From Leptolyngbya sp. NIES-2104 (GTDB taxonomy: Bacteria > Cyanobacteriota > Cyanobacteriia > Leptolyngbyales > Leptolyngbyaceae), in assembly GCF_001485215.1 (NCBI RefSeq), contig NZ_BBWW01000001.1, positions 930,001 to 994,000 of the forward strand: a DNA stretch of 64,000 nucleotides, read 5' to 3'. The stretch's first letter is position 1; every line of letters begins with the position of its first letter. The notes beneath the pieces were generated by a model. That model was not told the DNA's origin. It saw only the letters and a list, made by a program, of their open reading frames with translations, and did not search any database. Positions 1 to 64,000 of this stretch are shown here, piece after piece. The position numbers and the translations under genes were made by a program.

Positions 1-291
1 AATGCCTATCTGATCAATATTGCACGAGGAGCAGTTGTAGATGAATCAGCCTTAATTACTGCGCTAAAAGAAGGTTGGATTGCAGGAGCAGGACTCGATA
101 CATTTGAAACTGAGCCGCTACCTTCAAACAGTCCGCTTTGGTCTTTGCCGAATGTGTTCATCACGCCGCACTGTTCCGGGTACTCTCCTCGAATTCCCGA
201 TCGCATGATTGCTCTGTTTTTGGATAATCTCGATCGCTATCGAACTGGGCGACCTTTGCGGAACGTCGTCGATAAATTAGCAGAATATTAG
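1..291 (+). CDS. 2-hydroxyacid dehydrogenase, C-terminal part (5' end outside window)
   Basis: The frame is open from base 1 to a TAG at 289-291, giving the last 96 residues of a longer protein. The segment NIARGAVVDE followed by ALKEGWIAGAGLDTFETEPL and then PNVFITPHCSGY is the NAD-binding-domain end of the D-isomer specific 2-hydroxyacid dehydrogenase family, with the family's catalytic histidine in the TPHCSGY segment. These enzymes interconvert 2-keto and 2-hydroxy acids with NAD(P)H in the cytoplasm; the substrate cannot be told from this fragment. The gene is followed by decayed sequence rather than a co-directional partner. Confidence 0.9.
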   Translation, partial: NAYLINIARGAVVDESALITALKEGWIAGAGLDTFETEPLPSNSPLWSLPNVFITPHCSGYSPRIPDRMIALFLDNLDRYRTGRPLRNVVDKLAEY

Positions 292-307
292 TACGTCAAC
301 TGTCCGA

Positions 308-358
308 GATCCGTTTGCGGCGCTGCGCTACAAAGATTATCGACTTTATGCGTTGCCT
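308..358 (+). pseudogene. Remnant resembling the N-terminus of an MFS transporter
   Basis: Read from 308, the frame gives DPFAALRYKDYRLYALPLV, which resembles the cytoplasmic entry segment (roughly DPFxALRxxDYRLY) seen just before the first helix of many major facilitator transporters. There is no start codon in frame and the helix that should follow is absent; the frame closes at 419-421. I read it as a relic of a deleted transporter gene. The match is short, so this is an inference. Confidence 0.35.
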
Positions 359-406
359 TTGGTACACGGAATGTGCTCGCGCTCTTCCTTTCGGTCATGG
401 CGAAAG

Positions 407-514
407 TTAAGACCTCAGTAAAGGTCGATTCGCATTTTTCAGCAGGTGAGCCGCGACAAGTGACCCACTAAAGCCAGCGCCAACAATTGCGATCGTCAAA
501 CCAGAAAACAACAT
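407..514 (-). pseudogene. Truncated 5' end of an FAD/NAD(P)-binding oxidoreductase
   Basis: On the minus strand an ATG at 514 opens a 35-residue frame containing IAIVGAGFSGSLVAAHLL, a textbook Rossmann dinucleotide-binding start (GxGxxG followed by a helix), then KNANRPL and a stop. Full-length relatives run to several hundred residues, so this is a stump left by a deletion. It lies head-on against the MFS-like remnant at 308, so two genes appear to have been lost together. What remains cannot bind FAD or be catalytic. Confidence 0.6.
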
Positions 515-580
515 TCTCAGATTCCTGATATATAGTTTTATGAATACGGTACATCGGTAGAGTCATCGATCATCATACAG

Positions 581-1372
581 ATGAAATCGAGCGTTTTGAT
601 GAAAGCGGTTTCCTACTTGGCTCCAAATTGGCTGGATTATTATCAAACGATCGCCCAAGCAATCGGTCGATCGCTGCGCTGTGAGGTTGAATTTCGAGCC
701 TGTGATCGCGATCCCTTAGAGGATTTACAAGCGGTCGATCTCGCATTTATTTGTGGTCTACCCTTTATTCGATATTGTCGAATTGCGCCTGAGCGCTTGA
801 TCGCGATCGCGGCTCCAGTGATGCAAGCCGAGCGCTATCAGAGCCGCCCGATCTACTTTTCAGATATGGTCGTTCGCGCCGATCGTTCATTTCAAACCTT
901 CTCTGACTTAGCAGGTACAGTGGTTTGCTATAACGATCCTGGCTCAAATAGCGGCTACTATCTACTCCGGCATCGATTGATCAAAGAACACTGCTCGTCT
1001 CATTTTTTCAAGAATGCCATACAGTCTGGTTCACATCAGCGATCGATTCGTTGGGTGATTGAAGGAAAAGCTGACTGTGCCGCAATTGATAGCACAGTGT
1101 TAGAACAAGAACTTCGCATTCATCCTGAGCTAGCTCATCAGATCCAAATTGTTGAATCAAGTCCACCTTGTCCAATGCCGCCTATCGTGATTGCTCAACA
1201 GTTCGGTCAAATTGATCAAGTTCGATCAGTTTTACTACATCCTGATGCTGAACTACAAGCAGCAATGGCTCGAATGAAGGTCGATCGCTACGAAATTGTG
1301 AACACTCGTGACTATGACGCGATCGCTCAACTCTATGATGAAGTCATCCATTCTCCTTTTAGCCAGCTTTAA
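581..1372 (+). CDS. PhnD-like phosphate/phosphonate-type substrate-binding protein, no signal peptide
   Basis: The 263-residue product has the bilobal periplasmic-binding layout of the PhnD family: a first strand and helix (SYLAPNWLDYYQTIAQAIG, about residues 11-30), the segment DLAFICGLPFIRY (53-65) and the NDPGSNSGYYLLRHRL stretch (118-133) typical of the ligand cleft. Relatives usually carry an export signal and sit beside ABC transporter genes. Here no hydrophobic N-terminus is visible and there is no permease or ATPase nearby, so the protein may act in the cytoplasm or be an orphan sensor. A second Met (residue 7, position 599) is an alternative start. Its 3' end overlaps the convergent TPR gene by 14 bp. 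Confidence 0.8.
   Translation: MKSSVLMKAVSYLAPNWLDYYQTIAQAIGRSLRCEVEFRACDRDPLEDLQAVDLAFICGLPFIRYCRIAPERLIAIAAPVMQAERYQSRPIYFSDMVVRADRSFQTFSDLAGTVVCYNDPGSNSGYYLLRHRLIKEHCSSHFFKNAIQSGSHQRSIRWVIEGKADCAAIDSTVLEQELRIHPELAHQIQIVESSPPCPMPPIVIAQQFGQIDQVRSVLLHPDAELQAAMARMKVDRYEIVNTRDYDAIAQLYDEVIHSPFSQL
803..810. repeat. Example of HIP1-type octamer palindrome GCGATCGC
   Basis: GCGATCGC and its CGATCG core recur throughout genes and gaps across the window; this is one exact copy. Highly iterated palindrome 1 is a known hallmark of many cyanobacterial genomes. It supports the taxonomic call and is not a site specific to this gene. Confidence 0.85.
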
Positions 1373-2630
1373 AGGCGCTCCAATCCGACTCATTTTGAAC
1401 ACACGCATGCTGATAGATTTGATTAAATAGTTTTCGCTGTGTTCGACTTCCCCCAACTGCATGTAGCTTTTCTAAGCAAGGCTGAAGTTCTAAAGCGGCA
1501 ACTGACCATTCTCTTCTCGCATGTGCAATCAAACCTTTTGCAACAGGCAGAACGATTTGCCGCCAGACCGATTGGGCATCTCGTGAAACCTGTTTTGCAT
1601 GAATTGTGACTGTCCAGCTTCGCAGCAATTCATCGACCCAATCTGTGTATCCTGCACGAGCCAGCGCATAAATGTAATGCAAATCCTGAAAGGGCAGCGC
1701 ATGTTCATGTAATCGAGCAGACAGATAGGGCGCAAGCTCATTCCACCGCCGACCTACATTAACTCCTTGTAACTCTAATCTCAGTAGCGTTGCGATCGCA
1801 CCGACTTGATCTTTCGACGAGAAACGATCTGCCCGTCCCCAAACTCGCTGATCATAGAGCGCCAATACCTTGTCTGCATCTTCTAATGCAAGATAGTAAA
1901 GCGCAACGTGCCACCAATTATGCGTGTAGAGCATCGAATTACAGTGCTCCCAAGTGTCCGAGTGACTTTCCATCCAAGCAATGCCTGCCGATGGACGACC
2001 TTGCTCTTCTAAAATGTGTGCGATCGCATGTTGTGCCCACGGGTCAAATCGATTTAACCCGATCGCCTGCAATCCAACTTTCATTGCCTGCTCTAACTCA
2101 CCACATTGCTCCAGTCCAAACGCAATCATGCCGTACAAATAGTGAAGATGAGGATTGCCAGCATTTTCAGGTAAAACGATTTGAGCAATTTTAAGTAACT
2201 GCTCAGATTCGCCTCGGTAAAAGTAGTGGTATTGGGCTTGCTGGACTGAGATCAAATCTTGAGGATACTTTAGGGCGATCGCTTCATGCAGACTGATTGC
2301 TTCAGAAATCGCGCCTCTCATCCAAGCTGAAATGGCTTGAATGTACCATTGTTCTCGCTCAGTTGTACGGGGTGCAGATTGCTGAGCAGCTTTGAGATGA
2401 GTGATGGCAGTCTGACGGGCGATCGCGGTTTCTTGAGACAGATAGTAAGCGGCTGCATAAGCGTGAGCGATCGCACAGCCCGGATCGACCGATAGTGCTT
2501 GCACTATCGCTGATTCAGCCTGATTTCCATAATATAAAGCTTGATCAATGAATTGATCAACGAGAGGAATCGTTTCCTGCGAGTTCACTGTGACATCTAG
2601 CCCTTGAACGTCAGTTGTGTTGTAGAACAT
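1359..2630 (-). CDS. TTC38-like tetratricopeptide repeat protein
   Basis: The 423-residue product is helical throughout, with repeated TPR-like units (for example AIVQALSVDPGCAIAHAYAA and LEQAMKVGLQAIGLNRFDPW). The overall pattern, including the segment THNWWHVALYYLALED near the middle and a C-terminal LPFQDLHYIYALARAG block, matches the TTC38 subfamily. The biochemical role of that family is not established; TPRs generally scaffold protein contacts. The ATG at 2630 has no clear Shine-Dalgarno sequence. It is convergent with the PhnD-like gene. Confidence 0.75.
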   Translation of the reverse strand: MFYNTTDVQGLDVTVNSQETIPLVDQFIDQALYYGNQAESAIVQALSVDPGCAIAHAYAAAYYLSQETAIARQTAITHLKAAQQSAPRTTEREQWYIQAISAWMRGAISEAISLHEAIALKYPQDLISVQQAQYHYFYRGESEQLLKIAQIVLPENAGNPHLHYLYGMIAFGLEQCGELEQAMKVGLQAIGLNRFDPWAQHAIAHILEEQGRPSAGIAWMESHSDTWEHCNSMLYTHNWWHVALYYLALEDADKVLALYDQRVWGRADRFSSKDQVGAIATLLRLELQGVNVGRRWNELAPYLSARLHEHALPFQDLHYIYALARAGYTDWVDELLRSWTVTIHAKQVSRDAQSVWRQIVLPVAKGLIAHARREWSVAALELQPCLEKLHAVGGSRTQRKLFNQIYQHACVQNESDWSAFKAG

Positions 2631-2868
2631 TAAATATCAGTTCATCTATCGGCTTACCGTATTTAATTAGCCCATGTTGCAAACCATTTTGCAAGTAAAG
2701 TGCGATACAAGAACAGTTGATCATTTCAGGGCTTGTCAAATCGCGATGAGTCAGCTTGTAGAAATAGGATTCAAAACATCTGAAGGACAAGGACATCGAC
2801 TCACACCTAACCGGTGTTGAGTATCGGGTAATCTCTTCCTTCGTGCAGCCCAGCGGGATATAGCCCAT
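2611..2868 (-). CDS. Doubtful 85-residue ORF upstream of the TPR gene
   Basis: An uninterrupted frame of 85 codons ends 20 bases inside the TPR gene. I recognise no family or motif in it; it has six cysteines without a zinc-ribbon spacing. It may be a short conserved leader gene or merely an open stretch in the 5' region of the TPR gene. No convincing ribosome binding site was seen. Confidence 0.15.
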   Translation of the reverse strand: MGYIPLGCTKEEITRYSTPVRCESMSLSFRCFESYFYKLTHRDLTSPEMINCSCIALYLQNGLQHGLIKYGKPIDELIFNVLQHN

Positions 2869-2963
2869 GAAATCTGCGTCTAAATTGACTAATTCGTCAG
2901 AGACGTAGTCGTCGAGATGTCAATTTTCGGGCTTTTCTACGAATCAGTCTCTGTGGGTTGAAA

Positions 2964-3965
2964 TCAAAGTGTGGCTAACTTGATTGCACTGCGGGGATCG
3001 TAGCTGCGATTGTCGCGGATTTTCTCATACGCCTCACGCTCGATCGCGCTTAACTCTTTCGGAGGTGCGATCGTAATTTTCACCATCTGATCGCCGCGTT
3101 CGCCTTTCTGGTTTTTCCAGCCTTTGCCGCGTAACCGTAATGTCTGTCCCGATCGTACGCCTGCTGGAACATTCACTTTCACGGTTCCATCTGGAGTCGG
3201 CACGTCGATTTGTGCTCCTAAAACGGCTTCATCGGGTGCGATCGGTACTTCGCAAGTCAGATTGCCATCCGCATCGAATTGAAAGAATGAATGCGGCAAG
3301 AGTTCGACCGTAAGATACAAGTCTCCTCGCTGGCTTGTGTAAAACCGACTGTTACGCCCTTTGCCGCGGACTCTGACTTTACTACCGACTTTGGCTCCAG
3401 CGGGAATCCGAACATTGATTTCTTCGTTATTGACGCTCAGACGTTTTTCGGTGCCGTTGAATGCTTCTGCGAAGGTGAGTTTGATCGAGGCTTCGATGTC
3501 GAGATTTTCTCCAGTTGTGGCGCGATCGTCGGTTGTGAAACCACCCGGAGTTCGATAGCTGGCATTGCGGAAGGGATCACGTCCGCCGTAGGGCGATCGA
3601 CCAAGCAAATCGTTGATGAATTCCTCGAAGTTGTCGTAGCGTCCGAATTCGACATCATCGAAGCCGCCTGTGTTGAACGGCGATCGAGACGTGGAAGTCG
3701 ATCGAGAATAGTTGCCGCCTGCTTGATCAGCTTGTTTCCAGTATTGTCCGTATTGGTCGTATTTTTTGCGCTTGTCTGGGTCAGATAAGACTTCGTGCGC
3801 CTCGTTGACTTCTTTGAATTTGGCTTCTGCGGCTTTGTCTCCGGGATTCACGTCGGGGTGATATTGACGGGCGAGTTTGCGAAACGCTTTCTTAATATCG
3901 TCAGCGCTTGCGGATTTGCTCACCCCTAGAACTTGGTAGTAATCTTTGAAGTTTGTTGCAGCCAC
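2964..3965 (-). CDS. DnaJ-type co-chaperone (type II, CbpA-like)
   Basis: The 333-residue product begins with a J domain (about residues 6-73) carrying the essential HPD tripeptide at 36-38, which stimulates the ATPase of DnaK. A Gly/Ser-rich linker (about 80-140) follows, then the two C-terminal substrate-binding beta domains (about 150-320; [20 protein letters not shown] and [18 protein letters not shown] are the paired motifs). The CxxCxGxG zinc finger of type I DnaJ is missing, making this a type II/CbpA-like protein. The gene is transcribed away from mutS, leaving a shared promoter region of about 240 bp. Confidence 0.92.
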
Positions 3966-4172
3966 TCGCTCATCCCCTCGTAAACAATATCGTTAAGGTT
4001 TATGGACATCCTAAATGCAGAATGCCCGATTTCATGTATCTCTAGGCTAACAAACTTGGTTCTGTTGCCTGAGAAAATTCTGATAGGAATTTCCGAACTC
4101 GATCGAGTCGGGATGTTTCGCCTCAAGCTGTCCCCAGTTGATCCACGCTAAAATAATTGGGCTGATGCTAAA

Positions 4173-4194
4173 TTTTAGTAATATTGTACTAAAA
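4173..4194. promoter_or_regulatory. Inverted repeat with a LexA-box-like core ahead of mutS
   Basis: TTTTAGTA and TACTAAAA form a perfect 8-bp inverted repeat around a 6-base spacer, ending 8 bases before the mutS ATG. The core at 4177-4190 (AGTAATATTGTACT) agrees at 13 of 14 positions with the cyanobacterial LexA consensus as I recall it (RGTACNNNDGTWCB), the miss being A for C at 4181. It could be an operator for LexA or another dimeric repressor, or a hairpin in the leader. Binding is inference. Confidence 0.45.
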
Positions 4195-4202
4195 ATTGTT
4201 TC

Positions 4203-6875
4203 ATGACTGTTCCCGCTGCTCAACCTGATCCGACTCAAGGCGTGCCCGATCGCTTAATCAAGCATTCGGTGCGATACGCTGATCATCGCGCTGTAAAACG
4301 TGACCATCTCACCCCGATGATGCGGCATTATGCGGATCTTAAAGACCAGTATCCTCATGCGCTCTTGGTGTATCGAGTGGGCGATTTTTATGAAACATTC
4401 TTCCAAGATGCGCTGATTGTTTCGCGTGAGTTGGAGATTGTTCTGACTTCTAAAGATGGCGGAAAAGAAGTCGGGCGGGTTCCATTGTCGGGCATTCCGC
4501 ATCATGCGCTCGATCGCTATTCGGCGCAGCTCGTTGAAAAAGGATATGCGATCGCGGTTTGTGATCAAGTCGAAGATCCAAATGAAGCACAGGGATTAGT
4601 CAGGCGCGAAGTGACTCGCGTGATTACTCCGGGAACGATTCTCGAAGAAGGAATGCTGAATGCGAAACGCAATAATTTTTTAGCGGCAATTGTAATCGCT
4701 GGAAATCATTGGGGATTGGCATACGCAGATATTTCAACTGGGGAATTTCTCACCACACAATCGAGCGAACTTGATCAACTCAGCAGTGAATTGATGCGGT
4801 TACAGCCTGCGGAAGTTTTGATCCCAACCAATGCACCAGATTTAGGTGGATTATTGCGACCGGGACAGCGATCGTCCCATATTCCTGAGAGTTTACCGAC
4901 GCAATTTTGTTACACATTGCGATCGCAATCTCCATTCTCTCAAGCCGAAGCCCGTCAGCGATTGATCGAACGGTTTAAAGTGCGATCGCTTGAAGGAATG
5001 GGCTGTGAACATTTACCGTTAGCGGTTCGGGCTGCGGGCGGACTGCTCGAATACATCGAATCGACTTCGGAACGCAATGTTTTAGATACGACGAAATCGA
5101 AAAATTCAGAGCCAACTCAGGTTCCACTCCAGCCGATTTGCACCTATACAATTACTGAGTATTTGACACTCGATCCGCAAACTCGACGCAATTTAGAAAT
5201 CACTCAGACTGTTCGCGATGGAACGTTTCACGGATCGTTACTGTGGGCAGTCGATCGTACAGAAACCCCGATGGGAAGCCGCGCTCTGAGACGTTGGTTA
5301 TTACAGCCGTTGTTGAATCTCGACGAAATCGAGGCGCGTCAGGACACGATCGAGGAATTAGTAAAAGATGGTGTTCTGCGAGAAGACCTCCAACAAATGC
5401 TGAACCAGATCTATGATTTGGAGCGCTTAGCAGGTCGAGCGGGATCAGGAACGGCTACCCCGCGTGATTTGGTCAACATTGCAGAATCGCTGAGCAAACT
5501 ACCAGAATTAGCGCGTTTAGTTGCTAGAGCAAAATCTTCCCACTTACGAGCTTTGCAGCACGTTCCGCCCATTCTCGAACAGTTAGGACAGAATCTTTTA
5601 GCTCATTTCGTCGAACGTCCGCCGCTTGCGATTAAAGAAGGTGGACTGATTCGATCGAACATTGTGCAGCAACTTGACGAGATGCGCTCTCAAGCCGCAG
5701 AAGACGAGAAGTGGTTAGCGGAACTAGAAAAAAATGAGCGCGATCGTACTGGAATTCAAACGCTGAAAGTCGGATACAACAAAGCTTTCGGTTATTACAT
5801 TAGTATCTCTCGTACCAAAGCTCAACAATGTCCCGAAGGTTACGAACGCAAGCAAACGTTAACCAACGAAGAACGGTTTACCATGCCGGAACTGAAGACC
5901 CGCGAAAACCGGATTATGAATGCTCGGCGCGAAATTGGTGAGCTTGAGTATGAGATTTTTGCAGAACTGCGATCGAACGTCGGAGAACAAGCCGAACTCA
6001 TCCGCAAAGTCGCTCACAGAGTCGCCGCCGTTGACGCGCTCACGGGACTGGCTGAACTTGCAGTGTTCAAGAATTTTTGCCGTCCGAAGCTTTCAGCGGG
6101 GCGAGAAATCTCGATCGTCGAAGGTCGTCACCCGGTCGTGGAGCAATCTTTACCTGCTGGCTTCTTCGTGCCAAATTCCGCTGAACTTGGCTCACCTGCG
6201 CCCGATCTGATTGTGTTAACCGGACCAAATGCAAGTGGAAAAAGCTGCTATCTCCGACAAATTGGTTTGATTCAACTCTTAGCGCAAACGGGTAGCTTTG
6301 TTCCCGCAGATTTCGCCCGATTGGGAATCTGCGATCGTATTTTTACCCGCGTCGGTGCTGTCGATGATCTCGCCACCGGACAATCAACGTTCATGGTGGA
6401 AATGAATGAAACGGCAAATATTCTCAATCATGCAACGGATCGATCACTGGTTCTTTTAGACGAAATTGGACGCGGAACCGCAACCTTTGATGGATTGTCG
6501 ATCGCTTGGGCAGTCGCAGAACATTTGGCGACCGAAATCCGCGCCCGAACGATTTTTGCCACGCACTATCACGAACTGAACGAACTCGCATCGATTCTGT
6601 CGAATGTGGCGAACTATCAAGTGACAGTACGCGAGATGCCAGAGCAAATCATTTTCCTGCACAAAGTCCAACCCGGAGGAGCCGATCGCTCTTACGGCAT
6701 CGAAGCTGGAAGACTTGCAGGCTTACCGAGTTCGGTCATCGATCGAGCACGGCAAGTCATGACCCAGATTGAGAAACACAGCAAAATCGCGATCGGACTT
6801 CGCAAAACTAAATCCAAACCTGCTGAACTTCCGAAAGATCCCACACAGCAACTCGATATCTTTGGCGATTCCTAA
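4203..6875 (+). CDS. mutS: DNA mismatch repair protein MutS
   Basis: The 890-residue product has the full MutS architecture. The mismatch-recognition domain carries VGDFYETF, the Phe-x-Glu wedge that stacks on the mispaired base. Connector, lever and clamp domains follow, then the ABC-type ATPase with Walker [10 protein letters not shown] (about residue 673) and Walker [12 protein letters not shown] (about 753). It binds mismatches and small loops in new DNA and recruits MutL. The C-terminus ends QQLDIFGDS, where QLDIF fits a sliding-clamp (DnaN) binding motif. The ATG at 4203 lies directly after the inverted repeat at 4173-4194. The length is normal for MutS1. Confidence 0.97.
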
Positions 6876-6887
6876 TCTTTTTTAGGA
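6870..6887. terminator. Possible short hairpin between convergent mutS and PAS-GGDEF-EAL genes
   Basis: TCCTAA and TTAGGA form a 6-bp inverted repeat with a T-rich loop spanning the mutS stop codon in the 27-bp convergent gap. The stem is weak and AT-rich, so terminator activity is only plausible. Confidence 0.25.
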
Positions 6888-6902
6888 TTTGCGGCGAGTT
6901 CG

Positions 6903-9104
6903 TTAAACATCTTCCGCTAATCTGCCATTAGAAGGCGAAATCCGAGTCAAATGTAAAAACGGTTGAGATTGCGGAATCAATTTTGCCGCATCGATTCGAG
7001 TGAGCGGTTTCGAGAAGAGATAGCCCTGAGCATATTCGCATTTCAGCGCTTTTAGCTGTGCGAGTTGCTTTGTTGTTTCCACCCCTTCCGCGACCACATC
7101 CATGCCTAAATTCCATGCCAGTGTGATGATGGTGCGAACGAGTTCCAACTTCTCGCCATCGACATCAACGCGGCTGACAAAAGAGCGATCGATTTTCAGC
7201 ACGTCCATCGGGAAGCGATACAGATACCCTAATGAAGAATAACCTGTACCAAAGTCATCGACTGAAAGCTGAATGCCCATCGCTTTGAGTTGGAGCAACA
7301 TATCCATTGCGGATTCGGTGTTCTCCATGATCGCGCTTTCGGTAATTTCGAGCTTGATACAGTGGGCATCGACTCCAGTATCCGCGAGAATTTGCCGGAT
7401 TTGATTGATCAAACTCGGCTGTGAGAATTGCCGACTGGAGAGGTTGACGCTAATCGTTAAGGGCGGCTCAGAAGCGAATTCCTCTTGCCAGTGTTTGAGT
7501 TGGCGACAAGCTTCACGGAGTACCCACTGTCCGAGCGGAATAATCAATCCGGTTTCTTCAGCGATCGGCACAAATTTTGCAGGTGAAATGATTCCTTGTT
7601 CTGGATGCTGCCACCGCACCAATGCCTCAAACCCCAGAATTCGCCCGGTTGCGAGTGCCACGATCGGCTGATAGTACAATTCAAAATCCTGCCGCTCAAC
7701 TGCTTTTCGCAAATCATTTTCGAGCTGCATCAACGCGACGACATGCGTGTGCATATCGGTATCAAAAACCTCGTGACACGCTTTCCCTTGAGCTTTAGCA
7801 CGATACATCGCAATATCGGCTCCTCGGAGCAAATCTTCGGGTCGATCGAAGTCGGTCGAAGAAAGCATGATGCCAATACTGGCAGAGGTAAATACCTCAT
7901 GACCATTCAAGTTAAACGGGGTTGAAAGGGCTTGCTGAACTCGTTCTGCAACTTTCGTCGCGTCGTTATCACTTTGAATGTTCTCAAGCAGAATGGTAAA
8001 TTCATCCCCACCGAGTCTTGCAACCGTATCGTTTTTACTGAGGCAAGATTCTAATCGACGGGCGATCGCAACTAATAGCTGATCCCCGATCATGTGCCCC
8101 AAGCTGTCATTGATCACTTTGAAGCGATCGAGATCCAGAAACAACAATGCAAATCGGCAAGCTGGATTTTCATTTGCCCGTTCGACCGTTTGGCTCAATC
8201 GCTCCATGAATAGCAATCGATTCGGCAATCCAGTCAGCGAATCGTGGAACGCATTGCGCCGGAGTTGTTCTTCAACGATTTTTCGTTCGGTGACTTCTCG
8301 CATCACAGAGACAAAATGGGTGACTTGTCCCTGTTCGTTGCGAATTGGAACCATGTTGACATCGACCCAGAAATGCGTCCTGTTTTTGCGATAGAGAATG
8401 ACTTCGGCGCGGACGGGTTCATGAGTGCTTAAAGCAGCTCGAATGCGATCGATTTCCGTACTAGAAGTCTTTTCTCCTAGCAGCACGATCGCTGATTTAC
8501 CGATCGCTTCACCGGATGAGTAGCCAGTGGTGCGCGAAAACGCATCGTTCACATAGATAATTCTTAGGCTCAAAGGATCGTCGATCGCTTCTTCGGTTTG
8601 CGAAATCATCACAATTTCATTCGCATTTACGACCACGGATTCTAGTAAGCGGAGGTATTCTTCGAGCCATTTGCGCTCGGTAATATCTTTGAGCGTGATC
8701 AGCGTTCCGGTCGGTTCTCCAGCAGCATTGCAGAGCAGGGTTGCATTCACTTCCGCCCAGAATTTGCGTCCATCTTTGCGGCGGAGTTGACCTTCTTTCC
8801 AGCCGTAGAAGGGTTGGGTGTCTTCAGATGAGCCTTGAAAATCGAACCAGCCTTCGATCGCGTGAAAAAAGTGATGGGCGGACTTCCCAACCATATCGGC
8901 AACCGAGCAGCCGACTAATTTCGCTAGTCGTGAATTCACGTATCGCACCTGATCCTGCAAATCAGTGATGACAACTCCATCATTGAGATTTTCAACAACG
9001 GTTTGAAGCAGCCACTCGGATTCTTTGATTACAGGGGATGCAGGATTGGGGTTTACTGCCGGATTGGAAGGATTAGAAGTCTCCAGATCGATCGACTTTG
9101 CCAT
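6903..9104 (-). CDS. PAS-PAS-GGDEF-EAL cyclic-di-GMP turnover protein
   Basis: The protein has two PAS/PAC sensor modules (about residues 40-160 and 165-290, counted from an upstream GTG), a GGDEF domain with intact GGDEF at about 377-381, and an EAL domain with intact EALVR at about 505 plus DDFGTGYSS and AEGVET. Both c-di-GMP synthesis and hydrolysis motifs look competent; an RxxD inhibitory site is not evident before GGDEF. No membrane segment is seen, so it is probably cytosolic and senses a ligand or redox state through PAS. I prefer the ATG at 9104, preceded by AAGG, over the GTG at 9140. It is the only c-di-GMP gene in the window. Confidence 0.93.
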   Translation of the reverse strand: MAKSIDLETSNPSNPAVNPNPASPVIKESEWLLQTVVENLNDGVVITDLQDQVRYVNSRLAKLVGCSVADMVGKSAHHFFHAIEGWFDFQGSSEDTQPFYGWKEGQLRRKDGRKFWAEVNATLLCNAAGEPTGTLITLKDITERKWLEEYLRLLESVVVNANEIVMISQTEEAIDDPLSLRIIYVNDAFSRTTGYSSGEAIGKSAIVLLGEKTSSTEIDRIRAALSTHEPVRAEVILYRKNRTHFWVDVNMVPIRNEQGQVTHFVSVMREVTERKIVEEQLRRNAFHDSLTGLPNRLLFMERLSQTVERANENPACRFALLFLDLDRFKVINDSLGHMIGDQLLVAIARRLESCLSKNDTVARLGGDEFTILLENIQSDNDATKVAERVQQALSTPFNLNGHEVFTSASIGIMLSSTDFDRPEDLLRGADIAMYRAKAQGKACHEVFDTDMHTHVVALMQLENDLRKAVERQDFELYYQPIVALATGRILGFEALVRWQHPEQGIISPAKFVPIAEETGLIIPLGQWVLREACRQLKHWQEEFASEPPLTISVNLSSRQFSQPSLINQIRQILADTGVDAHCIKLEITESAIMENTESAMDMLLQLKAMGIQLSVDDFGTGYSSLGYLYRFPMDVLKIDRSFVSRVDVDGEKLELVRTIITLAWNLGMDVVAEGVETTKQLAQLKALKCEYAQGYLFSKPLTRIDAAKLIPQSQPFLHLTRISPSNGRLAEDV

Positions 9105-9181
9105 GCCTGCTACCTTGGAAAAATGACGCAATAGAAACACACCTGGAAGGCGGTGAATTTCTGATGGGGGTGAATGAAGTA

Positions 9182-9202
9182 TTTCACGCGGAATCCGTGA
9201 AA
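9182..9202. promoter_or_regulatory. 21-bp inverted repeat upstream of the GGDEF-EAL gene
   Basis: TTTCACG and CGTGAAA form perfect 7-bp arms around a 7-base spacer, 80-100 bases before the preferred start of the minus-strand c-di-GMP gene. The size suits an operator for a dimeric regulator. Just beyond it, at about 9209-9234, lies an imperfect hairpin (CGCACCTTTTT against AAAAAGTGCG) that could end the upstream hydrolase transcript. Function is inferred only from symmetry. Confidence 0.3.
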
Positions 9203-9281
9203 AACGATCGCACCTTTTTGAATGAAAAAGTGCGGTGTTTCTGTGCTCAGTCTGCCCACGATCGCGCTCTGGAGAACGCCT

Positions 9282-10097
9282 TTAATGCGTCAAAGACCAC
9301 TGTGTGATCTGGGTTGCAAGTTGAAGTGAAAATTTTTGAGGTAGGCTGTGATCTGCGTTCGGTAAGATGACTAATTTGGCGTTCGGAATTTCATTCGCGT
9401 AGGTTTCACTGTGCCAGAGTGGAATGGTTTCATCGCGATCGCCTGTGATCACTAAAGTCGGAACAGTGAGACGATGAATTTCTTTTTCTACTGTGTCGAT
9501 CGCGTCTTCGGGGCGGAGTCGATCGACAAGAAACGATCGTGCCGCTGGTTGTGTCGTTAGTTCCCGTCGCATCCAGGCAATTTGTCCGATCGTTTTTTCT
9601 TGTCCGAATAGATTTGCGATCGGTTTAATTAATTCCAAGCCCCAATCGATCGCTGGAGTTTCCCACAGGATGGGACGCAGGTGATCGTATCGTCCTGCAA
9701 AGCTATCATCGCGAATTCCAGCGGGAGCCGCAAGAATCAAGCCTTTTACCGGGTATTGAAGTGCATATGCCGCAGACACCCAGCCCCCGAAGGAATGCCC
9801 CAACAGATAAAACGATTCTAATTTCAGCGTTTCTACAACCTGCCGCAAAAATGCAACTTCTTTAGCAATGTCGTATCGAATCATCGGACGGGCTGATTGT
9901 CCAAATCCAAGCAAATCTAGTCCAATACAACGAAAGTTCGACTTCAGTTGCTCGCTCAAAGGCAACCAGCAAGAGGCTTCTCCCATAAATCCATGCAGCA
10001 TGATGATTGGTGTTCCTCCCCCGACCTCGAAATATGCAGCGGGAACAGTGTTTAAGCGATCGAAATCAAGCTGAACTTGGATGATGTGTTTTTGCAT
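9282..10097 (-). CDS. Alpha/beta hydrolase
   Basis: The 271-residue product is a classic alpha/beta-hydrolase fold: oxyanion region MLHGFMG (33-39), nucleophile elbow GHSFGG with Ser102, acid in GDRDETIP (Asp222) and catalytic His250 in ADHS. No signal peptide is apparent. The family covers esterases, lipases, haloperoxidases and C-C bond hydrolases; the substrate cannot be assigned from sequence. It is transcribed divergently from the Lin0512 gene across a 72-bp gap. Confidence 0.9.
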   Translation of the reverse strand: MQKHIIQVQLDFDRLNTVPAAYFEVGGGTPIIMLHGFMGEASCWLPLSEQLKSNFRCIGLDLLGFGQSARPMIRYDIAKEVAFLRQVVETLKLESFYLLGHSFGGWVSAAYALQYPVKGLILAAPAGIRDDSFAGRYDHLRPILWETPAIDWGLELIKPIANLFGQEKTIGQIAWMRRELTTQPAARSFLVDRLRPEDAIDTVEKEIHRLTVPTLVITGDRDETIPLWHSETYANEIPNAKLVILPNADHSLPQKFSLQLATQITQWSLTH

Positions 10098-10169
10098 AGC
10101 GATCGAGTAACTCCAGCCTTTAATCTAACGAATCTTGGTACTATCAAAAAGCTGTGTTTGAGAAGTCTG

Positions 10170-10538
10170 ATGGCGTTAAAGCGGTTTGTGATCGAGATGG
10201 GAATGGGTGTCGATCAGCATGGACAAGATCCGACGGTCGCAGCTTCGAGAGCGGTAAGAAATGCGATCGCTCATAATGCTTTACCCGGAATTTGGGAAGT
10301 CGCAAAGCTAGAGCATCCGAATGAAATGATCATCGAAGTTCAAGTCGCGGTTCCTTATCCTGAGCAAGTTCGAGCTGACGAAGTGCTACAGGTATTACCA
10401 TTCGGACAGAAAACATTGAAAGTAGAATCGGGTGGAATGATTGTTCAAGGAAGAGCGATCGCAGAATTTAACGATAAAAATGACGATATGTATGTCGCGG
10501 TTGCCTCTGTGACTGTGTTTGTTGAACAACCAGAATGA
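10170..10538 (+). CDS. Lin0512 family protein
   Basis: I place the start at the ATG at 10170 (product MALKRFVIEMGMG..., 122 residues); the frame is open further upstream, but the extension lacks family-like sequence. The segment EMGMGVDQHGQDPTVAASRA and a C-terminal beta-rich half match the small Lin0512 family, whose function is unknown. The last codons overlap the next gene by 4 bp (ATGA), suggesting translational coupling with the pseudouridine synthase-like gene. Confidence 0.82.
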   Translation: MALKRFVIEMGMGVDQHGQDPTVAASRAVRNAIAHNALPGIWEVAKLEHPNEMIIEVQVAVPYPEQVRADEVLQVLPFGQKTLKVESGGMIVQGRAIAEFNDKNDDMYVAVASVTVFVEQPE

Positions 10539-11434
10539 TCAATCAAGGCTGGATTTATCAAGATCGCGTTGATCAGCCAATGACGCTGTTAGAGTACTAT
10601 GCTCAGCGGTATCAACATTCAACGAGAGAAGAATGGCTCGATCGCATTCTGTCAGGCGCAATTTCAATCAATCACATCCCAAATACCGATCCTGATGCAC
10701 CACTGCAACCGGGACAAGTACTAAGTTATGCTCGATCGCCGTGGATTGAGCCAGAGGTTTCTTTTGAGATAGCAACCTTGTATGAAGATGATCAGCTATT
10801 AATTCTGCACAAGCCTTCTGGATTACCTGTTCTACCGGGTGGAGGCTTTCTCGAAAATACTTTGTGGGGATGGCTCAGACGAGAATATAAAACGCCTCCA
10901 GTTCCAGTGCATCGATTAGGGCGGGGAACGTCTGGGGTGATTGTTTTGGCGAAAACTGAGGAAGCACGATCGAGACTCTCGAAAGATTTACGCGATCGAC
11001 AATTTCAAAAAAGCTATCGTGCTCTTGCTGCGGGAATTCCAGAACTCGATCGATTTACGATTAATACTGCGATCGGCAAAGTTGCTTATCCTCAATTGGG
11101 CTATCTCTATGCAGCGACAGAAACCGGAAAAGCGGCGATTAGTCATTGCAAAGTCTTAGAGCGTCGGATTTCAAACGAAACTTTACTAGAAGTTACCATT
11201 CCAACAGGCAGACCGCATCAAATCCGAATTCATCTTGCATCAGCAGGCTATCCACTTGTAGGCGATCCGCTTTATGGCGTGGGTGGAACTGCGATCGATC
11301 AAAATTCGATTCCAAGTGATTGTGGTTATTTGCTTCATAGCTATGAAGTGAGGCTAAACCATCCCACTCAGGGAAAGCCCATCACCGTTCAATCTCCGCC
11401 GCCCGTACTGTTATGTCCCTCGAAGATTCGCTAG
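10535..11434 (+). CDS. RluA-family pseudouridine synthase-like protein with Gly in place of the usual catalytic Asp
   Basis: The 299-residue product has an S4-like N-terminal RNA-binding segment (about 13-66) and an RluA catalytic core (LILHKPSGLPVLPGG at about 88-103, RPHQIRIHLASAGYPLVGDP near the C-terminus). The signature normally reads HRLDxxTSG, with Asp as the nucleophile that attacks uridine; here it reads HRLGRGTSG (126-134), confirmed in the DNA (cat cga tta ggg cgg). I recall the same HRLGRGTSG variant in plant and other cyanobacterial members, so it may be a subfamily trait rather than an inactivating mutation. It overlaps the Lin0512 gene by 4 bp. Confidence 0.85.
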   Translation: MINQGWIYQDRVDQPMTLLEYYAQRYQHSTREEWLDRILSGAISINHIPNTDPDAPLQPGQVLSYARSPWIEPEVSFEIATLYEDDQLLILHKPSGLPVLPGGGFLENTLWGWLRREYKTPPVPVHRLGRGTSGVIVLAKTEEARSRLSKDLRDRQFQKSYRALAAGIPELDRFTINTAIGKVAYPQLGYLYAATETGKAAISHCKVLERRISNETLLEVTIPTGRPHQIRIHLASAGYPLVGDPLYGVGGTAIDQNSIPSDCGYLLHSYEVRLNHPTQGKPITVQSPPPVLLCPSKIR

Positions 11435-11461
11435 ATTGAAAGTAACGATTTTGAGGTCATT

Positions 11462-11761
11462 ATGTCTAAACCTCTGTTCCTGATTATTCCGATCGTTAGC
11501 TTGGTTATCAGTTCTCCAGTGTTCGCGCAAACCATTCCAAACTTATCGAGCCTCGATCGACAACGCATTAGTCGAGATTTAACGCCACCGAATTCGCAAG
11601 ATTTCTTCAATCAAGGGCGTGAACAATTCGAGCGAGAAATTCGACGGTTGAACGAGCGATCGCAACAAAAACAGGAAAATCTGTTAAAAGTTGATCCAGC
11701 AACCCGGTATCCGGAGGATCAAAGTTTGCGGTTGCTGAATCGAATTACACTGAAAAAATGA
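11462..11761 (+). CDS. Small secreted protein of unknown function
   Basis: The 99-residue product starts with a Sec signal peptide (hydrophobic PLFLIIPIVSLVISSPVFA, cleavage likely after FAQ or VFA). A charged, probably helical mature part follows (EQFEREIRRLNERSQQKQ). I recognise no family. The stop overlaps the start of the S9 peptidase gene by 4 bp (ATGA) and a GAGG lies just before its ATG, so the two are probably made together and both exported; it might be a partner or inhibitor of the peptidase. Confidence 0.7.
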   Translation: MSKPLFLIIPIVSLVISSPVFAQTIPNLSSLDRQRISRDLTPPNSQDFFNQGREQFEREIRRLNERSQQKQENLLKVDPATRYPEDQSLRLLNRITLKK

Positions 11762-13713
11762 AATTTCTCACTCGTTTTGTCGCCGCAGTTTTAGCGGTTT
11801 TTCTTATTTCTGGATTTATGACAGTCGCACAAGCAGCAGATACCATTACCCCTGGCGATAACCTTGTCGTTGAAGGGATTCCGCCGATTCCAGCATCATT
11901 AGCGCAAACGGTCGATCGCTATACACAGTTTCGATCGGCAGGAATGCTCAGTTGGCATCCTCAACGTCGGGAAATCCTGATCACGACTCGATTTGGAGAT
12001 GTACCTCAAATTCATCGGGTCGCCTTTCCGCTCGGTAGTCGGCAGCAGACGACATTCTTTACAGAGCCAGTTTTTCGAGCTGGATTTCAACCGACAAAAG
12101 GCGATTATTTTGTCTTTAGTAAAGATATTGGTGGCAATGAGTTTAATCAACTCTATCGCTATGATTTGGCATCGGGAGATGTCACGCTTTTAACTGATGG
12201 TAAGTCGAGAAATAGCGGTGGCGTGTGGTCGAATAAAGGCGATCGCATGATTTACAATTCGACTCGCCGTACCGGGAAAGATAACGATTTTTACAGTATC
12301 GATCCGGCGAATCCGAAAAGCGATCGCTTGCTTGCACAAGTTGAAGGGGGCGGTTGGGGTGGTATGAGTTGGTCGCCTGACGATCGACAGTTATTGATGA
12401 TGGAATTCGTATCGGTTAATGAAAGCTATCTTTGGACATTAGATACGAATTCAGGTGAGAAGAAACTGATCACACCCAAAGGCGGAAAAGAAAAGGTTTC
12501 CTATCAAGGAGGTATGTTTAGTAAAGATGGCAAAGGGCTTTATGCCGTGAGCGATCGAGAATCGGAATTTCAGCGGTTAGCCTACATTGATTTGGCAACA
12601 CTGAAGCATACTTATTTGACCACACAAATTCCTTGGGATGTCGAAGAATTCGATCTTTCCGAAGATGGAAAACTGCTGGCGTATGTTTCAAATGAAGATG
12701 GAATCAGTGTCTTGCATTTGATTGATACCGCAACGAATCAAGAAAAGCCTTTACCAAAATTACCGATCGGGCAAGTGAGTGGCATTACTTGGCATCGAAA
12801 CAACCAAGATTTAGGATTCACTTTGGTTTCAGCGCGATCGACAGCGGATGCTTACTCGTTGAATGTCGTTACGAATAAAATCGATCGCTGGACAGAAAGC
12901 GAAACAGGCGGATTAAATACCGCAAACTTTTCTGAGCCTGAATTAGTTCGCTGGAAGAGCTTTGACGATCGAACCATTTCAGGATTTCTCTACCGCCCAC
13001 CTGCGAAATTCCAAGGTAAACGCCCGGTTATTATTAACATTCACGGTGGACCTGAAGCGCAATTTCGACCGAGTTTTTTAGGGCGAAATAACTATTATCT
13101 GAATGAATTGGGCGCTGCAATTCTATTTCCAAATGTGCGCGGCTCAACAGGCTATGGAAAAACATTTTTGCAGCTTGATAATGGCTTTTTGCGCGAAGAT
13201 TCAGTCAAAGATATTGGCGCGTTACTCGACTGGATCGCAACTCAACCGGACTTAGATAAAGATCGAATTCTGGTAACGGGTGGTAGCTACGGTGGCTATA
13301 TGTCGCTTGCGGTTGCGACGAATTATAGCGATCGTATTCGTGCCGCGATCAACATTGTCGGTATCTCGAATTTCGTCAGCTTTCTAGAACGAACTGAAAG
13401 TTATCGCCGCGATTTACGTCGAGTCGAATACGGTGACGAACGCGATCCAAAAATGCGCGAGTTTTTGTTAAGAATTTCGCCACTTAATAACGCGCAGAAA
13501 ATCAAAAAGCCGCTCTTTGTCGTTCACGGTAAAAATGATCCGCGAGTTCCGTTGAACGAGGCAGAACAGATTGTGAAAACGGTCAGAAACAACGGTGTTC
13601 CTGTTTGGTATCTGATGGCGAAAGATGAAGGACACGGATTTTCTAAGAAGAAAAATGTGGATTTTCAATTCTATTCCACGATCATGTTTATCAAGGAAAC
13701 GCTGTTGAAATAG
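11758..13713 (+). CDS. Exported S9-family (prolyl oligopeptidase type) serine peptidase
   Basis: The 651-residue product has an N-terminal signal peptide ending near AQAAD, a beta-propeller gate domain (repeats such as GGVWSNKGDRMIYNSTR and GGMSWSPDDRQLLMMEF, about residues 50-390) and a C-terminal alpha/beta-hydrolase domain. The catalytic triad is visible: Ser510 in GGSYGGYM, Asp594 in HGKNDPRVP and His626 in DEGHGF. Such enzymes cleave short peptides, often after proline or as acylaminoacyl peptidases, in the periplasm. It follows the small secreted protein with a 4-bp overlap. The 3' side runs into the palindromic repeat at 13766. Confidence 0.93.
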   Translation: MKFLTRFVAAVLAVFLISGFMTVAQAADTITPGDNLVVEGIPPIPASLAQTVDRYTQFRSAGMLSWHPQRREILITTRFGDVPQIHRVAFPLGSRQQTTFFTEPVFRAGFQPTKGDYFVFSKDIGGNEFNQLYRYDLASGDVTLLTDGKSRNSGGVWSNKGDRMIYNSTRRTGKDNDFYSIDPANPKSDRLLAQVEGGGWGGMSWSPDDRQLLMMEFVSVNESYLWTLDTNSGEKKLITPKGGKEKVSYQGGMFSKDGKGLYAVSDRESEFQRLAYIDLATLKHTYLTTQIPWDVEEFDLSEDGKLLAYVSNEDGISVLHLIDTATNQEKPLPKLPIGQVSGITWHRNNQDLGFTLVSARSTADAYSLNVVTNKIDRWTESETGGLNTANFSEPELVRWKSFDDRTISGFLYRPPAKFQGKRPVIINIHGGPEAQFRPSFLGRNNYYLNELGAAILFPNVRGSTGYGKTFLQLDNGFLREDSVKDIGALLDWIATQPDLDKDRILVTGGSYGGYMSLAVATNYSDRIRAAINIVGISNFVSFLERTESYRRDLRRVEYGDERDPKMREFLLRISPLNNAQKIKKPLFVVHGKNDPRVPLNEAEQIVKTVRNNGVPVWYLMAKDEGHGFSKKKNVDFQFYSTIMFIKETLLK

Positions 13714-13765
13714 GTGAACTTCTCCGGCATACCGAATTGATCTTTAGGTGCCACAGATCTGGGTA

Positions 13766-13870
13766 GCCCCCTAAATCCCCCACGAGTGGGAGACTTTGAC
13801 TGTGAAATCTCCTTGGAAGTCAGAACGGTTTCAGGTTTCAAAGTCCCCCAGAATGGGGGATTTAGGGGGC
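13766..13870. repeat. MITE-like palindromic repeat, about 105 bp
   Basis: The outer 17 bases (GCCCCCTAAATCCCCCA at 13766-13782 and its exact complement at 13854-13870) are perfect inverted repeats. The symmetry continues imperfectly inward through a shared ACTTTGA to about 33-45 bases per arm. It contains no ORF. Elements with CCCCCTAAATCCCCC ends are common dispersed repeats in cyanobacterial genomes. It lies between the convergent S9 peptidase and PP2C genes and could fold into a long hairpin ending both transcripts. Confidence 0.8.
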
Positions 13871-13884
13871 GAGAATTTATAGCA

Positions 13885-15033
13885 TTAACAGATGGATTCG
13901 GTATCACTGAATCGAAATGCGAAGTCGTCGATCGCTTTTTCCTGAGTCTTTTTCGGCTTCGCTTTCAGAGACGGTTTCGGTGACGGAGATGGCTTCATCT
14001 GAACAGGTGTTTGAATTGCAGCGGGAGCCATCGCAGGCGGAACCGTTTTCGTCATCGATTGCTGTTGCAAAAAGACAAAGTAGCCCATTGCAGCAATTAG
14101 AACCGGGATGGGCGTAATCCAAATCCACGATCGCTTTTTCGGAGCACTTACGCTGATTGGTGACTTGATCGCAGTTGAACGGGGCGCGATCGCAGTTTCA
14201 GATAAAGCAGAATTTTCCAAATACATCACTCCGAGCGTGACATCATCCCCGCTACCTCGGCGTGATGTTTCTTGTAGAATTAGCGGCAAATTTGCAAGGA
14301 CGTGATCGAAGCCCTCTTTCCGAATCTTTCTAAGATAATCTGCACCGATTTGCTGAAAGTCCTCATCGGTTGCATAAGAATTCGCATAACCATCAGTAGA
14401 AGCAAGTATCATCGCTGGCAAAGCAGTTTCTATAAGCTTGAATCGTCCCTCTTTCCAGACTTGCGGCGTACAGAGGGAAATGGTTCGGTTTGCCATCAAT
14501 CGCGGATCAGGGGGTAGCGGATGCTGAATTGTTCCATCAGAGTGAACACAGAGAATATCACCATCGCCAATCTGCAAATAGAGAGCAAACTTCTTTGTAA
14601 TAACAACCATAAGCAAAGTTGCACCATAAGCGATCGTCGGATCTTGTTCGATTTGCGATCGCGATTCACCTTGCCAAAGTTCCTGCACCTCAAGCCGTTC
14701 CCACTCTGCCGCAGTAAAAGGATGTTGCGAAACATGATTCATCACACTTCTGCGCCACTGTTCTACAATCTGCTGCGGTAAAAGGTCGATCTGCTGCAAC
14801 AATCGAGACTGTTTTACTATCTTTGCAGCAATCTTAACCGCGATCGCTGAACCAATGTGACTACGAAAATAAGACTGTCCCCCGTGTCCATCCGAAACCA
14901 CCATCATCAAAGCTTGCTGCTGATCGATCGTCAGTGTTTCACAGCGGATTGCATCTTGATTGACCAATCCCGTTCTCTGATGCGATGCGCCTTGGATCGA
15001 TCGACCTTCGCAGCGCCAAGATAAATCATTCAT
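13885..15033 (-). CDS. PP2C-type protein phosphatase with C-terminal membrane anchor
   Basis: The catalytic part (about residues 1-270) shows the metal-binding PP2C motifs VSDGHGGQSYF, GDGDILCVHSDG, ASTDGYANSY and GSGDDVTLGVMYL. A single membrane helix (SWIWITPIPVLIAAMGYFVF) and a Pro/Lys-rich tail follow. It should remove phosphates from Ser/Thr, with the catalytic domain probably on the cytoplasmic side. I use the ATG at 15033, which lies just after the stop of the kinase-vWA gene, suggesting coupled translation; a TTG at 15048 is an alternative. As the last gene of the kinase/FHA cluster it is the obvious eraser for the two kinases upstream. Confidence 0.9.
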   Translation of the reverse strand: MNDLSWRCEGRSIQGASHQRTGLVNQDAIRCETLTIDQQQALMMVVSDGHGGQSYFRSHIGSAIAVKIAAKIVKQSRLLQQIDLLPQQIVEQWRRSVMNHVSQHPFTAAEWERLEVQELWQGESRSQIEQDPTIAYGATLLMVVITKKFALYLQIGDGDILCVHSDGTIQHPLPPDPRLMANRTISLCTPQVWKEGRFKLIETALPAMILASTDGYANSYATDEDFQQIGADYLRKIRKEGFDHVLANLPLILQETSRRGSGDDVTLGVMYLENSALSETAIAPRSTAIKSPISVSAPKKRSWIWITPIPVLIAAMGYFVFLQQQSMTKTVPPAMAPAAIQTPVQMKPSPSPKPSLKAKPKKTQEKAIDDFAFRFSDTESIC

Positions 15034-15041
15034 AACTGTAT

Positions 15042-16661
15042 TTACCAACGATCGTGATACATACCACTGAGAACCGGAGAAGGGTTAGATAACGGAATCG
15101 GAAGACTATTGAGCGATCCATCTTTTGCAAAGCTTGCAGGTGCAGAAGCGGCTTTGAGAACGGCGGTCGAAGCCCATTTAATCTGTCGCACTAACGCTTC
15201 GGGATTGTTTGCTCGCAGTGGTTTGAGATTGGAATGTCCAATAAACTGCTGTAGAACTTCGTAATCTGCATCGCGACCGATGGCGATCGCAACTCGAATC
15301 GCTTTACGTCCCCAAAACTGGTCGAACAACGCATTCAAGCCCGCGATATAGTCATCCGTCGGCTGTCCATCCGAAATCAGCACCAACACAGGCGGCAGTG
15401 CACGAGTATTCATCGGAGGCGCTTTTAACTGCTCTGCAACTTGATGAAGCGCGGCAGCTAAATCAGTATCGCCTTTTGCTGTAAGCGGATTCCAGCGAAA
15501 AGATTCGATCGGGGTGGGTTCTGGAATGATCCATTCTGCACCCGATGAAAACCGAATCGCCCGTAATAGGACTTGAGCATTAGGATTGTCATCGGCAGCG
15601 GCTTTCATGTGTGGAATCACTTCTTCGATCGCTGTATTCAAAGCCTGAATTTTGCCATCGATCGCCATTGATTCAGAACAATCACAAATCCAAATAAAGT
15701 GCAACGGTCGCGTCGCCATTGCGCCACCCGGAAGATCGGGCATCGATGTAAACACCTCAGCATTGATCGGAAATTCAGAATGCGTCGATAGATTCGTCGA
15801 AGGAACTTTGATCGATTGCAGCGCATCAAGGACAGCATCCGCAGATTGATAACGCTCTTCGGGCAAAAACGCCAACATTCGCGCAAGAATCTGAGCAAAA
15901 GTATCACTGACCGTAATGCTCGATCGCCAAGCGGCATGACCATTCATCGCTGCAAGTAAATGACTCGGTTGTCGTCCGCTCAGAAGTACGATCGCGCTGA
16001 CTGCCAACGCATAGAGATCACTACTCGGCGAACAACGTCCTTCACTCAATTGTTCAAACGGTGCGTAGCCATGTTTTCCTACAAACGAAGTAGGAACTTG
16101 ATTGAGTGCGGCTTGTGTACCGACTCCGAAATCAATCAATACAGGCATCCCGTGAGACAGCATCATATTATCGATCGACACATCCCGATGCAAAATTCCT
16201 TGAGCATGAACAGTGCCCAATACTGGAAGCAGAGCTTTGAGCAATTGAATTACTTCTGCTTCTGAAAACACTTGATTGTGAGCTAACCGCTGATAGAGCA
16301 TTTTTGCGTAAGTCTCACCCTCTATGAACTGCTGCACTAAAAACAATCGTTCCTGTTCTTCAAAAAAAGCAGAAAACTCAGGAATTTGAGGATGCTTGAT
16401 TTGATACAAGATTTTTGCTTCTCGATAAAACAGTTCTCGCGCCTTGGGTAAGCTTTGAAGACTGATACCGTTTGGAGCAAATTCCTTGAGCACCCAGCGT
16501 TCTTCAAAGCGTTCGATATCAAAGGCAAGATACGTGCGTCCGAGTCCACCTTGTCCAAGCACAGAGTGAATTCGATAGCGTTTGTGAATGATCGTTCCGG
16601 GGGCAATTTCTGGTTTCATAGGTGCTAGGTTTGATACCAATGAACAATTCGCTTTAATCAC
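15042..16661 (-). CDS. Ser/Thr protein kinase fused to a von Willebrand A domain
   Basis: The N-terminal kinase (about residues 28-285) keeps the key residues: glycine loop LGQGGLGRTYLA, Lys59, HRDVSIDN (Asp160, Asn165) and the DFG aspartate at 177. A linker leads to a vWA domain (about 318-520) with an intact metal site, DCSES at 327-331, plus GDTDLAAAL and LISDGQPTDD. The vWA domain probably binds a partner in a Mg-dependent way while the kinase phosphorylates it. The GTG at 16661 overlaps the previous stop (GTGA); an ATG at 16619 fits the usual kinase N-terminus and is a good alternative. TerY-P systems normally encode vWA and kinase separately, so the fusion is notable. Confidence 0.9.
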   Translation of the reverse strand: MIKANCSLVSNLAPMKPEIAPGTIIHKRYRIHSVLGQGGLGRTYLAFDIERFEERWVLKEFAPNGISLQSLPKARELFYREAKILYQIKHPQIPEFSAFFEEQERLFLVQQFIEGETYAKMLYQRLAHNQVFSEAEVIQLLKALLPVLGTVHAQGILHRDVSIDNMMLSHGMPVLIDFGVGTQAALNQVPTSFVGKHGYAPFEQLSEGRCSPSSDLYALAVSAIVLLSGRQPSHLLAAMNGHAAWRSSITVSDTFAQILARMLAFLPEERYQSADAVLDALQSIKVPSTNLSTHSEFPINAEVFTSMPDLPGGAMATRPLHFIWICDCSESMAIDGKIQALNTAIEEVIPHMKAAADDNPNAQVLLRAIRFSSGAEWIIPEPTPIESFRWNPLTAKGDTDLAAALHQVAEQLKAPPMNTRALPPVLVLISDGQPTDDYIAGLNALFDQFWGRKAIRVAIAIGRDADYEVLQQFIGHSNLKPLRANNPEALVRQIKWASTAVLKAASAPASFAKDGSLNSLPIPLSNPSPVLSGMYHDRW

Positions 16662-18319
16662 TGCACAGGCAAGGATTTAATCTGACTCGCTGCCGTGATG
16701 CGAATCTCTCCTTGATCATTTGGAGCCACTCCTGTCACTGCCAGTCGCTTAATTTTCGCAATGTCAGACAGTCCAGCATCTGACAGAATCTGCTTCGGAA
16801 CAATCACTTTGTGCATCTTGCCATTGTCTACCTGAAGCGTCAGATAGTCGGTGTTCTCATCTGAAAATCCGAACCCGTTGACTTTACCCGTGATTGCATT
16901 CGTGCAGCTAAACAGAATACGATCGCCTGATTTCCAGCGCGTCGGATCAGTACACGTCAAAAATTGATCGACCCGTTCTGCAATTCTCACTAGCTCACGA
17001 TAGTCTCCTGATGTTCCTTCACGATATCGAGCCGCTCTACGCATTTCTTCTGGCGCTTCTAGCAATGCTTTCTGTAGTGTTTCTCGATCGACTTCACTAA
17101 TTTTCGGTGAAACGTACACACCAGCGGTCGGAATCGCAAGACTTCCATTTAGCAAGCGCAATCCTCCCCGAAGCCGTTGGCGGACTGCTTTAAACCGCTC
17201 TGGAAGGTCTTTAGAAGGCTCCTCGGTAATCCACTGCACAGGTAGCACTCCTACATCCGCTCGACCTTCTAGCACATTGATTCCAGAAGCAACGGGAGTC
17301 GTATTGTTTGGTTCAACCCGCAAAGCACGACCATAAGACCCGTACACCGGAAGATAGAAGAAGGGACTATCTGGAGTGCCAAGCGCGATCGTATAGTCTG
17401 AGTTCCGATTCAAATCATCCAGTGTCTTGATCGGGCTATCATTGCGCGTCACGAGTCCGATTTGAAAACTTTCAGTATTCGAGGGTTGCATTCTGGCTGC
17501 AAATAGATAGTTATTCTGAATTGCTGCGGCGGAGAGTAGCGGATTTAATGTAAAAGCAATGTCCCATTCTTGATTTTTGAGCTTCGATCGAACTTGATCA
17601 AATGATTCGCGTCCGGTTGCTTCGATAAACTCCACTTTGACATCAATGTCCCGACCAAAGCGCTTTGCTAAGTCCCCTTTCAAATACTCCACAAATTTTT
17701 GATAGCCTTCTTTCGGATTAAATGTAGGCTGATTCGGTTGAGGATTTCCGGGCGCTTGAGACGAATTTGAAAGAACGGGAACATAAACGCCCACTGTGAC
17801 ACGAGAGAGTGAGGTTGAATTTTGTACAGTTGTTGTGTTACCACCGACCGCGATCGCGGATTTGGGTAGCAGTTTCGGAGCCAAGAAACCGATTCCAGCG
17901 ATCGTACTCACTGCAATGACTCCCATTGCGAGTCGTCGCTTGGTGATGTTCTTGCCGACGACTGTAACCGTGTTGATTTTTGTTTTTTGCGACATCGGCG
18001 ATCGCGCTTCTTTCAATACTCCTAATGCGAGTGCCCAAGATTCAACTGCCCAGCGTGCGATATCAGGCTGGAGTCCCAGTTGCTCGACTAATCGCGAGGT
18101 TAAGCGCTCGACTTGAACTTGAGGCGAAATCGATAGCTGCGTGGACATAAGTTCCTCTGGAACATGTTCATTTAATGCAGTGGTTAATGCTTTTCGCTCT
18201 AACTGATAGTGTGCTAGTCGATCGTTCAAATATCCTCGCCACTGTTGCGGGTTATCTGCAATATTGCTACCGAGTTCTTTTACCAAATCTCTTAGAATGT
18301 CTCTTGCTGTGCTGTTCAT
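16658..18319 (-). CDS. Membrane-anchored PhnD-like substrate-binding protein of the kinase cluster
   Basis: The 553-residue product has three parts. The first is a cytoplasmic helical domain (about 1-110). A single membrane helix follows (RLAMGVIAVSTIAGIGFLAP, about 129-148). The rest is an outside part that starts with a PhnD-type binding fold (about 174-445; GVYVPVLSNSS, YQKFVEYLKGDLAKRFGRDI, ALGTPDSPFFYLPVYGSYGRA) and ends in a C-terminal beta-rich tail (about 455-553). No transporter genes accompany it. The layout suggests a one-pass receptor: ligand sensing outside, signalling to the kinase-vWA protein inside. That role is inference. It overlaps the kinase-vWA gene by 4 bp. Confidence 0.82.
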   Translation of the reverse strand: MNSTARDILRDLVKELGSNIADNPQQWRGYLNDRLAHYQLERKALTTALNEHVPEELMSTQLSISPQVQVERLTSRLVEQLGLQPDIARWAVESWALALGVLKEARSPMSQKTKINTVTVVGKNITKRRLAMGVIAVSTIAGIGFLAPKLLPKSAIAVGGNTTTVQNSTSLSRVTVGVYVPVLSNSSQAPGNPQPNQPTFNPKEGYQKFVEYLKGDLAKRFGRDIDVKVEFIEATGRESFDQVRSKLKNQEWDIAFTLNPLLSAAAIQNNYLFAARMQPSNTESFQIGLVTRNDSPIKTLDDLNRNSDYTIALGTPDSPFFYLPVYGSYGRALRVEPNNTTPVASGINVLEGRADVGVLPVQWITEEPSKDLPERFKAVRQRLRGGLRLLNGSLAIPTAGVYVSPKISEVDRETLQKALLEAPEEMRRAARYREGTSGDYRELVRIAERVDQFLTCTDPTRWKSGDRILFSCTNAITGKVNGFGFSDENTDYLTLQVDNGKMHKVIVPKQILSDAGLSDIAKIKRLAVTGVAPNDQGEIRITAASQIKSLPVQ

Positions 18320-18339
18320 GGTTTAGTGCCTCATTGTTG

Positions 18340-19665
18340 TTACAGTCGAATTTCTGCGATCGTGTTACCGAAGTGAATCTTTAAGCCAGATTCGAGCGGC
18401 AACATTTGGAGCGGTTGGATGTCTTGTGATGTTCCGAATACTTTCCAGGAAACATCAGATAGATTTTGCAGAATCAGTTGATTTTGATCGAAGCGGGGGA
18501 TCACTCGCGCCGCAGGTTGAGAAAAATCGTAAGGACAATCGCGATCGAGATGATGCGGATACAGCAGCGTATCAAAGTTCAACATCACCATTGCTCCAGA
18601 ATCGAGTCGCATTCTGGCTGGAACTTCTAGCGGTTGCTCACATCGCCAGCAGTGTTTTGCTACCGCGCTTCTAAAGCTTTCAATGTCGTAAAAGTTCTCA
18701 GCTTCACAGTGCGGACAGTAAAAGATCGAATCCCGCAGTTTTACCATCGTCGATCGCCATAAACTTTCGCGCACTCTGCCCTCTCTTGGATCGCGAAGCC
18801 CGATCGTAAAAGACTGAACGAACAGCGCTTTCAAGAACTGCGGATAGATTGACCAAAACTCGATCGCGTTGGCTCCCGCTTCGATCAAATGAGCCTCTGG
18901 AAGTGCTGCATTCGATAAATTGTTCGGATCAAAGATGAATACTGGATCAGTTCCACAAATCCGCATCCGAGCGGGTAAATCCAAGCAAGAAATATCTAAT
19001 ACTTTTTTGCCGTAAAGCGGATGGTGATTGTGTAGTAAGCAGAACAATAACACTGCGAGTGAATAGCGATCGGTTTGCTGACTCGGTAATGCTTCTCGAC
19101 GAACGACCTCTGGAGCCATAAAGTCGGGTGTGCCGAGCACTCCACCGCTCGTAGAACCATCGATCGTCACATTATCGTTATCTCCGATCAAAACTTTTCC
19201 AGAGTGAGGATGAAAGTAAACATTGTTAAGTGAAATATCTCGGTAGCACAATCCTCGGCTGTGAAGCTGGAGAAAGCTATCTGCCAACTCTAGCCCGATC
19301 GTGGATAGCACTCGAAAGCTCAGCTTCACTCTACGTTTTACTAAGTCAACAGTGCTAAGATAGCCTCCCTCTCGAAGCTGCATCACATAGCCGAAACCGG
19401 AAGTCTCTGGAGAAGTGACGATCGCAAAGGGCCAAAGAAACTGATCATTCGGAGCTTCTAAATGAACAATCTCATTCAGACGCTCTAACAATCCGAAATC
19501 CTGATGAATGTAGTAGGAGTGAAACCATTTGAGTGCAACAGATCGATCGCTCAATCGTGCTCGATAGACTTCGCCCTGAGTCCCGCTGCCCAGCAATTCT
19601 TCAATCTGGCAGGATAGACCCATTGTGGTTTGAATGCACTGCTGCGGTGATAAAAGCTGGCTCAT
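18340..19665 (-). CDS. Protein kinase with C-terminal zinc ribbon (TerY-P-like)
   Basis: The kinase fold shows LGSGTQGEVYRA, VALKWF, YRDISLNN (catalytic Asp and Asn kept, His replaced by Tyr) and GDNDN in place of DFG, with the metal-binding Asp retained. After the kinase come CPHC and CWRC pairs spaced like a zinc ribbon, then a beta-rich tail (QLILQNLSDVSWKV) vaguely like a degenerate FHA fold. Kinases with a C-terminal zinc ribbon are typical of TerY-P triads. The ATG at 19665 has GAGGG seven bases upstream and is preferred over the GTG at 19686. Only 20 bp separate it from the PhnD-like gene downstream. Confidence 0.85.
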   Translation of the reverse strand: MSQLLSPQQCIQTTMGLSCQIEELLGSGTQGEVYRARLSDRSVALKWFHSYYIHQDFGLLERLNEIVHLEAPNDQFLWPFAIVTSPETSGFGYVMQLREGGYLSTVDLVKRRVKLSFRVLSTIGLELADSFLQLHSRGLCYRDISLNNVYFHPHSGKVLIGDNDNVTIDGSTSGGVLGTPDFMAPEVVRREALPSQQTDRYSLAVLLFCLLHNHHPLYGKKVLDISCLDLPARMRICGTDPVFIFDPNNLSNAALPEAHLIEAGANAIEFWSIYPQFLKALFVQSFTIGLRDPREGRVRESLWRSTMVKLRDSIFYCPHCEAENFYDIESFRSAVAKHCWRCEQPLEVPARMRLDSGAMVMLNFDTLLYPHHLDRDCPYDFSQPAARVIPRFDQNQLILQNLSDVSWKVFGTSQDIQPLQMLPLESGLKIHFGNTIAEIRL

Positions 19666-19781
19666 TGTTCCCTCGCCCAAGCTCACAGACTCATTCTGGA
19701 TCGAATTTCCTCTGTGGAGATTGCACTTTTATGTAGTTCTCAGTGCAGGAAACAGATGCAACAATGATTCGTGAACGGCAT

Positions 19782-19881
19782 GAAATCTGCCCTCACCCTA
19801 AATCCCTCTCCCCAGGGAGAGGGACTAAGATTCTTGCTCCCTTCTCCCTAGGGAGAAGGGTTGGGGATGAGGGCAGATTTC
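19782..19881. repeat. MITE-like palindromic repeat, 100 bp, inside the kinase cluster
   Basis: GAAATCTGCCCTCA at 19782-19795 is exactly complementary to 19868-19881. Inside lie two further hairpins, TCCCTCTCCC/GGGAGAGGGA and CCCTTCTCCC/GGGAGAAGGG. There is no ORF. This is a typical cyanobacterial palindromic repeat. It separates the zinc-ribbon kinase gene from the small membrane protein gene and may terminate or attenuate transcription within the cluster. Confidence 0.8.
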
Positions 19882-19896
19882 GCTATTATTATCAAA

Positions 19897-20340
19897 CTAA
19901 ACCGACCAGCGACCGATCCACTCGCCGCCTCGGAACCGCCAACGCGGAAAGAGTAATCGCATAATCACCCAAGAGCTTAGATAATCCGCAAGCCAAACTA
20001 AACTGTAATGCAGCGCAAACAAATCGAGATGTGCTGCCGCTTGTTGAGTTCCCGGTAGTCCTATCCAGCGAATTGCACCCGCGAGAAACAATCCTTCCAC
20101 GATCGCGGCTCCGAACTGAAACAATCCGGGCCAATCATGATCCCACATAAACTGCTGAAGCTGATGATAGAGAATGTCCCAGCACAACCCAAACCCCCAA
20201 ACATACAGCAAGACCCAGAAGTAAACGGTTCCCGGTGTATGACCAATCAATCCGGTTGAAAATAAAGAGCTTACAGCGACTCCGATCGTGGCAAGCAAAA
20301 ATGTTCGAGTTTGCCACCGTCCAATCAATGTAGGTGTCAT
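19897..20340 (-). CDS. Small integral membrane protein in the kinase/FHA cluster
   Basis: The 147-residue product has about four hydrophobic segments (around residues 12-33, 40-58, 75-95 and 105-128) with Trp-rich loops (HQLQQFMWDHDWPGLFQFG), and ends in an Arg/Trp-rich cytoplasmic tail. I do not recognise the family. Its position 22 bp downstream of the FHA-oxidoreductase gene suggests a role in the same system, perhaps a membrane platform. Confidence 0.75.
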   Translation of the reverse strand: MTPTLIGRWQTRTFLLATIGVAVSSLFSTGLIGHTPGTVYFWVLLYVWGFGLCWDILYHQLQQFMWDHDWPGLFQFGAAIVEGLFLAGAIRWIGLPGTQQAAAHLDLFALHYSLVWLADYLSSWVIMRLLFPRWRFRGGEWIGRWSV

Positions 20341-20362
20341 GTTAGTTTCCTGCTAAAAACAA

Positions 20363-22387
20363 CTAAGGTGCTTGATTTGCTGACCATTTGAGCCATTGAA
20401 ACACCGATCGCAATCCGACAATAAATCGCACATTCGGGGCGCGGAATCGTGCCAAACTTTCCACGGCTCGATGAGCGGCATACTGCAAACCCAGGAAGGT
20501 ATCGACAGGTGCATAAGGTCCACCGAGTGTGATGATCCCGGCGGCATACATGCGAGCGCGATCGTTCCGCATTTTCTTAATTTCAAAGCTATTCTCAACG
20601 TGCAATCGTCCTTGAGGATTAAGGTCGAGATTGTAATGCGTGATCATATCTCCTAGCAATGGATTGTCTTTCGGGTCTGAAATTAACCCCGTACAGTCAA
20701 TGACAAAATCTGCTTCAATCTTGTCAAAGCCAGGATAGTCACGATTTTTCACATAAGTAATCGGCTTGCCATCCGGACTCCGTTCGACCTTTTCCACTTG
20801 ACCGAATTTGAGAACATACCATCCTTCTTGAATGCCTTGTTTCACAATCTGTCGCCAGCGATGACGGCTTGCTGTCGTCGTCCCACCCCAAGCTTCTAAC
20901 AGTTCTCGCCGTTTGAGTGGATCAGACGATTCTAAGCGCGATCGCATATCTCCACCCCAAGTCGCTTTGGGCCAGTTAAACGGCTGAAACTCCCACTGGT
21001 TCTCAACATACCGTTTCGCGACTCCGAATCGATTGCCTTTTTTGTGCGTGCGGCTAAGATGCACGATCGTAATTTTCGGATTCTGCTTCCGAGCTTCGTA
21101 AACGCGATCGAGAATCTGCGATCCCACAATTCCAAAGCCACGAACTAACAATGTTCCACCATGCTTTTCTAAATGCTCAAAAATATGATCATGCGGTTCA
21201 TATCCTTGAACGACTGATTTCAAATCGCCTGTTGTTTCTCGATAGTGTTGTAAATCTGGCAATAGTTTCAATGCCGGATAGCCAGTTGCAAGATGAATAT
21301 ATCGAGCAATTAAAAATCGATAGTTTGGTGCACCTGGCGGACGAGTTGCAGAATATGCAATCACATAGCGTCCATCCTCGGTTTTCCGAATGCTCCGCAC
21401 ACTGCCATACCGCCACATCCGATCCCAGCTAATTCGTGCTGCTTCGCGATCCATTGAATCAAAAACGTCTCTGGCTCTCGGTGTGTAAGTATCAGCGATC
21501 GGTTCAGCGAAAACTTGCCATAAAAATCCGAATGCAGATCCGACTTGTCCCGTGCTAATCGATCGACAAGCATCCCTCAGTGCATATCCTGGAAAGCCCC
21601 AGATATTGTCAGGGCAAGAATCTGACCCCGATCGAATTCGCTTGTATCTGGGAATCTGACAATTTCGCAACAGTGTTTCATACCGCTTGTACGGCTTTTC
21701 CTGAATGCTCAATACTGCAATTTGCTCAGATTTCACACCAGAAATCCGCAGCATATCGGTAAACACGAAGCTGCCCATGCCGCCCCCGATCGAGGCGTAT
21801 TCAATTTCATCGATCGGAAATCCAGAAGCGTGAAGTGCAGAAACCGAGACCCGTTCAGCCGCAAACAATGACTCAGGCGGAAACGATGAACGTGCAGGAG
21901 TTGGAGGCTTAATCTGGGTTTGAATGGCATCCGTTTCAGGATTAAAAATAATCGTAGACGGTCGCGCTGCATCTTGAGGAACAGCCCCGACCTGAGAAAG
22001 CGGAGTGACGATCGTGGGTAATTTCGGTTCAGCGATCGTCGGCTGTGACATCGGTTGCAGAACCGTTAAAGTAATGTCATAACCACCAATTTGCAGAACA
22101 TCACCACTATTAATCAAGCGTTGCTGACCTTGAAATTTTTCGCCGTTCAACGAGCAACCATTCGCGCTTCGGTCTTCCACGATCAACTGGTTTTGCTCAA
22201 CGGTAATCCAAGCATGAAATCGAGAAATTTTGCGATTGGCATCGAGCAGCACGAGTTGAGAAACAGGTTGACCATTCTCTGTTTTAGGAAGCTGGTCTAT
22301 CTCTCGACCAATTGCGATCGGAGTCTCGAATTGGTATTGCTGCTGTTCTTCAGTGATGGGATCATCCCAAGTGAATTGAATTTGCAT
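20363..22387 (-). CDS. FHA domain fused to an FAD/NAD(P)-dependent oxidoreductase
   Basis: Residues 23-110 form an FHA domain with the phosphothreonine-binding residues in place (Gly27-Arg28, SRFH at 55-58, Asn76-Gly77). After a Pro-rich linker comes a flavoprotein resembling FAD-dependent pyridine-nucleotide oxidoreductases or N-hydroxylating monooxygenases: first dinucleotide site SIGGGMGSF (199-207), second Rossmann site VRGFGIVGSQILDRV (near 400) and a late FVIDCTGLISDP segment. The fusion suggests that a redox reaction is directed to, or controlled by, a phosphorylated partner, most simply one of the cluster kinases. The substrate is unknown. The gene lies 4 bp after the smaller FHA gene. 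Confidence 0.85.
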   Translation of the reverse strand: MQIQFTWDDPITEEQQQYQFETPIAIGREIDQLPKTENGQPVSQLVLLDANRKISRFHAWITVEQNQLIVEDRSANGCSLNGEKFQGQQRLINSGDVLQIGGYDITLTVLQPMSQPTIAEPKLPTIVTPLSQVGAVPQDAARPSTIIFNPETDAIQTQIKPPTPARSSFPPESLFAAERVSVSALHASGFPIDEIEYASIGGGMGSFVFTDMLRISGVKSEQIAVLSIQEKPYKRYETLLRNCQIPRYKRIRSGSDSCPDNIWGFPGYALRDACRSISTGQVGSAFGFLWQVFAEPIADTYTPRARDVFDSMDREAARISWDRMWRYGSVRSIRKTEDGRYVIAYSATRPPGAPNYRFLIARYIHLATGYPALKLLPDLQHYRETTGDLKSVVQGYEPHDHIFEHLEKHGGTLLVRGFGIVGSQILDRVYEARKQNPKITIVHLSRTHKKGNRFGVAKRYVENQWEFQPFNWPKATWGGDMRSRLESSDPLKRRELLEAWGGTTTASRHRWRQIVKQGIQEGWYVLKFGQVEKVERSPDGKPITYVKNRDYPGFDKIEADFVIDCTGLISDPKDNPLLGDMITHYNLDLNPQGRLHVENSFEIKKMRNDRARMYAAGIITLGGPYAPVDTFLGLQYAAHRAVESLARFRAPNVRFIVGLRSVFQWLKWSANQAP

Positions 22388-22391
22388 ACAC

Positions 22392-22925
22392 TTAAGCCTG
22401 AGGAATGACGTAATCGATCATCGTGGCACCGAGCACTTGATAGCCGCAGTGACAGGTAAGTAACGAATAATCAGCCGGAAGAATATGTGCGCCTTTAGGA
22501 TTTGTACATTTGCAAACAAATCGAGGGGCTTGAACCGCTTCCTTCTGTGGAGTTTGCTGTGAGTCTATTTGAAGAAGCTTCACTCGAAGTGTCATTTTTC
22601 CGAGTTTAATTTTGCTGTTTTCTGCAATCGGAAGCTCCTGATCAATTACAGTTTGTCCATCAACAACTACGGGATTCGGTGGAATGCGATCGCGAGTCAT
22701 ATTCCGAAGATAAATCTGCTGGGCTGCCTCATTCCAGAACAGTTCAATGTGCAGACCGGAAACCGTTCTTTCGATGCTGCGATCGGGATGGTGTAACACG
22801 AGATCACAACGTTCTCGATCGCGTCCGATCCGAATCGTTCCACCCTGTTTTGTTTGATCTTGGGATGATACGGTTTGTGAACAGTTGCGATTGTCTTCCT
22901 GCCATTCCAAAGTAAGGCGGTACAT
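22392..22925 (-). CDS. FHA-domain protein with C-terminal Cys cluster
   Basis: The 177-residue product is mostly one FHA domain (about residues 20-115; IGRDRERCDLVL, SGLHIEL and a following Asn region), preceded by a short strand. The C-terminal tail has CKC and CHC pairs about 20 residues apart, which could bind one zinc. FHA domains bind phosphothreonine peptides; this one is probably a phospho-dependent adaptor for the cluster kinases. It is the first gene of the minus-strand cluster and lies 4 bp from the FHA-oxidoreductase gene, so the promoter should lie in 22926-23153. Confidence 0.85.
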   Translation of the reverse strand: MYRLTLEWQEDNRNCSQTVSSQDQTKQGGTIRIGRDRERCDLVLHHPDRSIERTVSGLHIELFWNEAAQQIYLRNMTRDRIPPNPVVVDGQTVIDQELPIAENSKIKLGKMTLRVKLLQIDSQQTPQKEAVQAPRFVCKCTNPKGAHILPADYSLLTCHCGYQVLGATMIDYVIPQA

Positions 22926-23153
22926 AGCTAATCCAACCTATAGGTGAATGTATCGTTATCTTAATTTCAAGAACACCACACTTAGCCTACCTGTCCATTC
23001 CAGTAGATACGATGCAGTTTTCTGCAAGGATGAGCAAGCTTCCTTGAATTCATCATTGTTGTTCAGCTTTCCGGAGGAAGCCGATTTGATCACGGAAATT
23101 TTTAATTTGCTTAAATGTTTGTAAAATAAGCAAGCTCATTTCACATCAAGGCT
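22926..23153. promoter_or_regulatory. Divergent intergenic region between FHA cluster and glycosyltransferase
   Basis: This 228-bp gap must hold the promoters of both the minus-strand kinase/FHA cluster and the plus-strand glycosyltransferase. It contains a perfect 7-bp inverted repeat, TTGCTTA at 23107-23113 and TAAGCAA at 23127-23133, about 20-47 bases ahead of the glycosyltransferase start, which could be an operator. I saw no confident -35/-10 pair. Confidence 0.35.
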
Positions 23154-24245
23154 GTGTCTCAACTTCCTAAGCTCAATCTTTTGTTACTCTCGACTCCAGT
23201 TGGTGCGATCGGATCTGGACTCGGTGGCGGTGTTGAACTGACCTTAACGAATATTGCTCGATCGCTCATCAATCTCGGTCATGCTGTCACGGTCGTTGCT
23301 CCTGAAGGCTCAGTCTTAGACGGAATTCCGCTCGTCCAAATTCCCGGCAATCTCCAAATTACAGCGCAATCTCAAGGACGCGATGCACCGATTACCTTAC
23401 CTGCAAATTCAGTACTCAGTAACTGCTGGAACTATGCGCGTCAAGTTCAACACCAGTATGATGTGATTATTAACTTTGCTTACGATTGGTTGCCGTTTTA
23501 CCTCACCCCATTCTTTGACTGTCCGATCGCGCATTTAGTGAGCATGGGTTCGCTGACTGATGCAATGGATCACATTATCGGCGAAGTTGCTGAACAGTTT
23601 CCAAATGCGATCGCAGTTCACAGTCTCGCTCAAGCGGATACATTTTCGTTTCGCGATCGCTGTTTTAATCTCAAGAATGGCTTTGATCTATCTCAATACC
23701 AATTCAATTCAACCCCAAACAATCATTTAGCTTGGGTTGGTCGAATTGCTCCCGAAAAAGGGCTAGAAGATGCAGTCGCCGCCGTTCAACAGCTTGGAAT
23801 TCCGCTGAAAATCTGGGGTGTGATTCAAGATAAAACGTACTGGAATCATGTTCGATCGAACTATCCGAATGCACCAATTGAGTACTGCGGCTTTCTCTCG
23901 ACGCAAGACTTACAGCAAGCTTTAGGACAATCTCGCGCATTGTTAATGACTCCACATTGGATTGAAGCGTTTGGAAATGTTGCGATCGAGGCGTTAGCTT
24001 GTGGTGTTCCGGTGATTGCTTATCGTCGAGGAGGTCCAGCAGAGATTGTAAAAGAAGGTGAAACGGGATGGTTAGTTGAGCCAGATAGTATTACTGGATT
24101 AGTTGAAGCGATTTCTAAGTTAGAAAAGATCGATCGTGCAAATTGCCGTCTAGATGCTGAGCGCGAATACTCTTTATCAGCAATGGGCAAGCGTCTGGAA
24201 ATTTGGCTCGATCGCATTGTACAATCGCACAATTTACCCTCATGA
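23154..24245 (+). CDS. Group 1 glycosyltransferase, probably UDP-glucose:tetrahydrobiopterin glucosyltransferase-like
   Basis: The 363-residue GT-B protein (GT4 type) starts with STPVGAIGSGLGGGVELTL, has a glycine-rich acceptor domain and a C-terminal donor domain with AWVGRIAPEKGLEDA, ALACGVPVIAYRRGGPAEIV and a Glu-x7-Glu-like region (EAFGNVAIE). The N-terminal GSGxGGGVELTL and MGSLTDAMD segments resemble the cyanobacterial enzyme that glucosylates tetrahydrobiopterin; this is from memory and not searched. The start is GTG at 23154, preceded by AAGG. The stop overlaps the LD-carboxypeptidase start (ATGA). Cytosolic. Confidence 0.8.
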   Translation: MSQLPKLNLLLLSTPVGAIGSGLGGGVELTLTNIARSLINLGHAVTVVAPEGSVLDGIPLVQIPGNLQITAQSQGRDAPITLPANSVLSNCWNYARQVQHQYDVIINFAYDWLPFYLTPFFDCPIAHLVSMGSLTDAMDHIIGEVAEQFPNAIAVHSLAQADTFSFRDRCFNLKNGFDLSQYQFNSTPNNHLAWVGRIAPEKGLEDAVAAVQQLGIPLKIWGVIQDKTYWNHVRSNYPNAPIEYCGFLSTQDLQQALGQSRALLMTPHWIEAFGNVAIEALACGVPVIAYRRGGPAEIVKEGETGWLVEPDSITGLVEAISKLEKIDRANCRLDAEREYSLSAMGKRLEIWLDRIVQSHNLPS

Positions 24246-25141
24246 AGCGCTGTCAACCTCCCGCCCCACTCCAACCCGGTGATCTCCTGCATGTGATTGC
24301 TCCCAGTGGCACACTGCGCGAATTTACCGCATTCAATCAAGGCATTGAAGTTTGGAGACAGCGAGGCTATCAGGTTGAATTGATGCCAGGATTTGACGAT
24401 CGACAGGGCTATCTGGCTGGCACTGATGAAAATCGCCGCACTCAATTGTTAACGGCTTTCAAAGATCCGAACTGTCGCGGAATTTTGTGTGCTCGTGGCG
24501 GTTGGGGTGGCGCAAGACTACTCGAAAAATGGCGATTTCCAGCCGTTGAACCGAAATGGTTAATTGGATTTTCAGATATTACTAGCTTGCTGTGGGCATA
24601 CGCAGAACAAGGAATTTCTGGTGTTCATGCACCATTGCTAACCACGATCACATCTGAACCCGATTGGTCAAAAACTCGCTTATTTGATTGGGTCGAAGGT
24701 CGTTCTCTTCCTGCACTTCAAGGCTCAGGTTGGGGAGATGGTCAGGCTTCCGGCTTGTTGCTTCCTGCCAATCTAACCGTTGCAACACATCTATTGGGTA
24801 CACCTTGGCAACCGGATTTTTCTGGCGTGATTTTAGCGATCGAAGATGTCACCGAAGCTCCGTATCGTATCGATCGAATGTTAACTCAATGGCGCTTGTG
24901 TGGAGAGTTTCGCCACATTCGCGGCATTGCGATCGGTCGATTTAGTCAATGTGATCCGCCTGCGAATGTTCCAAGTTTCAGTGTCGAAGAAGTTTTACGC
25001 GATCGACTTTCTGATCTAGGAATTCCAATTGTTACCGACTTGCCATTCGGTCACGATGGCGAGAATGCTGCTTTACCTGTCGGAATTCCAGCCGAAATCG
25101 ATGGCGATCGGGGTATTCTCAGTTTTCAAGCAAATACTTGA
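24242..25141 (+). CDS. LD-carboxypeptidase family protein (peptidase S66)
   Basis: From the ATG at 24242 the product has 299 residues, normal for S66. Recognisable are the strand LHVIAPSG near the N-terminus, GILCARGGWGGARLL, the nucleophile region GFSDITSLLWA (Ser), the acid in AIEDVTEAPYRIDRML (Glu) and the base in FGHDGENAALPVG (His), giving the Ser-Glu-His triad. These enzymes trim the terminal D-Ala from tetrapeptides during murein recycling; some relatives process microcin-type peptides. No signal peptide, so cytoplasmic. It is translationally coupled to the glycosyltransferase by a 4-bp overlap and overlaps the convergent Uma2 gene by 16 bp. Confidence 0.88.
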   Translation: MKRCQPPAPLQPGDLLHVIAPSGTLREFTAFNQGIEVWRQRGYQVELMPGFDDRQGYLAGTDENRRTQLLTAFKDPNCRGILCARGGWGGARLLEKWRFPAVEPKWLIGFSDITSLLWAYAEQGISGVHAPLLTTITSEPDWSKTRLFDWVEGRSLPALQGSGWGDGQASGLLLPANLTVATHLLGTPWQPDFSGVILAIEDVTEAPYRIDRMLTQWRLCGEFRHIRGIAIGRFSQCDPPANVPSFSVEEVLRDRLSDLGIPIVTDLPFGHDGENAALPVGIPAEIDGDRGILSFQANT

Positions 25142-25698
25142 TCGATTGCAATGCTAAAACCAACGAGAACTTTCTGAGTCGAAATCGTTTGTCCTGAGCT
25201 AAAAACCTGCCAAGATTGATCGATCGTTTTGACCATGATTAATTTAGCTTCAGGGAAGACGAGCCAGACTTCTTCGCAACCGGATTCCAGGTATTCGATC
25301 GCTTTGGCAAATAATTCCTCTGCATCGTCAGTTGGTGAAGCGACTTCTGCAATCAAAGGATAGCTTTGAGGTGCAGTTTGAAGCTGACTAGTTTGAGTGA
25401 GAACAACGGGAGGCAGATAAGCAACATCAGGTCGTCTTCCTTGCTTCAGCGTTCTACAAGGTAGTTCAGGTGAAGCTTCTCCACCAGGTTCATGAATAGC
25501 AGCATAATCGCTCCAATATCTGCCAATTCGACCCTGCACAATTCCATGCTTAACCGTCATTCCTGTTTTCTCAACTAATTCGCCATCGACCCATTCCATG
25601 TCCTGTGGAGGATTTGCAATAAAATCCTCCAGGGTAAATGGCTTAGAAGGTTGTTCCTGAATTGGAGCCAGAACTTCTTTTGGGGCAGTTGTAATCAC
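25126..25698 (-). CDS. Uma2-family (DUF820) putative endonuclease
   Basis: The product (190 residues) has the PD-(D/E)XK-like Uma2 layout: FTLEDFIANPPQDMEWVDGEL at the start, GEASPELPCRT, RRPDVAYLPP (Asp of the core) and SYPLIAEVASPTDD with EEVWLVFPEAKLIMV after it. These proteins are greatly expanded in cyanobacteria; nuclease activity is predicted from fold and the biological role is unclear. I start it at the GTG at 25698, which has a good AGGAG seven bases upstream; the frame is open to 25758. It sits just downstream of the M61 peptidase gene. Confidence 0.88.
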   Translation of the reverse strand: MITTAPKEVLAPIQEQPSKPFTLEDFIANPPQDMEWVDGELVEKTGMTVKHGIVQGRIGRYWSDYAAIHEPGGEASPELPCRTLKQGRRPDVAYLPPVVLTQTSQLQTAPQSYPLIAEVASPTDDAEELFAKAIEYLESGCEEVWLVFPEAKLIMVKTIDQSWQVFSSGQTISTQKVLVGFSIAIDQVFA

Positions 25699-25721
25699 TA
25701 TTTTTCTCCTTAAGCCTGATT

Positions 25722-27524
25722 TTAGCGTGAAACGGAAGTCAGCGAAACACCAAGCCATTGTTCAAAGTTTTGCTGCTGAACAGTAGAAGGATTCTCAATA
25801 AAGTCGATCAAATAACTCGTTGCCCGTGGTTGTCCCAAGACAAGCGATCGCTGTTTCAATTCATCTCCATGAAACACAGTGACAGTGATCGTATCTCCCG
25901 GTTGATAGTCTTTCAATCGCTCTTCAAATTGTCCAGAACCGACTCGCAATCCGTCGATCGCAAGCAGTTCATCGCCTGAATCGATCGCGGCTTTCTGAGC
26001 AGGCGAACCCGTTTCCACAAACTTGATCATTTCTCGTCCACCTTCAGACTTCACCGTCATTCCAGTGAGCGGCGCTAAGTTCGGATTGTCCGCATTCGAT
26101 TTCAGTCTCAATCCGAAACCTGCTAAATACTCATCGAATGGTAATTCTTCTGTGCCGTGAAGATATCGATCGAAGAAATTCGTCAAATCAAATCCAGCAA
26201 CTGATTCGATCGTCGTTTTCAATTGCTCCGGTGTGAACCCGATTTCGTCTTTCCCAAATTGCTGCCACATAATTCGCATCACATCATCGAACGATCGCTG
26301 ATTCTGATGCTTAATCCGAATTGCTAAATCAAGTAGCAACGTAACCATCTCACCTTTGAGATAGTAAGAAATCTGAGAATTCGCGCTGTTTGCATCAGGT
26401 CGGTACAACTTAATCCAAGCATCAAAACTCGATTCACTCAGAGGTTGTACTAAACGTCCTGGTGTCGTTAAATAGCGAGAAATTTCTTGACCTAAAGCAT
26501 TCAAGTAAGCTTTCGCGTCGTAGATTCCTGCACGATACGGAAACGCTAAATCATAAAAGCTCGTTGTGCCTTCACTAAACCAAAGAGACGGAGTGTAATT
26601 CTCGCCATCATAGTTAAAAACTTCGAGCGCTTTGGGGCGAATTCGCTTCACGTTCCACAAGTGAAAGAATTCGTGTGCGACGAGTTGAATAAAGCGATCG
26701 TACTTTTCTTTCGCTCGAAATCCAAGCCGCGAATAAATCAATGAACAGCAATCTTTATGTTCTAGTCCACCAAATGAATTCGCTGTCAAATGTAATAAGA
26801 AGAAATAGCGATCGTACGGCAATCCTCCAAACATTTTCGCTTCAACTTCGATCACTTTCTTGGTGTCGTGAAGAATGCGATCGATATCCAGCTTTCCTTC
26901 TCCCCAAATCACAAATTGATGCAGTTTTCCTAACACTTCAAACGAATAAATTTGATGCTGTCCAATTTCAAAAGGACTATCGACTAATGTATCAAAATCT
27001 TTTGCTTCAAACGTACTCGGTTCCACCTCAGAAAGCGCAGTCACCACTTTCCAATCTGCACGAGGCGGAACGATCGTCACTCGAATCGGCTGCTTCTCAA
27101 ATCCAGGAATGTAAAAGAACAACGCCGCCCCGTTAAAGTAGCCGTGATTTTCATCAAGGTGATTCGTTCTAACCGTTAGCTCATTCGCGAAAATCTGATA
27201 GCGAACCTCGATCGACTCTTTCCCCTCGGTCTGAATCTGATAATGATTCTTTGCTAATTTCTGCGAAGGTAAATCAGATTTGAAGTTCTGCAAATGCCGC
27301 GAATATTCCCGCACTAGATACGATCCGGGAGTCCAAACGGGCATTTTGAGATCAAGCGTGGGTGATTCCCAGCCTTCAACGCGCAATGTCACCTCAAAGA
27401 GGTGTGACTCTGGTGCAGGCATTGCGACAGAATACTGAATCGACAAAGCGCGAGGCGGCGAAGAGTTTGAGGACTCGTCTTCTAACTGTAGCGATCGAGC
27501 AATTTCAAACTCTTCTTTGTTCAT
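25722..27524 (-). CDS. M61-family glycyl aminopeptidase with PDZ domain
   Basis: The 600-residue product has an N-terminal beta domain, a gluzincin catalytic domain with the zinc motif HEFFHLWNVKRIRP (HExxH), a downstream Glu region (WFSEGTTSFYDLAFPYR) and a C-terminal PDZ domain (about 480-560; ETGSPAQKAAIDSGDELLAI). It should cleave N-terminal residues, with preference for Gly or Ala in characterised members. There is no obvious signal peptide, so it is probably cytosolic. It lies 24 bp upstream of the Uma2 start and may share its transcript. Confidence 0.92.
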   Translation of the reverse strand: MNKEEFEIARSLQLEDESSNSSPPRALSIQYSVAMPAPESHLFEVTLRVEGWESPTLDLKMPVWTPGSYLVREYSRHLQNFKSDLPSQKLAKNHYQIQTEGKESIEVRYQIFANELTVRTNHLDENHGYFNGAALFFYIPGFEKQPIRVTIVPPRADWKVVTALSEVEPSTFEAKDFDTLVDSPFEIGQHQIYSFEVLGKLHQFVIWGEGKLDIDRILHDTKKVIEVEAKMFGGLPYDRYFFLLHLTANSFGGLEHKDCCSLIYSRLGFRAKEKYDRFIQLVAHEFFHLWNVKRIRPKALEVFNYDGENYTPSLWFSEGTTSFYDLAFPYRAGIYDAKAYLNALGQEISRYLTTPGRLVQPLSESSFDAWIKLYRPDANSANSQISYYLKGEMVTLLLDLAIRIKHQNQRSFDDVMRIMWQQFGKDEIGFTPEQLKTTIESVAGFDLTNFFDRYLHGTEELPFDEYLAGFGLRLKSNADNPNLAPLTGMTVKSEGGREMIKFVETGSPAQKAAIDSGDELLAIDGLRVGSGQFEERLKDYQPGDTITVTVFHGDELKQRSLVLGQPRATSYLIDFIENPSTVQQQNFEQWLGVSLTSVSR

Positions 27525-27583
27525 AACGCTTCACTCCGGCAAATGAGACACTCCTCTCCATCATGCCGCAATGAGTGCTATCG

Positions 27584-28288
27584 TCACCCCTTTTTAATTG
27601 CTAATTGAGTCAACTGTTTTAGATTGACTAGATGAATCACTTGCTGACTGGGATTGACTTGAATCCAGCCTTTGCTATCAAGCTTCTCAAGAATTTTGCT
27701 CGTTTCCTCGACTGAAATATCAGTCACATCTGCCAAATCTTTCGCCGGAATGTTAAAGATATCAACTCCTGCCCCAGAAGGCTGCCCATAATTTTCAGCC
27801 AAACTCACCAGCGTATTCACTAGCTTGATCGCAGCAGGTTGATTCCGCAACTGAAAGCGATAATTCGTCTGCCGCAAGCGTCTCACCATCAGTTGCAGCA
27901 TTCGATGATGGAGTTGTGGATCTTTAAACAAAGTCTGGATAAAGCGCTGAGCCGAAATGCTCATCAGTCGCACATTTGAAAGCGCAATTACATCCGTCGA
28001 TCGTGGCGACTCATCCAAAATTGCCATCTCACCGAAGAAGTCACCCCGACCTAAAATCGCCAGCGTTGAGACATCTTCGCCTGTGCCAGAATGCCGCCGC
28101 ACTTTGACCCAGCCCGAAACCACAAAATAGACGGCATTACCCCAAGCATCTTCCATTAAAACGGCTCTGCCAGTTGGGTACTCATGCTCAGTGGCGACAG
28201 AAAGCAACCAATCAAGCGTTTCTGGGTTTGCTGCCGCCAGTAAAGGAAATAGCTCACTGAATACTTCAGTCTGCATTGGACGATCCAC
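27584..28288 (-). CDS. Crp/Fnr-family transcriptional regulator
   Basis: The 234-residue product has a cyclic-nucleotide-binding-like beta barrel (about 15-125; GRGDFFGEMAILDESPRSTDV is the phosphate-binding-cassette region) and a C-terminal winged helix (about 150-225; DLADVTDISVEETSKILEKL). The GEMAxLDxxPRSTDV cassette keeps the Glu and Arg used for cAMP contact, so nucleotide binding is plausible. No Cys cluster of Fnr type is seen. The start may be GTG at 28288 or ATG four codons later (28276). Targets unknown. Confidence 0.88.
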   Translation of the reverse strand: MDRPMQTEVFSELFPLLAAANPETLDWLLSVATEHEYPTGRAVLMEDAWGNAVYFVVSGWVKVRRHSGTGEDVSTLAILGRGDFFGEMAILDESPRSTDVIALSNVRLMSISAQRFIQTLFKDPQLHHRMLQLMVRRLRQTNYRFQLRNQPAAIKLVNTLVSLAENYGQPSGAGVDIFNIPAKDLADVTDISVEETSKILEKLDSKGWIQVNPSQQVIHLVNLKQLTQLAIKKG

Positions 28289-28338
28289 GGGGGAGAGGGG
28301 TCGATATTATCGTTCCCCATTTCCATCCGTGATACACA

Positions 28339-29190
28339 TCACACGAGAATTTGGGGATCAAGAATAGCTCTCAATCGCGGTAAAAGTGCCTCGACTGCCG
28401 CAACTTGACCGATGACGATCGCTTGCTGATGCGCCAAACTTTCGAGGTTCAAAACCTCCGGTGTGAACTGGATTGGATTGCCCTCAAGATCGCGACAGAC
28501 CAGTCCGGCAGCGTGAGCGATCGCGAGCGGGGCAACGGTATCCCAGAGTTTCACCCGCCGATTGAGATATAAGTAAACGTTTGCTTTCCCCAGCACAACG
28601 TTCATGACTTTTAGCCCAAAGCTACCCGGCGATCGCAAAAATTCAATCTCAGGAATCGAGGCAGAAATCTGACTTGCCGTATTTCTAAAATCCTTGTCCC
28701 CGATGATCACACGATACGAGTCCAAACGCACTTTCGGAATGTCACACGGTTCTGGCGCTTGATCTCCTAAACATTGCCAAACCCCTAACTCTTTTCCGCC
28801 ATAGTAGAGAATGTCCTGTTCAGGCGCGTAAACCCAACCTGCGATCGCTGTTTGATTTTCTAACAATCCCACTAATACCGCATAGTCGGGATCGCCGTGA
28901 ATGAAGTCTTGTGTGCCATCGAGCGGATCGATACACCAAAGTCGATCGTAGTTTGCTTGATAGCGTTTGCGAGATTCAGCGTTCTCTTCGGTGATAATTC
29001 CGTCGTTCGGAAACAGATTCGAGAAGAATTCGGAAAGTTGTCGATCGAGCGCTTGATCAACCGTTGTGACAAAATCGCCCGGCTCTTTCTGAAAGACTTC
29101 GTAATTTTGGACGGAAAGGGTTTTCGCTTGTTGTCCACACGATCGGACAATCTGACAAATTTTGGTGAGGTGGTCGGGAGTCAAAATCAT
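28339..29190 (-). CDS. Inositol monophosphatase family phosphatase, CysQ-like
   Basis: The 283-residue product carries the lithium-sensitive phosphatase signature: EEN after a GIIT strand, CIDPLDGTQDFIHG for two metal ions and LWDTVAPLAIAHAAG near the C-terminus. Length and the DGTQDF variant fit 3'(2'),5'-bisphosphate nucleotidase (CysQ) better than true inositol monophosphatase. It would hydrolyse PAP released during sulfate assimilation, in the cytosol. It is co-directional with the small zinc protein and the PIN-TRAM gene upstream. Confidence 0.88.
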   Translation of the reverse strand: MILTPDHLTKICQIVRSCGQQAKTLSVQNYEVFQKEPGDFVTTVDQALDRQLSEFFSNLFPNDGIITEENAESRKRYQANYDRLWCIDPLDGTQDFIHGDPDYAVLVGLLENQTAIAGWVYAPEQDILYYGGKELGVWQCLGDQAPEPCDIPKVRLDSYRVIIGDKDFRNTASQISASIPEIEFLRSPGSFGLKVMNVVLGKANVYLYLNRRVKLWDTVAPLAIAHAAGLVCRDLEGNPIQFTPEVLNLESLAHQQAIVIGQVAAVEALLPRLRAILDPQILV

Positions 29191-29262
29191 GAACCGAGGG
29201 GTGAAGGATGAGAGCGATCGTAAAAGACGAATTTCTAAAGCACAACTGACAATGTGCAGATT

Positions 29263-29442
29263 TTACCGTTTATGCGCTTTCCAAGTCCCGCCGTAGACAT
29301 AGAACGGATTATCTTGACTCACGCGATTCCAACACTCACGACAAACAAAAATCCACTCGCCGGACTCATCGTATTGAATACGGTAGAGAACAGGAGCGGA
29401 TTTTGCACAGAGCGAACAGGGTTTTTCTCGATCTCGACTCAT
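29263..29442 (-). CDS. 59-residue zinc-ribbon-like protein
   Basis: An ATG at 29442 opens 59 codons ending TAA at 29263-29265. The sequence contains CSLC (residues 9-12) and CREC (34-37), a Cys4 zinc site, with an aromatic C-terminus (NPFYVYGGTWKAHKR). It starts only 3 bp after the stop of the PIN-TRAM gene, strongly suggesting co-transcription. I believe similar small proteins occur in other cyanobacteria, but this was not searched. With a PIN nuclease and RNA-binding TRAM upstream, an RNA-related role is a reasonable guess. Confidence 0.7.
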   Translation of the reverse strand: MSRDREKPCSLCAKSAPVLYRIQYDESGEWIFVCRECWNRVSQDNPFYVYGGTWKAHKR

Positions 29443-29445
29443 AAT

Positions 29446-30525
29446 TTAAGCGAGGGCTGAAGCTTTCGGTTTGGCGAAAATCATCCGACCTGCGGACGTT
29501 TGCAGAGAACTGGTCACAACGACTTGAAGTTCGCCGCCAACGTAGCTGCGACCATCTTCGACGACAACCATTGTTCCATCATCGAGATAGCCGATTCCTT
29601 GAGCAGGTTCTTTCCCTTCTCGCAGAATCTTCAAATCGATGCTGTCTCCAGGCAGATAAGACGGACGAATCGCCTGCGTTAAATCATTAACATTCAAGAC
29701 CGGAGCTTTCTGAACGGTTGCAACTTTATTGAGGTTGTAATCAGTCGTCAATAGAGTTCCGTTGATTTCCTGAACGAGTCGAACGAGTTTCGCGTCAACG
29801 GTCGGAATATCATCGTAATCGGCAGGATGAATCACAACGCGATCGGGGTAACTTTCCCGAATTCGATTGAGAATGTCTAAACCTCGCCGTCCTCGAACGC
29901 GCTTTTGATCATTGGAAGCGTCTGCAACCTGCTGAAGTTCTTGTAGGACAAACTGTGGAACGAGTAGCTGTCCTTCTAAAAATCCAGTGTCGAGCAGATC
30001 GGCAATCCGCCCGTCAATAATGCAGCTTGTATCGAGAACTTTAGTTGTTGCTGCTTTGATCGTGCCTTCGGATAACAAAAGCGTTTCGGCACTGCTCGGA
30101 TTGATCAACCGTAAAAGCGATCGACCATGCACATCCGCAAGCGACATTCCCGAAACCGCAAACATAATGCTGCCGACCACAGCCGTTAGCGGCTTGAGAA
30201 ACGAGAACTCAGGCGGAATTGGCAGTAAAAATGTTGGTGCCAGCAGCAGATTCGCGACCAGTAGCCCCATGACAAGACCGATCGCACGACTCAGGAGCGT
30301 GTAGGCTGGAAGCTGACGGATCTGGCGTTCGAGCCGCCGGAAAGCGCTCTGAGCAATTAGCCCGATCGCTAAACCAAAAATCGCGCCGAACCCCGCACAA
30401 ATCCAGCGCAGTGCATCCGGATTTGAGACTTGTTGCAGCACACTTCCAGGCAACGCTTCGATGCCTCGAAAGCCCGTTCCCGCCCCTGCTAGGATGAATG
30501 AGATGATGATAATTGCGTCAAGCAT
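29446..30525 (-). CDS. Membrane PIN/TRAM-domain protein (putative RNase)
   Basis: The 359-residue product has up to four hydrophobic segments in the first 130 residues, a PIN nuclease domain (about 160-275; VLDTSCIIDGRIADLL supplies the first catalytic Asp, GTLLTTDYNLNKVA the later ones) and a C-terminal TRAM domain (about 285-350; GIGYLDDGTMVVVEDGRSYVG). This YacL-like arrangement is conserved in Gram-positive bacteria and cyanobacteria; its RNA substrate is not known to me. It likely anchors an RNase at a membrane. It is followed after 3 bp by the small zinc protein. Confidence 0.9.
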   Translation of the reverse strand: MLDAIIIISFILAGAGTGFRGIEALPGSVLQQVSNPDALRWICAGFGAIFGLAIGLIAQSAFRRLERQIRQLPAYTLLSRAIGLVMGLLVANLLLAPTFLLPIPPEFSFLKPLTAVVGSIMFAVSGMSLADVHGRSLLRLINPSSAETLLLSEGTIKAATTKVLDTSCIIDGRIADLLDTGFLEGQLLVPQFVLQELQQVADASNDQKRVRGRRGLDILNRIRESYPDRVVIHPADYDDIPTVDAKLVRLVQEINGTLLTTDYNLNKVATVQKAPVLNVNDLTQAIRPSYLPGDSIDLKILREGKEPAQGIGYLDDGTMVVVEDGRSYVGGELQVVVTSSLQTSAGRMIFAKPKASALA

Positions 30526-30812
30526 AATGGAGATGGAGACGCATGAAGCGCGTCCTCACGGGAAATTTGCTAGTCAAGCAACCCGGTAAAGGCTCTGAAT
30601 TCGTGTGAAATCGTTGAATTTAGCAAACTGCTTGACTTGGGTTCATTATATCCTGCTTGTCTAGCGATTCCTGCGCCCAAATGCTTATCTGATGGGGGGT
30701 TTACCCGACTCGACTCGTGTTTTGTGATACAAAGTTTATCGTTTTATGAGAAATCGATCGCTGCTTTTGCCATTCCATCCCCGATTCAAGTTTGAAAAAT
30801 AAGTCTCACGTT
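30526..30812. promoter_or_regulatory. Divergent gap between PIN-TRAM gene and hemW, with competing inverted repeats
   Basis: This 287-bp region lies between genes transcribed outward and must hold both promoters. It contains AGTCAAGCA (30572-30580) exactly complementary to 30629-30637, and TTTGCTA (30566-30572) exactly complementary to 30621-30627. The order of the arms means the two helices cannot form together, so they would be alternatives in an RNA. No ORF or known RNA was recognised. Confidence 0.35.
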
Positions 30813-31976
30813 ATGGAATTTAATATTCCAAGTTCCGCGTATGTGCACATTCCCTTCTGCCGCCGCCGCTGTTTTTACTGCGATTTTCCAATTTCTGTGG
30901 TCGGCGATCAACGCAACGGCAATAATTCTGGAACGATTATTCAGTATGTTGAAAAGCTCTGTGAAGAGATTGAGCAAACCAATCGCTTTGGTGAGCCATT
31001 AAGAACTGTATTTTTTGGTGGAGGAACGCCTTCGCTTTTATCAGTTTCACAATTTCAACAGATTTTAGAAACGCTCGATCGACAATTTGAAATTCTTCCA
31101 AGCGCAGAAATCTCAATGGAAATCGATCCCGGCACGTTTGACTTATCGCAAATCAAAGGATTCAAATCAGCGGGAGCCAATCGAATTAGTTTGGGTGTAC
31201 AAGCCTTTCAGTCTGAAATTCTCAAAGCGTGTGGTAGAACTCATACCGTTGAAGAGATTTACAGTTCGATCGACTTACTTCACCAAGCAGGCATCGAGAA
31301 TTTTAGCTTGGATCTCATCTCAGGGTTACCACATCAAACGATCGAGATTTGGCAACAGTCACTTGAAAAAGCGATCGCGCTTTCTCCGACACATTTATCG
31401 ATTTATGATTTAACGATCGAGCCACAAACACCCTTCGGTAAGCAGTTAAAACCCGGTGAGAAACCTTTACCTTCAGATGAATTAACGGCTGATCTTTATC
31501 GAATCGCTCAGCGGACTTTGACCGGTGCTGGTTATGAGCATTACGAGATTTCAAACTATGCGAAATCAGGCTATCAATGTCAGCATAATCGAGTGTATTG
31601 GGAGAATCAATCGTTCTACGGTTTTGGGATGGGAGCAACGAGTTATTTGAATGGCGATCGCGTTTCTCGACCTCGAAAACTTCGAGAGTATTACGATTGG
31701 ATTAAAGAGCCACATTCAACGAATGAAGTAGAACCAATCGAGTACTTATTAGATAGTTTGATGACTGGGTTGCGATTGAAAGAAGGGATTAGCTTAGAGC
31801 AATTAGTAGAGCGATTTGGGGAAAATGCGATCGCTCAAATTCTCGACTGCTTAAAACCCTACGAGAGAGCCTCCTGGGTTGTAATTACACCCGAAAGAAT
31901 TCAACTAACTGATCCAGAAGGTTTTCTATTTTCAAATGTTATTTTGACAAAACTGTTTGCTAAATTTGAAGCATAG
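30813..31976 (+). CDS. hemW: Radical SAM protein HemW
   Basis: The product begins MEFNIPSSAYVHIPFCRRRC and has the radical SAM cluster motif CRRRCFYC (CxxxCxxC), followed by FFGGGTPSLL for SAM binding and a HemN-type C-terminal domain. It lacks the extra N-terminal features of true coproporphyrinogen III dehydrogenase, so HemW, a haem chaperone, is the better name. I use the ATG at 30813; a TTG at 30792 in frame is possible. It is monocistronic and convergent with the PAP2 gene. Confidence 0.9.
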   Translation: MEFNIPSSAYVHIPFCRRRCFYCDFPISVVGDQRNGNNSGTIIQYVEKLCEEIEQTNRFGEPLRTVFFGGGTPSLLSVSQFQQILETLDRQFEILPSAEISMEIDPGTFDLSQIKGFKSAGANRISLGVQAFQSEILKACGRTHTVEEIYSSIDLLHQAGIENFSLDLISGLPHQTIEIWQQSLEKAIALSPTHLSIYDLTIEPQTPFGKQLKPGEKPLPSDELTADLYRIAQRTLTGAGYEHYEISNYAKSGYQCQHNRVYWENQSFYGFGMGATSYLNGDRVSRPRKLREYYDWIKEPHSTNEVEPIEYLLDSLMTGLRLKEGISLEQLVERFGENAIAQILDCLKPYERASWVVITPERIQLTDPEGFLFSNVILTKLFAKFEA

Positions 31977-32014
31977 ATTAACAGCGAAAAAACTCATCAA
32001 ATTTGAGATTCAAG

Positions 32015-32743
32015 TTAGAATTTTGGCTTCGATAAATCTTTTCGATGTCGCCAGATTTCTAAACTCAAAACACAAGTCATTAACCAGACAAACCCCGCCG
32101 CATATCCTGCAATAATATCTGTGAACCAATGCACACCCAAATACATTCGACTAAACCCGATTAGCGCAATCAAAATCAACATCGATAAAATGATGAGATT
32201 GCGGTATTTCGGATAGCGAGTGGCTAATAAATACCCTAATAATCCGTACATCACGATCGATAACATCGCGTGCCCACTCGGAAAACTGTAAAACTTCACC
32301 TCAACCGTTCTCGACCACAATTCAGGACGCGATCGCTCAAACAGTCGTTTCAGTAAAAGATTCAGTCCTAACGCTCCGAAGCCTCCTAATGCGATCGTCA
32401 TCGCTTCAGATTTCTGATGTCGCATCAGTAAAACTGCACTCATCAGCGTCCCCACGATGAGTAAAATTGTCGGATCGCCAATGCAGGTAATGAACACAAT
32501 GATTGGAGTCAGCCAGGGAGCTTGAAGTTTCTGAATTGCAAGTAAAACGCTCGTATCAAAAGCTTGAGTCTGATCGCGCATTACGGTTTCTGCGAGTTCT
32601 GCAAATCCCCAAAGCGCGATCGCAGCCGCTACTAATCCTGTTAATCGAATCGCAGTCAATAACGGTGCAACTCGATTCCCAACTTTTCGCCGCCAAAATG
32701 TTAAGATTCTTCGGCTCGATCGTCGAATGATCTCGATCAACAT
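32015..32743 (-). CDS. PAP2-superfamily membrane phosphatase
   Basis: The 242-residue product has about six hydrophobic segments and the three PAP2 motifs: KRLFERSRP (KxxxxxxRP), PSGHAM and SRMYLGVHWFTDIIAG with the catalytic His. Members dephosphorylate lipid phosphates such as phosphatidic acid or undecaprenyl pyrophosphate at the membrane; which one applies here cannot be told. The Arg-rich N-terminus (RRSSRRILTFWRRK) should be cytoplasmic. Confidence 0.9.
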   Translation of the reverse strand: MLIEIIRRSSRRILTFWRRKVGNRVAPLLTAIRLTGLVAAAIALWGFAELAETVMRDQTQAFDTSVLLAIQKLQAPWLTPIIVFITCIGDPTILLIVGTLMSAVLLMRHQKSEAMTIALGGFGALGLNLLLKRLFERSRPELWSRTVEVKFYSFPSGHAMLSIVMYGLLGYLLATRYPKYRNLIILSMLILIALIGFSRMYLGVHWFTDIIAGYAAGFVWLMTCVLSLEIWRHRKDLSKPKF

Positions 32744-32952
32744 TGCTTTTAATCAGTTGAAATAGGTTGCCATCTTCTCAGCCGCAAACCTCGAAATTCA
32801 TCTAGCGGAAGTTTGACTTCGTTTAAAGTGTTAAGAAGCAAGAAAACCAGGACATTGCAGTGAATTTCAAGCTTACACTACAGGTATGAGGTTAAATACA
32901 GTTCACTTCACATCAGCCTCAAGCATTCGATTGAGCCATAAGGAGAATCGGT

Positions 32953-33450
32953 ATGTTTCAAAGAATTTTAGTCGCTCTCGATCGCGCTGAAACCAATCAA
33001 AGCGTCTTTGAAAAAGCGATCGAGCTTGCTAAAACGAACCAGGCAAAGGTGATGTTGCTTCACGCAATTAGCCCGATCGATGAAGGCATTTCTACGCCGA
33101 TGTATCCGATGGTCGATAGCCTGTATCCAATCCAGCACGAAGCTTTTATGCGATCGTCGGCTCAGTTGTTCTCTCAGGCAGAAACCGCAGGCTTAGACAT
33201 GCTAAGGGCGAAAGATGCGAGAGCGCTTACATCTGGGGTTTGCTGCGAATTTACTCAGCACGTCGGCGATCCAGGAGACATTATTTGTACGATTGCGAAA
33301 ACCTGGAATGCTGATTTGGTGGTCATGGGACGCAGGGGGCGATCGGGACTGAGCGAATTTCTCTTAGGAAGTGTGAGCAATTATGTGATGCACCATGCGC
33401 CTTGTTCAGTGCTGATTGTTCAAGAAGCATTAGTGGGGGCGACCATTTGA
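32953..33450 (+). CDS. Universal stress protein (UspA family)
   Basis: The 165-residue single Usp domain starts FQRILVALDRAE and ends with the ATP-binding loop MGRRGRSGLSEFLLGSVSNYV (G-x2-G-x9-G-S), so nucleotide binding is expected. A strong AAGGAGAA precedes the ATG. These proteins bind ATP/AMP and modulate stress survival. Its last 31 bp overlap the convergent TPR gene. Confidence 0.93.
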   Translation: MFQRILVALDRAETNQSVFEKAIELAKTNQAKVMLLHAISPIDEGISTPMYPMVDSLYPIQHEAFMRSSAQLFSQAETAGLDMLRAKDARALTSGVCCEFTQHVGDPGDIICTIAKTWNADLVVMGRRGRSGLSEFLLGSVSNYVMHHAPCSVLIVQEALVGATI

Positions 33451-34250
33451 GTTAGAGCTTGAAACCGCTCGTTCATTTTTAGAAAGCTGAAATTCGAGTC
33501 GATACTGGCTAGATTGTAGTAAATCGATGGAGAAAGCGCGATCGCACGTTCTAAACTGTCGATCGCGTTCTCTGCATTTCTCTCGATTGCATAACAACAC
33601 GCTTTCCCATACCAAGCACTCGCACTTCGAGCATTAATTCTGATAGCATTTTCAAACGATGCGATCGCTTCAGACATTTGATGTAATTTGCCTAAAACTT
33701 GTCCTCGGTAGTTCCAAATATAGTCAGAAGTTGGCTGAATTTTGAGTGCGATATTGAGATTCATTAATGCAGTTCGATTATCTTTGAGCGATGAAAGCGC
33801 GATCGCTCGGTTGTACCAGGCTTTGTAGTTTTCTGGTTTGAGTTCTAGCACTCGATCAAAACTTGCGATCGCGTCTCGATAGCGATACAAATTCAGCAAG
33901 GTTTTGCCGTGATTTTGCCAACAGCGGTAATCTTCTGGCTCCAGTTTCAAAGCTTGATTAAAACTGGTAAGCGCTTCATCGTACTGTCCCAATCGACCTA
34001 GAGCAATTCCGCGACCTTGCCAAGCTAAACTCATTTTTGGACGCAGCGAAATCACTCGTTCAAATGTCGCGATCGCGTCTTCATATCGTCCTAATTTTTC
34101 TAGCGCGTACCCACGACAAAGCAACCCATTTGGATGATCCGGATCGATCGCTAGAATCTGCTCGAATTTAGCATAGTGTTGCCCATAGCGACCCAGCAAA
34201 GCAAGCGATCGACCGACATTTCGATACCGAGTTTCATCAGAGGGAAGCAT
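33420..34250 (-). CDS. TPR protein (second of a tandem pair)
   Basis: The 276-residue product consists of consecutive 34-residue TPR units (for example GRYEDAIATFERVISLRPKM and GQYDEALTSFNQALKLEPED), with no other domain, signal peptide or membrane helix. It lies 9 bp downstream of a second TPR gene with the same architecture. The pair could form a scaffold; binding partners are unknown. The last 31 bp overlap the Usp gene on the other strand. Confidence 0.88.
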   Translation of the reverse strand: MLPSDETRYRNVGRSLALLGRYGQHYAKFEQILAIDPDHPNGLLCRGYALEKLGRYEDAIATFERVISLRPKMSLAWQGRGIALGRLGQYDEALTSFNQALKLEPEDYRCWQNHGKTLLNLYRYRDAIASFDRVLELKPENYKAWYNRAIALSSLKDNRTALMNLNIALKIQPTSDYIWNYRGQVLGKLHQMSEAIASFENAIRINARSASAWYGKACCYAIERNAENAIDSLERAIALSPSIYYNLASIDSNFSFLKMNERFQALTQMVAPTNAS

Positions 34251-34259
34251 AGCGGGCAG

Positions 34260-35096
34260 TTACGTTTCGCGAGGTGGGCGAACACTCAGAAGGGACATAA
34301 ACCGATTGTCTCGTCGGAGTGCAGCAAAATCAGAATTGCTTTGAGCGATTTCGCGATACTCTTCGGGACTCAACTCGATCGCTCGCTGCAAATGTTCGTA
34401 AGCAAGATCAGCTTTGCCTTGAACCGCGTAACAGCAAGCTTTGTTGTACCAAATCGTTGCTGCATCCGGTCGGAGTGCTAAGGCTCGATCGTAGCTTTCG
34501 ATCGCTTCGTCGATGTTGCCCATGTGATAAAGCGCATTGCCGCGATTTGTCCAGGACTCTTCAAAATCAGGTTTGAGTTCGAGAGCGCGATCGTAACTCG
34601 CGACAACTCGTGCTAGCTGTCCTAATTTTCGCAGTGCTAACCCGCGACTGTACCAAGCCCAGTAGTAGTCGGGTTTAAATTCGATTGCGCGATCGTAACT
34701 GTTCACAGCATCTTCGTAACGTTCTAAGTTCCGAAGCGAAATGCCACGATTGTACCAAGCCCAATGATAGTCAGCACGATATCGAATGGCGTGGTCATAG
34801 CATTTGACCGCTTCTTCGTAGCGTCCGAGTTCATCGAGCGCATTGCCGCGATTGTTCCAGGCTTCGGGGAAGCCGGGTTGGTATTCAATGGCTTGAGCGT
34901 AACTTTCGATCGCGTGTTCGTATCGTCCCAAGTGGTAGAGCGAGTTGCCTCGGTTATACCAAGCATCGGGATAGTCTGGTTTGAGATTGAGTGCAGCTTC
35001 GTAGCTAGCGATCGCTGCTTCGTAGGCTTTCGTCTTATTGAGATATAAGCCTTTCTGGAAGAAAAGCGTTACTTCAATGTCTTGAGCGTGGCTCAT
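34260..35096 (-). CDS. TPR protein (first of a tandem pair)
   Basis: About seven near-identical 34-residue TPR units (AWYNRGNSLYHLGRYEHAIE, AWNNRGNALDELGRYEEAVK and so on) make up almost the whole 278-residue product. The high similarity between units indicates recent internal expansion. The ATG at 35096 is one codon after a GTG; either could serve. It is probably co-transcribed with the TPR gene after it. Confidence 0.88.
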   Translation of the reverse strand: MSHAQDIEVTLFFQKGLYLNKTKAYEAAIASYEAALNLKPDYPDAWYNRGNSLYHLGRYEHAIESYAQAIEYQPGFPEAWNNRGNALDELGRYEEAVKCYDHAIRYRADYHWAWYNRGISLRNLERYEDAVNSYDRAIEFKPDYYWAWYSRGLALRKLGQLARVVASYDRALELKPDFEESWTNRGNALYHMGNIDEAIESYDRALALRPDAATIWYNKACCYAVQGKADLAYEHLQRAIELSPEEYREIAQSNSDFAALRRDNRFMSLLSVRPPRET

Positions 35097-35203
35097 CACC
35101 TAAGTCCGTCTTTCACATCACTGTCTTTGCTAAGGTTCCCAGATGATGTGCGACAAATCACAGATGAAATGAAAGTTTATAACAATGAGCGAGAGAAAAG
35201 AGC

Positions 35204-35944
35204 TTACAAATTAGGAATTTGAGCAGCGTGAATTTCGATCTCAGTCGTCAATTCTTTGTTCTGAATCAGAAAGGTTTTGACCTGAAAAGCAACCCCTTCA
35301 ATCTCAAGATAAGGCTTGCTCACAATGTTATTCATCCATTGCAGCAAGGCGATCATGAACGGAATAGACTGACCGTTGTTGGGCGTACAGCAGAAGGTTT
35401 CCATCCGAACAGGTTGAGTCTCTGTTTTTGGAGAAACTACAGAGGTAAATGCCAATTTTTGTGTATCTTTTGCACTCTGAATCTTCGCATTTCCTGTAAA
35501 GCGAATTTTATTATTATCGAGCAATTTGATACTAAATGGAGGCTGTAATTCTAAGGAGTTAATCTCGCCTTCTACATTGAGATCAATCGGCTTGAGAAAC
35601 CCATGAACATAATCTGAATTCATATTTTGATTCAAATTGTTCTCAGAGAGAACCAGGCGGATGTGACTATCGATCGGTTCATTTAACTGAATTTTTCCAA
35701 GCAGGATGCTCAGTGGATCAACGGAGATTTGATCGGTCTGAATTTCGACCTCTTGAATCTGAAGATCATCTTTGACGATGTTGCGACCCTGAAACGAGAT
35801 ATCGTCTACTTCGCCTTGAACGAGTTTTACAAAATTTGTCCTAGCAGACACCGCAAGCTTCCTAAACTCGTCAAACTGAGTTCCCAAAACAACCTTGGCA
35901 AACTCAGAAAAGATATTCTCTTCAGGCGGATTTGGCTCAGACAT
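35204..35944 (-). CDS. DUF2993 (LmeA-like) protein
   Basis: From the ATG at 35944 (MSEPNPPEENIFSEF) the product has 246 residues and the beta-rich repeats of the DUF2993 family (FVKLVQGEVDDISFQGRNIV, LQIQEVEIQTDQISVDPLS). Such proteins are thought to be tubular lipid-binding proteins, usually exported; no clear signal peptide is visible here. The frame is open as far as 36133, but that would overlap the divergent neighbour; an ATG at 35959 after AGGAG is a second candidate. Confidence 0.75.
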   Translation of the reverse strand: MSEPNPPEENIFSEFAKVVLGTQFDEFRKLAVSARTNFVKLVQGEVDDISFQGRNIVKDDLQIQEVEIQTDQISVDPLSILLGKIQLNEPIDSHIRLVLSENNLNQNMNSDYVHGFLKPIDLNVEGEINSLELQPPFSIKLLDNNKIRFTGNAKIQSAKDTQKLAFTSVVSPKTETQPVRMETFCCTPNNGQSIPFMIALLQWMNNIVSKPYLEIEGVAFQVKTFLIQNKELTTEIEIHAAQIPNL

Positions 35945-36094
35945 ACGCTCAAAAATCATTGCTCCTGAATACTGTAGAACAGCCTTATAGAAAGTATCTC
36001 TACAATTTGAGAGGCTTTCACTCTGCGACCAAAGACAGAGGCAAAATTCAGCAGAGTTTTCTAGGGTACGATCGCCAATCTCTTCCTCACTGTC

Positions 36095-36739
36095 ATGAAT
36101 CATCCACCCGCTCCCTGGACGCTCAAAGGACACGGTTATCTGACATTACATCTCATAGATTTTTCTGAAGCTGCCAAAGCAATCCCCAAGGATCTCGAAA
36201 TTGTTCAAGTTTTGCCTGGAAAGACGATCGGCGGTTTATTTCTCGGCAAATATGGAGCTGGCTCAACGCTAACCTACGGCGAACTTATTGCTGTTCCGGG
36301 TTTAGTTCGATATGGCGGCAAAATCGGAGGTTGGGTGTCTCATATCTATGTGGACGATGCAAGCTCGATCGCTGGAGGTCGAGAAATTTGGGGACTGCCA
36401 AAAGAAGATGCCCAATTTTTCTGGCAACCGGAAGGAGGCGCGATCGTTAAACAAGGCGATCAAATTCTCTGCAATTTCACTCACGCTTGGCAGTTTAATC
36501 TCTTGCCACTGAGCGGACAGTTTGATACCTACACCAAGCTGGCGGAAGAATTGATGCGGTTTGAAAGTTCAGCGATCGGTAATCTTTCTGTGGTCAGTTC
36601 TCGGCTTGAAGTTCCCCGTTCCAGTCCATTTGCAAACATCATTGATTCTCAGCCTTGGATGGCGGTTAAAGCTGAATCGCTGGAGATTACGATCGCGGCT
36701 CCATATTCGATCGGCGCGAAAGTTCCGATGCCCGTCTGA
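36095..36739 (+). CDS. Acetoacetate decarboxylase-like protein
   Basis: The 214-residue product matches the acetoacetate decarboxylase superfamily: PPAPWTLKGHGYL at the start, LTYGELIAVPGLVRYGGKIG in the barrel and GGREIWGLPKEDAQFFW, where the family places its Schiff-base lysine. Many members in bacteria do not act on acetoacetate, so the substrate is uncertain. It is followed after 60 bp by holB. Confidence 0.85.
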   Translation: MNHPPAPWTLKGHGYLTLHLIDFSEAAKAIPKDLEIVQVLPGKTIGGLFLGKYGAGSTLTYGELIAVPGLVRYGGKIGGWVSHIYVDDASSIAGGREIWGLPKEDAQFFWQPEGGAIVKQGDQILCNFTHAWQFNLLPLSGQFDTYTKLAEELMRFESSAIGNLSVVSSRLEVPRSSPFANIIDSQPWMAVKAESLEITIAAPYSIGAKVPMPV

Positions 36740-36799
36740 ATTCGGCAATGAAGTTTCCGATTAGACTACACTAGGCTTTCATTCTGCTGTTATATCGCG

Positions 36800-37726
36800 A
36801 TGTCAGTTTTTAGTTCTCTAATCGGTCAACCTCAAGCTGTTGAACTCCTCGATCGAGCGATCGCAGTCGATCGTCTCGCCCCCGCTTATCTCTTCGTCGG
36901 AACTGCGGGAATTGGCAAAGGATTAGCAGCAGAATGTTTTCTCGAAGCGCTGTTATCGTCCTCTCGTTCCCGCATTCTGAATCGCAATCATCCTGACTTG
37001 CTTTGGGTCGAACCGACTTATCTTCATCAAGGCAAGCGATTAACCGCGATCGAGGCAGAAGCGGCAGGAGTCAAGCGCAAAACGCCGCCGATGATTCGAT
37101 TAGAGCAAATTCGAGAAGTTAGTCAATTTCTCAGCCGTCCGCCGTTAGAAGCAGCGCGATCGGCGATCGTCATCGAGCAAGCGGAAACGATGCCTGAATC
37201 CGCTGCGAATGCGTTACTCAAGACATTAGAAGAACCTGGACGAGCAACGATTATTCTTTTAGCAACCAGTGTCGAATCGGTTTTACCGACGATCGTGTCT
37301 CGGTGTCAGCGAATTCCCTTTGCGCGACTCGATGTAGAGTCAATGGCACAAGTTCTGAAAAAAGTGGGACACCCGGAAATTCTCTCTAAGCCGCAGTTGT
37401 TATCTCTCGCTCAGGGAAGTCCCGGAGCCGCGATCGCACATCAGCAAACCCTCGAATCGATCCCGCTCGAAGTTCTAGAATCGGTGATGCAGCCTCCGAA
37501 ATCATTGAGGCAAGCGCTCACGACTGCAAGAACGATCGCGAAAACGATCGACGGTGAAACGCAGCTTTGGTTAATTGATTATTTGCAGCAAGTGTACTGG
37601 ACACAGAGCCAGAATGCTCGATCGCTGCGATTGCTCGAAAAAGCGAAAGAGCAACTCTTAGCCTATGTCCAGTCTCAGTTAGTTTGGGAGGTCATGTGGA
37701 TGGAGTTTTGTGCTCAACCACACTGA
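36800..37726 (+). CDS. holB: DNA polymerase III clamp-loader subunit delta'
   Basis: The 308-residue product starts with a clamp-loader AAA+ fold (FSSLIGQPQAVELLDRAI), a Walker A-like VGTAGIGKG, the sensor segment ANALLKTLEEPG and SRCQRIPF (SRC motif). It should be the delta' wrench of the clamp loader that places the beta ring on DNA. The Cys zinc module of DnaX/HolB proteins is not evident. Its 3' end overlaps the squalene synthase family gene by 13 bp. Confidence 0.9.
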   Translation: MSVFSSLIGQPQAVELLDRAIAVDRLAPAYLFVGTAGIGKGLAAECFLEALLSSSRSRILNRNHPDLLWVEPTYLHQGKRLTAIEAEAAGVKRKTPPMIRLEQIREVSQFLSRPPLEAARSAIVIEQAETMPESAANALLKTLEEPGRATIILLATSVESVLPTIVSRCQRIPFARLDVESMAQVLKKVGHPEILSKPQLLSLAQGSPGAAIAHQQTLESIPLEVLESVMQPPKSLRQALTTARTIAKTIDGETQLWLIDYLQQVYWTQSQNARSLRLLEKAKEQLLAYVQSQLVWEVMWMEFCAQPH

Positions 37727-38706
37727 GACTCGATCGCGACAAATCGCTTGAGTTTGCAGCGTTGATCGACAAACGACACTGTTTTGTGAGCAGAAGGAGT
37801 CGTTGTAGTCCCCCAACGTGAGGGTAGCAACAGAACTAAATCGCGTCGGACTTGCTGCCAGTAGACTTGAGGAAACCGCACATAATCATAGTCACAGTGC
37901 CGCATCACTCGTTCGATGCGGCGGTAGCGATTGAGTGACCAATCTCGTAAAATCTGCCAGGACGGATGCAAATCAGGCGACAGAATGAATGGATACGCAC
38001 GACGATACAGCTTTGGCAGATATTCGTAAATCCAAAACTCCATCATCGATCGATATTCCGGATTCTCGTAAGCTCTGAGTTCTAAAATTTCGCTGCGAGT
38101 CACCCCAAAGCGATCAAGCAACTCATTCGGTAAATAACAAATTCCTTGCTCAGCATCTTCGCGCAAATCTCGTAAAGTGTTGTAGAACTGATCGACCACT
38201 CCAAGGCTACCCACTAAATGCCAAGTTTGAGTTGACAAAAATGGCAAAACCTGGAAAAACGACGAAGCTAAATCGCGCAGCATGGTTTCATAGTCCTCGA
38301 TCGTCTCAAACACCAAATTTTTTCGGTTGTAGCGATCGAGCGCCGTCAGATAGCGCTCCCAAGCTTCTTGAGAAAGCTGACAGGCGGGATCAGACTGTGC
38401 AAACCAGCGACCGTGCATCGATTCAAATAACGAGCGGTGGGCTTCCGCAGGTTGAACTGTTCCAGTTGATTTTAACCACCGCCACGCAGCGTAGAAATCC
38501 TGAAACGGTCCAGGTTGTCCATTCACCAATTCGCTTTCTGCAAGTCGATCTGCTAAGCGAATCCAGTGAATGCGTTCGATCCAGGCTTGTCGAACTTCGG
38601 GATCAAGTTCTAGAACCCAAGCAGCGTTATCCTCGTCCTTTAGGGCATCATCCGCGATCGCGCAATGAAGGGATGACCCAACCAATTCAGCAACAGACGT
38701 ATTCAT
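37714..38706 (-). CDS. Squalene/phytoene synthase family protein
   Basis: The 330-residue product shows the two prenyl diphosphate binding regions of head-to-head prenyl synthases in modified form: WIRLADRLAES (DRLAE at about 53-57, where Asp-x3-Asp is usual) and NTLRDLREDAEQGICYLP (second Asp-rich region, intact), followed by LLDRFGVTRSEIL. It differs clearly from CrtB-type phytoene synthase in its N-terminus. It may condense two farnesyl diphosphates in hopanoid or sterol-like metabolism, or be a diverged member. No isoprenoid neighbour is present. Confidence 0.8.
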   Translation of the reverse strand: MNTSVAELVGSSLHCAIADDALKDEDNAAWVLELDPEVRQAWIERIHWIRLADRLAESELVNGQPGPFQDFYAAWRWLKSTGTVQPAEAHRSLFESMHGRWFAQSDPACQLSQEAWERYLTALDRYNRKNLVFETIEDYETMLRDLASSFFQVLPFLSTQTWHLVGSLGVVDQFYNTLRDLREDAEQGICYLPNELLDRFGVTRSEILELRAYENPEYRSMMEFWIYEYLPKLYRRAYPFILSPDLHPSWQILRDWSLNRYRRIERVMRHCDYDYVRFPQVYWQQVRRDLVLLLPSRWGTTTTPSAHKTVSFVDQRCKLKRFVAIESQCG

Positions 38707-39112
38707 ATCAACAGGTGAATTTTAAGCTTGCCACGGCACTCGCTAATAGAATTCCCAGATTTTGATAGGATTAACGGGTGTAAATTAAGATCCGTTAAAA
38801 CCATGAATAGAGTGAGCGAATGGAAAGAGCGCCAATCCGCAGCTTCTGGAAATTACGGTAGTAAGGAGCGTGAGAAATAAATTCTTAAGCGGGGCATGAA
38901 TTAAAAGCAGGATAAGAATCTCGGCTCAGAAACCAGCTTTTACGTCAAGATGAACGTCTCGAATCTGAAGGGCGATCGGACTACGCACTCTACAAGTTGT
39001 TAAAAATGACACGTTTTTTAATTGAATTTAAATGAACTAGCGATCATGTTACTCGCTTTCACAAAACTGGAGTAACTTTTATCACCCTCGATGAAAAGGA
39101 TAGATTAACCCC
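38707..39112. other. 406-bp gap before accD with possible relic coding sequence
   Basis: Three things stand out. TTAACGG (38771-38777) and CCGTTAA (38792-38798) form a perfect inverted repeat. A short frame at 38803-38880 encodes 25 residues (MNRVSEWKERQSAASGNYGS...). A stop-free stretch at 38916-39035 reads ESRLRNQLLRQDERLESEGR and on through SDYALYKLLKMTRFLIEFK without a usable start, which looks like decayed coding sequence. The accD promoter should lie towards the 3' end. No known RNA was recognised. Confidence 0.35.
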
Positions 39113-40033
39113 ATGTCTTTATTTGATTGGTTTGCGAATCGACGTAAATCTGAGCCTCAAGCCTCTCCTGCCCAAGAGCGCGAGATCGCAGATGGTCTTT
39201 GGAAGAAGTGCGAAACGTGCGGAGTGCTGACTTATACCAAAGATCTAAGAGCGAATCAGATGGTTTGCTTAGAGTGTAACCATCACATGCGCGTCTTCAG
39301 CCCAGAACGAATTCGGCAACTGATCGATACAGAAACTTGGGTCGCGATCGATGAACATATCCACCCCGCTGATCCGCTAAAATTCCGCGCCCGCAAATCC
39401 TACAGTGATTACCTCCGCGATACCCAAGAGAAAACGAAACTCACCGAAGCTGTTCAAACCGGGATTGGTCAAATCGATGGTTGCCAGGTTGCTCTCGGCG
39501 TAATGGATTTTCGCTTTATCGGCGGCAGTATGGGATCAGTTGTCGGTGAAAAGCTCACCCGTTTGATTGAACGCGCCACCCAGCAGCGTCTTCCAGTTGT
39601 CATCGTCTGCGCTTCTGGAGGCGCGAGAATGCAGGAAGGCATGTTGAGCCTGATGCAAATGGCAAAAATTTCTGGAGCGCTTCAACGCCATCGAGAAAGT
39701 CGCTTGCTTTACATTCCAGTTTTGACGCATCCGACTACGGGAGGCGTAACCGCGAGTTTTGCCATGCTCGGAGACATTATCTTAGCGGAACCGAAAGCGA
39801 TGATTGCATTCGCTGGACGAAGAGTGATCGAACAAAACTTGCGCCAGAAGCTTCCAGATGATTTTCAAACGGCGGAATATTTGCTGAATCATGGATTTGT
39901 GGATGCGATCGTGCCTCGTACCCAACTGAAAAAGACTCTAGCCCAATTAATCCGCCTGCATCAGCCCGTGATTCCGTCCTCGCACACGGTGCAAATTCCG
40001 GGCATCAAAACATTTACTTCCGCCCCCGATTAG
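39113..40033 (+). CDS. accD: Acetyl-CoA carboxylase carboxyltransferase beta subunit
   Basis: The 306-residue product has the N-terminal Cys4 zinc ribbon (CETCGVL and CLEC, about residues 34-58) and the carboxyltransferase core ([53 protein letters not shown]). With AccA it transfers CO2 from carboxybiotin to acetyl-CoA, the first step of fatty acid synthesis. Length is normal. It stands alone here; accA is not in the window. Confidence 0.96.
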
Positions 40034-40059
40034 AAACAATCCGAAAATTGGTGAAAGTA

Positions 40060-40088
40060 TTGTCACAGCGGCATGATATTGGTATTAA
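40060..40088 (+). promoter_or_regulatory. Putative sigma70-type promoter of psbV
   Basis: TTGTCA at 40060-40065 and TATTAA at 40083-40088 are separated by exactly 17 bases, about 100 bp before the psbV ATG. The spacing is ideal and both boxes are close to consensus. No mapped start supports it. Confidence 0.45.
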
Positions 40089-40187
40089 AGGAGTCTATTC
40101 TCATCATCAGCAAAGCCGATTTGCCGATCGCTATTATCGATTGTTGTGTTGTGATGTCCGATTACTGAGCCACATTTAAGGAGAACC

Positions 40188-40679
40188 ATGCTTAAAAGAT
40201 TTCTTTGGCTTGCTGTTGCCACCGTCTTTTTTGCGTTTCAAGTGTTTGCACCGTCCGCGAACGCGGCAGAACTTGATGCTGCAACCCGTACGGTTGTAAA
40301 AGATGCCAACGGGGGAACGACCACTCTCTCGCTAAAGCAAGTAAAAGAAGGCAAACGCCTGTTTCAATACGCTTGTGCCCAATGTCATGCAGGTGGTGTC
40401 ACCAAAACCGACCCGAACGTTGGGCTTGATCCTGAAGCGCTGTCGTTGGCAACTCCGAAGCGCGACAATATCGATTCGCTGGTCGATTACATGAAAGATC
40501 CGACCAGCTACGACGGAACGACCTCGATCGCGGAAGTGCATCCGAGCTTAAAGAGCAAAGATACCTTCCCCGAAATGCGAAACCTGACTGATCAAGACTT
40601 AGTTGCGATCGCAGGTCACATTCTCCTCCAGCCCAAAGTCGTTGGCGACAAATGGGGCGGCGGCAAAATCTACTACTAA
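40188..40679 (+). CDS. psbV: Photosystem II cytochrome c-550
   Basis: The 163-residue precursor has a signal peptide ending ANAAELD, then the mature protein with a single haem site CAQCH and the typical C-terminus VVGDKWGGGKIYY. It is a lumenal extrinsic subunit that stabilises the Mn4CaO5 cluster of photosystem II in cyanobacteria. AAGGAG lies just before the ATG. psbV2 follows after 25 bp, so the two are probably one transcript. Confidence 0.97.
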   Translation: MLKRFLWLAVATVFFAFQVFAPSANAAELDAATRTVVKDANGGTTTLSLKQVKEGKRLFQYACAQCHAGGVTKTDPNVGLDPEALSLATPKRDNIDSLVDYMKDPTSYDGTTSIAEVHPSLKSKDTFPEMRNLTDQDLVAIAGHILLQPKVVGDKWGGGKIYY

Positions 40680-40704
40680 ACCCCTATTGAGGCTGACTCT
40701 CCCT

Positions 40705-41193
40705 ATGTTGGTACAAGCTATTCGATCAATTTTGATCTTCTGTATTGCCTCTATCGTCTGGGGAGCAGTCAGCCTTCCTGCTTATGCAAGAGTTGACCCG
40801 TACATTAGACAGTATTTACAAGTTTCTGACCCCGTTCCAGTCGTAATGAACGAGCAGGGTGAAACGCGATTGTTCTCATACGAGAATATGCTTGAAGGGA
40901 AAAAATTATTTGAATTACACTGTGCGTCCTGTCATGTGGGCGGTGCAACGCTCGCGAATCCGCCCGTTTCGCTTTCGTTAGAGGCGCTAAAACAAGCCAC
41001 TCCCCCACGAAATACTGTTGAGCAATTAGCGGCATTCATCCGGCATCCGATGAGCTACGACGGCAGCGAGGAGTCGTTACTCTGTCGAGAAGTCCCCGAA
41101 TCCTGGTTAGCGCAATCTGAAGTCGAGAATTTGTCCGGGTTTATTTTACGTGCGGCTGAGAAAGCGAAAGGGTGGGGAAGTACGAAGTTGTAG
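40705..41193 (+). CDS. psbV2: Cytochrome c-550-like protein PsbV2
   Basis: From the ATG at 40705 the product has 162 residues: a signal peptide ending AYARVD, a haem site CASCH, and the same order of segments as PsbV (YEDMLEGKKLFELH-like region, ALKQATPPRNTVEQLAAFI, MSYDG). It is a lumenal c-type cytochrome paralogous to PsbV; its function is not settled. The C-terminus differs from PsbV, ending KGWGSTKL. It directly follows psbV, as in some other cyanobacteria. Confidence 0.92.
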   Translation: MLVQAIRSILIFCIASIVWGAVSLPAYARVDPYIRQYLQVSDPVPVVMNEQGETRLFSYENMLEGKKLFELHCASCHVGGATLANPPVSLSLEALKQATPPRNTVEQLAAFIRHPMSYDGSEESLLCREVPESWLAQSEVENLSGFILRAAEKAKGWGSTKL

Positions 41194-41301
41194 GGACGGA
41201 TTTCTGGAATAATTTTTGGTTTTACAAACGGTCAAACTGAGTACGACAGGCTGTAAAATGTGAGAATAATCTGAAGAACAAAGTCGTTCCGAGAAAAAAC
41301 T

Positions 41302-41715
41302 ATGAAATCGATCGCTTCTGCTATCCGGGGACTCTCCCTGGCTTTCTGTGCCGTTCTTCTCATGATGGGAAGCTTATTCCTCGCTGCTGCGCCCGCTTCG
41401 GCAGATACCGTCAACGTGAAGATGGGAGGCGCTAAGGGTTTGGTGTTTGAACCCGCAGTCGTGACCGTCAAGCCTGGAGACACGATCCATTTTGATGTCG
41501 GTCAATTACCCCCTCACAACGTGATCTTTGATGCCGCAAAGGTTCCGGGCAAAAATGCTGACTTGGCAGCTAGCCTGTCCCACAAAGCTTTGGAAGGCGC
41601 GAAGAAGTCTTTTGATGTCGCAATTCCCGCAGATGCTCCTGCTGGTGAATATACTTACTACTGCTTGCCTCACCGGGGCGCTGGCATGGTCGGTAAAGTT
41701 GTCGTTGCAGGTTAA
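41302..41715 (+). CDS. petE: Plastocyanin
   Basis: The 137-residue precursor has a Tat/Sec-like lumen-targeting signal ending APASADTV and a type I copper protein with ligands His in PPHNVIFD, then Cys, His and Met in YYCLPHRGAGMVGKVVVAG. It carries electrons from cytochrome b6f to photosystem I in the thylakoid lumen when copper is available. It is placed between psbV2 and petJ, its functional alternative. A TAAAAT at 41254-41259 may be its -10 box. Confidence 0.96.
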   Translation: MKSIASAIRGLSLAFCAVLLMMGSLFLAAAPASADTVNVKMGGAKGLVFEPAVVTVKPGDTIHFDVGQLPPHNVIFDAAKVPGKNADLAASLSHKALEGAKKSFDVAIPADAPAGEYTYYCLPHRGAGMVGKVVVAG

Positions 41716-41728
41716 TATTGCTTCGTGT

Positions 41729-41798
41729 TTCTCCTCAATCTCCGGTCTACAATAGGTTAGCGTGCCATTTACCGACACAGGCGCAGGATTGAGGAGAA
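41729..41798 (+). promoter_or_regulatory. 12-bp helix that would sequester the petJ ribosome binding site
   Basis: Bases 41729-41740 (TTCTCCTCAATC) are perfectly complementary to 41787-41798 (GATTGAGGAGAA), which contain the whole petJ Shine-Dalgarno GAGGAG and the A of its ATG. The loop is 46 bases and holds a TACAAT (41748-41753) that could be a -10 box. In RNA read through from petE the site would be masked; RNA starting inside the loop would lack the masking arm. The complementarity is direct observation and the switch is inference. Confidence 0.6.
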
Positions 41799-42202
41799 TG
41801 AATTTGAATTGGCAACAATCTTTATCTCGAATTGCGATCGCGCTCGTTGGATGTGCGATCGCAATTTTTGTGTCAATTCTTCCCGCTCATGCGGACGCTC
41901 CCAATGGCGAACAGTTGTTTAGCGCAAATTGCTCTGCCTGCCATATCGGCGGAAATAATGTGATTATTTCTCACAAAACCTTGAGAAAAGAAGCGCTAGA
42001 AAAATATGAAATGAACTCGATCGAAGCGATTCGCCACCAAGTGATTCATGGAAAGAATGCGATGCCTGCGTTTGGTGAGCGATTGAGCGAGGAAGAAATT
42101 GAAGCGATCGCGAGTTATGTCTTAGGACAAGCGGAAACAGGATGGTCAACAGCGCGAGTTGAACCAACTACCGATAAAAGTGATCAACTCGCCACCTCTT
42201 GA
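41798..42202 (+). CDS. petJ: Cytochrome c6 (c-553)
   Basis: The product (134 residues from the ATG at 41798) has a signal peptide ending PAHADAP, haem site CSACH, the NVIISHKTL segment, the axial Met in NAMPAFGERL and a C-terminal SYVLGQAETGW. It replaces plastocyanin as the soluble electron carrier to photosystem I when copper is scarce. GAGGAG lies only one base from the ATG; a TTG at 41804 would have optimal spacing and is an alternative start. The upstream helix (41729-41798) suggests regulated translation. Confidence 0.94.
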   Translation: MNLNWQQSLSRIAIALVGCAIAIFVSILPAHADAPNGEQLFSANCSACHIGGNNVIISHKTLRKEALEKYEMNSIEAIRHQVIHGKNAMPAFGERLSEEEIEAIASYVLGQAETGWSTARVEPTTDKSDQLATS

Positions 42203-42242
42203 GTTTCACATTCTCTTGTTTGTAACTTGACGACGATGTTTG

Positions 42243-42620
42243 TTATTTGCTTGGGCTGGGTACAAATGGTGCAAGAATGCTGGTCAAAGTATTAATCACG
42301 TTACTGATTGCTTGAATTGCCTCAGCAATTTTATCCAGTTCTGCAATCTCGCGTCTCAGCTTATCAATTCCTTTCTTCAGATCATCTTCACCTGACATCA
42401 GTTGTGGTAGAAGTGGCTCTATTCGAGCGTTTCTTAGCTTCCCAATCTGAATACTCAGATCACTCTGACATTTCCTAAACTTTGCACGATCTTCTTTTTC
42501 TTGTTGCCTAATCCAAAAATCAATTTTTGGTTCTTGCATTCTTTTTTCTAAAATCTCTAAATCATTCAGCATGTTATTGAGGCTAAGAACTCTCATGTTA
42601 ATCTTCTCCAAACTATTCAA
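42243..42620 (-). CDS. Coiled-coil protein of unknown function
   Basis: The 125-residue product is charged and helical, with heptad-like Leu/Ile spacing (MLNDLEILEKRMQEPKID, LRREIAELDKIAEAIQAISN), and has no recognised domain. The C-terminal INTLTSILAPFVP is hydrophobic. Its first codons overlap the end of the lipoprotein gene by 8 bp, so the two are probably co-translated and may form a complex. Confidence 0.65.
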   Translation of the reverse strand: MNSLEKINMRVLSLNNMLNDLEILEKRMQEPKIDFWIRQQEKEDRAKFRKCQSDLSIQIGKLRNARIEPLLPQLMSGEDDLKKGIDKLRREIAELDKIAEAIQAISNVINTLTSILAPFVPSPSK

Positions 42621-43506
42621 TCGCTTTTTCTGCGGCTTGTGTAACTGCTTGCATTTGATCAGTCACGCTCTTAATACGATCGGCGCTGTATTGACCCTGA
42701 ACAAAATCTTCGTAAATCTGACGAAATTCTTTTGCGATCTTGCTTGCTTCTTCAAGCTCAAAGACAGTGTTGCGTAAACTCAAAATGTCTTGTCGCTGCT
42801 TGATCCATATTTCTTGCTGTCCCGAATCTATTATTCCAGTACCATAAGTTTGAACAAGAATACGGTTTTCCCGGCGTTCTTGCAAATCCTCTAAGTCGCT
42901 TTTGGTATCATCGATAACTGCTTCTAGAAGTGATTGTTGAAGCAGAAGTTCGTTTTGAATTGTTTCTTTCCGCAAGTTTAGTTCTTCTCGCAATGCTCTG
43001 TTGATTCTAGAACTCACTGCGATTCTAAAAATAGGTACTGCTGCTCCCTTTAGTGCTTCGTATCTAGCTTCAGGAAATGTAGGATTAGAGCGCAAAGTTT
43101 TATTTAAGGCTTTGATTTCATCAACCAGTACTCCTGCGTTTTTGCTTGCGTTCTCTGGAGCGTTTGAATCGGCAAGTTCAGTTAAAACACTAAAATACGA
43201 ACCTAATAAGCGAATATGTGAACGTAAACCTGACAGTAGCTTAAAGCGTTGATCTAAAACGTCTCTAGTTCTTTGATACTGCTGAACATCCTGCTCTGAA
43301 TTATCGGTATCATCCCGCAACAACTGCTCTGAAGTTGATTCAATTCTGAGCTTACCCGAAGCAATTAAAAGTTTGTCCAGAGCAGAAGTATAGTCTGTCA
43401 TGGCTTGCGTAAAGTCTCTAATCCGTTTTGTAGAACCACAGCCTGCTATTGTTGTAGTAGCAATTAAGACTAAGAAAACAGACCACAGTCGTCGTTTTGT
43501 TACCAC
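42613..43506 (-). CDS. Putative lipoprotein with long helical region
   Basis: The 297-residue product has a type II signal peptide with lipobox IAGC (about residues 20-23), indicating lipid anchoring. The remainder is a long series of charged helices (for example LLLQQSLLEAVIDDTKSDLEDLQER) that would form a coiled coil or helical bundle. I recognise no family. Codon use and the AT-rich 168-bp upstream region differ slightly from the neighbouring genes, hinting at later acquisition. Confidence 0.65.
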   Translation of the reverse strand: MVTKRRLWSVFLVLIATTTIAGCGSTKRIRDFTQAMTDYTSALDKLLIASGKLRIESTSEQLLRDDTDNSEQDVQQYQRTRDVLDQRFKLLSGLRSHIRLLGSYFSVLTELADSNAPENASKNAGVLVDEIKALNKTLRSNPTFPEARYEALKGAAVPIFRIAVSSRINRALREELNLRKETIQNELLLQQSLLEAVIDDTKSDLEDLQERRENRILVQTYGTGIIDSGQQEIWIKQRQDILSLRNTVFELEEASKIAKEFRQIYEDFVQGQYSADRIKSVTDQMQAVTQAAEKAIE

Positions 43507-43674
43507 TATTAGACCTCAAACTCAGTGAATAAGAAAGTTATACGACAACTCAAACTTTTTCACTCGCTTAAGTCTGAGTATTAATAGTCATTTATTTTGG
43601 TAGTTAGCAGTAAATATACGGCAAAAACAACGAACTATTTAGCAGTAAAGAAAATTTTAATCTTCTGTCGTGAT

Positions 43675-44553
43675 TTAGGATGGATTTGAGAGCAATTGGT
43701 ATAAAAGCGCGATCGCTGCATTGTCGAGTTCCCCTTTCCCCTGAGCAATCAGCGCATCCATCAGTGCTGTCACCTGACCACTTCCTAGCAATGGCACTCC
43801 GACTTCTCGCCCAGTCTGCAATACGATATTCATGTCTTTCCGATGCAAATCGAGCTTGAATCCAGGCTGAAAGCTGCCGTCTAACATTCGCTGTCCGTGG
43901 ACTTCTAACACTCGACTTTGAGCAAATCCACCCAATAAAGCCGATCGCACTTTTGCTGGATCAACTCCTGATTTTTTCGCGAGTGTTAACGCTTCTGCAA
44001 CGGCTTGAACGGTCATTGCGACAACGATTTGATTGCAGGCTTTGGTGACTTGTCCGGCTCCTGCTTCTCCGATGTGAACAATGTTTTTACCCATTGCTTG
44101 GAGGACGGGTAAAGCTCGATCGAAGGCGGATTTTTCCCCACCGACCATGATCGATAGCGTTCCTTGCTGTGCGCCGATATCACCACCGGAAACCGGAGCA
44201 TCAAGCGATTGAATATCGTGTTTCTGAAGTTCGGAATGGATTTTTTTGGAAGTTGCAGGCGCGATCGTAGACATATCGATGAACAACATTCCTGGTCGCG
44301 CTCCAGACAGTACGCCGTTTTCACCTAAAACAACGAACTCCACATCGGGAGAATCGGGAAGGCAAGTGATGACGATATCGGATTGTTCAGCGACTTGTTT
44401 TGGAGAGGTTGCGGGGGTTGCGCCTTGGGTTGTGAGAAATTCGATCGCATTGCTCGATCGATTAAACACCGTCACGCTATATCTAGCCTTTAACAAGTTC
44501 TGCACCATTGGCTTTCCCATGATGCCGAGTCCGATAAATCCGATGCGTTCCAT
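43675..44553 (-). CDS. 3-hydroxyacid dehydrogenase, 2-hydroxy-3-oxopropionate reductase type
   Basis: The 292-residue product has the NAD(P) site GFIGLGIMGKPM (5-16), substrate loop DAPVSGGDIGAQQGTL (118-133) and catalytic Lys171 in VTKACNQI, as in GarR/tartronate semialdehyde reductase and L-threonate dehydrogenase. It lies 4 bp downstream of a four-carbon acid sugar kinase, a pairing known from threonate catabolism, where a dehydrogenase first makes the 3-oxo acid. Either a tartronate semialdehyde or a threonate substrate is possible. Confidence 0.9.
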   Translation of the reverse strand: MERIGFIGLGIMGKPMVQNLLKARYSVTVFNRSSNAIEFLTTQGATPATSPKQVAEQSDIVITCLPDSPDVEFVVLGENGVLSGARPGMLFIDMSTIAPATSKKIHSELQKHDIQSLDAPVSGGDIGAQQGTLSIMVGGEKSAFDRALPVLQAMGKNIVHIGEAGAGQVTKACNQIVVAMTVQAVAEALTLAKKSGVDPAKVRSALLGGFAQSRVLEVHGQRMLDGSFQPGFKLDLHRKDMNIVLQTGREVGVPLLGSGQVTALMDALIAQGKGELDNAAIALLYQLLSNPS

Positions 44554-44557
44554 GTTG

Positions 44558-45874
44558 TTAACTGTGTTGGTTTAAGCGATCGTAAACGGTTGCGAGCGCG
44601 GTTTCATCTCCGACATTTCCAGGAAACAGAACCACGGGCAAATCTGGAAACTGAGGGTGATCTTCTGCGGTTCTGACCATCGAAACGCCTGCGAGGACTT
44701 GACCGAGAAGTCGAGCCGTTCTCAGGGCTAATCCTTTGCTTAAGGTATCGTTTGAAGTGATGCCGCCTTTACTAATGAGAAAACCGATATCAGCGGGCAG
44801 GTGGCGCAGAATGTCCATTAATAACGTCGAAACCGATTCACCAAAATTTAAGCGAGTTTGGGCATCGTCAAAGGTTAGCTCTTGGCGACTGGTGTAAACG
44901 ACGGGAGTTTTTCCAGCGTTGTGAATTTCGTTGATTTGGTCGATCGCATTTTTCAATAAAGCCTCGTGAGCATTGTTCGATCGAGCAAGTTGCGCGACTT
45001 CAATCTCAACCCCAACGGTTCCCGGAGCTTCGAGCAATTTCTGTAGCTGTTCAGTCGTTTTCTTCACATGAGATCCAACGATCACCGCTCCAGGTTTGCC
45101 TTCTCTGACGTATCGTGCCATTTCTGCTTGTGGAATCGGTTGCGCTCCCAAATTTGCTAATGAAGTCAGTAGACTTGCCGCACTCCGAAATAAAAACCGT
45201 TTCCCGTCCGATGCAACTGTTAATACATCAGATGCAAACTGATCCATGTCTGATTGCGTTTCTGAATCAACGACACAGCATTGATTATCATGTAAATTTC
45301 TTAGTCGCTGTTGAATTCCCGATCGTATTTCTGCCAGCAAAAATCGCTCTACTTGATCGGCATGAATTCGCCCCTGTGTTTTCTCTTCGACGTAATCCGG
45401 TAGATAGCTGTGCTGATAGCCAAATACGGAATCTTTGGCGAATTCTGTTTCGTGAACGGGTGTATCCACTCCGTTCACTTTTAGGTAGTGAATACTCTCA
45501 CGAGTCGTACGTCCTCCCTCAAAAAATGCAGGCACAAGGAAATGAGCATCAAAGGAACCGAGTTCTTGGGCGATCGCATCTGTCTCGATCGGGTAATGTC
45601 CTCTCAAAGTCGAATCCGATCGACTGACCACGAGAAAATCTTGGATCGATTCTTCGGCGATCGCGCTTTTTAGATTGCAGCACACTTCTTGAGTCACCGA
45701 TTTCGCAGCTTCGGGAGTCAGCGATCGTGTATTGGTTAGAACAAAGAAGATTGGTGCTCGATCGCGCAATCCAATTCTCAACGTCTCGATATCCCACTGC
45801 ATCAGAAGCAGGCAACTATGCACCGTTTGCGACCCTGTTGGATCATCATCGAGAACAATGATTTTCGGCTGCAT
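44558..45874 (-). CDS. Four-carbon acid sugar kinase family protein (DUF1537)
   Basis: From the ATG at 45874, preceded by AGGGAAG, the product has 438 residues. The N-terminal domain starts IIVLDDDPTGSQTVH and contains VSRSDSTLRGHYP; the C-terminal nucleotide-binding domain has GFLISKGGITSNDTL and VVLFPGNVGDETAL. The family phosphorylates 3-oxo-tetronates (OtnK). With the dehydrogenase after it, it would catalyse the second step of threonate-type acid catabolism; the aldolase or decarboxylase that completes the path is not in the window. Confidence 0.88.
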   Translation of the reverse strand: MQPKIIVLDDDPTGSQTVHSCLLLMQWDIETLRIGLRDRAPIFFVLTNTRSLTPEAAKSVTQEVCCNLKSAIAEESIQDFLVVSRSDSTLRGHYPIETDAIAQELGSFDAHFLVPAFFEGGRTTRESIHYLKVNGVDTPVHETEFAKDSVFGYQHSYLPDYVEEKTQGRIHADQVERFLLAEIRSGIQQRLRNLHDNQCCVVDSETQSDMDQFASDVLTVASDGKRFLFRSAASLLTSLANLGAQPIPQAEMARYVREGKPGAVIVGSHVKKTTEQLQKLLEAPGTVGVEIEVAQLARSNNAHEALLKNAIDQINEIHNAGKTPVVYTSRQELTFDDAQTRLNFGESVSTLLMDILRHLPADIGFLISKGGITSNDTLSKGLALRTARLLGQVLAGVSMVRTAEDHPQFPDLPVVLFPGNVGDETALATVYDRLNQHS

Positions 45875-45946
45875 CTTCCCTGCCTCTCTACAGTCTACAA
45901 AGCTCAATCTATCAGGAAACAGCGATCGAACTAGAAAGGGTTCAAC

Positions 45947-45979
45947 AAAAAATCTCCAGTTTCTCGAAGAAACTGGAGA
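45947..45979 (-). terminator. Rho-independent terminator of the hypothetical gene at 46003
   Basis: TCTCCAGTTTCT (45953-45964) and AGAAACTGGAGA (45968-45979) form a perfect 12-bp stem with a 3-base loop. On the minus strand a run of six T follows. It lies just downstream of the minus-strand gene ending at 46003 and separates it from the sugar kinase gene. Confidence 0.88.
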
Positions 45980-46002
45980 CAATTCTTTGATCAACGATTC
46001 AA

Positions 46003-46440
46003 CTACTTGCGGATATCTTTCGCCATTTTGCGGAACATATCCATATCGGATGCCGCTTTCCGACGTTGAGCCGCCGCATCTTCGACTGGAGCCGATTGAG
46101 TCGATTCGGGCTGCGGAGCAACAATCTCAACCTTTGCTTGACCTGGAACCACACGACCCATCGCCGAAAGTTCTTGGATGTATTCCTTTCCTTCCGGGTT
46201 ATCTAACGTTTTGGGAAACGTGCGACGGGTTTTTTTAGAAGCTTGCATATAGTCTGAATTCCCATATGTCTGCGCTTCAGACGATTCCAGATAGAAAGCA
46301 GATTTTTCCTTCGGGGGACGAGCGGCTTTCTCTTTTTTCGGGCGCTCCACTTTTTCTTGCTTTGGAGGTTCTACGGAAGCAAGCTTCGCTGTCTCATCGC
46401 TTGCCTTTTTTGAAAATAATCCTCGGATGAATCCGGTCAT
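46003..46440 (-). CDS. Conserved-looking low-complexity hypothetical protein
   Basis: The 145-residue product begins MTGFIRGLFSKKASDE, continues with a Lys/Pro/Glu-rich linker (residues 25-45) and then a more ordered segment (FYLESSEAQTYGNSDYMQA, TRRTFPKTLDNPEGKEYIQE) before a basic helical end (FRKMAKDIRK). There is no signal peptide or membrane helix. I do not recognise a characterised family; the ordered middle argues that it is a real gene. It has its own strong terminator. Confidence 0.7.
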   Translation of the reverse strand: MTGFIRGLFSKKASDETAKLASVEPPKQEKVERPKKEKAARPPKEKSAFYLESSEAQTYGNSDYMQASKKTRRTFPKTLDNPEGKEYIQELSAMGRVVPGQAKVEIVAPQPESTQSAPVEDAAAQRRKAASDMDMFRKMAKDIRK

Positions 46441-46780
46441 AGGTCTCCTAACCGCTGAGCGTCATATTAGTCTTACTGATGTTAAATTTTATCAAATTTA
46501 TGAGTCTTACAGTGTTGTTTTGACTGCACTTTTAATTGTGATGAGAAGTTGAGAAATTCTGCGATCGCAAAGAAAGTTTGTCAAACTAAAAGTAGGCGCA
46601 GGTTCTCAGTAATCTCAACAAAACTTAGAACTTGCTACAGTGTGCGTCATTCTTCCGATCGAATGATATCCAGAGACCGAGGTTTTCTGAAATCGTCTTT
46701 CGTACAGTTGAAGTTATTAATACAACCGCTACTTCACCTTGTTGGTCAACCCGCTCCACTCATTTCTGGAGGATACTTTT
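46441..46780. other. 340-bp divergent gap with no recognised gene
   Basis: This AT-rich region separates the minus-strand hypothetical gene from the pentapeptide-repeat gene and should hold both promoters. I saw no convincing ORF, RNA gene or strong symmetry beyond the short palindrome AGTTTGTCAAACT near 46575. The last bases provide GGAGGA for the pentapeptide gene. Confidence 0.4.
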
Positions 46781-47218
46781 ATGTTTGCAAAAGTTGGAAT
46801 CACCCTTGCCTGTCTTGCTACCGTTTCGTTCGCCGCTCCGATTCGCGCCGAAAATCCGCAGCACGTTCAACGACTTATTACCACTGGCGAATGTTCCGGG
46901 TGTAATCTCGCAGGTGCGAACCTGAAAGAAATCCACGTTTTGGGCGCGGATTTGCGAAATGCCAACCTAGAAGGCGCAAATTTGACTGGAGCAAACTTAG
47001 AAGGCGCAGATTTGACGGGCGCGAACTTGAAAAACACCAATTTGACGACGGCTTATCTGACGAATGCAACCCTTGATCGAGCAAACCTGACGAATGCAAA
47101 TCTATCAGGTGCTCGTTTGATCAATGCAGAAACTGTGGGTGCAATTCTCGACGGCGTGAACATTCAAAACGCCGAAGTCTACGGAAGTGGAGTTGCTGCG
47201 GGTGGCGACGATCGCTAA
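46781..47218 (+). CDS. Secreted pentapeptide-repeat protein
   Basis: From the ATG at 46781 with GGAGGA upstream, the 145-residue product has a signal peptide ending APIRAEN and then a short lead-in with CSGC, followed by about 14 tandem A(D/N)LxX pentapeptides (ANLEGANLTGANLEGADLTG and onward). These form a right-handed quadrilateral beta helix. The export signal means it acts in the periplasm or lumen; the role of such proteins is mostly unknown. Confidence 0.88.
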   Translation: MFAKVGITLACLATVSFAAPIRAENPQHVQRLITTGECSGCNLAGANLKEIHVLGADLRNANLEGANLTGANLEGADLTGANLKNTNLTTAYLTNATLDRANLTNANLSGARLINAETVGAILDGVNIQNAEVYGSGVAAGGDDR

Positions 47219-48180
47219 CCGCCCCAAACTCGTTCTAGAATCATTTGCGGCGTGATGTCTGCCATTTTTCCAGTGGGAGACTTGATCGCCGCAATTCGAT
47301 CGCTCTTCGGTACAAGTTTTTCTGGATCGGTTGTGCCAAAGAGTGCCAATGTGAACGTTTGAGCCGCGATCGCAGCGTGCATCGAGGCGCTATCAGTACA
47401 GATCATCAAGCTTGCACCTGCCACCATCGAAACCAATTGCCCAATATTTTCGGGTGCAGTGACTTTGATTCCAGGACACAAAGCCACGATTTGAGCCACG
47501 ATCTCGTCATCTTCTTCGCCCTTAATTAGTACGATCGGTAAATCCGGTTGTTTTTGCTGAAAGTCCCGAATGATTTTTTGCCAATTTTCGGCTGGATAAA
47601 TCTTGTCAATTCCTTTGCGTTGCGATAACTCACCTGCACCGGGATGAATCAAAACATAACGACCGTCTTGTAATCCGAGGCGTTTTCGTTCCGCGTCTGA
47701 CCATTCGAGATCCCTCGCTGGAACACTGATCGCAACATCAGTCATGGGTCGATCGATGCCTAATCCCTTTAGCAAGTCGTGATACATTGCGGCTGCATAC
47801 TGGTCAGAATTCAGCGGAACGGTTTTCGTGAAAAAGGTTTCAGATGCCGAGCCGCTGGCGTATCCGATTCGAGTTTGAATGCCGCTGAGCCAGAGGAGAA
47901 AGCCAATTCCCCATCGTTGACCGAGCGCGATCGCAATATCGTATTCTCGATCGCGCAACACTCCGAGCAAATTACTCCAGTCTGACAAGCTATTACTGCC
48001 TTTGAAGTCAAATAAAATCGTATCGCTCACTGATTTAGAAATTCGATACGCTCCCTTGGCTCTGGGTTCAACCACCACATCGATCTGGGCTTGAGGATAA
48101 ATCGCTTTTAGATCATCAAGGGTGGGAAAAAATAAAATCTGATCGCCAATTCCACCAGGAACAAGGGCAAGAATTCTCAT
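47215..48180 (-). CDS. Glycosyltransferase family 9 (heptosyltransferase-like)
   Basis: The 321-residue GT-B product starts RILALVPGGIGDQILFFPTL, with the family's G-G-x-GD motif, and has a C-terminal donor domain (VLIHPGAGELSQRKGIDKIYP, MICTDSASMHAAIA, TLALFGTTDPEKL). GT9 enzymes transfer heptose or other sugars to lipopolysaccharide cores at the inner membrane. The acceptor is unknown. It overlaps the pentapeptide gene by 4 bp, convergently. Confidence 0.9.
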   Translation of the reverse strand: MRILALVPGGIGDQILFFPTLDDLKAIYPQAQIDVVVEPRAKGAYRISKSVSDTILFDFKGSNSLSDWSNLLGVLRDREYDIAIALGQRWGIGFLLWLSGIQTRIGYASGSASETFFTKTVPLNSDQYAAAMYHDLLKGLGIDRPMTDVAISVPARDLEWSDAERKRLGLQDGRYVLIHPGAGELSQRKGIDKIYPAENWQKIIRDFQQKQPDLPIVLIKGEEDDEIVAQIVALCPGIKVTAPENIGQLVSMVAGASLMICTDSASMHAAIAAQTFTLALFGTTDPEKLVPKSDRIAAIKSPTGKMADITPQMILERVWGG

Positions 48181-48302
48181 AAGGCTTAATATTATTACGC
48201 TGCAATTCCGCCCTTATTTTAGAGGAAGAAATCCGCCAAAGAAACTACGCAACGATGATAAATTTCGTTTTATGGTGCAATTTTAATCAGAGATTTGCTT
48301 TA

Positions 48303-48359
48303 AGAGGGTGTTTGAAAAGTATTCGTTCGTTGCTTTTCTATACTTTTCAAACACCCTCT
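48303..48359. repeat. Perfect 20-bp inverted repeat, MITE or insertion-sequence relic
   Basis: The 20 bases at 48303-48322 (beginning AGAGGGTGTTTGAAAA) are exactly complementary to 48340-48359, around a 17-base loop. The sequence looks like the terminal repeats of cyanobacterial insertion sequences, giving a 57-bp element with both ends but no transposase. It lies between the GT9 gene and the metK terminator. Confidence 0.7.
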
Positions 48360-48367
48360 AAAACTGA

Positions 48368-48400
48368 AAACCCCCAAGAGAATCATCTCAATGGGGGTTA
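48368..48400 (-). terminator. Rho-independent terminator of metK
   Basis: On the minus strand AACCCCC and GGGGGTT pair around an inner GAGA/TCTC helix and are followed by a short T-rich stretch (TTTTC). It lies 20 bp after the metK stop codon. Confidence 0.75.
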
Positions 48401-48419
48401 AATCAGATCAAAGTGTGAT

Positions 48420-49676
48420 CTATCCGACTGCGGTTGCAGAGAGCGCTGCTTCCTTCAACAGAGCCGCCTTATCGGTCTGTTCCCAAGGCAGTTCCAGATC
48501 GGGACGACCAAAGTGACCATAAGCCGCCACATCTTGATAGAAGCGACCACCACGATCGCCTGGAAGCGTCCGCAATCCGAAGGTTTGAATGATGCCCGCT
48601 GGACGCAGTTCAAAATGCTGCTGCACTAATTCCAACAGTGTTTCATCGCTGACCTTTCCAGTTCCAAACGTTTCGATCATGATGCTCACCGGACGAGCAA
48701 CCCCGATCGCATAACTCAACTGAACTTCGCACTTCTCCGCCAAACCTGCCGCGACAATATTTTTCGCAGCATATCGAGCAGCATACGCAGCACTACGATC
48801 GACCTTTGTAGGATCTTTTCCAGAGAACGCGCCGCCACCGTGACGAGAATAACCACCGTAGGTATCCACGATGATTTTACGTCCGGTCAGACCTGAATCT
48901 CCTTGAGGTCCACCGATGACAAATTTTCCGGTTGGGTTGACCAGGAAACGAGTCTCACCATCGGGCTTGATGTCGATGTCAGAGAAACAAGGTTCGACGA
49001 CCAGTTTCCAAAGGTCTTCTTTGATTCTGGCTTGGATCGCCGCATCGTCGCTGATATCGTCGATCGTTGCAGTGTGCTGAGTCGAAACCAGAATCGTGTC
49101 GATTCCCACAGGTCGGTCGTCTTCGTATAGAACGGTGACTTGCGTTTTGCCGTCGGGACGTAAGTAGGACAGTTGACCTGTCTTACGGACTGCGGCAAGT
49201 TTACGAGAAATGCGGTGAGCCAAACAGATTGGCAGGGGCATAAATTCCGGGGTCTCGTTGCAGGCAAATCCAAACATGATGCCTTGGTCGCCAGCCCCGA
49301 TCGCATCGAGCGCTTCTGAGCTGAGATGTTCGCGGCTTTCTTGAGCGGTATCAACGCCTTGAGCGATGTCCGGGGATTGTTCATCAAGCGCGACCATCAC
49401 AGCACAGCTATTTGAGCTAAATCCGTTTTCGGCTCCGGTGTAGCCGATTTCAGCAATCTTTTTGCGAGCGAGATCGATGTAGTTGACGTTTGCTTTCGTG
49501 GTGATCTCACCTGTAATGAGAACCAGTCCAGTGTTTACGACAACTTCCGCCGCCACCCGGCTTTTTGGGTCTTGGCTCAAAAGCGCATCCAAAATCGTAT
49601 CCGAAATTTGATCACAAATCTTGTCTGGATGTCCTTCAGTGACGGACTCAGACGTAAAGAAATAACGACGGGACAA
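48420..49676 (-). CDS. metK: S-adenosylmethionine synthase
   Basis: The product starts [20 protein letters not shown] and shows the methionine/ATP motifs [22 protein letters not shown] and [19 protein letters not shown]. It makes SAM from methionine and ATP. The start is a TTG at 49676: AGGAG at 49684-49688 is 7 bases upstream, whereas the in-frame TTG at 49682 is too close to it. The N-terminus MSRRY also fits cyanobacterial MetK. Total length is 418 residues, normal. Confidence 0.96.
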
Positions 49677-49753
49677 GGGCAATCTCCTTTAATCTCGTGA
49701 ATGACCTGTAACAGTAAGCTGCAATACAGTTGCCGGAATTATATCACTCGGCT

Positions 49754-49861
49754 TTAGAAGGCAACTTGAACGGTAGATAGAGATTGATTCAAATGCTGAA
49801 TCATTTCCTCCATCTCATGGGTGGAATACCGAGTATCATGGCGCTGATCTACGTGCCGCAT
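49754..49861 (-). CDS. Possible 35-residue small protein
   Basis: Between the Crp-type gene and metK, on the same strand, an ATG at 49861 opens 35 codons (MRHVDQRHDTRYSTHEMEEM... ending VQVAF). AAGG lies about 8 bases upstream. The C-terminal half could form an amphipathic helix. No family is recognised, and such a short ORF can occur by chance. The rest of this 282-bp gap should hold the metK promoter; a weak CGAAAAA/TTTTTCG hairpin at 49880-49896 follows the Crp-type gene. Confidence 0.25.
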   Translation of the reverse strand: MRHVDQRHDTRYSTHEMEEMIQHLNQSLSTVQVAF

Positions 49862-49958
49862 CCTATCAACCTTATGAAGCGAAAAATCGTTTTTCGGGCT
49901 ACATCTTTACGGACTCTTTGAAATTCTCAAGCGTTGTTTTCGCTTTGATGTGGGAATT

Positions 49959-50690
49959 CTACTCTTCCGGATCGTTTAACTGGTTGCCGAGTAATCGATC
50001 GAATTCCGTTTTCACCAGTCGATAGCACTCACAAGCCGCATTTTCCAATCCTTGACGATCGAGAATCCGAATCCGTCCGCGACTGTAGGTAATCAATCCC
50101 GCTTTCTGTAAAATTGCCGCCACGACACTCACACTGGCACGCCGCACACCAAGCATTTGAGACAGCAATTCTTGGGTGAGGAAAAATTCGTCACTCGGAA
50201 CGCGATCGTGACACATCAACAACCACCGACAGCAGCGCTCCTCGACCGAATGCAGCCGATTACAGGCAACGGTTTGCGATAGTTGGCTAATCAATGCTTG
50301 GGTATAACGCAACAGCAATCCATAAAGCTGAGTTCCCGGTGTCACTTCTCGACGAAAAGCATCGATTCTCATCCGCATTCCATCGCCTGCAACTTGAGCG
50401 ATCACTTGTAAAGACACTTGCTCGACTCCCAGCAGAATATGAATTCCCGCCATGCCTTCATTACCCAGGGTTGCCGCCTCGACAGTTTCGCCTTCTTCGG
50501 TAATGGTCACCATTGAAATCACACCATGATTGAGGAAATACACATAATCCACAGGCTGATTTGGCTCATACAAGACTGACTTGAATGGCAAAGTGACAAA
50601 CTCCAAATGCGGCGCTAATCGATCGTACTCTTCCTGAGATAGAGCGCGGAGGAGCTTATTTTGAGTAGGACGGGGACGATTTTGAGGCAT
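49959..50690 (-). CDS. Crp/Fnr-family transcriptional regulator (tandem copy A)
   Basis: The 243-residue product has a cNMP-binding-like barrel (about 10-130; LPFKSVLYEPNQPVDYVYFL, EAATLGNEGMAGIHILLG) and a winged-helix C-terminus (about 150-235; LTQELLSQMLGVRRASVSVV). The phosphate-cassette region reads GNEGMAG, unlike cAMP-binding Crp, so cAMP binding is doubtful. It is closely related to the gene starting 112 bp upstream. Targets unknown. Confidence 0.87.
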   Translation of the reverse strand: MPQNRPRPTQNKLLRALSQEEYDRLAPHLEFVTLPFKSVLYEPNQPVDYVYFLNHGVISMVTITEEGETVEAATLGNEGMAGIHILLGVEQVSLQVIAQVAGDGMRMRIDAFRREVTPGTQLYGLLLRYTQALISQLSQTVACNRLHSVEERCCRWLLMCHDRVPSDEFFLTQELLSQMLGVRRASVSVVAAILQKAGLITYSRGRIRILDRQGLENAACECYRLVKTEFDRLLGNQLNDPEE

Positions 50691-50801
50691 GAAAGCCGAT
50701 TAGACCCAGGTGACACACAACCACTCAGACCACAATCCGAATGCGGTTTCTAAGGTATAAGCCTTGTGTGTCTGTTGTCTGTCCCTTACCGTACATAGGG
50801 T

Positions 50802-51527
50802 CTAGCGCGACTCGTCGAACGGTTGATCGAACTGCGTTGCCTCTGGCACAGCGAAAGCTGCCCGTAAAATCCGGTAACAATCACATGCCGCAGATTCTAA
50901 GCCGCATCGATCCAAAATCGTGACTCGCCCTCGCTGATGATCAATCAGTCCCGCCCGTTCCAAAATGGCAATGATTTCACTAATGCGATCGCGTCTCACT
51001 CCCACCATTCGAGCCAAAAGCTCCTGAGTCAGAATTAGATCTGGAGTTCCGATGCGGTCTTGCAAAAGCAGCAGTAAGTAGCAGCAGCGTTCCTGAGTCG
51101 AATGCAACTGCATACAGGTTAAATTTTGCGCGATCTGACCCATTAGCGTTTGCACATAGCGCAACAGGAGAGATTGCAGGGATCGGTTCGCGTTGAGTTC
51201 AGATAAGAGCGCTTTCGCAGAAATCCGAAAGGCAGTTCCGGGAATTTGGACGATCGCTCTCATCGGAATGCGATCAGTTCCCAAAACTAACGGGACTCCG
51301 ATCATGCCTTCGTTGCCGATGAGAGCGGTTTCGACTTCTCGACCGCTCTCCATCAGGTTTAGATGAGCGATGACCGCTGTGGTGGGGAAGTAGGCAGAGT
51401 CGATCGATTGATTCGGTTCATATAAAACTTGCCCAGAGGATAGAGTAACAGTTTCTAAAAACGAGGTCAGACGCTCGTAATCGCCTGAAGAAAGTGCGGC
51501 TAGGAGTTGGTTTGTAGGCGGAGACAT
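50802..51527 (-). CDS. Crp/Fnr-family transcriptional regulator (tandem copy B)
   Basis: From the ATG at 51527 (MSPPTNQLLAALSSGDYERL) the 241-residue product aligns along its length with the copy at 49959, including LYEPNQ, GNEGMIG, ERCCYLLLLLQDR and the recognition region MVGVRRDRISEIIAILERAG. An upstream ATG at 51602 would add 25 residues lacking in the paralogue. The two presumably arose by tandem duplication. The helix-turn-helix sequences differ enough to allow different targets. Confidence 0.87.
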   Translation of the reverse strand: MSPPTNQLLAALSSGDYERLTSFLETVTLSSGQVLYEPNQSIDSAYFPTTAVIAHLNLMESGREVETALIGNEGMIGVPLVLGTDRIPMRAIVQIPGTAFRISAKALLSELNANRSLQSLLLRYVQTLMGQIAQNLTCMQLHSTQERCCYLLLLLQDRIGTPDLILTQELLARMVGVRRDRISEIIAILERAGLIDHQRGRVTILDRCGLESAACDCYRILRAAFAVPEATQFDQPFDESR

Positions 51528-51612
51528 GGCGTGCAGGAGCCACCGCAGACTGGTTGCCTGGTGAGAACGAGGAGCAACAGAATCGGTGAAATCTCTGGTC
51601 ATGGGTCAATCT

Positions 51613-51685
51613 TTAACAAGCGGCGATCGAACGGTCGCCCCAGATGAAATATCTGGAGGCTAGAGCGCTTTCCGCCGGTTGTTAA
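51613..51685 (-). promoter_or_regulatory. Candidate structured leader of the Crp-type gene
   Basis: TTAACAA (51613-51619) pairs with TTGTTAA (51679-51685) and encloses two perfect or near-perfect hairpins: 51622-51628 with 51633-51639 (7 bp, tetraloop) and CCAGAT (51640-51645) with ATCTGG (51651-51656). This makes a multibranch fold upstream of the minus-strand Crp-type gene. It is not a known riboswitch to me. Confidence 0.35.
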
Positions 51686-51815
51686 GTAAAACTGAATTCG
51701 TGAATACTGCCCGTCATGGTACCGCATCCATCTCCCCAATCGCTCTACAGATCGGCAGAGTTGAAATACCTACAGAGATTGCTACCCCTCTGTCTTTTGG
51801 TAGTGATTGAGACTC

Positions 51816-52205
51816 TCATTCGGTCGATTGCGGAATTAACTCGGTGATGGTTTGGTAAAGAAGGTCAAGATCAATCGGTTTGGGTAAATGGCGCTGAAAG
51901 CCCGCAGCGAAGGCTTCTTTCCGTTCGTCATCGGTGGCAGAACCCGTGACCGCGATCGCGGGAATCAGAATCGATTGCGATCTTAGTGTTTGCAAAAAAG
52001 TAAACCCGTCTGAATCGGGCATCCGGATATCGCTGATCAGCAGGTCAGGTTGCCAACCGGATAACGCGGTGAAGGCAGAGGTGACGTTTTCAACAGCAAC
52101 GATCTCTGCTCCTTCTGCTTCGAGTGCAACAATCATCATTTCTCGCGAATCTGGCTCATCTTCAACCAGTAAGATTCGCAAGCCTTGTAGGGGCAGAGTG
52201 TTCAT
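51816..52205 (-). CDS. Stand-alone response-regulator receiver domain
   Basis: The 129-residue product is a single CheY-like domain: acidic pocket VEDEPDSRE, phosphoacceptor Asp in LISDIRMPDSDGF, Thr in AVTGSA and Lys in HLPKPID. It has no output domain, so it probably relays phosphate or acts by protein contact. No histidine kinase lies beside it; the nearest is at the right edge of the window. Confidence 0.92.
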   Translation of the reverse strand: MNTLPLQGLRILLVEDEPDSREMMIVALEAEGAEIVAVENVTSAFTALSGWQPDLLISDIRMPDSDGFTFLQTLRSQSILIPAIAVTGSATDDERKEAFAAGFQRHLPKPIDLDLLYQTITELIPQSTE

Positions 52206-52387
52206 GTCATCTTCTAGAGCAATTCAGGTGAACCCACGAAAGAGAAAGAGCCACAGTCCACATGGAGTAGGTACTCTTGCTGTTGTTGGCTAAAACCCTA
52301 GCGAGTTCAGTGATCGCTTGTCTGTACGGTTTCGTACACAGAACGAAGTTTCTTCCTGAAGACAGATGGAAGGTCAAGAAATACTTA

Positions 52388-53113
52388 CTATTGGATCGCA
52401 ACAATGACAACCGTAATGTTGTCTCGTCCACCGCGATCTTTCGCAGCATTGATCAAAGCGATCGCTGCTTTTTCACATGCTCGTATCGATTTCAAATGAT
52501 TAGCGATGATTTGATCCGAAAGCTCTTCGGTGAGTCCATCGCTACATAGTAATAAACGATCTCCGGATTGTACGGAAAGCGATCGAATGTCCACCCGTTC
52601 TACATCGGGTCGTCCTAAACATTGGGCTAGTACGTGCCGCATCGGATGAACCCGCGCCTGATCTGGCGTAATTTCACCGAGTCTCATCGCCCGCGCTACC
52701 CAAGTATGGTCTTCAGTAATTTGCTCTAATTTGGCTCCCCGCAAGCGGTACAGCCGAGAATCGCCAATGTGCGTGTAAAGTGGTTGTTCATCTCGAAAAA
52801 TCACCGCGACTGCGGTCGTTCCCATGTCTCCTCGCTCTGGGTTCAGTCGCTGATCTTTGAGAATCGCTTGATTTGCTTCTAAAACGGCTTGCTGTAGCAG
52901 CGTTTCCGAGTCGATATCGGTTTCCCACTGCTGCGTGAGAAAGGCTTGCATCGTCTCGATCGCGATTCGACTCGCTTCTTGTCCTCCGGCGTGTCCCCCC
53001 ATGCCATCCGCCACAATAAAAAATCGCTCATCGGCATCGACAGCATAGGCATCTTGGTTAACCGATCGGATCAGTCCCGTGTCAGTCATCCCAGCGGTAA
53101 AGAAGCGTTTCAT
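52388..53113 (-). CDS. PP2C-type protein phosphatase (Stp1/PppA-like)
   Basis: The 241-residue soluble enzyme has all PP2C metal motifs: SVNQDAYAV, VADGMGGHAGGQEAS, GDSRLYRLRG, LCSDGLTEELSD and GGRDNITVVIV. It should dephosphorylate Ser/Thr on cytosolic proteins. It is much closer to the general bacterial type than the membrane-anchored PP2C at 13885. An AarF-type gene lies upstream on the same strand and a receiver-domain gene downstream. Confidence 0.93.
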   Translation of the reverse strand: MKRFFTAGMTDTGLIRSVNQDAYAVDADERFFIVADGMGGHAGGQEASRIAIETMQAFLTQQWETDIDSETLLQQAVLEANQAILKDQRLNPERGDMGTTAVAVIFRDEQPLYTHIGDSRLYRLRGAKLEQITEDHTWVARAMRLGEITPDQARVHPMRHVLAQCLGRPDVERVDIRSLSVQSGDRLLLCSDGLTEELSDQIIANHLKSIRACEKAAIALINAAKDRGGRDNITVVIVAIQ

Positions 53114-53206
53114 GAGAATTCAGCGAATCGGGTAGACAGCATCAAAGCCGAATTAAATCTGCTCTGAATTCAATTATTCACATCTCACTCAAAATCACAC
53201 CAGAAT

Positions 53207-55075
53207 TTAAGGCATTCGATCGTATCGATCGAGCTTCATCATCAATCGAATCAGGGCAACTCCACTCACTACAGCCGCGATCGCAACGATTCCGGCAACC
53301 CAAAAAAGTTGATTGACTAGCAAAATCGTCGCTGAAACCGTAAAGGCACAAGTCAACAGCGTATAGTTCGTACCCATATTCACGCCGCTCATTTTCCGCA
53401 GAATGCGATCGGTTTCTGTCGATCGAACTCTCACGCGCAAATCGCCCCGCTCTAATTTGTCGAGCGTATCTTCGATTCGACGAGGCAGACCAAATGCAGT
53501 GCTACTCACTTGAGCAGCTTGGCGACTCAGTTCGTTCAACAGTCCGCCATCCGGAGAATTTCCATTTGTCATAAGCTGCATTGCAAATGGTTTTGCAACC
53601 TCCATAAAGTTAAATTCGGGGTCTAGCCCTTTGCCGACTCCTTCTAAAGTCGAGAAAGCCCGCATCACAAAGGTGAACGTAGCAGGAAACCGGAACGGTT
53701 GATCATAGGCGATTTCATACAAATCGTCGCTGATCGCGTTCACCGATTGATCTTCAAAGGGCTTGTCCATGAAGTGATCCAGCATAAACTGAACTGATCG
53801 ACGAACAGGTCCAATGTCATCAGTTGGAGCCAATGCACCCAGATCGATAAGAGATCGAACCACGCGATCGCCATCTTTCTGAGCAATTCCAAAGAAGGTA
53901 TCGAGCAATCGATCGCGAGTAATGGGTTTAATTTGTCCCATCATGCCGAAATCGTAGAAGATCAAGGCTCCATCTGGACTGACCGCGATATTTCCGGGAT
54001 GCGGATCAGCGTGAAAGAAACCGTCATCTAGCAACTGATGCAGGTAAGCTCTAGCTCCGAGTTGGGCGAGAAGTTTACGATCGAGTCCTGCTGCCTCTAA
54101 AGCTTCGTAATGACTAATCTTGATTCCCGGCATATATTCCAGCGTCAGAACACGCGGAGAAGCATACCGCCAGTAGACTCTCGGAACGTGAACCCAATCA
54201 AACCCCCGGAAATTCCGCCGGAACGTATCCGCGTTTCGTCCTTCGTTGAGATAGTCAATTTCTTCCCACAGAATCTTACAGCACTCTTCGTAAATGCCAA
54301 TCCAGTCGCGACCTTTGCCCCATTCTGGATGATTCTGAAAATAACGGGTGATGCCTTTGAGAATCTGTAAATCGATTTCAAAAAGTTGCTTCAGGGCAGG
54401 ACGTTGCACTTTCACAACGACTTCTTCACCCGAATGCAATTGAGCGCGGTGAACCTGTCCGAGACTAGCCGCCGCCAGCGGAATCGGATCGAAACTGCGA
54501 TAAAGTTCTTCGATCGACTTGCCTAAATCCTGCTCGATGATGTGAGCGACCTGCTCATAACTAAAAGCAGGCACTCGGTCTTGGAGTTTTGTTAACTCTT
54601 CGACGAATTCGATCGCAAAAAGATCTGCCCGTGTTGAAAAGAGTTGCCCTATCTTAATAAAAGTCGGACCCAAATCGAGCAGCGTTTCCCGAATCCAAAT
54701 CGCTAAAGATTTGCGTCGGGCTGCTTTTTTTGCATCGCTGATTCCGCCTTTGTAGCTCCAGGACTTGTTGTACAACCAACGCGATCCCATCAATTTCAGC
54801 ACAAACGACCAGATATCGAAAAATCTTCGATTGCGCGAATATTTCTCTCGATTCCAGCGGTAGGATTTGGTCGAATACAAAGCTTCTGGAGCTTTCCGCC
54901 GTCGCGAAACGGTTCGGGGCGCTCCATTTAACTCAGATTCATGAGGATTCGGATGCTCAGAAGGGTGCAAGGGTGTCACCTTTTCGGGATCGTTCACAGA
55001 TTCGGAACCAGTCGGCTCCAGGGGTGATGCCGTAGGGCTGGAGTCATTGGAAGAAACAGACACGCGATTTCTCAA
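53207..55075 (-). CDS. AarF/ABC1/UbiB-family atypical kinase
   Basis: The 622-residue product has the diagnostic ABC1 motifs: KIGQLFSTR (KxGQ), AAASLGQVHRA (Ala-rich loop), VVVKVQRP, DPHPGNIAV and DFGMMGQI. Two hydrophobic helices near the C-terminus (LLTCAFTVSATILLV, AGIVAIAAVVSGVAL) anchor it in membrane. Family members support ubiquinone or plastoquinone/tocopherol metabolism, as in plastid ABC1K proteins. The first 80 residues are low-complexity. The start may be TTG at 55075 or GTG at 55063. Confidence 0.9.
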   Translation of the reverse strand: MRNRVSVSSNDSSPTASPLEPTGSESVNDPEKVTPLHPSEHPNPHESELNGAPRTVSRRRKAPEALYSTKSYRWNREKYSRNRRFFDIWSFVLKLMGSRWLYNKSWSYKGGISDAKKAARRKSLAIWIRETLLDLGPTFIKIGQLFSTRADLFAIEFVEELTKLQDRVPAFSYEQVAHIIEQDLGKSIEELYRSFDPIPLAAASLGQVHRAQLHSGEEVVVKVQRPALKQLFEIDLQILKGITRYFQNHPEWGKGRDWIGIYEECCKILWEEIDYLNEGRNADTFRRNFRGFDWVHVPRVYWRYASPRVLTLEYMPGIKISHYEALEAAGLDRKLLAQLGARAYLHQLLDDGFFHADPHPGNIAVSPDGALIFYDFGMMGQIKPITRDRLLDTFFGIAQKDGDRVVRSLIDLGALAPTDDIGPVRRSVQFMLDHFMDKPFEDQSVNAISDDLYEIAYDQPFRFPATFTFVMRAFSTLEGVGKGLDPEFNFMEVAKPFAMQLMTNGNSPDGGLLNELSRQAAQVSSTAFGLPRRIEDTLDKLERGDLRVRVRSTETDRILRKMSGVNMGTNYTLLTCAFTVSATILLVNQLFWVAGIVAIAAVVSGVALIRLMMKLDRYDRMP

Positions 55076-55105
55076 CTAACACTTGAATATTAAAACGTTA
55101 AAAAA

Positions 55106-55441
55106 TTACTGAGTCGATCGCAGACGATAGCGCTGAAGTTCCGAGCGCAATTGAGCGATTTCGGCTCTCAGATCGTCGATCGTTGCCTGCAAATCTCCAC
55201 CTGTTTGAAGATCCAAGGGCACGATCGTGGTGGTGGTTGGTTGGGTTTGAGTCGTGACCGCTGCTTCACGCTGCGCCCGTTCCATCACTTCGTCAACGAA
55301 TTGGCGCAGATTTTCTCGCTGTTCGGCATCAAACTTGCCCAATTCGCTCAGAGCGTCAGTCACTCCGGCTTCGAGCTTCTCATAAGCAATTTCAGCGATC
55401 GCTCGTCCCACAAAAAAAGCATGAACTAATGGAGTACTCAT
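55106..55441 (-). CDS. Small conserved hypothetical protein next to the AarF gene
   Basis: The 111-residue product starts with a helical domain ([40 protein letters not shown]), has a Thr-rich linker and ends in a coiled coil ([20 protein letters not shown]). It resembles small proteins conserved in cyanobacteria whose function is unknown. It lies 30 bp upstream of the AarF-type gene and probably shares its transcript. Confidence 0.75.
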
Positions 55442-55524
55442 AAAATCTTCCTTATCGCGCTGCCTGAATTATAGCGTGAGCCGTCGAGAGGACAAGTCAG
55501 ACGCGATCGGAATTCGGAGAGATC

Positions 55525-57003
55525 TTAGGGAGTTGAGAGCGGCGCGGTGGGTTCGACCTCGCGAGTACTGGGTTTGACCGGAGCAGGCGCAGGACTTGTA
55601 ATCGGGGGTGCGACAGGTTCAGGAGGCGTGATCGATTCGGGGGATGGCTCGATCGAGGGTTCGATCGCAGGTTTTACGGGTTCGATCGGCTCGACTGGCT
55701 CGATCGCCGGACGGCGACGCGGGCGGGTGTATTGGGGAATGGGTTCTTCGATTTTGGGCGGGGTGTATTTGGGTTGAGCGACTTCTGGATCAGCCAATCT
55801 TTGAGGAGTTTTGTCGGTTTTTGCAGTCCCCGATTCTACTGGCACTTCGTTTGAAGGGTTGTCGCTGGAATTGAGGGTGCCTTTCCATTCTTTCTCTGAA
55901 AAGGTTTGGATCGGCTGAAGTAGCGTTGTTCCAGAGGATTTGGCAGCGTTTAGACGTAGCGCGAGTCCAAACCCAAGTCCGATCGCGCCTGCCGAAGCGA
56001 TCGTAAACATCAAGACTTTTGGAATTCGCGGACGAGGAGAAACGAGCGCGACCTGGGCGGGAGGGGTCGATAGTTTCGGAACCAGAGCAGGAGCAGGGGG
56101 AGTTGTCGATCGTCCGTTTTGTGTCACGGGGAAAGGCGATAGAGTCGGTTCCGCTGTCGATTTCGATCGACCATTTTGAGAAGGAGCAGGAGGAACGCTT
56201 TGAACAATATTATTAGCTGCCATCAGGGGCAGAGTCGTATTCGGTAAGAGGCGCAGCCAATCATCGACGGTTTGGAGTTGCCACTGTGAGTCACGGGTCA
56301 GTCCTCGGAAAAGCGCTTGTTTCGTGGCGGGACTCCAAGGATATTGCTCAAATGACAGTGAGCCGTCTGGAGCTTGTCCGGTGAGCAGGAAAAATAGGGT
56401 TGCAGCAAGGGAATAAAGATCGATCGCGAATCGATTTTCTAAGTTCCAATTTGGATCAGGTGGCAGAAATGGATTTTTTTCAACCGGATTCGCGATCGCG
56501 ACATCATGAGCAAATCCGAATCCAACTAGAATTCCTAAGTTTGTTCCTTGACGACGCACGATTGTTTCGGGTCGAATGTTGCGGTGAATCAGTCCGTTTC
56601 GGTGAGCAACGCTGAGGGCTGAAGCGATTTGTCGCATGTAGTGAATGGCTTCGGCTTCAGTGAGACTCGGAGCGTTGCGGGTGGAAATGCGATCGTATAA
56701 AGTCTGTCCTGGAATGTATTCCAGGACTAAAAACGGTAATCCGTCTTCTTGAAAAAAGTCGAGGACGCGAACGATGCTCGGATGCTGACAGCGGGCGAGG
56801 AGGCGCGTTTCTTCGGTGAAACGGGTTTTGAGTTGAGGGAAGCTTTGGGTGATTTGAAGCGAGGGATCGATCGTTTTGATCACTACAGGCTGATGGAGTA
56901 GGATCTGGGTTGCGAGATAGGTGGCTCCCAAGCTTTCCCGCCCTAGAACTTGATTCAGTTGGTATTTTCCGTTCTGAAGGGTGGCACCCATCTGTAATTT
57001 CAT
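55525..57003 (-). CDS. Membrane-anchored kinase-like protein, probable pseudokinase
   Basis: The N-terminal 270 residues have a Ser/Thr kinase fold with the ATP lysine (VVIKTID) but three core positions changed: the glycine loop reads LGRESLGATYLA, the HRD motif is HRN (IHRNIRPETIV) and DFG is GFG (LVGFGFAHD). Both catalytic and metal-binding aspartates are therefore missing. A membrane helix (VLMFTIASAGAIGLGFGLAL) and a long Pro/Glu-rich outside tail (about 390-492) follow. It probably binds rather than phosphorylates. The ATG at 57003 with GGGAG upstream is preferred to GTG 57024. Confidence 0.87.
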   Translation of the reverse strand: MKLQMGATLQNGKYQLNQVLGRESLGATYLATQILLHQPVVIKTIDPSLQITQSFPQLKTRFTEETRLLARCQHPSIVRVLDFFQEDGLPFLVLEYIPGQTLYDRISTRNAPSLTEAEAIHYMRQIASALSVAHRNGLIHRNIRPETIVRRQGTNLGILVGFGFAHDVAIANPVEKNPFLPPDPNWNLENRFAIDLYSLAATLFFLLTGQAPDGSLSFEQYPWSPATKQALFRGLTRDSQWQLQTVDDWLRLLPNTTLPLMAANNIVQSVPPAPSQNGRSKSTAEPTLSPFPVTQNGRSTTPPAPALVPKLSTPPAQVALVSPRPRIPKVLMFTIASAGAIGLGFGLALRLNAAKSSGTTLLQPIQTFSEKEWKGTLNSSDNPSNEVPVESGTAKTDKTPQRLADPEVAQPKYTPPKIEEPIPQYTRPRRRPAIEPVEPIEPVKPAIEPSIEPSPESITPPEPVAPPITSPAPAPVKPSTREVEPTAPLSTP

Positions 57004-57159
57004 ACTGCAAGCTCCCGCACACAATTCCAGATTATGCTAACCCCTTCGCGGTCAGTTTTAGAGATTCCGGATGAGTTTTGTGGGTAGAAATTTTTTGGAA
57101 GTGCGATCGCAGCACCCTTTATACTGAAGATACTTTTGAACTAGACAGGTAAGGAACGT

Positions 57160-57396
57160 ATGGTTCAAGTGGTGATTAATCCAGCGTCGCTGTTGGAAAC
57201 TGGAATTCGAGTTGAAAAGGTTAATCAATTGAGCCTGTTTAGATTTACAGATGCGCTGCAGTCTCGGTTAGAGGAATTGCTAGAAAAGAATAAAACAGGC
57301 ATCTTGACATTAGAAGAACAAGAAGAATTAACAGGAATTCAGGAACTCGATCGCATTTTCACCTATCTCAATTCGCGTCTGATTGCTCAACAATGA
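57160..57396 (+). CDS. 78-residue helical protein paired with an HNH nuclease
   Basis: The product is mostly helical (SLFRFTDALQSRLEELLEKN, LTLEEQEELTGIQELDRIFT). Such short proteins often precede HNH genes in cyanobacteria; I do not recognise a named family. Its stop overlaps the HNH start by 4 bp (ATGA). The arrangement resembles antitoxin-toxin pairs, but toxicity is unproven. AAGGAA precedes the ATG. Confidence 0.7.
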   Translation: MVQVVINPASLLETGIRVEKVNQLSLFRFTDALQSRLEELLEKNKTGILTLEEQEELTGIQELDRIFTYLNSRLIAQQ

Positions 57397-57848
57397 CAAT
57401 TAATAATTTGACGAAGCGGACTGTTCGGCAACGAGCAGAAGATCGATGTGAATATTGCCACTCTCCTGAGCGAATTAGCACTTCTCGTTTCACAATTGAT
57501 CACATTCTGCCGCGCTCACTAGGCGGTTCTGATGATGCAGAGAATCTTGCTCTTGCTTGTAGTCGCTGTAATCAACGTAGATATAACTTCATTGTGGGTC
57601 GCGATCTCGAATCTGCTGCAATCGTCTCTTTGTTCAATCCTCGTCAACAGATTTGGATGGAGCATTTTGTCTGGAGTGCGGATGGAACTCAAATTATTGG
57701 GACAACGCCAATCGGTCGAGCAACTTGTGAGCGCTTAGATATGAATGACGATCGTTACGAGGGAGAACGATCGATTATTGAAGCGCGAGCGCTATGGATT
57801 GAAGCGGGTTGGCATCCGCCCAATGATGATCCTCGGCAAGCTGATTGA
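57393..57848 (+). CDS. HNH endonuclease
   Basis: The 151-residue product has a clear HNH fold with zinc pairs: CEYC (residues 20-23), FTIDHILPRSLGGSDDAENL (His of DHI and Asn of ENL) and CSRCNQRR. It should be a metal-dependent DNA nuclease. The C-terminal extension (FVWSADGTQIIGTTPIGRAT) is typical of the cyanobacterial subgroup. Coupled by a 4-bp overlap to the small protein upstream. Confidence 0.9.
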   Translation: MTINNLTKRTVRQRAEDRCEYCHSPERISTSRFTIDHILPRSLGGSDDAENLALACSRCNQRRYNFIVGRDLESAAIVSLFNPRQQIWMEHFVWSADGTQIIGTTPIGRATCERLDMNDDRYEGERSIIEARALWIEAGWHPPNDDPRQAD

Positions 57849-57892
57849 TGAGGGAGTGCGATCGTTTCGCTTCAAAGCGTAGATTGACATTA

Positions 57893-57936
57893 AAAAATCC
57901 CGAACGATCGCGAAATCCGATCCATTCGGGATTTTT
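57893..57936. terminator. Bidirectional rho-independent terminator between HNH gene and desC
   Basis: AAAAATCCCGAA (57893-57904) is exactly complementary to TTCGGGATTTTT (57925-57936), giving a 12-bp stem with A/T runs at both ends. It can terminate both convergent transcripts. Confidence 0.88.
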
Positions 57937-57954
57937 CTTACGAAGATCAAACGT

Positions 57955-58773
57955 TTACGCTTTGTCTTCTGCTAATTTCACCTTGGTTGCAAGTCCTAAA
58001 AGTTGCAGCACTCGAATCGTCATCCAGGTCATATCAATCTCCCACCACTTCAAGCCATGACGAGCGGAGTATTGAAACGCATGGTGATTGTTATGCCAAC
58101 CTTCGCCGTAAACCAGAACCGCCACCCACCAGCAATTCGTGGAGTTGTCGCCTGAGTCATACGTGCGGTAGCCAAATTTGTGAGTTGCACTGTTCACAAG
58201 CCAAGTGCAGTGATAAACGAGAACCAAGCGGACGAAAATACCCCAGGTAACAAACGACCAACCGCCGATCGCATACAGCACCACACCCAAAGCGACTTGC
58301 AGCAGCGCGAAGTAGTTTTCTAAAAACTGATAAAACTTGTCATCCGCAATATCTTTCGTGAACTTGGGGACTTCATTTTCAGCCGGGACATCTCGCAGCA
58401 TCCATTCCATGTGGCTCCACCAGAAACCTTTGGTCGAATCATGGTGATCGTTGGGTTTGTCAGAATAAAGATGATGATGACGATGTAACCCAATCCACCA
58501 GATCGGACCTCCCTGCATTGCGAGAGAGCCAAAGAAAACGAGCGTATATTCGAGCCACTTGGGAACTTGAAAACTGCGGTGACTCATCAGACGATGCCAA
58601 CCGAGTGTGATGCCTAAACCACCCGTCAGCCAGTGAAGAAAGATTGCGAGTCCGACCGCACTCCAGCTAAAGTTTCCAGGCAAAAAGGCAAATAGCGCTC
58701 CAATGTGGATTGCCACCATAAAGCCTGTGGTCAGATAGTCTATTTTCAGTTTTTCGGAAGTTGCAATAGTCAT
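57955..58773 (-). CDS. desC: Delta-9 acyl-lipid/acyl-CoA desaturase
   Basis: The 272-residue membrane protein has the three histidine boxes of stearoyl desaturases: HRLMSH, HRHHH and HNNHH, which bind the di-iron centre, and four membrane segments. It introduces the first double bond at C9 of membrane fatty acids, important for cold adaptation. Length and box spacing match cyanobacterial DesC; other des genes are not in the window. Its 114-bp 5' gap is shared with a divergent PLP enzyme gene. Confidence 0.92.
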   Translation of the reverse strand: MTIATSEKLKIDYLTTGFMVAIHIGALFAFLPGNFSWSAVGLAIFLHWLTGGLGITLGWHRLMSHRSFQVPKWLEYTLVFFGSLAMQGGPIWWIGLHRHHHLYSDKPNDHHDSTKGFWWSHMEWMLRDVPAENEVPKFTKDIADDKFYQFLENYFALLQVALGVVLYAIGGWSFVTWGIFVRLVLVYHCTWLVNSATHKFGYRTYDSGDNSTNCWWVAVLVYGEGWHNNHHAFQYSARHGLKWWEIDMTWMTIRVLQLLGLATKVKLAEDKA

Positions 58774-58887
58774 GAAAGAGTCTCTAAACGAAATATGCTG
58801 CCCGATTTGCGCGACAATAGAACCCGCTCTAACTGAAGATTGGGTGAGCGCAATCTCTACTGTAACTTTTAATTAACGAGGTAAACG

Positions 58888-60114
58888 ATGAACGGCGCGA
58901 TCCTGCTAAGAGAGGCAGAACAAGCACTATCTGAAATTTTTTCTGGTATTGACTCTCAGGTCAAGAAAAATTTACAGAAGGTGCTGAGCGCTTACCGCAA
59001 TCATCGGGTGGGCGTTCATCATTTTGCAAGTGTCTCAGGCTACGGGCATGATGATTTGGGTAGAGAAGTGCTCGATCGAGTTTTTGCGGAAGTGATGGGA
59101 GCCGAAGCCGCGATCGTGCGGGTTCAATTTGTCTCTGGCACTCATGCGATCGCGTCTGCCCTTTACGGGGTGCTGCGTCCTGGGGATGAGATGCTGTGTG
59201 TGGCAGGTGCGCCGTATGACACGTTAGAAGAAGTGATCGGATTGCGAGGCGAAAATCAAGGATCACTCAAAGATTTCGGCGTTTCGTATCGGCAGTTGGA
59301 ATTGACTCCAGAAGGTTTGATCGATTGGCACACTTTGAAAACGGCGATTCGACCGGAGACGAAATTGGTGTCGATTCAGCGATCGTGTGGATATTCGTGG
59401 CGACCGAGTTTGTCGATCGTGGAAATCGAGAAAATTATCGCGATCGTCAAAGAGCAGAATCCCGATACGGTCTGCTTTGTGGATAACTGTTACGGTGAAT
59501 TTATCGAAGATCGAGAACCGACTGCGGTTGGGGCAGATTTGATTGCCGGATCTTTGATTAAGAATCTTGGGGGCACGATCGTTACAACGGGCGGATATGT
59601 CGCAGGTCGAGCCGATTTAGTGGAAATGGCGGCTTGTCGATTAACGGCTCCAGGGATTGGCAGTTCAGGCGGTGCAACGTTTGATCAAAATCGTTTGCTG
59701 TTTCAAGGATTGTTTCTCGCGCCGCAAATGGTCGGAGAAGCGATGAAGGGCAATCATTTGACGGCTTATGTGTTTGACAAATTGGGCTATCCGGTCAATC
59801 CGGCTCCATTTGCCCCCAGACGCGATGTGATTCAGGCGATCAAACTGGGATCAGCAGAGAAAATCATCGCGTTTTGTCGATCGATTCAGCAAAATTCACC
59901 GATCGGGTCTTATCTCGATCCGGTTCCGTCGGGAATGCCGGGATATGAAAGCGAGTTAGTCATGGCAGGCGGAACATTCATCGATGGCAGCACTTCGGAA
60001 TTTTCGGCGGATGGTCCGTTGCGCGAACCGTATATCGTGTTCTGCCAAGGGGGAACGCATTGGACGCATATCGCGATCGCACTTGAAGCCGCGATCGCCG
60101 CAATTCAAAACTGA
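58888..60114 (+). CDS. PLP-dependent methionine gamma-lyase family protein (aluminium-resistance type)
   Basis: The 408-residue product is a fold-type I PLP enzyme: FASVSGYGHDDLGREVLDRV, RVQFVSGTHAIASALYGVLR for the cofactor phosphate, FVDNCYGEF and the Schiff-base Lys in GSLIKNLGGTIVTTGGYVAG. It matches the family annotated as YnbB or aluminium resistance protein. The natural substrate is uncertain; a C-S lyase activity is inferred. Length normal. A 47-bp gap separates it from the DUF262 gene. Confidence 0.88.
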   Translation: MNGAILLREAEQALSEIFSGIDSQVKKNLQKVLSAYRNHRVGVHHFASVSGYGHDDLGREVLDRVFAEVMGAEAAIVRVQFVSGTHAIASALYGVLRPGDEMLCVAGAPYDTLEEVIGLRGENQGSLKDFGVSYRQLELTPEGLIDWHTLKTAIRPETKLVSIQRSCGYSWRPSLSIVEIEKIIAIVKEQNPDTVCFVDNCYGEFIEDREPTAVGADLIAGSLIKNLGGTIVTTGGYVAGRADLVEMAACRLTAPGIGSSGGATFDQNRLLFQGLFLAPQMVGEAMKGNHLTAYVFDKLGYPVNPAPFAPRRDVIQAIKLGSAEKIIAFCRSIQQNSPIGSYLDPVPSGMPGYESELVMAGGTFIDGSTSEFSADGPLREPYIVFCQGGTHWTHIAIALEAAIAAIQN

Positions 60115-60161
60115 GGGTATGATGAAGCGTTCGCTTCAGCCGAGTCTCTCAGGAGAATGTC

Positions 60162-61829
60162 ATGGAATTACCAGAGCCACAAACTAGAACCTTCTCCAGT
60201 CTCGTCAGTGAGATTGAGAAAGGACAAATCAAAATTCCACAATTTCAAAGAGACTTTGTTTGGACAATTCAGAAATCTGCGGGATTGATCGACAGTATTA
60301 TTAAAGGCTATCCGATTGGCACATTTATTTTTTGGCGTACTAAAGAAAGACTACGATCGGTCAAAGAAATTGGTAGACAGATCCTTCCAGAATCGCCGCA
60401 AGGTGAAGTCGTTGATTATGTTCTCGATGGACAGCAACGGCTCACCAGTTTATTTGCGAGTTTGCAAGGAATTCTCCTAGAGAGAGAGGGGAATCGAAAG
60501 GATGATTTTTCTAAGATATTTATTGATTTAAGCGCGGAAGAATCTGAACAAATTGTAATTACGGATGTTGAGAACAGAGACGAAAAGAGCTTTATCAGCA
60601 TTGTTTCGCTCTTGACCGGAGATTTCATAGTTTTAGCTTCGTATCCACCTGCACATCATGAAAAGCTGAGAACTTATAAAAATAGAATTGAAAGCTATCA
60701 GTACTCGGTCATTTTGGTGAAAAATGCACCGATCGATATTGCAACAGAGATTTTCACCAGAATTAATGTCGGAGGAAAGGCTCTTTCTCTGTTCGAGATT
60801 ATGGCAGCGAAAACTTTTGACTATGAGAAGAAGTTTGATCTGGCTGAAAAATTCCAAGAGCTAGTTGAGAGTTTGAAGCCTTTCGATTACGAGACTATTT
60901 CGGATGCAACTGTGCTTCAAATCATCTCGCTCATCATCAAAAAAGAATGTAAAAGACAAATCATTCTTCAACTGAACAAAGAAGAATTTATCGCGCATTG
61001 GGAACCCGTTGTAGATGCGATCGAACGAACAGTAGAGTATTTCAGAAATTTCTACCGCATTCCAGTTTCACAGCTACTTCCATACAATGCTTTGATTGTT
61101 CCTTTTTCATACTTCTTCTTTCATCACCCAAATAAGCCTGTGGGAGAAATGCAGAAGTATCTAGAAGATTTTTTCTGGAGATGTTCTCTGTCTGGGCGAT
61201 ATTCGTCCTCGGTTGAAAGTAAGTTAGCACAAGATATCAAGCGAATTGATCAAATTCTCGACGGTCAATTGCCAAGCTATGAATGGTCGATCGATACTTC
61301 AGCCGATTTTATCAAGAGCAATGGTTGGTTTAGTGCTGCTCGCAGTTATGTCAAAGCAATTCTTTGTGTTTATGCGTATCAGCAACCTAAATCTTTTAGT
61401 GATAATTCAATCGTAAACATTAGCAACTATTGGCTAAAACAAGCAAATAGCAAGAATTATCATCATTTCTTTCCAAAAGCGCATCTCAAAAAACGGAACT
61501 ATCCGGATTTCTATATCAATCACATTCTAAACATCACGATTGTGGATGACTTCCTCAACAAACGCGAGATCAAGGCGAATGCTCCCTCAAAATACATGGG
61601 TAAATTCAAGTCAATTAATTCAGACTTAGCCAGTACGATGATGACTCATCTAATTGGGGATCTAGAGCGTTTTGGCATCTGGGACGATGATTATGATCGA
61701 TTTATCGATGAACGAGCCAAGATCGTGAGCGCTGAATTGGCAAAACGAATCATCCGGCAGGAAATCGATAACAAGGGACAAGCAAATCTCGTGGATGATT
61801 TTGATGAAGACGCAACGGTCAGCGAATAA
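60162..61829 (+). CDS. DUF262/GmrSD-like protein with C-terminal HNH-type motif
   Basis: The 555-residue product has the DUF262 N-terminus: IPQFQRDFVWT (about 25-35) and VLDGQQRLTSL (87-97), where DGQQR is the ParB-like nucleotidase signature. The C-terminal third has YHHFFPKAHLKKRNYP (His434-His435) and downstream Asn residues (NHILNITIVDDFLN), an HNH/DUF1524-like site. The combination matches GmrSD-type modification-dependent restriction enzymes and related anti-phage proteins. It stands alone, which is normal for GmrSD fusions. AGGAG lies before the ATG. Confidence 0.85.
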   Translation: MELPEPQTRTFSSLVSEIEKGQIKIPQFQRDFVWTIQKSAGLIDSIIKGYPIGTFIFWRTKERLRSVKEIGRQILPESPQGEVVDYVLDGQQRLTSLFASLQGILLEREGNRKDDFSKIFIDLSAEESEQIVITDVENRDEKSFISIVSLLTGDFIVLASYPPAHHEKLRTYKNRIESYQYSVILVKNAPIDIATEIFTRINVGGKALSLFEIMAAKTFDYEKKFDLAEKFQELVESLKPFDYETISDATVLQIISLIIKKECKRQIILQLNKEEFIAHWEPVVDAIERTVEYFRNFYRIPVSQLLPYNALIVPFSYFFFHHPNKPVGEMQKYLEDFFWRCSLSGRYSSSVESKLAQDIKRIDQILDGQLPSYEWSIDTSADFIKSNGWFSAARSYVKAILCVYAYQQPKSFSDNSIVNISNYWLKQANSKNYHHFFPKAHLKKRNYPDFYINHILNITIVDDFLNKREIKANAPSKYMGKFKSINSDLASTMMTHLIGDLERFGIWDDDYDRFIDERAKIVSAELAKRIIRQEIDNKGQANLVDDFDEDATVSE

Positions 61830-61854
61830 AAAACCCCCAACCGAAGTCAGGGGT
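61828..61854 (-). terminator. Rho-independent terminator of the EamA transporter gene
   Basis: On the minus strand ACCCCTGAC and GTTGGGGGT pair (nine pairs, two of them G-U) around a TTCG tetraloop, followed by six T. It lies about 50 bp after the EamA stop. On the plus strand the stem has two mismatches, so it serves the DUF262 gene less well. Confidence 0.78.
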
Positions 61855-61905
61855 AATTAATCAGGGTGCATCTACCAATACCTACTACTTCAAAATTCCC
61901 GTAGA

Positions 61906-62802
61906 TCAGGACGGTTTTGCAGAATTTCCTAAAATCGCGATCGCGACTCCCATCAATAAGACCAGAGCACCAATGATGACTTGGGTTCCAGGGACTTCTT
62001 GAAAAAGTGCGATCGCAAAAATGGTCGAGCCAACAGGTTCTAAAAGAATGATTAATGTGACGATCGTCGGCGGTAAATGACGCATCGCCCAGTTAAAACT
62101 CGTATGTCCAATCAGTTGTGGAAATACTGCCATCAACGCAACGTAGACATAAGTGAGAATGGGATAGCCAAGATACGATGAACCAAACAGGAACGGTAGC
62201 GGAAATAGTGTGATTGCAGCAGTACTATACGCAATGGTTACGTAGCTTCCAACATTTAAGCCTTGTCTTTGTGCTTCTCTTCCCAACAAGAGATACAGAC
62301 TTGCTGCCCACGCGCCCACGATCGCGAGTCCATTTCCTAAGAGCGGATTAGCTTCATCTTGGCTTGTACCCTCTAATCCGATGAGAATTCCGCCGATCAT
62401 TGCGATTCCGATTCCCCAAAATGTGGCACGAGTCGGCTTTTCTCCAAACCAGAACCAACTCAGTAACGCCACCCAAAGCGGATTCGTCGTGACCAATGTT
62501 GTAGAAATCGCGATCGACGTATAGCCTAACGACGAAATCCAAGTCGCGAAATGAATCGCGAGAGCCATTCCAGCCCCGATCGCGAATTTGATCGCAGTCG
62601 GTGAAGTAGGTTGAAACGATTGCCAAGTCGGAACCAAAAATAAAGCCGCGATCGATAACCGTGATGCGGCTAACACGAGACTAAATCCGACTCCTGAAGC
62701 TCCTGAAACGTCTGTCGCTAATCGAATCAGAATTGCGGCGGTCGAAACAGAGAGAATTCCGATCGTCAGAACGATCGTTAATTGGAGAGAACTCGATCGC
62801 AT
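61906..62802 (-). CDS. EamA/DMT-family transporter
   Basis: The product has ten hydrophobic segments in two EamA repeats (about residues 7-140 and 155-290), with family-like FATWISSLGYTSIAISTTLV and LPPTIVTLIILLEPVGSTIF. It exports or exchanges small metabolites such as amino acids or nucleosides; substrate unknown. I use the ATG at 62802; a TTG at 62811 overlapping the kinase stop is possible. It directly follows the histidine kinase gene on the same strand. Confidence 0.9.
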   Translation of the reverse strand: MRSSSLQLTIVLTIGILSVSTAAILIRLATDVSGASGVGFSLVLAASRLSIAALFLVPTWQSFQPTSPTAIKFAIGAGMALAIHFATWISSLGYTSIAISTTLVTTNPLWVALLSWFWFGEKPTRATFWGIGIAMIGGILIGLEGTSQDEANPLLGNGLAIVGAWAASLYLLLGREAQRQGLNVGSYVTIAYSTAAITLFPLPFLFGSSYLGYPILTYVYVALMAVFPQLIGHTSFNWAMRHLPPTIVTLIILLEPVGSTIFAIALFQEVPGTQVIIGALVLLMGVAIAILGNSAKPS

Positions 62803-62807
62803 AGATT

Positions 62808-64000
62808 TCAAGTCGGCAATCTCACAGTAAATGTTGCCCCTCGATCGACTCCTGCACTTTCCGCCCGAATCGTTCCATTGTGCAATTCAACTAAGTGGCG
62901 CGAAATTGCTAGTCCTAGCCCTAATCCATCCTTAGAACGATTTGAATCCGTATCCGCTTGAGCAAATCGATCGAAGACACGCGGTAAAAATGCTGGATCA
63001 ATTCCTTTTCCAGTATCACGAACAATGATTTCAACCGCAGATGAATCTTTAATCAGTAATGTGACATCAACGCTGCCACCACTTGGAGTAAATTTAACCG
63101 CATTCGTTAATAGATTCGTAATCACTTGCTGCAACCGATGAGAATCACCCATCACCGGATTAAGTGATTGTTCAATCTGCGATCGTAAAGCCACCCCTTT
63201 CGCTTCAGCAGCAAGCTGAATATTCGCGATCGCGGTTTCCACAATCACCGCTAGATTCACCGGAGCGAGATTAATTCGTAAATTTCCTCGAATCATTCGC
63301 GAGACATCCAGCAAATCTTCGATCAGTTGGGATTGAAGCAGCGCATTTCGCTCAATCACCGAAAGGGCACGTTTGAGCGTTTCAGCATCAAAAGTACGGG
63401 CTTGTAGGAGTTTTGCCCAACCTAAAATCGAATTGAGTGGCGATCGCAGTTCATGAGATACCATTGCGAGAAATTCGTCCTTACTGCGATTGGCGGCTTC
63501 CGCTTCGGCTCGTGCTGCTTCCGCTTCAGCCAGTAATCGATCGCGCTCTTGCGCCGCTCGTTTACGATCGCGCAAATCTAACCCGAAACAAATACTGTAG
63601 CCATCTTGTTCATGTCCCTCCATCATTGCAGTCCCGATCAAAATCGGCACGCGAGAACCGTCTTTGTGGTAGTACTCTTTCTCAGCGGGAGGAGCAATCC
63701 CAGTCGCTTTTAACTGAGCTTCGATGATTTGAGCGTGCGCCTCGTATCCAGGGGGAGTCAAGCTGATCCAATTCAGTGCCCCGGCATTCAATTCTTCACG
63801 GGTATAGCCCAGCAAATTGAGAAAAGCCTCATTCGCTTCATAAATTCGTCCACTAAAATCGGCAAAGAAAATACCGATTAAATTCGAGTCCGATAAGCGG
63901 CGAAATTTTGCTTCACTTTCGCGCAGGGCTTGTTCTGCCGATCGACGATCGTTGATATCATTCGTGTTTCCCACCAGTCGAATCGCTCGATGCTGGTCAT
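62808..64000 (-). CDS. PAS-domain sensor histidine kinase (5' end outside window)
   Basis: The frame is open from the right edge to TGA at 62808-62810. Although a GTG occurs at 63974, upstream codons read DQHRAIRLVGNTNDINDRRS, the end of an earlier PAC module, so the gene clearly continues beyond 64000. Inside are a PAS/PAC domain, a short Ala/Glu-rich coiled coil, a HisKA dimerisation domain with phospho-acceptor His in MVSHELRSPLNSILGW, and an HATPase_c domain with NLLTNAVKFTPSGG, DTGKGIDPAFLPRVF and GLGLGLAISRHLVE. It is a cytosolic two-component sensor; no response regulator adjoins it here. Confidence 0.93.
   Translation of the reverse strand, partial: DQHRAIRLVGNTNDINDRRSAEQALRESEAKFRRLSDSNLIGIFFADFSGRIYEANEAFLNLLGYTREELNAGALNWISLTPPGYEAHAQIIEAQLKATGIAPPAEKEYYHKDGSRVPILIGTAMMEGHEQDGYSICFGLDLRDRKRAAQERDRLLAEAEAARAEAEAANRSKDEFLAMVSHELRSPLNSILGWAKLLQARTFDAETLKRALSVIERNALLQSQLIEDLLDVSRMIRGNLRINLAPVNLAVIVETAIANIQLAAEAKGVALRSQIEQSLNPVMGDSHRLQQVITNLLTNAVKFTPSGGSVDVTLLIKDSSAVEIIVRDTGKGIDPAFLPRVFDRFAQADTDSNRSKDGLGLGLAISRHLVELHNGTIRAESAGVDRGATFTVRLPT

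Follow-up and report, generated by a model that had tools for sequence, protein, structure and literature searches.

To our knowledge, the outputs of the many cyanobacterial Ser/Thr kinases and FHA proteins are mostly unknown, and the genome of Leptolyngbya sp. NIES-2104 alone gave 17 FHA matches and at least 28 matches to one kinase domain. A gene island in this genome places kinases, a PP2C phosphatase and FHA proteins next to a flavoenzyme, which raises the question of whether its seven genes form one phosphorylation circuit. The window analyzed is a 64,000-nt stretch of contig NZ_BBWW01000001.1 (930,001 to 994,000), and all coordinates refer to it. Judged by sequence comparison, the island is two separately inherited modules, A (FHAs, FHA-OX and TM147) and B (ZnK, vWA and PP2C).

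Layout of the island

The seven minus-strand ORFs reported at 13885-22925 by the first-pass annotation were all present, and the domain content given for them was confirmed by Pfam search, with hydropathy for the transmembrane (TM) parts (Table 1). The tight spacing described there was found at five junctions, where the genes overlap (PhnD/kinase-vWA and kinase-vWA/PP2C) or lie 4-22 bp apart (FHAs/FHA-OX 4 bp, FHA-OX/TM147 22 bp, and ZnK/PhnD 20 bp, from ORF coordinates), but not at the TM147/ZnK junction, where a gap of 210 bp, the widest in the island, marks the module boundary. All seven genes were under purifying selection (dN/dS 0.054-0.212), and the congener G387 (locus L222) carried a seven-gene island with a gene order identical to that of the window. 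These two results indicate that the island is more than a chance arrangement. A mobile-island reading was set aside on the even G+C across the island (0.45-0.49) and on the flanks in G387, where gene sizes were nearly as in the window on both sides, with one additional small ORF. No mobile-element genes were found among the ten annotated flanking proteins. One Uma2-family putative nuclease is encoded near the island.

Table 1. Features of the island, in window coordinates
Feature	Position	Strand	Description
PP2C phosphatase, module B	13885..15048	-	one C-terminal TM segment
Kinase-vWA fusion, module B	15042..16661	-	extra Hanks kinase ahead of TerY-type vWA
PhnD-like membrane protein	16658..18319	-	~130 aa N-terminal part, one TM, solute-binding domain 203-424, C-terminal extension
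ZnK, module B	18340..19686	-	Ser/Thr kinase + C-terminal zinc ribbon (TerY-P kinase)
GCACT-N14-AGTGC inverted repeat	19723..19746	-	upstream of ZnK
Palindromic dispersed repeat, ~100 bp	19782..19881	.	MITE-like; at junction
TM147, module A	19897..20340	-	147 aa membrane protein, no known family, four long helices
FHA-OX, module A	20363..22387	-	674 aa; N-terminal FHA + two-dinucleotide-binding flavoprotein, SidA/PvdA fold
FHAs, module A	22392..22925	-	177 aa FHA protein, C-terminal cysteine pairs

The dispersed repeat at the junction was missing from this site in G387 and G390. The inverted repeat was identical in sequence across three species and is a candidate regulatory element of module B. 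Given this conserved repeat ahead of ZnK and the widest gap, module B looks as if it were under its own promoter. A scan for promoter-like and terminator-like sites gave 9 and 6, against 11.1 and 9.0 by chance, neither number being above chance. For ZnK itself, the internal ATG at residue 8, downstream of GAGGGAAC, is the likelier start.

The flavoenzyme and partners of module A

FHA-OX matched the Pfam FHA family at 5.3e-10, and the residues of its GR, SxxH and NG motifs were conserved, with G, R, S, H and G in 39/39 enzymes and N in 38/39. The FHAs protein matched the same family at 1.9e-6; 49 of the 56 small FHA proteins have GR[DES] and S[GKR][LFY]H, and the other seven have looser GR and SxxH by eye. 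Thus, the FHA domains of module A retain the phosphothreonine-binding residues, in keeping with the phospho-reader role proposed for them in the first-pass annotation. The cysteine pairs of FHAs are CxC/CxC in the window protein and CxxC...CxxC, by a strict pattern, in 43/56 family members.

The predicted fold of FHA-OX was compared with known structures using Foldseek. It matched SidA at E=1.8e-15 and PvdA with a target TM of up to 0.73, in alignments of 482-519 columns including gaps and at 12-14% identity. Among the 50 matches listed, the top E-values and TM-scores belonged to N-hydroxylating monooxygenases; dihydrolipoamide dehydrogenases were also in the list, with a target TM of 0.43-0.47. 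The dinucleotide motifs GxGxG(S/T) and GxGIV(A/G/S)S were retained in 39/39 enzymes, and together with the Foldseek result they point to a class B monooxygenase fold with two dinucleotide-binding domains. No Pfam oxidoreductase family exceeded the cut-off; among 20 FHA-OX members searched at E<=1, FAD_oxidored appeared in three (best 0.044) and the lysine/ornithine oxygenase family in none. All 40 PDB sequence matches were confined to the FHA part. Since several invariant segments (251-265, 467-478 and 501-506) had pLDDT <50, the active site is not defined in the model. The linker carries a motif, S-T-I-x-F-N-P-x-T-D, in which position T152 is T or S in 36/39; because the model puts short strands there, a phosphosite at this place was kept as an idea only.

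The enzyme was further compared with characterized proteins. It resembles the ornithine N-hydroxylases SidA and PvdA, which are class B flavin monooxygenases, in predicted fold, but differs from them in its low identity, its fused FHA domain, its membrane partner and its position outside their sequence family in Pfam. The domains of the mycobacterial and corynebacterial regulators GarA and OdhI were among the solved FHA domains nearest in sequence (2kfu, 6i2p and 2kb3; E 3e-9 to 5e-9). In GarA and OdhI, the FHA domain switches metabolic enzymes in trans, whereas in FHA-OX the FHA domain and the enzyme share one polypeptide. Zeaxanthin epoxidase belongs to another flavin monooxygenase class and has a C-terminal FHA domain, in contrast to the N-terminal FHA and SidA/PvdA-like fold of FHA-OX. 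The two enzymes are alike in that FHA is joined to an NADPH/FAD monooxygenase, a putative one in FHA-OX, as described for zeaxanthin epoxidase in the available part of PMC11429058.

TM147 had no Pfam match. It showed three strong TM segments by hydropathy, the helices listed in Table 1 being those of an AlphaFold model, and its fold search returned four matches (best E=4.9), none of them credible. We surveyed 386 cyanobacterial genomes, the window's own included, with presence calls that depend on the thresholds used. FHA-OX and TM147 were each found in 61/386 genomes and both in 60 (62 genomes with either; Fisher 2.5e-68, each genome taken as independent). Moreover, four genomes (G000, G174, G255 and G284) had two separate FHA-OX genes and likewise two TM147 genes each. 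These sequence counts indicate that FHA-OX and TM147 are co-inherited. Within eight genes of FHA-OX (n=65 neighbourhoods), FHAs occurred in 56 and TM147 in 52, so that FHAs, FHA-OX and TM147 constitute a conserved cyanobacterial trio, apparently undescribed. An FHA-OX/TM147 fusion in L103 (G255) was dropped as proof of contact; it looks like a deletion product, since its enzyme part has no C-terminal region. Two further families recurred at the FHA-OX loci, one of 221 aa (34/65), taken by eye for endonuclease V, and one of 241 aa (22/65), taken by eye for a GDSL-type hydrolase.

The TerY-P triad of module B and its additions

In Pfam searches, ZnK matched Pkinase at 3.9e-19, and its C-terminal part contained CPHC...CWRC, for which the zinc-ribbon model reached 0.013 only, below the cut-off. 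The kinase-vWA protein carried both Pkinase (3.2e-32) and VWA (4.4e-6) in one chain. Its vWA part retained the MIDAS DxSxS motif as D-C-S-E-S, with the later T and D recognized by eye. The phosphatase matched PP2C_2 at 8e-41 and had one strong TM segment from residue 309 by hydropathy. A MIDAS vWA, an adjacent PP2C and a kinase with a C-terminal zinc ribbon were thus all present, as in the TerY-P definition and MIDAS motif given in the accessible part of PMC11090510. The eight genomes of another family, f19, with both ZnK and vWA all showed the order ZnK-vWA-PP2C, and FHA-OX was in none of these. Identity to them was 39-44% for ZnK and 54-55% for the vWA part, which is a standalone gene there, and their PP2C genes matched the window PP2C more weakly (58-84 bits). 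The first-pass assignment of ZnK, vWA and PP2C to a TerY-P triad therefore holds, with the order of these eight genomes. However, the window differs from such triads in that a PhnD-like protein follows ZnK, a second kinase is joined to vWA, and the FHA/flavoenzyme/TM trio lies upstream.

The comparison of modules indicates that in this genus the TerY-P switch gained the PhnD-like membrane protein, with its solute-binding domain, and the second kinase, and was thereby rewired. The PhnD-like protein matched Phosphonate-bd in Pfam at 1.9e-16 and had one strong TM segment from residue 130 by hydropathy. Elsewhere in cyanobacteria, PhnD-like domains were often fused to kinases (L129, L135 and L136) or close to them, being adjacent to one in L130 and separated from one by a single gene in L132. 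Among the matches listed, the nearest relatives of the extra kinase domain were other kinases, with up to 55% identity (15 genomes), compared to 34-40% for kinases at PhnD loci (e.g. G262 C34, G157 C51 and G296 C131); on these values, entry of the PhnD-like protein and the kinase into the triad as a ready-made pair was rejected.

The island also resembles the PpkA/PppA/Fha set of type VI secretion in bringing together a kinase-vWA protein, PP2C and FHA readers. The available portions of two papers describe a C-terminal vWA in PpkA (PMC1262709) and the kinase, PP2C and FHA readers as one threonine phosphorylation pathway (PMC3953482). In the island, by contrast, an FHA reader and a flavoenzyme make up a single protein. 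Matches to the TagH/Fha family (TIGR03354) reached 34.6 and 17.3 bits against a cut-off of 120.25, and the one at 34.6 bits covered only the FHA part. The ten annotated flanking proteins included neither type VI secretion nor Ter proteins.

Distribution of the modules and possible mechanism

At the thresholds used, below which more divergent TerY-P triads could fall, FHA-OX occurred with vWA or ZnK in 1/386 genomes, the window's own. Within nine genes of the 63 FHA-OX loci outside the window genome, vWA was found at none, PP2C at two (both at the ninth gene) and kinases at 13, in scattered positions. A cruder single-linkage clustering placed a kinase-containing cluster at 19/65 loci, including the window genome's own two. 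Because module A is rarely near kinases outside the genus, kinase control in most hosts would be unlinked, or there would be none. Two loci (L140 and L142) count against the module view, since a weakly matching PhnD-like gene (43 and 46 bits) and a kinase lie no more than seven genes away from FHA-OX there; the wider list of FHA-OX loci and the other locus set share genomes and are not independent.

We consider the chances about even that module A is a phosphothreonine-gated, membrane-associated flavin monooxygenase-like system wired locally to the TerY-P switch. In such a system, the PhnD-like domain, outside the membrane, would report a solute or anion. Two kinases on the metal-binding vWA scaffold, opposed by the membrane-anchored PP2C, would set the level of threonine phosphorylation. 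By binding phosphothreonine, the FHA domains would then bring the NADPH/FAD enzyme to the membrane beside TM147, or gate it there, and the enzyme would oxidize a substrate that is small or soluble in the membrane. This scheme presumes that phosphate is passed between the modules, that gating runs in the direction given, that the PhnD-like domain acts as a sensor, and that the chemistry is that of a monooxygenase and not of an oxidase or reductase.

The first-pass annotation had instead taken the seven genes for one complete write/read/erase circuit, all products having evolved to act jointly, a reading it tied to their homologues staying together. The complete order in G387, the FHAs-OX-TM147-ZnK-PhnD run that reaches a contig end in G390 (L138/L232), the purifying selection and the short intergenic distances favor it. 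Nevertheless, since the modules were found apart in the 386-genome survey, the homologues are mostly separate outside the genus and across the phylum, while G387 keeps the full set. Even among congeners, G391 has the ZnK/PhnD/kinase-vWA/PP2C cassette with FHA-OX absent, and G386 has a second-type FHA-OX set with no vWA anywhere in its genome. The junction, with its wide gap and inverted repeat, also argues against a single circuit, which we consider unlikely and do not regard as supported.

Somewhat less doubtful, yet still rather improbable, is that FHA-OX is no monooxygenase but a reductase, or a sensor of redox state or NAD(P)H. In this reading, FHA would dock it to phosphoproteins and, together with TM147, it would hand electrons to a membrane carrier or take them from it. 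The dihydrolipoamide dehydrogenases in the fold list, the undefined substrate pocket and a membrane partner in nearly every genome are consistent with this, whereas the leading fold matches among those listed are N-hydroxylating monooxygenases. An anti-phage island, with module A as effector of a TerY-P-like kinase module, seems very unlikely. TerY-P-like modules are reported as defence systems in the accessible part of PMC11090510, the Uma2-family protein lies nearby, and both kinases match PADLOC kinase models (kinase-vWA to PD-T4-6 at 7e-71). However, these matches cover kinase domains, PP2C is marginal (PD-T4-6, 0.0093, 13.5 bits), and the PhnD-like protein, TM147, FHA-OX and FHAs gave no PADLOC match. 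The flanks without mobile-element genes and the recurrent 221 and 241 aa neighbors of module A also speak against defence.

Returning to the phosphothreonine-gated flavin monooxygenase system, three congeners (L009, L230 and L231) have a second FHA-OX locus next to an operon of different make-up, PP2C/kinase/kinase-FHA/vWA/FHA-PrsW, and this keeps phosphorylation control plausible. The PP2C and vWA of the two loci gave no BLAST match to each other at E<=0.01. We tentatively propose, with the balance slightly against it, that FHAs, FHA-OX and TM147 are an undescribed system of this kind, acting at the membrane, in about one-sixth of cyanobacteria, plugged twice independently into a local kinase/PP2C/vWA switch in the genus. 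With a putative phosphothreonine reader and redox enzyme in a single chain and a near-obligate membrane partner, FHA-OX would offer a directly testable signalling output. Among the matches listed (80 of 305 stretches), its hosts included Nostoc, Calothrix, Anabaena/Dolichospermum, Microcoleus, Oscillatoria and others, and some of the host cyanobacteria are genetically workable.

Seven genes and the FHA-oxidoreductase trio

All seven proposed minus-strand open reading frames lie at the first-pass annotated coordinates, and Pfam recovered the domains described for them: FHA in two proteins, a kinase domain in one and kinase plus vWA in another, and, in one protein each, PP2C and a solute-binding domain of the PhnD type. 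In this 6.39 Mb genome, the island genes are tightly spaced, except for a 210 bp gap between the genes for the 147-aa membrane protein (TM147) and the zinc-ribbon kinase. The dN/dS values between the window genome and the congener G387 were 0.054-0.212 across the seven genes, pointing to purifying selection on all of them.

TM147 had no match in Pfam, NCBIfam or PADLOC, and the matches of the 674-aa FHA-oxidoreductase (FHA-OX) in these collections were confined to its FHA part, save sub-threshold Pfam hits. FHA-OX was modeled by AlphaFold2 on 39 sequences (mean pLDDT 77.9). Among the 50 Foldseek matches listed, the ornithine N-hydroxylases SidA and PvdA ranked highest (E down to 1.8e-15; target TM 0.61-0.69 and 0.69-0.73, respectively; identity 12-14%), followed by dihydrolipoamide dehydrogenases (target TM 0.43-0.47). 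The motifs GxGxG(S/T), GxGIV(A/G/S)S and D-x-T-G-L were kept in 39/39 enzymes, and the first two were read as predicted FAD and NADPH sites. In the FHA part, G, R, S, H and G were kept in 39/39 and N in 38/39; these are the phosphothreonine-binding residues named in PMC1262709. The TM147 model (pLDDT 85.2) showed four long helices; the protein has invariant charged and aromatic residues, and a fold search returned no fold relative.

Using the C-terminal part as the query, FHA-OX was detected in 61 of 386 cyanobacterial genomes (37 of 143 genera). TM147 was also present in 61, of which 60 were common to both; G278 has the enzyme without TM147, and G385 has a broken TM147 without the enzyme. The co-occurrence gave a Fisher p of 2.5e-68 with genomes counted as independent, which overstates independence because the genomes are related. 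Of 65 neighborhoods (63 fetched plus the two of the window genome), 56 had a small FHA protein of this family within eight genes of the enzyme and 52 had a TM147 relative, and the enzyme carried an FHA domain at all 63 loci outside the window genome. When each species, represented by one genome, was scanned with a pattern-based method, 305 stretches encoding enzyme relatives emerged; among the best 80, 79 were cyanobacterial by title, and the other, a marine-sample MAG assigned to Crocinitomicaceae, was taken for a binning error. In G255, a second enzyme copy lacking the C-terminal part is fused in frame to TM147.

Coordinates of the features described
Feature	Position	Remark
Seven-gene island	window 13885-22925	minus strand
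PhnD-like protein, N-terminal part	window 17900-18319	
Inverted repeat GCACT-N14-AGTGC	window 19723-19746	upstream of zinc-ribbon kinase
MITE-like palindromic repeat, ~100 bp	window 19782-19881	inside 210 bp gap between the two modules
NsiR1 (nitrogen stress-induced RNA 1)	window 61826-61877	Rfam match
Second small FHA protein/FHA-OX pair and divergent operon	L009:8417-17028	own genome C1:502417-511028
Second enzyme copy fused to TM147	L103:8779-10986	G255

The TerY-P cassette

The zinc-ribbon kinase, vWA and PP2C genes fit, as previously annotated, the definition of a TerY-P triad given in PMC11090510. In the 386 genomes, the vWA domain was matched in 12 (E<=1e-15); for the zinc-ribbon kinase the count was nine (E<=1e-40). 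Eight genomes of another cyanobacterial family carry both, all in the order zinc-ribbon kinase-vWA-PP2C (L118-L125). Two further genomes have the order vWA, PP2C, kinase (L126, L127), and vWA was seen alone on a short contig of G038 (L128). The window island has the gene order of the eight genomes plus two additions: the vWA is preceded by a kinase domain in the same protein, and a gene for the PhnD-like membrane protein is present.

The PhnD-like protein had matches in 15 of the 386 genomes including its own (E<=1e-20); the others were at most 38% identical, and no close relative was found in this sample. Its N-terminal part showed no Pfam match and, with RWAVESWALALG, presumably resembles a module of other bacterial multi-domain signalling proteins. 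PhnD-like solute-binding domains were also observed fused to or near Ser/Thr kinases in several cyanobacterial families (L129, L130, L132, L135, L136), and such combinations are possibly a wider class of receptor kinases.

Searches on TerY, vWA, zinc ribbon, kinase, PP2C and FHA and on cyanobacterial FHA-flavin, oxidoreductase or monooxygenase proteins, covering listed entries and selected passages of open papers, returned no description of the trio or the island. As far as could be seen, the trio is undescribed, and the switch beside it is of the known TerY-P kind, although its insertions are unusual.

Association of the two modules

At the thresholds used, the enzyme was absent from the other 11 vWA genomes, and neither vWA nor the zinc-ribbon kinase was found in the other 60 enzyme genomes of the 386. 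Within nine genes of the enzyme at 63 other loci, there was no vWA and PP2C occurred twice, both nine genes away. Eight genomes were searched at the genus level. G387 has all seven genes in the same order (L222). G390 has five island genes followed by the contig end, and vWA was not found in this fragmented assembly. G391 carries the four-gene cassette without the enzyme, G386 carries a second-type small FHA protein, enzyme and TM147 without vWA, and G388, G389 and G392 matched neither probe. Therefore, the first-pass reading of the seven genes as one unit agrees with the full ordered set in G387, but not with the separation of the modules outside the genus and, in G391 and G386, inside it.

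At the module junction, the palindromic repeat, which occurs at ~7 places in the window genome (four near full length, three partial), is missing from the corresponding site of G387 and G390. The inverted repeat is identical in three species; the region ahead of the G391 zinc-ribbon kinase gene showed no copy.

The second enzyme and the proposed mechanism

The second enzyme of the window genome is 42% identical to the first over the full length. Divergent from it lies an operon for PP2C, kinase-RDD, RDD, kinase-FHA, zinc ribbon-vWA and an FHA-PrsW protease, the last being a seemingly unusual fusion. This arrangement recurs in G387 and G390 (L230, L231), whereas the operon does not adjoin the G386 enzyme. 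The PP2C and vWA of the second operon showed no BLAST match to those of the island at E<=0.01, indicating that each enzyme copy has its own phosphorylation cassette next to it and that the two cassettes are unrelated, in contrast to the 63 other loci with no vWA and two distant PP2C genes. The earlier idea of a write/read/erase phosphorylation circuit finds its best support here, though from a single genus.

We propose that the FHA domains would bind phosphothreonine and thereby recruit or gate a membrane-associated NADPH/FAD enzyme with TM147 as its partner, and that, in this genus, phosphorylation would be set by the TerY-P switch with its PhnD-like outside domain. Monooxygenase chemistry of FHA-OX, phosphotransfer, and sensing are what we infer for the components. 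PpkA/PppA/Fha of type VI secretion (PMC3953482, PMC1262709) and zeaxanthin epoxidase, with FAD and FHA domains (PMC11429058), are precedents for parts of this system, but not for the whole.

Elsewhere in the window, NsiR1 (57.8 bits; gathering threshold 39) was the sole RNA family match at gathering thresholds.
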